From positions 1-10,536 of the forward strand of contig QQUM01000130.1 in the NCBI GenBank assembly GCA_008501545.1: a DNA stretch of 10,536 bases. The letters are read 5' to 3'. Origin of the DNA: Calditrichota bacterium (GTDB taxonomy: Bacteria > Zhuqueibacterota > Zhuqueibacteria > Zhuqueibacterales > Geothermadaptataceae). This document shows positions 1 to 10,536 of the stretch, piece by piece. The notes beneath the pieces are model-generated. The model did not search any database and was not told where the DNA came from. It saw nothing but the letters and a program-made list of their open reading frames with translations. The position numbers and the translations under genes are program-made. The stretch's first letter is position 1; every line of letters starts with the position of its first letter.

Positions 1-69
1 AGCAATTGCCAGACTGGCAAAAATGACCTGGCTGATATTGGGCTCTTGTGTGGTATTTTTTGATGGCAT
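1..69 (-). CDS. possible N-terminus of an unidentified protein (runs off window)
   Basis: On the minus strand an ATG at 69 opens 23 codons that stay open to the window edge, reading MPSKNTTQEPNISQVIFASL and then a short hydrophobic run. It lies 42 nt downstream of the zinc-finger gene on the same strand and could be a third gene of that transcription unit. The polar start followed by hydrophobic residues could be the beginning of a membrane protein. No good Shine-Dalgarno sequence is visible and the fragment is too short to assign to a family, so both the start and the gene itself are uncertain. Confidence 0.3.
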   Translation of the reverse strand, partial: MPSKNTTQEPNISQVIFASLAIA

Positions 70-111
70 TTTATGGTTAACCAGATGTGAGATAATGTCT
101 TAGAAAGGATA

Positions 112-351
112 TTAAACTAAAGCTTGATTGTTGAAATCGAATACAGGTACTTCCACTGTTTTTTCAGGTCGAAGCTTTTTTCTAAACAGATGCATCAATC
201 TATCTGTTACTTCCGGATTGTATGTTTTCTCTCCACATTGAGCACATACTTCAGCGGGCACATTTTCAACTAAAAAGTATTCATTGTCATGATCATAAAC
301 GAAAGTTACTTTTTGATTTTGGAGTTTACCACCACAAATAACACATTTCAT
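112..351 (-). CDS. YgiT-type (MqsA N-terminal-like) zinc-finger protein, putative antitoxin
   Basis: A 79-aa protein with two CxxC pairs (C3/C6 and C36/C39) that would bind one zinc ion. The second pair sits in the typical context VPAEVCAQCGE, followed by a charged helix (residues 46-62). This is the YgiT/MqsA N-terminal zinc-finger fold, which in MqsA contacts and neutralises the toxin. The DNA-binding HTH half of MqsA is absent: the protein ends about 20 residues after the helix. The start is supported by an AGGAG Shine-Dalgarno about 8 nt upstream of the ATG, overlapping the stop region of the upstream DUF4258 gene. The 3-nt gap and toxin-first order match mqsR-mqsA. The family is clear; the antitoxin role is inferred from the pairing. 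Confidence 0.82.
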   Translation of the reverse strand: MKCVICGGKLQNQKVTFVYDHDNEYFLVENVPAEVCAQCGEKTYNPEVTDRLMHLFRKKLRPEKTVEVPVFDFNNQALV

Positions 352-354
352 AAA

Positions 355-657
355 TTATCTCCTGATTCGGAAATCAATCCATTCTTCTGGGTTGGGTTCA
401 TATACTGTCACAATAACAATTTGGGGTGGCAAAGACGCCTGAATATGTAACTTTTTGCCACCTTTGGTTTTGCCATAAATGAGGCAACTTGGCGAATATT
501 TGTCGAAAGGATATTGTTCAATGATTTCACCACTTACAATAGCTTCTTCAATTTCTTTTCGCTCAATTGCTCGCTGCATCATTCTCTTGACAGCATGTTC
601 TGAGAAACGATATGTATTAGCCTGAATATTTTTCTGTATAGCTCGAATTGATTCCAA
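355..657 (-). CDS. DUF4258 domain protein, putative toxin partner of the zinc-finger protein
   Basis: A 100-aa protein with DUF4258 features: an N-terminal stretch RFSEHAVKRMMQR (residues 18-30), an acidic helix EIEEAIVSGEIIEQYP, then SPSCLIYGKTKGGKKLHI and a C-terminal beta strand IVIVTVYEPNPEEW. DUF4258 proteins are RelE/MqsR-fold-like and commonly sit beside YgiT zinc-finger proteins, where they are presumed to be mRNA-interferase-type toxins. The chosen start is TTG at 657, preceded by a GGGG run about 7 nt upstream; no in-frame ATG is available upstream. A TACAAT hexamer abuts the start and might be a -10 box, but no matching -35 is obvious. The catalytic activity is inference; the family call and the operon with the gene at 112-351 are well supported. 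Confidence 0.8.
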   Translation of the reverse strand: MESIRAIQKNIQANTYRFSEHAVKRMMQRAIERKEIEEAIVSGEIIEQYPFDKYSPSCLIYGKTKGGKKLHIQASLPPQIVIVTVYEPNPEEWIDFRIRR

Positions 658-768
658 TATTGTACCCCAGGCTTGTAGTTTTTCACTTTGCTTAAATGCA
701 AAATGGTAAATTTCATTCTGATACGCAACAACTATTTAAACGCATTGCACCCGTACGCTATCCCGAAT

Positions 769-1938
769 TCACCTCAAAAAAAACAGCGCCTGCGAGCCAT
801 GAAACACACCCTTTTCTCCATATTTTTTTTGGATCGTGTCCAGCGCCTGCAACAGGTTTTGTTCCTTTTGCTGGTCGACCGAGGTAAAAAGGTCCAGTTG
901 CGTCGCCGGCGCCAGGTGCAGCAGCCGAATACCGATGCGGCGCAAAGCCACCCGCCGCTCCAGCAATTTCTCACGTAAAAATTCCAGTCCTGCCAGCAGT
1001 TCTCGCTCACTTTGTCCATTATTGGGAATTTTACGCCAGTGGGCAAAAAAACGGTCGTCGGCGAAGGTGGCGGAAAGCGAGATGCGCCCGGCGCACAAAC
1101 CCTTTTCACGCAGTTGCCGTGCCAGGCGGTTGATCAGCGTGTAAAATACCGCGTCGATCTCCGCTACCTCATTGGTCTCCGGCGCGAAAGCCCACTCGGC
1201 ATACAACGCCGGCCGCTTGTCCGGCTGAATGATTGGCGTGCGGTCGATGCCCTGTGACTCCTCGTGGATATACCAGCCGGTGCGCCCGAAAAGCTCCTGC
1301 AGCTGCAGACACGAAAGCCGTGTCACGTCACTGATTCTGTGGATATTCATGTTGCGCAACTCCAGCGCTATTTTGCGGTCCACGTGCGGCAGGAATGTGA
1401 TGTCGAAGGGGCGCACAAAACCACGTTCACGGCCTTGCGGAACCGTGACGATATCCCGCTGCCGAATACTGCGCTGCGACGCCGTGCGACTCACCATTTT
1501 GTTGCTGGCCAAACCCACAGCCGGTTCGATTTCCACCTGCTGCTTCACCTCTTTTTGCAAACGCCAGGCGGTATCGCGGGCGCGCTGCCAGGCGTGCTTG
1601 CGGGCTAGAAATTCCAGGTAGATATTGCCGTAGCGCCAGGGTTCGAACACCGGTGAAAAATTGGCCACCGTTTTTACCATACGCTCGCTGATGCCTTTGA
1701 AAAGTTTGTTTTCCATGGGATTCACGATAATGGTGCGGTCGATGCGCCGCACATCGCGCACCAGCATGCCCGTGTGGATGCCCATGCTGCGCGCCTGCTG
1801 CGATACACCGTAAACCCGCGCCCGGTCTGCCCCCAACGGTGCGATCACAAACGGCCGCCCGCGCAGTTTCGCGTGACGATGCTCCAATGCCGTTGCCAGG
1901 AAATTCGCAATTTCGATGTGAAAAATAACGGTTGCCAT
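769..1938 (-). CDS. catalytically degenerate Y-family DNA polymerase homologue (ImuB-like), beta-clamp-binding
   Basis: A 389-aa protein co-linear with DinB/UmuC-type polymerases: palm start VIFHIEIANFLA (residues 4-15), LRGRPFVIAP (25-34), YGVSQQARSMGI (43-54), palm motif WRYGNIYLEF (101-110), VGLASNKMVSRTAS (141-154), helix-hairpin-helix region (about 180-235) and a little-finger-like C-terminus (240-345). In active enzymes the first motif carries Asp and the second the SLDEAY Asp-Glu. Here these positions are E9, G104 and N105, so the metal site is lost and polymerase activity is unlikely. That is the hallmark of ImuB, the non-catalytic adaptor of the ImuA-ImuB-DnaE2 mutasome. QLDLF at 347-351 is a consensus beta-clamp-binding motif. 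Start chosen at 1938 (MATVIFH) because GGGAG lies 8 nt upstream; an ATG at 1977 would add 13 residues unlike the family. It is divergent from the DnaE-like gene at 2363. An alternative name is 'DNA polymerase IV', but the residues argue against it. Confidence 0.85.
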   Translation of the reverse strand: MATVIFHIEIANFLATALEHRHAKLRGRPFVIAPLGADRARVYGVSQQARSMGIHTGMLVRDVRRIDRTIIVNPMENKLFKGISERMVKTVANFSPVFEPWRYGNIYLEFLARKHAWQRARDTAWRLQKEVKQQVEIEPAVGLASNKMVSRTASQRSIRQRDIVTVPQGRERGFVRPFDITFLPHVDRKIALELRNMNIHRISDVTRLSCLQLQELFGRTGWYIHEESQGIDRTPIIQPDKRPALYAEWAFAPETNEVAEIDAVFYTLINRLARQLREKGLCAGRISLSATFADDRFFAHWRKIPNNGQSERELLAGLEFLREKLLERRVALRRIGIRLLHLAPATQLDLFTSVDQQKEQNLLQALDTIQKKYGEKGVFHGSQALFFLR

Positions 1939-2154
1939 AGCTGTTTCTCCCGGATGCAAGACTGGTTTCATGTTCACTTAAAATTTAAAAATGGTGTACA
2001 TTTAGTCAATAAAAATCTTGCGAAAAAACATTTATGTGCTATATTGTATCATCGCTTTGAATAGGATGTTTTTATGACCACGAAATATACAGAACACGCT
2101 AAAAAAACATAAAATCGACGTAAATAAAATGTTCGTTAAGATAACCATCTTTGG

Positions 2155-2222
2155 GGCTAGTCCGAAGGCGTCTCGCCGAGGATAAAACTGTTTCCGCTCG
2201 GCGAGACGCCTTCGCTCTAGCC
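2155..2222. repeat. 64-nt palindromic element, intergenic copy
   Basis: Left arm 2157-2180 and right arm 2197-2220 are 24-nt inverted repeats with 22 of 24 positions paired (core CGAAGGCGTCTCGCCGAG against its complement), around a 16-nt loop. Two further flanking pairs extend the arms to 2155 and 2222. The ends carry CTAG. A second 64-nt copy with the same arm and loop lengths lies inside the dnaE-like gene at 2763-2826, about 83% identical by my hand alignment. It is not followed by a T-run, so it is not a standard intrinsic terminator. Its position about 140 nt upstream of the dnaE-like start could affect the leader transcript, but that is speculation. It resembles REP or Rickettsia-palindromic-element-type small repeats. 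Confidence 0.85.
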
Positions 2223-2270
2223 AAATTCGGAACTTCAAATTACAGAAAATCTTACATCGAACTGACGTAA

Positions 2271-2284
2271 GAAAAAATTTTTTC
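2271..2284. repeat. perfect 14-bp A/T palindrome near the dnaE2-like promoter
   Basis: The sequence G-A6-T6-C is a perfect palindrome 79 nt upstream of the dnaE-like start codon. It could be a protein-binding site or simply an A-tract bend. Nothing else in the sequence decides this. Confidence 0.4.
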
Positions 2285-2362
2285 GCGTGTTTAGCGTATT
2301 TCGCGGTTTAATCGTTTCATGGAAGCTGCTACTTGGTCAATTCATAAATTCGAGTTCAAAAA

Positions 2363-5300
2363 ATGCAACCCTTCATCCATCTGCACATCCACTCGAATTA
2401 CTCCTTCTGCCGCGGTGGCAATACGCAGGAGGAAATCTGCGCCCGTTTGCAAGAGCAAGGCCACAGCATTTTTGCGTTCACCGAAATTGATGGCTTGCAC
2501 GGGCTGGTATGGGCGCAGCAGGCCGCCCGCAAAGCCGGTTTGCGCTGCATCGTCGGGGCGGAATTGCGTACCGAAACCAACGGCCGAGTCGTGCTCCTGG
2601 TAAAAGATGCGCAGGGCTATCGCAATTTGTCGCAACTCATCTCGCAAAAACGTGCCCTCGATCTGGAAGGCAATACAGAAAATTCAAATTCTCCTCCGAC
2701 GGCGTCTCGCAACGAAAATTCCGATTCTAGCCCGAAGGCGTCTCGCAACGAAAATTTCGATTCTAGTCCGAAGGCGTCCCGCCGAGGACAACACATTGGA
2801 CGCTCAGCGGGACGCTTTCGCTCTAGTGTTCAGGATGAGCAACAGCCACGCTCAGCAGGGGACTTTCGCTCTCATATTCAGAATGGCGAGCAGGCAACCG
2901 GGTTCGCCGCAGCACCTCCCGAGAACGGCTACCGCCACTTTATGCTGCACACCGTACAGCAATTTCGAGCCGGACTGGTCATTCTCAGCGACAGCCCGGT
3001 GCTGTTGCAAAACCTGCGGCAGCACAGCGACGATGACCTCTACGTCCTGTGCATTCCCGGTCCGCAGCGCCAGGCCATGCTGCGCCTGGCCCGGCAGATG
3101 GGACTGCCGCCGGTGGCCAGCAACGATGTGTATTTTGTCAATCCGGACGATTACCACACCCACAAAACCCTGCGTGCCATCGATTGCAACACAGCGCTGT
3201 CGCGCATCCCGCAAAATGAACTGGCGCGCCGCGATGCCTGGCTGAAATCGCCCCGACAAATGGCCGCCGCTTTTCCCGACTGCCCGCAGGCGCTGACCAA
3301 CACCCTGCGCATCGCCGAAAGCTGCCAGTTCGAACTGGAAAATCCCGGCGCCATTTTTCCCCGAGTCACCATTCCTGACGGCAAAAGCGATATCCAGTAC
3401 CTGCGGGAATTGTGCGAGAAAAACATTCCCTGGCGATACAAGGAAAAAACGCCCGCTATCATGCAGCGCCTCGACAAAGAACTGGCGATCATCGGCGAAA
3501 AAGGCTTTGCCGCCTATTTCCTCGTCAGCCGCGATATCGTGCAGCACGCGACGCGCACCTGCGGTCGCGGTTCGGCGGCGGCCAGTCTGGTGTCGTACCT
3601 GCTCGGCATCACCCATGTCGATCCCATCCGCTACGACCTGTATTTCGAGCGTTTTCTGCACCGCGAACGCAGTGATCCGCCGGACATCGACATCGACTTT
3701 GCCTGGGATGAGCGCGACGACGTGCTCGACTATATTTTCGATCACTACGGCGAAAGCCACACCGCGATGATTGCCAATCATGTCTGTTTTAAAGGCCGGG
3801 CCGCATTACGTGAAATCGCCAAATGCTACGGCCTGCCCGATGCGGAAATCGGCCGTATCAGCAAGAAACTGAGCGGCTACTCCGTTCATAACATCAGCAA
3901 AACTATCGAAACCCACCCGGTTTTCCGCGGCATCGAACTGGATGAGCCGTGGCCGGAGATCATTCAACTGGCCGAGCGCATCAACGGTTTTCCGCGCAAT
4001 ATTTCTGTGCACTGCGGTGGTGTGGTAATCACGCCGCAACCGATAGCACAGTATATTCCGGTGGAAAAAGCGCCCAAGGGCGTGCAGATCGTGCAGGTGG
4101 AAAAAGACCAGGCAGAGGAGCTCGGTCTGGTCAAACTGGACATTCTCGGCAATCGCAGTCTCGCCGTCATCCGCGACGCGGTGGCTGCAGTGAAGCGCAA
4201 CACCGGTGTTTCGATCGATTTCAACGAAGTGAACGCGGCGCTCGATCCGGCGACGCAGGAACTCATCAAAACCGGCGACACCATCGGTGTGTTTTATGTG
4301 GAATCGCCGGCGATGCGGCAGTTGCAGCGCAAAGCAAAAACCGGCGATTTCGAGCACCTGGTGATTCACAGCTCGCTCATTCGCCCCGCGGCCAATGCCT
4401 TCAATCGCGAATACCTGCGCCGGCTGCACGGCGGTGACTGGCAGCCGCTGCATCCTTCTGTGGAAGAAATTTTGGAGGAAACCTACGGCATCATGTGCTA
4501 CCAGGAAGATGTGTCGCGGGTGGCGATCGCGCTGGCCGGTTTTTCCGAATCCCGGGGCGATGGGCTGCGCAAGGTTTTCAACAAAAAAAACAACGCCGAA
4601 CGCGTGGCACAATACCAGCGCGATTTTTATGCCGGTGCTTTGGACAAAAATGTTGCGCCGGAGACAGTCACGAAAATCTGGAACATGATTTTGAGTTTTT
4701 CCGGCTACAGTTTTTGCAAGCCGCACAGCGCCAGCTACGCTATGGTATCGTTCAAATCCGCCTGGCTGCGGGCCCACTATCCGGCGGAATTTATGGCGGC
4801 CGTGCTGACCAACCAGGGCGGCTATTATAGCGCATTTGCCTACATTTCCGAGGCCAGGCGCATGGGCATCGAAATTCAACCGCTGGATATTAATCACAGC
4901 GCGAAAGAATACACCGGGGTGGGGAAGAAGTTGCGCATCGGTTTTATGCAGGTGAAAGGGCTGAATGAACGCACGCTGACGCATGTGCTGGACGAACGGG
5001 AAGAAAATGGCATGTACGGCAGTTTCGACGACTTCATGCAGCGCACGCAAACCCTGCCGGCGATGGCGGAAATTCTGGTGAAAGCCGGCGCCTTTGATAA
5101 ACTCGAAACCATGGAACGACGGCCGCAACTGCTGTGGCGCATTGCCCGGAAAAAAGCGGCTCTCGCCCGGCCAATACCGCAGGCCATGCAGGCTTCCCTT
5201 TTTGATGAAAGTGCAGGCCCTGATCCTTCTTTGCGCGAAAGCCGCAACAAACCGCAGCCACCTTCTTTGCTTTCCTTCGATCTGAAAACCATTCTTGCGC

Positions 5301-5659
5301 AGGAAATCGAAACGCTGGGTTTTCTCGTGAGTCGGCACCCGTTGACTTTTTACAAACACCGTGCGGAAGCCCGCAAAGTGGTGCCGGCGAAAGATTTGGC
5401 TTTGTACGTTGGCAAGCGCGTGCGCACCCTCGGCTGGTTTGTCACCGGCAAACTCGCGCGCACCAAAAAGGAAGAACCGATGGAATTTATCAGTTTTGAG
5501 GATACAACCGCTATTTACGAAACCACGTTTTTCCCCAAAGCCTACGAAAAATACTGCCACCTGCTCAGCCATGGCCAACCGTACATTTTAACCGGAAAAG
5601 TGGAAGAAGATTTCGGCGCCGTTGCACTGACGGTGGAGGATGTGGAGAAGATGGAATGA
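2363..5659 (+). CDS. DnaE2/ImuC-like error-prone DNA polymerase III alpha subunit
   Basis: A 1098-aa C-family replicative-type polymerase, close to the usual DnaE2 length of about 1050-1100. N-terminal PHP domain: HLHIHSNYS (6-14), then TEIDGLHG (40-47), where active PHP sites have TDHDGL; E41 and I42 suggest a degenerate metal site. Palm: GRGSAAAS (401-408), PPDIDIDF (439-446) with catalytic D443 and D445, and VKLDILGN with the third Asp D593. Fingers: GYSFCKPHSASYA (781-793). Tail: a QASLF clamp-type motif (943-947), SRHPL (990-994) and an OB fold (about 1005-1095). No exonuclease domain. The start at 2363 places HLHIHS at the expected distance; no strong Shine-Dalgarno is seen. Residues about 109-178 are a repeat-derived insertion in the PHP domain. 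Divergent pairing with an inactive Y-family protein supports DnaE2/ImuC over the replicative DnaE1, as does the shorter length. No imuA/lexA gene is present in this window. Confidence 0.9.
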   Translation: MQPFIHLHIHSNYSFCRGGNTQEEICARLQEQGHSIFAFTEIDGLHGLVWAQQAARKAGLRCIVGAELRTETNGRVVLLVKDAQGYRNLSQLISQKRALDLEGNTENSNSPPTASRNENSDSSPKASRNENFDSSPKASRRGQHIGRSAGRFRSSVQDEQQPRSAGDFRSHIQNGEQATGFAAAPPENGYRHFMLHTVQQFRAGLVILSDSPVLLQNLRQHSDDDLYVLCIPGPQRQAMLRLARQMGLPPVASNDVYFVNPDDYHTHKTLRAIDCNTALSRIPQNELARRDAWLKSPRQMAAAFPDCPQALTNTLRIAESCQFELENPGAIFPRVTIPDGKSDIQYLRELCEKNIPWRYKEKTPAIMQRLDKELAIIGEKGFAAYFLVSRDIVQHATRTCGRGSAAASLVSYLLGITHVDPIRYDLYFERFLHRERSDPPDIDIDFAWDERDDVLDYIFDHYGESHTAMIANHVCFKGRAALREIAKCYGLPDAEIGRISKKLSGYSVHNISKTIETHPVFRGIELDEPWPEIIQLAERINGFPRNISVHCGGVVITPQPIAQYIPVEKAPKGVQIVQVEKDQAEELGLVKLDILGNRSLAVIRDAVAAVKRNTGVSIDFNEVNAALDPATQELIKTGDTIGVFYVESPAMRQLQRKAKTGDFEHLVIHSSLIRPAANAFNREYLRRLHGGDWQPLHPSVEEILEETYGIMCYQEDVSRVAIALAGFSESRGDGLRKVFNKKNNAERVAQYQRDFYAGALDKNVAPETVTKIWNMILSFSGYSFCKPHSASYAMVSFKSAWLRAHYPAEFMAAVLTNQGGYYSAFAYISEARRMGIEIQPLDINHSAKEYTGVGKKLRIGFMQVKGLNERTLTHVLDEREENGMYGSFDDFMQRTQTLPAMAEILVKAGAFDKLETMERRPQLLWRIARKKAALARPIPQAMQASLFDESAGPDPSLRESRNKPQPPSLLSFDLKTILAQEIETLGFLVSRHPLTFYKHRAEARKVVPAKDLALYVGKRVRTLGWFVTGKLARTKKEEPMEFISFEDTTAIYETTFFPKAYEKYCHLLSHGQPYILTGKVEEDFGAVALTVEDVEKME
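2689..2784 (+). repeat. 36-nt (12-residue) tandem repeats, left-arm type
   Basis: Units begin at 2689, 2725 and 2761. The second matches the first at 31 of 36 positions. The third follows the second for its first 20 or so bases, then continues as the full palindromic element. Encoded as SPPTASRNENSD / SSPKASRNENFD / SSPKASRRG. Each unit carries the left arm of the palindrome (CTAG, then YCCGAAGGCGTCYCGC). Confidence 0.85.
2763..2826 (+). repeat. 64-nt palindromic element, copy inside the dnaE2-like gene
   Basis: Left arm 2763-2786, 16-nt loop 2787-2802, right arm 2803-2826: the same architecture and CTAG ends as the intergenic copy at 2157-2220. Arm differences from that copy include T to C at left position 17 and A to G at the paired right position 8, a compensatory change that keeps a stem pair. 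Another change gives a G-T wobble and one gives a C-A mismatch. It is translated in frame as part of the polymerase (SSPKASRRGQHIGRSAGRFR). Confidence 0.85.
2801..2896 (+). repeat. 48-nt (16-residue) tandem repeat, right-arm type
   Basis: Two exactly 48-nt units start at 2801 and 2849. Both open with CGCTCAGC, carry CTTTCGCTCT (within GGACGCTTTCGCTCT in the first and GGGACTTTCGCTCT in the second), and end in an AGCAACAGCCA / AGCAGGCA type tail. The encoded peptides RSAGRFRSSVQDEQQP and RSAGDFRSHIQNGEQA show the same 16-residue period. This duplicates the right arm of the palindrome plus downstream sequence. Confidence 0.8.
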
Positions 5660-5733
5660 TTAGGGTTTGATTTGTAATGATTGCCGAGTTATACCTTATA
5701 AAATGGGAGTTTTAAAGTGTGGGTGTGCATTGA

Positions 5734-5987
5734 TTAGTTGGCTGTATCTGGCATGACTGGAAGAAACCAAACCGAAAAACGAAGTTCGGCGAAGCAAAAT
5801 GAAGAATCTGATGCGTTTAGGAATTCCAAAAGGGATGGCTTACTCATGGAGCCGAACGCGTATGGGAAGATGGGCTGTGGCCTGTAGTCCGATATTGAGT
5901 ACAACGATCACGATTGGTCGTTTGGAAAGTCGGGGATATGTGTCACTGGAATCATACTATCTGCAAGTCAGAAAGACTGATGGTTAG
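5734..5987 (+). pseudogene. C-terminal fragment of a group II intron reverse transcriptase/maturase
   Basis: From the ATG at 5799, NLMRLGIPKGMAYSW (preceded by MK) and later RWAVACSPILSTT and LESRGYVSLESYYL match the conserved C-terminus of LtrA-type intron-encoded proteins (consensus of the type NLxxLGIxKxxAYxW, GYWxxAxSPILxxxL, GYxSLxxYY). Just upstream, in a different frame, GCIWHDWKKPN (5740-5772) is the preceding family motif (IWxxWKKP). A frameshift therefore lies around 5772-5796, and a further stop occurs at 5731. The reverse transcriptase palm and fingers are missing altogether, so the protein is dead. The TAG at 5985 is the native end of the ORF, just before intron domain V, as in intact introns. 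I see no reason to treat the 62-aa ORF as an independent gene. Confidence 0.75.
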
Positions 5988-6012
5988 TAAATCGAAGATT
6001 ATACGAAGTAAA

Positions 6013-6114
6013 ACCGCCGTATACGAGAACCGGGAGTTTATCCTGAGCAAGGTCGAAGGGTACGGTGGTGTGAGAGGCGCACTCCGGTCTATTGGCCGGA
6101 GCCGCCTACTCGAT
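6013..6114 (+). ncRNA. group II intron 3' end: domains V and VI, domain V interrupted
   Basis: ACCGCCGTA (6013-6021) pairs with TACGGTGGT (6061-6069), forming the lower helix of domain V with one G-T pair; the strand GTGTGAGAGG and a hairpin follow. Domain VI is a stem of AGGCG and CTCCGG (6075-6086) against CCGGAG and CGCCT (6096-6107), ending in ACTCGAT, which fits the branch-point A and 3' splice end near 6114. This order (ACCGCCGTAYAC, then GTACGGTGGTGTGAGAGG, then CTACTCGAT) is familiar from bacterial group II introns. The stretch between the two domain V strands is about 25 nt too long (see 6030-6060). No 5' intron half is present. Confidence 0.7.
6030..6060 (+). repeat. extra sequence inside intron domain V, possible small repeat insertion
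   Basis: Between GAGAA and the 3' strand TACGGTGGT an intact domain V of this type has only about 7 nt; here there are 31. The added stretch includes TTTATCCTGAGCAAGGTCG, which resembles short CCTGAGC...GTCGAAGG repeats that I recall as dispersed in many environmental genomes. Only one copy occurs in this window, so its repetitive nature is recalled rather than seen, and exact borders cannot be set. Confidence 0.45.
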
Positions 6115-6199
6115 TGCACACCGACCTCGAAACTTTGTCAAGGCGACTCATTATTGTAGGGGCGTTATAAACACGTTTCACGCTCAAAAAGTGTAAATT

Positions 6200-6457
6200 T
6201 CAGGAGCTGTTGCAGTAAGAAACTGGCAGCAAGGCTCCTGTTTGGCAGTTAGGACATCTGGCAATTTTTTCCTTCGGCCACTCACGTACGTGTTCTTCAA
6301 TTTTTTTCAATAATTTATAGCATTTTTCCAATCCAATTGCTTTTCGGGCACGCAGCAGTTTTTCTTTGCGTACTGGCCGTGCAAGGAAACCACCATAACG
6401 AATTTTACGAAATCGCTTTGGTAAAATGTGAAACAAAAATCTTCGGATAAACTCGGA
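6200..6457 (-). pseudogene. IS91-type (Y2) transposase, C-terminal remnant
   Basis: Reading the minus strand from 6457 gives SEFIRRFLFHILPKRFRKIR and then YGGFLARPVRKEKLLRARK, the conserved C-terminal block of IS91-family transposases (EFIRRFLLHVLPKGFxRIRHYGFLAN type). It ends in a CPNC zinc-type motif and a TGA at 6200. Only about 85 residues of a protein that is normally near 350-400 aa survive, and the HUH/Y2 catalytic half is gone. There is no start codon of its own other than an internal TTG at 6436. The 5' end is a junction to the integrase fragment in a different frame. Confidence 0.75.
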
Positions 6458-6606
6458 TGCTTTTTATTGTGGAAAAGTATGAATCGTCTTACCCAATGAC
6501 GATACGTCTCAACTGTTCGTTTGGAATAATGCCTTGTTTTAAGCGAATTACTGAGTTGGTCCAGGAGTTTCGGAGAATTCGAGTTGGAACGAGAGAAATC
6601 AGGCAT
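6454..6606 (-). pseudogene. tyrosine recombinase (phage-integrase SAM-like) N-terminal remnant
   Basis: Starts at ATG 6606. Residues 12-51 (PKLLDQLSNSLKTRHYSKRT, then VETYRHWVRRFILFHNKKHP) match the N-terminal core-binding SAM-like domain of integron/XerC-type tyrosine recombinases, which often accompany IS91-like elements. Homology stops at HP (6454). The frame then runs out of register through transposase sequence for a further 48 residues to a stop at 6307. The catalytic domain (R-H-R-Y) is missing. Confidence 0.72.
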
Positions 6607-6635
6607 TGCAATGGCCCCTTAATGCATCCTGAGTT

Positions 6636-6670
6636 TTTCACCCCTGAATTCAATTCAAGACAGGGTGAAA
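6636..6670. repeat. inverted repeat (hairpin) upstream of the integrase remnant
   Basis: TTTCACCCCTG (6636-6646) pairs with CAGGGTGAAA (6661-6670) with one bulged C, around a 14-nt AT-rich loop. No U-tract follows on the plus strand. It could be the terminal hairpin of the IS91-like element or a weak terminator between the remnant and the redoxin gene. Confidence 0.5.
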
Positions 6671-6701
6671 TGAATTGTAACTATCAATAAACATTATTTT
6701 T

Positions 6702-6707
6702 TATAAT
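6702..6707 (+). promoter_or_regulatory. possible -10 box ahead of the redoxin pseudogene
   Basis: A perfect TATAAT lies about 60 nt before the ATG at 6768. No convincing -35 at 16-18 nt spacing was seen (TTGTAA is 21 nt away). The region is very AT-rich, so chance is a real alternative. Confidence 0.25.
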
Positions 6708-6767
6708 CGCAATAAGAATGTTAACTCATCAATAAAAAATACTGAACTCATTCTGGAGAATACAACC

Positions 6768-7150
6768 ATGAAAACCCACACTTTGTTTTCGTTTTGAATT
6801 GCTATTTGTATGACTGCCACTCTGCTCGCAGGACCTGATGTTGGCATCGATAAGCCGGTACCGGACTTTACCCTCAAAAATCTCGATGGCGAAGAAATCC
6901 AATTGTCCGATTTCAAAGGAAAATTTGTTGTACTCGAGTGGAACAGCTTTGACTGCCCGTTTGTCGGCAAACACTATAAAAAAGGCAATATGCAGGCTTT
7001 GCAGAAAAAATATGGCGAAAAGGGCGTGGTTTGGCTCGTCATCAATTCATCCGCCAAAGGGAAAGCCGGGCATTATCCGGTAGAAGTCTTGAAAGAAAAG
7101 TTGGAACGTAACAAAGTCGAGGCAACGCTTACCTGCTTGATGAATGCGGA
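6768..7150 (+). pseudogene. secreted redoxin (AhpC/TSA, thioredoxin-like family), broken
   Basis: ATG at 6768 with CTGGAG upstream begins a signal peptide (MKTHTLFSF, then a TGA at 6795-6797, then IAICMTATLLAGPDVGI). After it comes a thioredoxin-fold start: VPDFTLKNLDGEEIQLSDFK, GKFVVLEWNSFDCPFVGKHY with the single active-site Cys (codon at 6954), GNMQALQKKYGEKGVVWLVI. This is the CPFVxKHYxxGNMQ type of redoxin. Near 7126 one base appears to be missing: the next frame continues the family sequence as AYLLDECG (7127-7150), whereas the open frame reads TLTCLMNAD. All homology ends near 7150, where the gene is cut off by DNA that runs into the mgtE 3' end. Three lesions (nonsense, frameshift, truncation of about 80 residues) make it a pseudogene. 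A downstream start at 6810 would give a 124-aa leaderless product, which is unlikely to be functional. Confidence 0.8.
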
Positions 7151-7170
7151 TTTTTTGTGTTTTCTTGATT

Positions 7171-8487
7171 TTATAAAATATTAAGAACACTTGCAAACAG
7201 GGTTGCCAGACCCAAAAAACTAAAAAAACCGACTATATCTGTAACCGTGGTCAGGATAATCGATGAAGACTGGGCCGGATCCTGGCCAAAGGCTTTCAGC
7301 ATGATCGGGATGACTGCGCCAGAAAATCCGGCAACCGCCATGGATACGACCATCGCAACCGTGATTACTACGGCCAGCCCAAAAGATCCCGCCCAGAAAA
7401 AGACGATTACTGCAGTGGTGAGGGCGACAGCGAATCCATTTAAAAAGCCGACGATGAGTTCCTTGCGGGCGACGCGAAACCAGTGTCGCGTGCGAATCTC
7501 TCGCAGCGCCAGCCCACGCATAGTTACCGCCAGGGCCTGCGAACCGGTGTTTCCTGACTGACCAGCCACCACTGGTAAGAAGACCGCCAGCACCGTAACT
7601 TTAGCAATAGTCTCTTCAAAAATGCCAACGACAGCGGCAGCTAAAAATGCCGTCGCCAAATTTATTTCTAGCCATGGAAGCCGCTTGCGAATGGCAAAAG
7701 TGACTTTGGAAAGTGCCCGCTCGTCTCGGCCAGCGCCGAACATCATCTGTACGTCTTCGCTGGCATCTTGTTTTGCGGCAGTTACTAACGCATCGTAGCG
7801 AATAACGCCTAAAAATCTGCCGTCAATATCGACGACTGGAAGACTGATGAGCTTGCTGCCTTCCAACAGTTGCACAACATCTTCCCGTGGTGACATGGCT
7901 TGAATCGATACGGGCATCCCTTTTATCAGCGTTGCAAGTCGTTCATTCCGTTGAGAAAAAACAACTTCTTCCAAGGGAACCATACCGATGAGTTTGCCGT
8001 CATCATCGACGATATAGATATGCAAAATTCGCCTGTCGCGGGTGGCGCGAATCATTTTCAGGGCATGTTCGACAGTATCGTCAGGATAGAACGTCAGCGC
8101 TCGCGGATTCATCAGATGACCAGCAGTTTCCGGTGGGTATTGCATCAAGTCCTGCAATTCTTTGGCAACGTTTTTCGGTAACAGCGCGAGTAATTTCTCG
8201 ACGACATCCGACTCGAGGCGAGCCAGCAACCGGCTCGCCAGCGCAGGATCGATCGTTGTAAAGAGCCGGGAGAAGAATGGCTCATCCATTAGCTTGATGA
8301 GTTGCGCGGCAATATCCTGATTTAACCGGGTATAGATTTGCACGGCACGCGTGTTCGGCTCGGCCTGGAGATAATTCACAGTCTCTTCAACAGGAAACGT
8401 ATTCAGCAATCTCGCTGCTTCACCAGGGTAGAGCTGGAAAAACTCCCGTATCAAAAATTTGGTTGCCGTTGATGTTTTGTTTTTCAT
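7171..8487 (-). CDS. mgtE: MgtE family magnesium transporter
   Basis: A 438-aa protein with the full MgtE layout: an N-terminal helical MgtE_N superhelix (about 10-125), two CBS domains (about 126-240), a plug helix region (about 241-270) and five membrane segments (about 275-437). Signature motifs are PVVAGQSGNTGSQALAVTMR (305-324) and the last helices with PIMLKAFGQDPAQSSSIILT (394-413), then TVTDIVG. D417 matches the ion-selectivity aspartate of the Thermus thermophilus channel (D432). It is a homodimeric inner-membrane Mg2+ channel gated by Mg2+ binding to the cytosolic part. Start ATG 8487 has a GGGAG Shine-Dalgarno. It lies 12 nt downstream of the related soluble gene and is the last gene of the operon. 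Its stop at 7171 sits about 20 nt from the truncated redoxin. Confidence 0.93.
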   Translation of the reverse strand: MKNKTSTATKFLIREFFQLYPGEAARLLNTFPVEETVNYLQAEPNTRAVQIYTRLNQDIAAQLIKLMDEPFFSRLFTTIDPALASRLLARLESDVVEKLLALLPKNVAKELQDLMQYPPETAGHLMNPRALTFYPDDTVEHALKMIRATRDRRILHIYIVDDDGKLIGMVPLEEVVFSQRNERLATLIKGMPVSIQAMSPREDVVQLLEGSKLISLPVVDIDGRFLGVIRYDALVTAAKQDASEDVQMMFGAGRDERALSKVTFAIRKRLPWLEINLATAFLAAAVVGIFEETIAKVTVLAVFLPVVAGQSGNTGSQALAVTMRGLALREIRTRHWFRVARKELIVGFLNGFAVALTTAVIVFFWAGSFGLAVVITVAMVVSMAVAGFSGAVIPIMLKAFGQDPAQSSSIILTTVTDIVGFFSFLGLATLFASVLNIL

Positions 8488-8499
8488 TAGGCTCTCCCG

Positions 8500-9336
8500 C
8501 TAATTGTTCTCTGATCGATCCTTCAGGGGCACGGTCGCGCTGCGCACCAAACCCGAGAGTCCGATCGTGTAAAGTTCACCCAGTGCGATGCTGGCGTTTA
8601 GCGCATGCTGGGGGAGACGTTTCCTTTCGCTCCCTTTTTCGATCCGGCGCAGTGTTTTATAGTCGATGGCGCCTAGCAGAATACCGGATTTATCCACCAC
8701 TGGCAGGGCGTGTTTATCCTGCCAGGCGGGATGATTGAGAATGGCTCCGAAATCGAGCTCTGCTGACAGACGCACGACGCTGCGGTGCATTACAGAAGAG
8801 ATGGTGGCGGTGGGACGTGCCAGCATCAGCTCTCGCAGTGTGAGCACGCCAGTAAGTATATGATCGCGGCTCAGGATGTAAAGATAATAGAGCGCTTTTT
8901 CGGGGCGTTTTTGTACACGCCGCAAAGCTTCTTTGATGGAGATATCCTCAGGCAATGCCAATACCAGCGGATCGGCCAGGGCACCGGCGCTCTCCGCTGG
9001 ATAGCCCAGCAATCGGCGCAGGGGTACGGCGATTTTCTCGGTGACCAGATTCAGGATCGCTTTCCGCAATTCCGGATTCAAACGTCGTAGAAAAACAGAG
9101 ACAACCTGCAACGGAAGTTTCTCAACGATTGCTGCCGATTTTTCCGGGCCGATCAGCTCGAGACTTTTTACCGCGGTATAGTGTTCCAAATGATTAAAGA
9201 TGGCCATTGCAAGCTCGTTAGGGATTTCCTGCAAAAAGGCTACAGTTTCATCTATTCGCAGCTGTTCTAAAATGCGCGCTGCATCGGCAGCATGATGCGT
9301 GATGAAATTCTCTAAAATGATACGGTCGCTGCTCAT
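8500..9336 (-). CDS. soluble MgtE-like protein: MgtE_N superhelix plus CBS domains, no membrane domain
   Basis: A 278-aa protein resembling only the cytosolic half of MgtE. Residues 5-115 form the helical MgtE_N repeat (AARILEQLRIDETVAFLQEI, then the block ending RRLLGYPAESAGAL, typical of the MgtE_N to CBS junction). Residues 120-235 form a CBS pair (YLYILSRDHILTGVLTLREL; HALPVVDKSGILLGAIDYKT). The protein ends with an amphipathic stretch (about 246-266) instead of the five-helix channel. It is probably a paralogue of the downstream mgtE; a magnesium- or nucleotide-sensing partner of MgtE or of the MscS-like channel is a reasonable inference. The start is backed by GAAGGAG and by the 4-nt ATGA overlap with the upstream channel gene. 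Whether it is a truncated transporter or a dedicated regulator cannot be told from sequence; its clean start, stop and operon position favour the latter. Confidence 0.85.
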   Translation of the reverse strand: MSSDRIILENFITHHAADAARILEQLRIDETVAFLQEIPNELAMAIFNHLEHYTAVKSLELIGPEKSAAIVEKLPLQVVSVFLRRLNPELRKAILNLVTEKIAVPLRRLLGYPAESAGALADPLVLALPEDISIKEALRRVQKRPEKALYYLYILSRDHILTGVLTLRELMLARPTATISSVMHRSVVRLSAELDFGAILNHPAWQDKHALPVVDKSGILLGAIDYKTLRRIEKGSERKRLPQHALNASIALGELYTIGLSGLVRSATVPLKDRSENN

Positions 9337-10166
9337 CGTGACACTCCTTCTTCTGTCAGAAGTGTCGATGTTTCTTCGCTGAATTTCTTGGCGGGAATCG
9401 TTATTTTTCCCACGGTTGATTCCAGAACGACTGCTGTTGGTGTGATCTGGATAATCTGCCCTTCGATCTCGCCGATCTTGATCGTATGCCCTTCGCGGTA
9501 TCGACTCTGCAAGTAATACGAAGCGAGAATATTGCTGACAGATGTCCTTGCACCCAAACCGAAGGCCAGGGCCGCGCCGAAGAGAATGGCCGCAAGAAGA
9601 ATATCGATTACGTTGGTTAAAATTGCTATATCGACGCCGACCTGATCTGCGGCGATCAAAATGGTAATTAGCAGAACGACGTATTGTGCAACCATCCCCA
9701 ACACATTTCCCCGCGGCAGTCCTGCCGTACCGGTTGCAGTGGTAATCAGGTCGCGCAGAAGCCTGCCACCCATGATGCCGAGAAAAACGATGACTGCTGC
9801 CACCATAACATTTGGCAGATAGCGTACGAGCCCGCTGAGCCAGGTGGTTATAATTGGTAGGCTGAGAGCTTCGGTAGCAACAGTTAAAAAGAAAATAACA
9901 ATGATCCAGAATACGATTTTCCCCACCAAACGGCCAGATGGTTCCAATTGGATCTGTTTTAGCCCTTTTTGTAGATTTCTGCTGGAGATAAACCTGTCTA
10001 TATTTTTGATAAAGCGGTTGAGAAGTGCTTGAAAAAGGCGGGCAATGGCAATGCCGACTAAAATGATCAGAATCGCAAAAATCAAATTTGGAATAAATGT
10101 GATCAGGTTCGCTTTTAATTGTACGAACATTTGACCGAGGTCTTCAATGAACTGCTGGTAGCTCAT
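9333..10166 (-). CDS. MscS family small-conductance mechanosensitive channel
   Basis: A 277-aa inner-membrane protein with hydrophobic helices near 22-45, 80-102, 116-137, 156-174 and 186-204, of the type with TM-helix repeats before the pore. The MscS pore helix and beta domain follow: AAILFGAALAFGLGARTSVS (192-211), then NILASYYLQSRYREGHTIKI and a beta domain GQIIQITPTAVVLES (236-250), GKITIPAKKFSEETS (253-267). It stops soon after the beta domain, lacking the large alpha/beta vestibule of E. coli MscS. The start has GAAGGAG upstream and overlaps the preceding stop as ATGA; its own stop overlaps the next gene the same way, implying translational coupling. It may release osmolytes on hypo-osmotic shock; a more specific role tied to magnesium transport is inference. 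Confidence 0.9.
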   Translation of the reverse strand: MSYQQFIEDLGQMFVQLKANLITFIPNLIFAILIILVGIAIARLFQALLNRFIKNIDRFISSRNLQKGLKQIQLEPSGRLVGKIVFWIIVIFFLTVATEALSLPIITTWLSGLVRYLPNVMVAAVIVFLGIMGGRLLRDLITTATGTAGLPRGNVLGMVAQYVVLLITILIAADQVGVDIAILTNVIDILLAAILFGAALAFGLGARTSVSNILASYYLQSRYREGHTIKIGEIEGQIIQITPTAVVLESTVGKITIPAKKFSEETSTLLTEEGVSR

Positions 10167-10536
10167 CGCGCATCTCCTTCTTTGCCGGTCTTGCGTTCGG
10201 ATTTACCTTTGCGTGCCGCCTCCTGCAAATCGACGATCCGGTCTGTTTCATCAACAATCTCACTGCCGAGTAACGTCTCCAGAAGATCTTCCATCGTCAC
10301 CAAACCGTCAACCCCTCCAAATTCATCAGAAACAATTGCAATGTGTTTCCGCTGTTTCAGAAAGGTGGTTAAAAGCGTTAAACAATCTGTGGTTTCACCG
10401 ACAAAGGAAATGGGTCTTGTAATTGATTCAAGCGCGGCATCGGATTTATTCTGCATTTTTGCCTCCACGATGTCATGACTCACCACATATCCTGTGACAT
10501 TCTCTCTATCACCTGCATAGATGGGAATGCGAGTGA
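10163..10536 (-). CDS. CNNM/CorC (HlyC) family protein, C-terminal CBS part, partial
   Basis: The coding frame is open to the window edge. It reads TRIPIYAGDRENVTGYVVSH and then SITRPISFVGET, HIAIVSDEFGGVDGLVTMED, LLETLLGSEIVDETD. This is the CBS pair of CNNM/CorC transporters (RIPVY...IVGYV, then IAIVxDExGGxxGLVTxEDxLExxxGxIxDExD). The membrane DUF21 domain should lie upstream, outside the window. After the CBS pair there is only a charged tail of about 30 residues, with no C-terminal CorC_HlyC domain. The family is linked to Mg2+ (and Co2+) transport or sodium-coupled magnesium export, fitting the mgtE genes downstream. A GTG at 10486 lies inside the domain and is not the real start. The stop overlaps the channel ATG as ATGA. 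Confidence 0.87.
   Translation of the reverse strand, partial: TRIPIYAGDRENVTGYVVSHDIVEAKMQNKSDAALESITRPISFVGETTDCLTLLTTFLKQRKHIAIVSDEFGGVDGLVTMEDLLETLLGSEIVDETDRIVDLQEAARKGKSERKTGKEGDAR

What the first reader, a model, noticed from the sequence alone, without database searches (positions are those of the whole stretch)
2689..2896. A palindromic repeat element lives in frame inside a DNA polymerase gene
The PHP domain of the DnaE2-like polymerase contains a 64-nt palindromic element that also occurs upstream in the intergenic region with identical arm and loop lengths. It is translated and adds about 70 residues without breaking the frame. This recalls Rickettsia palindromic elements, which insert in frame into genes, but here in a different setting and in an error-prone polymerase. 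I know of no description of this particular element.
Basis: partly seen in the sequence, partly recalled or inferred. Interest (0 to 1): 0.75.

Follow-up and report, generated by a model that had tools for sequence, protein, structure and literature searches.

The report
Mobile palindrome translated inside a polymerase
A small repeated DNA hairpin that spreads through the genome of an uncultured Calditrichaeota-like bacterium has landed inside a DNA polymerase gene and is read in frame as an extra floppy loop; this kind of event is already published, but this repeat family and its place inside a larger transposable element were not found described.

Summary
The 64-nt element at 2157-2220 recurs at 2763-2826 inside a DnaE2-like polymerase ORF; at least 37 places of this kind lie in the host genome. 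The in-gene insert is 81 codons (2678-2920): one REP-type doublet with half-unit repeats of 36 and 48 nt. Two same-genus orthologues (81%, 78% identical) lack it; a 90%-identical orthologue shares it minus exactly 16 residues, one 48-nt unit. So it is inherited, in frame and not an assembly error. Each arm looks like a bulged NTAG-tagged REP hairpin (the two stricter covariation counts do not beat shuffles). The same REPs flank one RAYT-like transposase gene. In relative G002 the core sits inside a 160-162-bp MITE with TIRs and target duplications. Two further gene loci in this genome and one in a relative carry the core in frame. Prior art: Di Nocera 2013 reports REPs inside genes, DnaE2 among them. 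So: a new REP-like family showing a known behaviour, with capture by a MITE as the less usual part. No functional effect is shown, and dnaE2 is not enriched for palindromes here.

The parts
2363..5659 (+). DnaE2-like DNA polymerase III alpha ORF, 1098 aa
   Evidence: 59 of 60 genomes searched, own included, have a match at E<=1e-60, replicative DnaE paralogues among them
2678..2920 (+). In-frame insert, 243 nt / 81 codons (residues 106-186), absent from the G001 and G002 orthologues; shared minus 16 residues by P0127
   Evidence: modelled with pLDDT about 22-26 over residues 111-180
2678..2785 (+). Three 36-nt direct repeats, each with one left REP arm (the third runs into the full doublet)
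   Evidence: D1
2763..2826 (+). Full 64-nt REP doublet inside the gene; both arms match the family consensus, the loop differs
   Evidence: 87.5 bits
2763..2788 (+). Left REP arm (CTAG tag, bulged hairpin)
2801..2826 (-). Right REP arm (CTAG tag, bulged hairpin)
2800..2895 (+). Two 48-nt units holding the right REP arm; P0127 lacks residues 160-175 (nt 2840-2887)
   Evidence: (D3)
2157..2220 (+). Intergenic REP doublet upstream of the polymerase gene
   Evidence: 86.1 bits
2251..2267 (-). Remnant of one MITE terminal inverted repeat beside the intergenic doublet (2 mismatches)
769..1977 (-). Divergent Y-family (IMS) polymerase gene, neighbour of the DnaE2-like gene

Best explanation
The element is a REP-like repeat: a 26-nt bulged hairpin with an NTAG tag (CTAG at 48 of 74 ends in this genome, ATAG at 109 of 126 ends in the G002 copies read) that occurs mainly as an inverted doublet (REPIN/BIME-like). 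It was probably first spread by a RAYT-type HUH transposase, of which one gene flanked by the same REPs survives in this genome. One doublet without MITE flanks inserted into the PHP-domain region of the DnaE2-like gene in a recent ancestor. It was read through because a short core leaves some frames open and the site is a loop between two helices; half-units then multiplied by in-frame tandem duplication (36 and 48 nt). In a parallel route the doublet became the interior of a 160-162-bp MITE that expanded outside genes; the full MITE has no open frame, so it can hardly persist in frame inside a gene. SHOWN: repeat family, in-frame insert, absence in two congeners, sharing with a unit-number difference, RAYT-like gene flanked by REPs, TIR/TSD form of the element. 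INFERRED: REP-arm hairpin as the functional unit, RAYT mobilisation, order of events, tolerance rather than benefit.
For: At least 37 places in the genome. G002 (81%) and G001 (78%) orthologues lack the insert. P0127 (90%, contig of 452,065 bases) has it: 51 of 65 aligned insert residues identical against 939 of 1017 elsewhere, and 16 residues fewer. Arm hairpin: 96.4% of cells paired, covariation score 0.378 against 0.143 in shuffles (0 of 500 reach it), slid versions at most 0.130; long hairpin 0.086 against 0.080 (62 of 500 reach it); 56 of 58 arms found in G000 keep G-C or A-T at the outer pair of the upper stem. RAYT-like ORF on C214: NF047646 E 7e-20, PF01797 25.2 bits over a cut-off of 23, with four exact REP cores, two on each side, and a 29-nt array on one side. 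MITE in G002: 59 of 63 copies have both TIRs, 46 of these 59 a direct repeat of 6 nt or more at the ends. Other in-frame cases: pectate-lyase-like gene (51 residues absent in 4 of 4 orthologues aligned) and Lhr-type helicase, YpdA-type reductase in G001. Insert modelled as disordered between helices 83-108 and 186-200.
Against: Of the five measures, the two that the tool calls least prone to relatedness do not beat shuffles: pairs with change on both sides 3 against 2.1 (67 of 500 reach it), further pair types 9 against 7.8 (89 of 500). I chose the arm structure after seeing the sequences, and much of the covariation separates left-arm and right-arm classes, that is, few events. The right arm alone folds no better than its shuffles (z -0.62), while the long hairpin folds well (z -4.15). 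In G001 only 21 of 26 arms found keep the pair. The RAYT match is below NF047646's cut-off (71.4 against 80 bits); G001 has core copies but no PF01797 match. Tags are mostly CTAG or ATAG, not GTAG. 'In-gene copies lack TIRs' is p = 0.054 by independent loci (0.0046 by copies). The core is no more open than its shuffles (3.11 against 3.13 frames), and shuffled MITEs also have few open frames (mean 0.27 of 6).
Confidence: 0.75

Rival explanations
1. The in-gene insert came from a MITE copy (or by gene conversion from the intergenic copy some 540 nt upstream) and then lost its TIR flanks; no RAYT-driven REP movement is needed.
For: A MITE remnant lies just upstream (2157-2267), and the G002 locus has a copy upstream of its dnaE gene too. 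The first two 36-nt units read TCTCGC like the upstream left arm.
Against: The in-gene doublet has TCCCGC arms as in the family consensus, not the TCTCGC of the upstream copy. None of the 5 in-gene copies in G000 has a TIR trace, against 23 of 32 other copies with one on at least one side. The core exists without the MITE in G001 (0 of 29 copies with TIR; 0 TIR matches genome-wide).
Confidence: 0.2
2. The insert is adaptive: REPs in repair polymerases change activity (mutator tuning), as speculated by Di Nocera et al.
For: Published DnaE2/Uvr/Rec cases and that paper's speculation; here 2 of 3 independent in-gene loci in G000 are DNA-transaction genes (DnaE2-like, Lhr-type); insert kept in a protein 90% identical.
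Against: Inverted repeats are not more frequent in 104 dnaE2-like genes than in flanking ORFs (7 in 279 kb against 14 in 323 kb; 20 paired bases or more: 3 against 1). The insert is less conserved than the rest (51 of 65 against 939 of 1017) and is modelled as disordered.
Confidence: 0.08
3. The long 64-nt hairpin itself, not the REP arm, is the unit that moves or is recognised.
For: It folds far better than shuffles (z -4.15), the right arm alone does not (z -0.62).
Against: Half-units and single arms occur in arrays inside dnaE2 and beside the RAYT-like gene; no covariation beyond shuffles in the long hairpin; half of the G000 elements (18 of 37) combine a G-C arm with an A-T arm, which puts wobble or mismatch into the long stem.
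Confidence: 0.15
4. Artefact: misassembly of a repeat into the gene, or a pseudogene.
For: Fragmented 838-contig MAG, 68% complete.
Against: The same insert stands in a protein from an independent contig of 452,065 bases (P0127). The frame is open and the domains are present.
Confidence: 0.02

Closest known systems
REP elements / REPINs / BIMEs with RAYT (TnpA_REP), GTAG superfamily
   Same: Short hairpin units with a tetranucleotide tag, inverted doublets, tandem clusters, a RAYT-like gene flanked by the same units, mostly extragenic.
   Different: Tag mostly CTAG (G000) or ATAG (G002), GTAG at 1 of 126 ends in G002. For Calditrichaeota the searches found only a REP-like 18-nt motif in Caldithrix abyssi (PMC5317091 passages).
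Intragenic REPs of Di Nocera et al. 2013 (PMC3733652)
   Same: REPs inside ORFs, read in frame, DnaE2 genes included; clusters there encode 43-82 aa, here 81.
   Different: Different repeat family and lineage; here orthologues without the insert and one with a unit fewer are at hand.
Rickettsia palindromic elements (RPE)
   Same: Palindromic elements inserted in frame in unrelated protein genes.
   Different: Here most copies are not in genes (32 of 37); no sequence comparison with RPEs was made.
MITEs
   Same: In G002 the core lies in a 160-162-bp element with TIRs and target-duplication-like repeats.
   Different: The in-gene copy has no TIR trace; in G001 0 of 29 copies have one; the same TIRs also enclose a different interior in G002.

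Membership tests
GTAG REP superfamily | 20-50-nt imperfect palindrome able to form a hairpin | tested here: met
   26-nt arms; 96.4% of cells pair; left arm folds at z -2.38, right arm only z -0.62
GTAG REP superfamily | GTAG tetranucleotide at one end | tested here: not met
   CTAG at 48 of 74 ends in G000, ATAG at 109 of 126 ends in the G002 copies. Published: a CTAG substrate is cut by TnpASm with reduced activity (PMC8266576 passage)
REPIN (REP doublet) | Two REPs in inverted orientation with a spacer | tested here: met
REPIN (REP doublet) | Predominantly extragenic | tested here: met
   32 of 37 places in G000 not inside a gene supported by homology; 10 of 37 have a spanning frame of 90 aa or more, not all tested by homology
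REPtron (REP + RAYT) | Y1 HUH transposase gene flanked by the same REPs | tested here: met
   C214/L026; 1 of 4 Y1 loci in G000
REPtron (REP + RAYT) | Transposase passes the curated RAYT model | tested here: inconclusive
   NF047646 71.4 bits, cut-off 80
REPtron (REP + RAYT) | Transposase cleaves and transfers these REPs | not testable with these tools
   needs biochemistry
MITE | TIRs and target-site duplications (in-gene copy of the window) | tested here: not met
   no TIR within 80 nt. For comparison, G002: 59 of 63 copies with both TIRs, 46 of 59 with a direct repeat of 6 nt or more, about 17 of 118 strand-counted entries expected with exchanged partners
Rickettsia palindromic elements | In-frame insertion in protein genes | tested here: met
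Rickettsia palindromic elements | Sequence relationship with an RPE family | not tested
   no RPE sequences compared

The most novel reading that the evidence does not exclude
One REP doublet family has two mobility routes in one genus: a bare form (RAYT-type) that can become protein inside genes, and a form captured as the interior of a TIR/TSD MITE whose shell also holds other palindromic interiors. The route decides whether a palindrome can be exapted as coding sequence.
Probability: 0.3. Interest if true: 0.6.

Novelty: new variant of a known kind. Interest (0 to 1): 0.45.

Why it matters
It gives a natural series for how a selfish palindrome becomes protein: orthologues without the insert, one with it minus a unit, one with the full array. 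It also separates a REP-like unit from a MITE shell, with one relative that holds the core without the shell. It extends published REP-in-DnaE2 cases to a Calditrichaeota-related lineage and supplies a test of whether such inserts alter an error-prone type polymerase.

Tried and rejected
Hotspot idea: inverted repeats (14 paired bases or more) in 104 distinct DnaE2-like loci, 7 in 279 kb against 14 in 323 kb of flanking ORFs; no enrichment. An earlier insertion listing took the longest ORF of each locus and picks a wrong frame in some loci, so no count is drawn from it.

N-terminal REP in a solute-binding protein (C722/L027): not counted as in-gene; the catalogued protein (P0247, 429 aa) covers 88% of the long frame and most listed homologues cover 84-89%. 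L019 and L082: element near the start of the frame, upstream of the likely start codon (L082 by translation only). L015: both frames without a Pfam match. L013 and window 2157 have spanning frames of 93 and 91 aa that were not tested. In G001, 15 of 29 copies have a spanning frame of 90 aa or more; four were sent to Pfam (L149, L150, L164, L271) and only L149 matched; the other eleven were not tested. In G002, six of 63 copies have such a frame, with the element within its first 10 residues; not tested by homology. One G005 frame (L280) had no Pfam match.

Core tuned for translation: rejected (open frames equal to shuffles). Autonomous element with the MITE TIRs: not found in the five places read for it; the G002 listing of TIR matches is cut off, so it may exist. 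Rfam: no match at gathering threshold in the window, L026, L077 and L084, none up to E 1 at 5650-6320.

Rows dropped or merged: copies of the same dnaE2 locus under two names were merged (108 to 104). Model searches scored at most 150 candidates per genome, so copy numbers are lower bounds and absences are not exhaustive. In one search L027 was labelled in-gene; the counts given here move it to non-gene. Half copies (C214, and one beside a masked stretch on C753) are not among the 37.

Full report
OBSERVATION. The window holds two copies of a 64-nt palindrome, 2157-2220 (intergenic) and 2763-2826 (inside ORF 2363-5659), 83% identical, each with a 16-nt loop. The ORF encodes a 1098-aa DNA polymerase III alpha with PHP, palm/finger, HHH and OB-fold domains. 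'DnaE2-like' rests on its neighbour, a divergent Y-family polymerase gene, and on the name 'error-prone DNA polymerase' that sources give many of its homologues. NCBIfam's error-prone model matches nearly end to end but below its cut-off (636.5 against 939 bits), and a general DnaE model scores higher (739.3, also below its cut-off). The host genome is a 4.13-Mb MAG in 838 contigs, 68% complete.

FAMILY. Blastn gives 31 matches, both strands counted. A covariance model from 20 copies gives 73 matches up to E 1 in the own genome, which are 37 distinct places; 150 of 976 candidates were scored, so this is a lower bound. Of 13 genomes searched, 4 have matches at E 0.01: G000, G001, G002 (150, the scoring cap) and G005 (5, weak); three same-family genomes and six from further away have none among the candidates scored.

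THE INSERT. Orthologues in G002 (81%) and G001 (78%) lack the 81 residues 106-186 of the window protein, nt 2678-2920. Inside are three 36-nt units with one left arm each, the doublet, and two 48-nt units with the right arm. 36 and 48 are multiples of three, whereas intergenic arrays of this family repeat at 176 nt (C753) and 29 nt (C214). P0127 (90% identical, contig of 452,065 bases) has the insert but lacks residues 160-175, as long as one 48-nt unit. Within the insert 51 of 65 aligned residues are identical, against 939 of 1017 outside. So the insert is real, shared by descent, in frame, and differs in unit number. Among the 15 sequences of that alignment only the window protein and P0127 have it. 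The AlphaFold2 model (38 sequences, mean pLDDT 81.6) has pLDDT about 22-26 over residues 111-180, between two helices of the PHP region.

OTHER GENES. In G000 a gene on C683 (weakly pectate-lyase-like, PF09492 30.7 bits) has a 51-residue insert with the core that is absent in 4 of 4 orthologues aligned (G002, G007, G009, G022); its truncated neighbour paralogue has it too, and a paralogue with a broken frame on C652 carries the doublet without the extra half-unit. An Lhr-type helicase on C318 has the core in frame at a variable site where G007, G009 and G022 have little and G002 has a different stretch. In G001 a YpdA-type reductase has it; P0007, named a Calditrichaeota protein, shares the site, and the 9 other homologues aligned (of 120 listed) lack it. 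In G002 none of 63 copies read lies clearly in a gene (judged by frames only).

STRUCTURAL UNIT. On 44 arms (28 distinct) the bulged arm hairpin has 96.4% of cells paired, 21 cells changed on both sides, five standard pair types at one pair, and covariation 0.378 against 0.143 in shuffles (0 of 500), at most 0.130 when slid. Against it: pairs with change on both sides are 3 against 2.1 (67 of 500 shuffles reach it) and further pair types 9 against 7.8 (89 of 500), the two measures least misled by relatedness. The long hairpin on 20 copies gives 0.086 against 0.080 (62 of 500). By energy the order is reversed: the long hairpin folds at z -4.15, the left arm at -2.38, the right arm at -0.62. In G000, 56 of 58 arms found keep G-C or A-T at the outer pair of the upper stem, and 18 of 37 elements combine one arm of each type; in G002 111 of 114 arms are G-C, in G001 21 of 26 keep a G-C or A-T pair. 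I read the REP arm as the likelier unit and the palindrome as an inverted doublet.

TRANSPOSASE. Four PF01797 loci were found in G000. One, C214, encodes a protein matching the REP-associated tyrosine transposase model at E 7e-20 (71.4 bits, cut-off 80), with two exact REP cores upstream, two downstream and an array of 29-nt units on the upstream side. The other three loci in G000 and the eleven Y1 loci fetched from G002 to G005 show no REP core or TIR within four mismatches in the stretches held, apart from one 4-mismatch core in G005. G001 has no PF01797 match.

MITE. In G002, 59 of 63 copies have both TIRs, at 160-162 bp end to end, and 46 of the 59 have a direct repeat of 6 nt or more at the ends; with exchanged partners about 17 of 118 strand-counted entries are expected against 92 seen. 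The TIR pattern (up to 2 mismatches) has 208 matches in G002 (reversed-pattern control 2) and 0 in G001, 14 in G000 (control 1). In G000, 23 of 32 non-gene copies but 0 of 5 in-gene copies have a TIR on at least one side (L027 moved to non-gene): p 0.0046 by copies, 0.054 by loci. The 41 MITEs scored have no open frame (shuffles: mean 0.27 of 6); the core has 3.11 of 6, its shuffles 3.13. The same TIRs bound other elements of about 190 bp with a different interior.

LITERATURE. Di Nocera et al. 2013 (PMC3733652; abstract and outline, sections 5, 15, 16 and the first part of 17 read) describe REPs inside ORFs in several species, name error-prone DnaE2 among them, and report clusters encoding 43 to 82 residues and RAYT genes flanked by TIRs. 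It was the only paper of the library holding both 'DnaE2' and 'repetitive extragenic palindromic'. PMC3116915, PMC10969869, PMC8266576 and PMC5317091 were seen as passages. The other searches were seen as listings and gave no description of this family.

VERDICT. Finding confirmed and sharpened; phenomenon known; repeat family and MITE capture not found in the searches named. No functional consequence for the polymerase is shown.

Noticed in passing
L286:306-496, L288:216-408 (G002): Elements of about 190 bp with the same TIRs as the REP-carrying MITE but a different interior with inverted-repeat stretches.
   Followed up: partly
L132:2446-2462 (G002 Lhr-type gene): A short stretch (CCGGAGCTTGTCGAAGG) that resembles another widespread bacterial repeat by recall, in frame at the site where G000's Lhr-type gene has the REP core.
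   Followed up: partly
L188:4082-4173, L189:4109-4207, L190:3098-3174: Three Planctomycetota DnaE2-like genes carry long palindromes (22 to 29 paired bases) at about the same position (aa 256-259 of the matched part), possibly independent cases in this gene.
   Followed up: no
L084 frame 3-2903 (-), residues about 320-349: A second stretch of the Lhr-type protein absent from the four relatives aligned; no REP core was reported there.
   Followed up: no
window 5690-6170: Resembles a group II intron 3' end by recall; no Rfam match up to E 1 in 5650-6320.
   Followed up: partly
window 6307-6606 (-) and 6810-7184 (+): Short ORF with only an integrase N-terminal SAM-like domain, and a short AhpC/TSA-type ORF matching part of its domain; both look truncated.
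   Followed up: no
L011:4446-5516: Tandem array of the element at 176-bp spacing, with a stretch of N inside.
   Followed up: no
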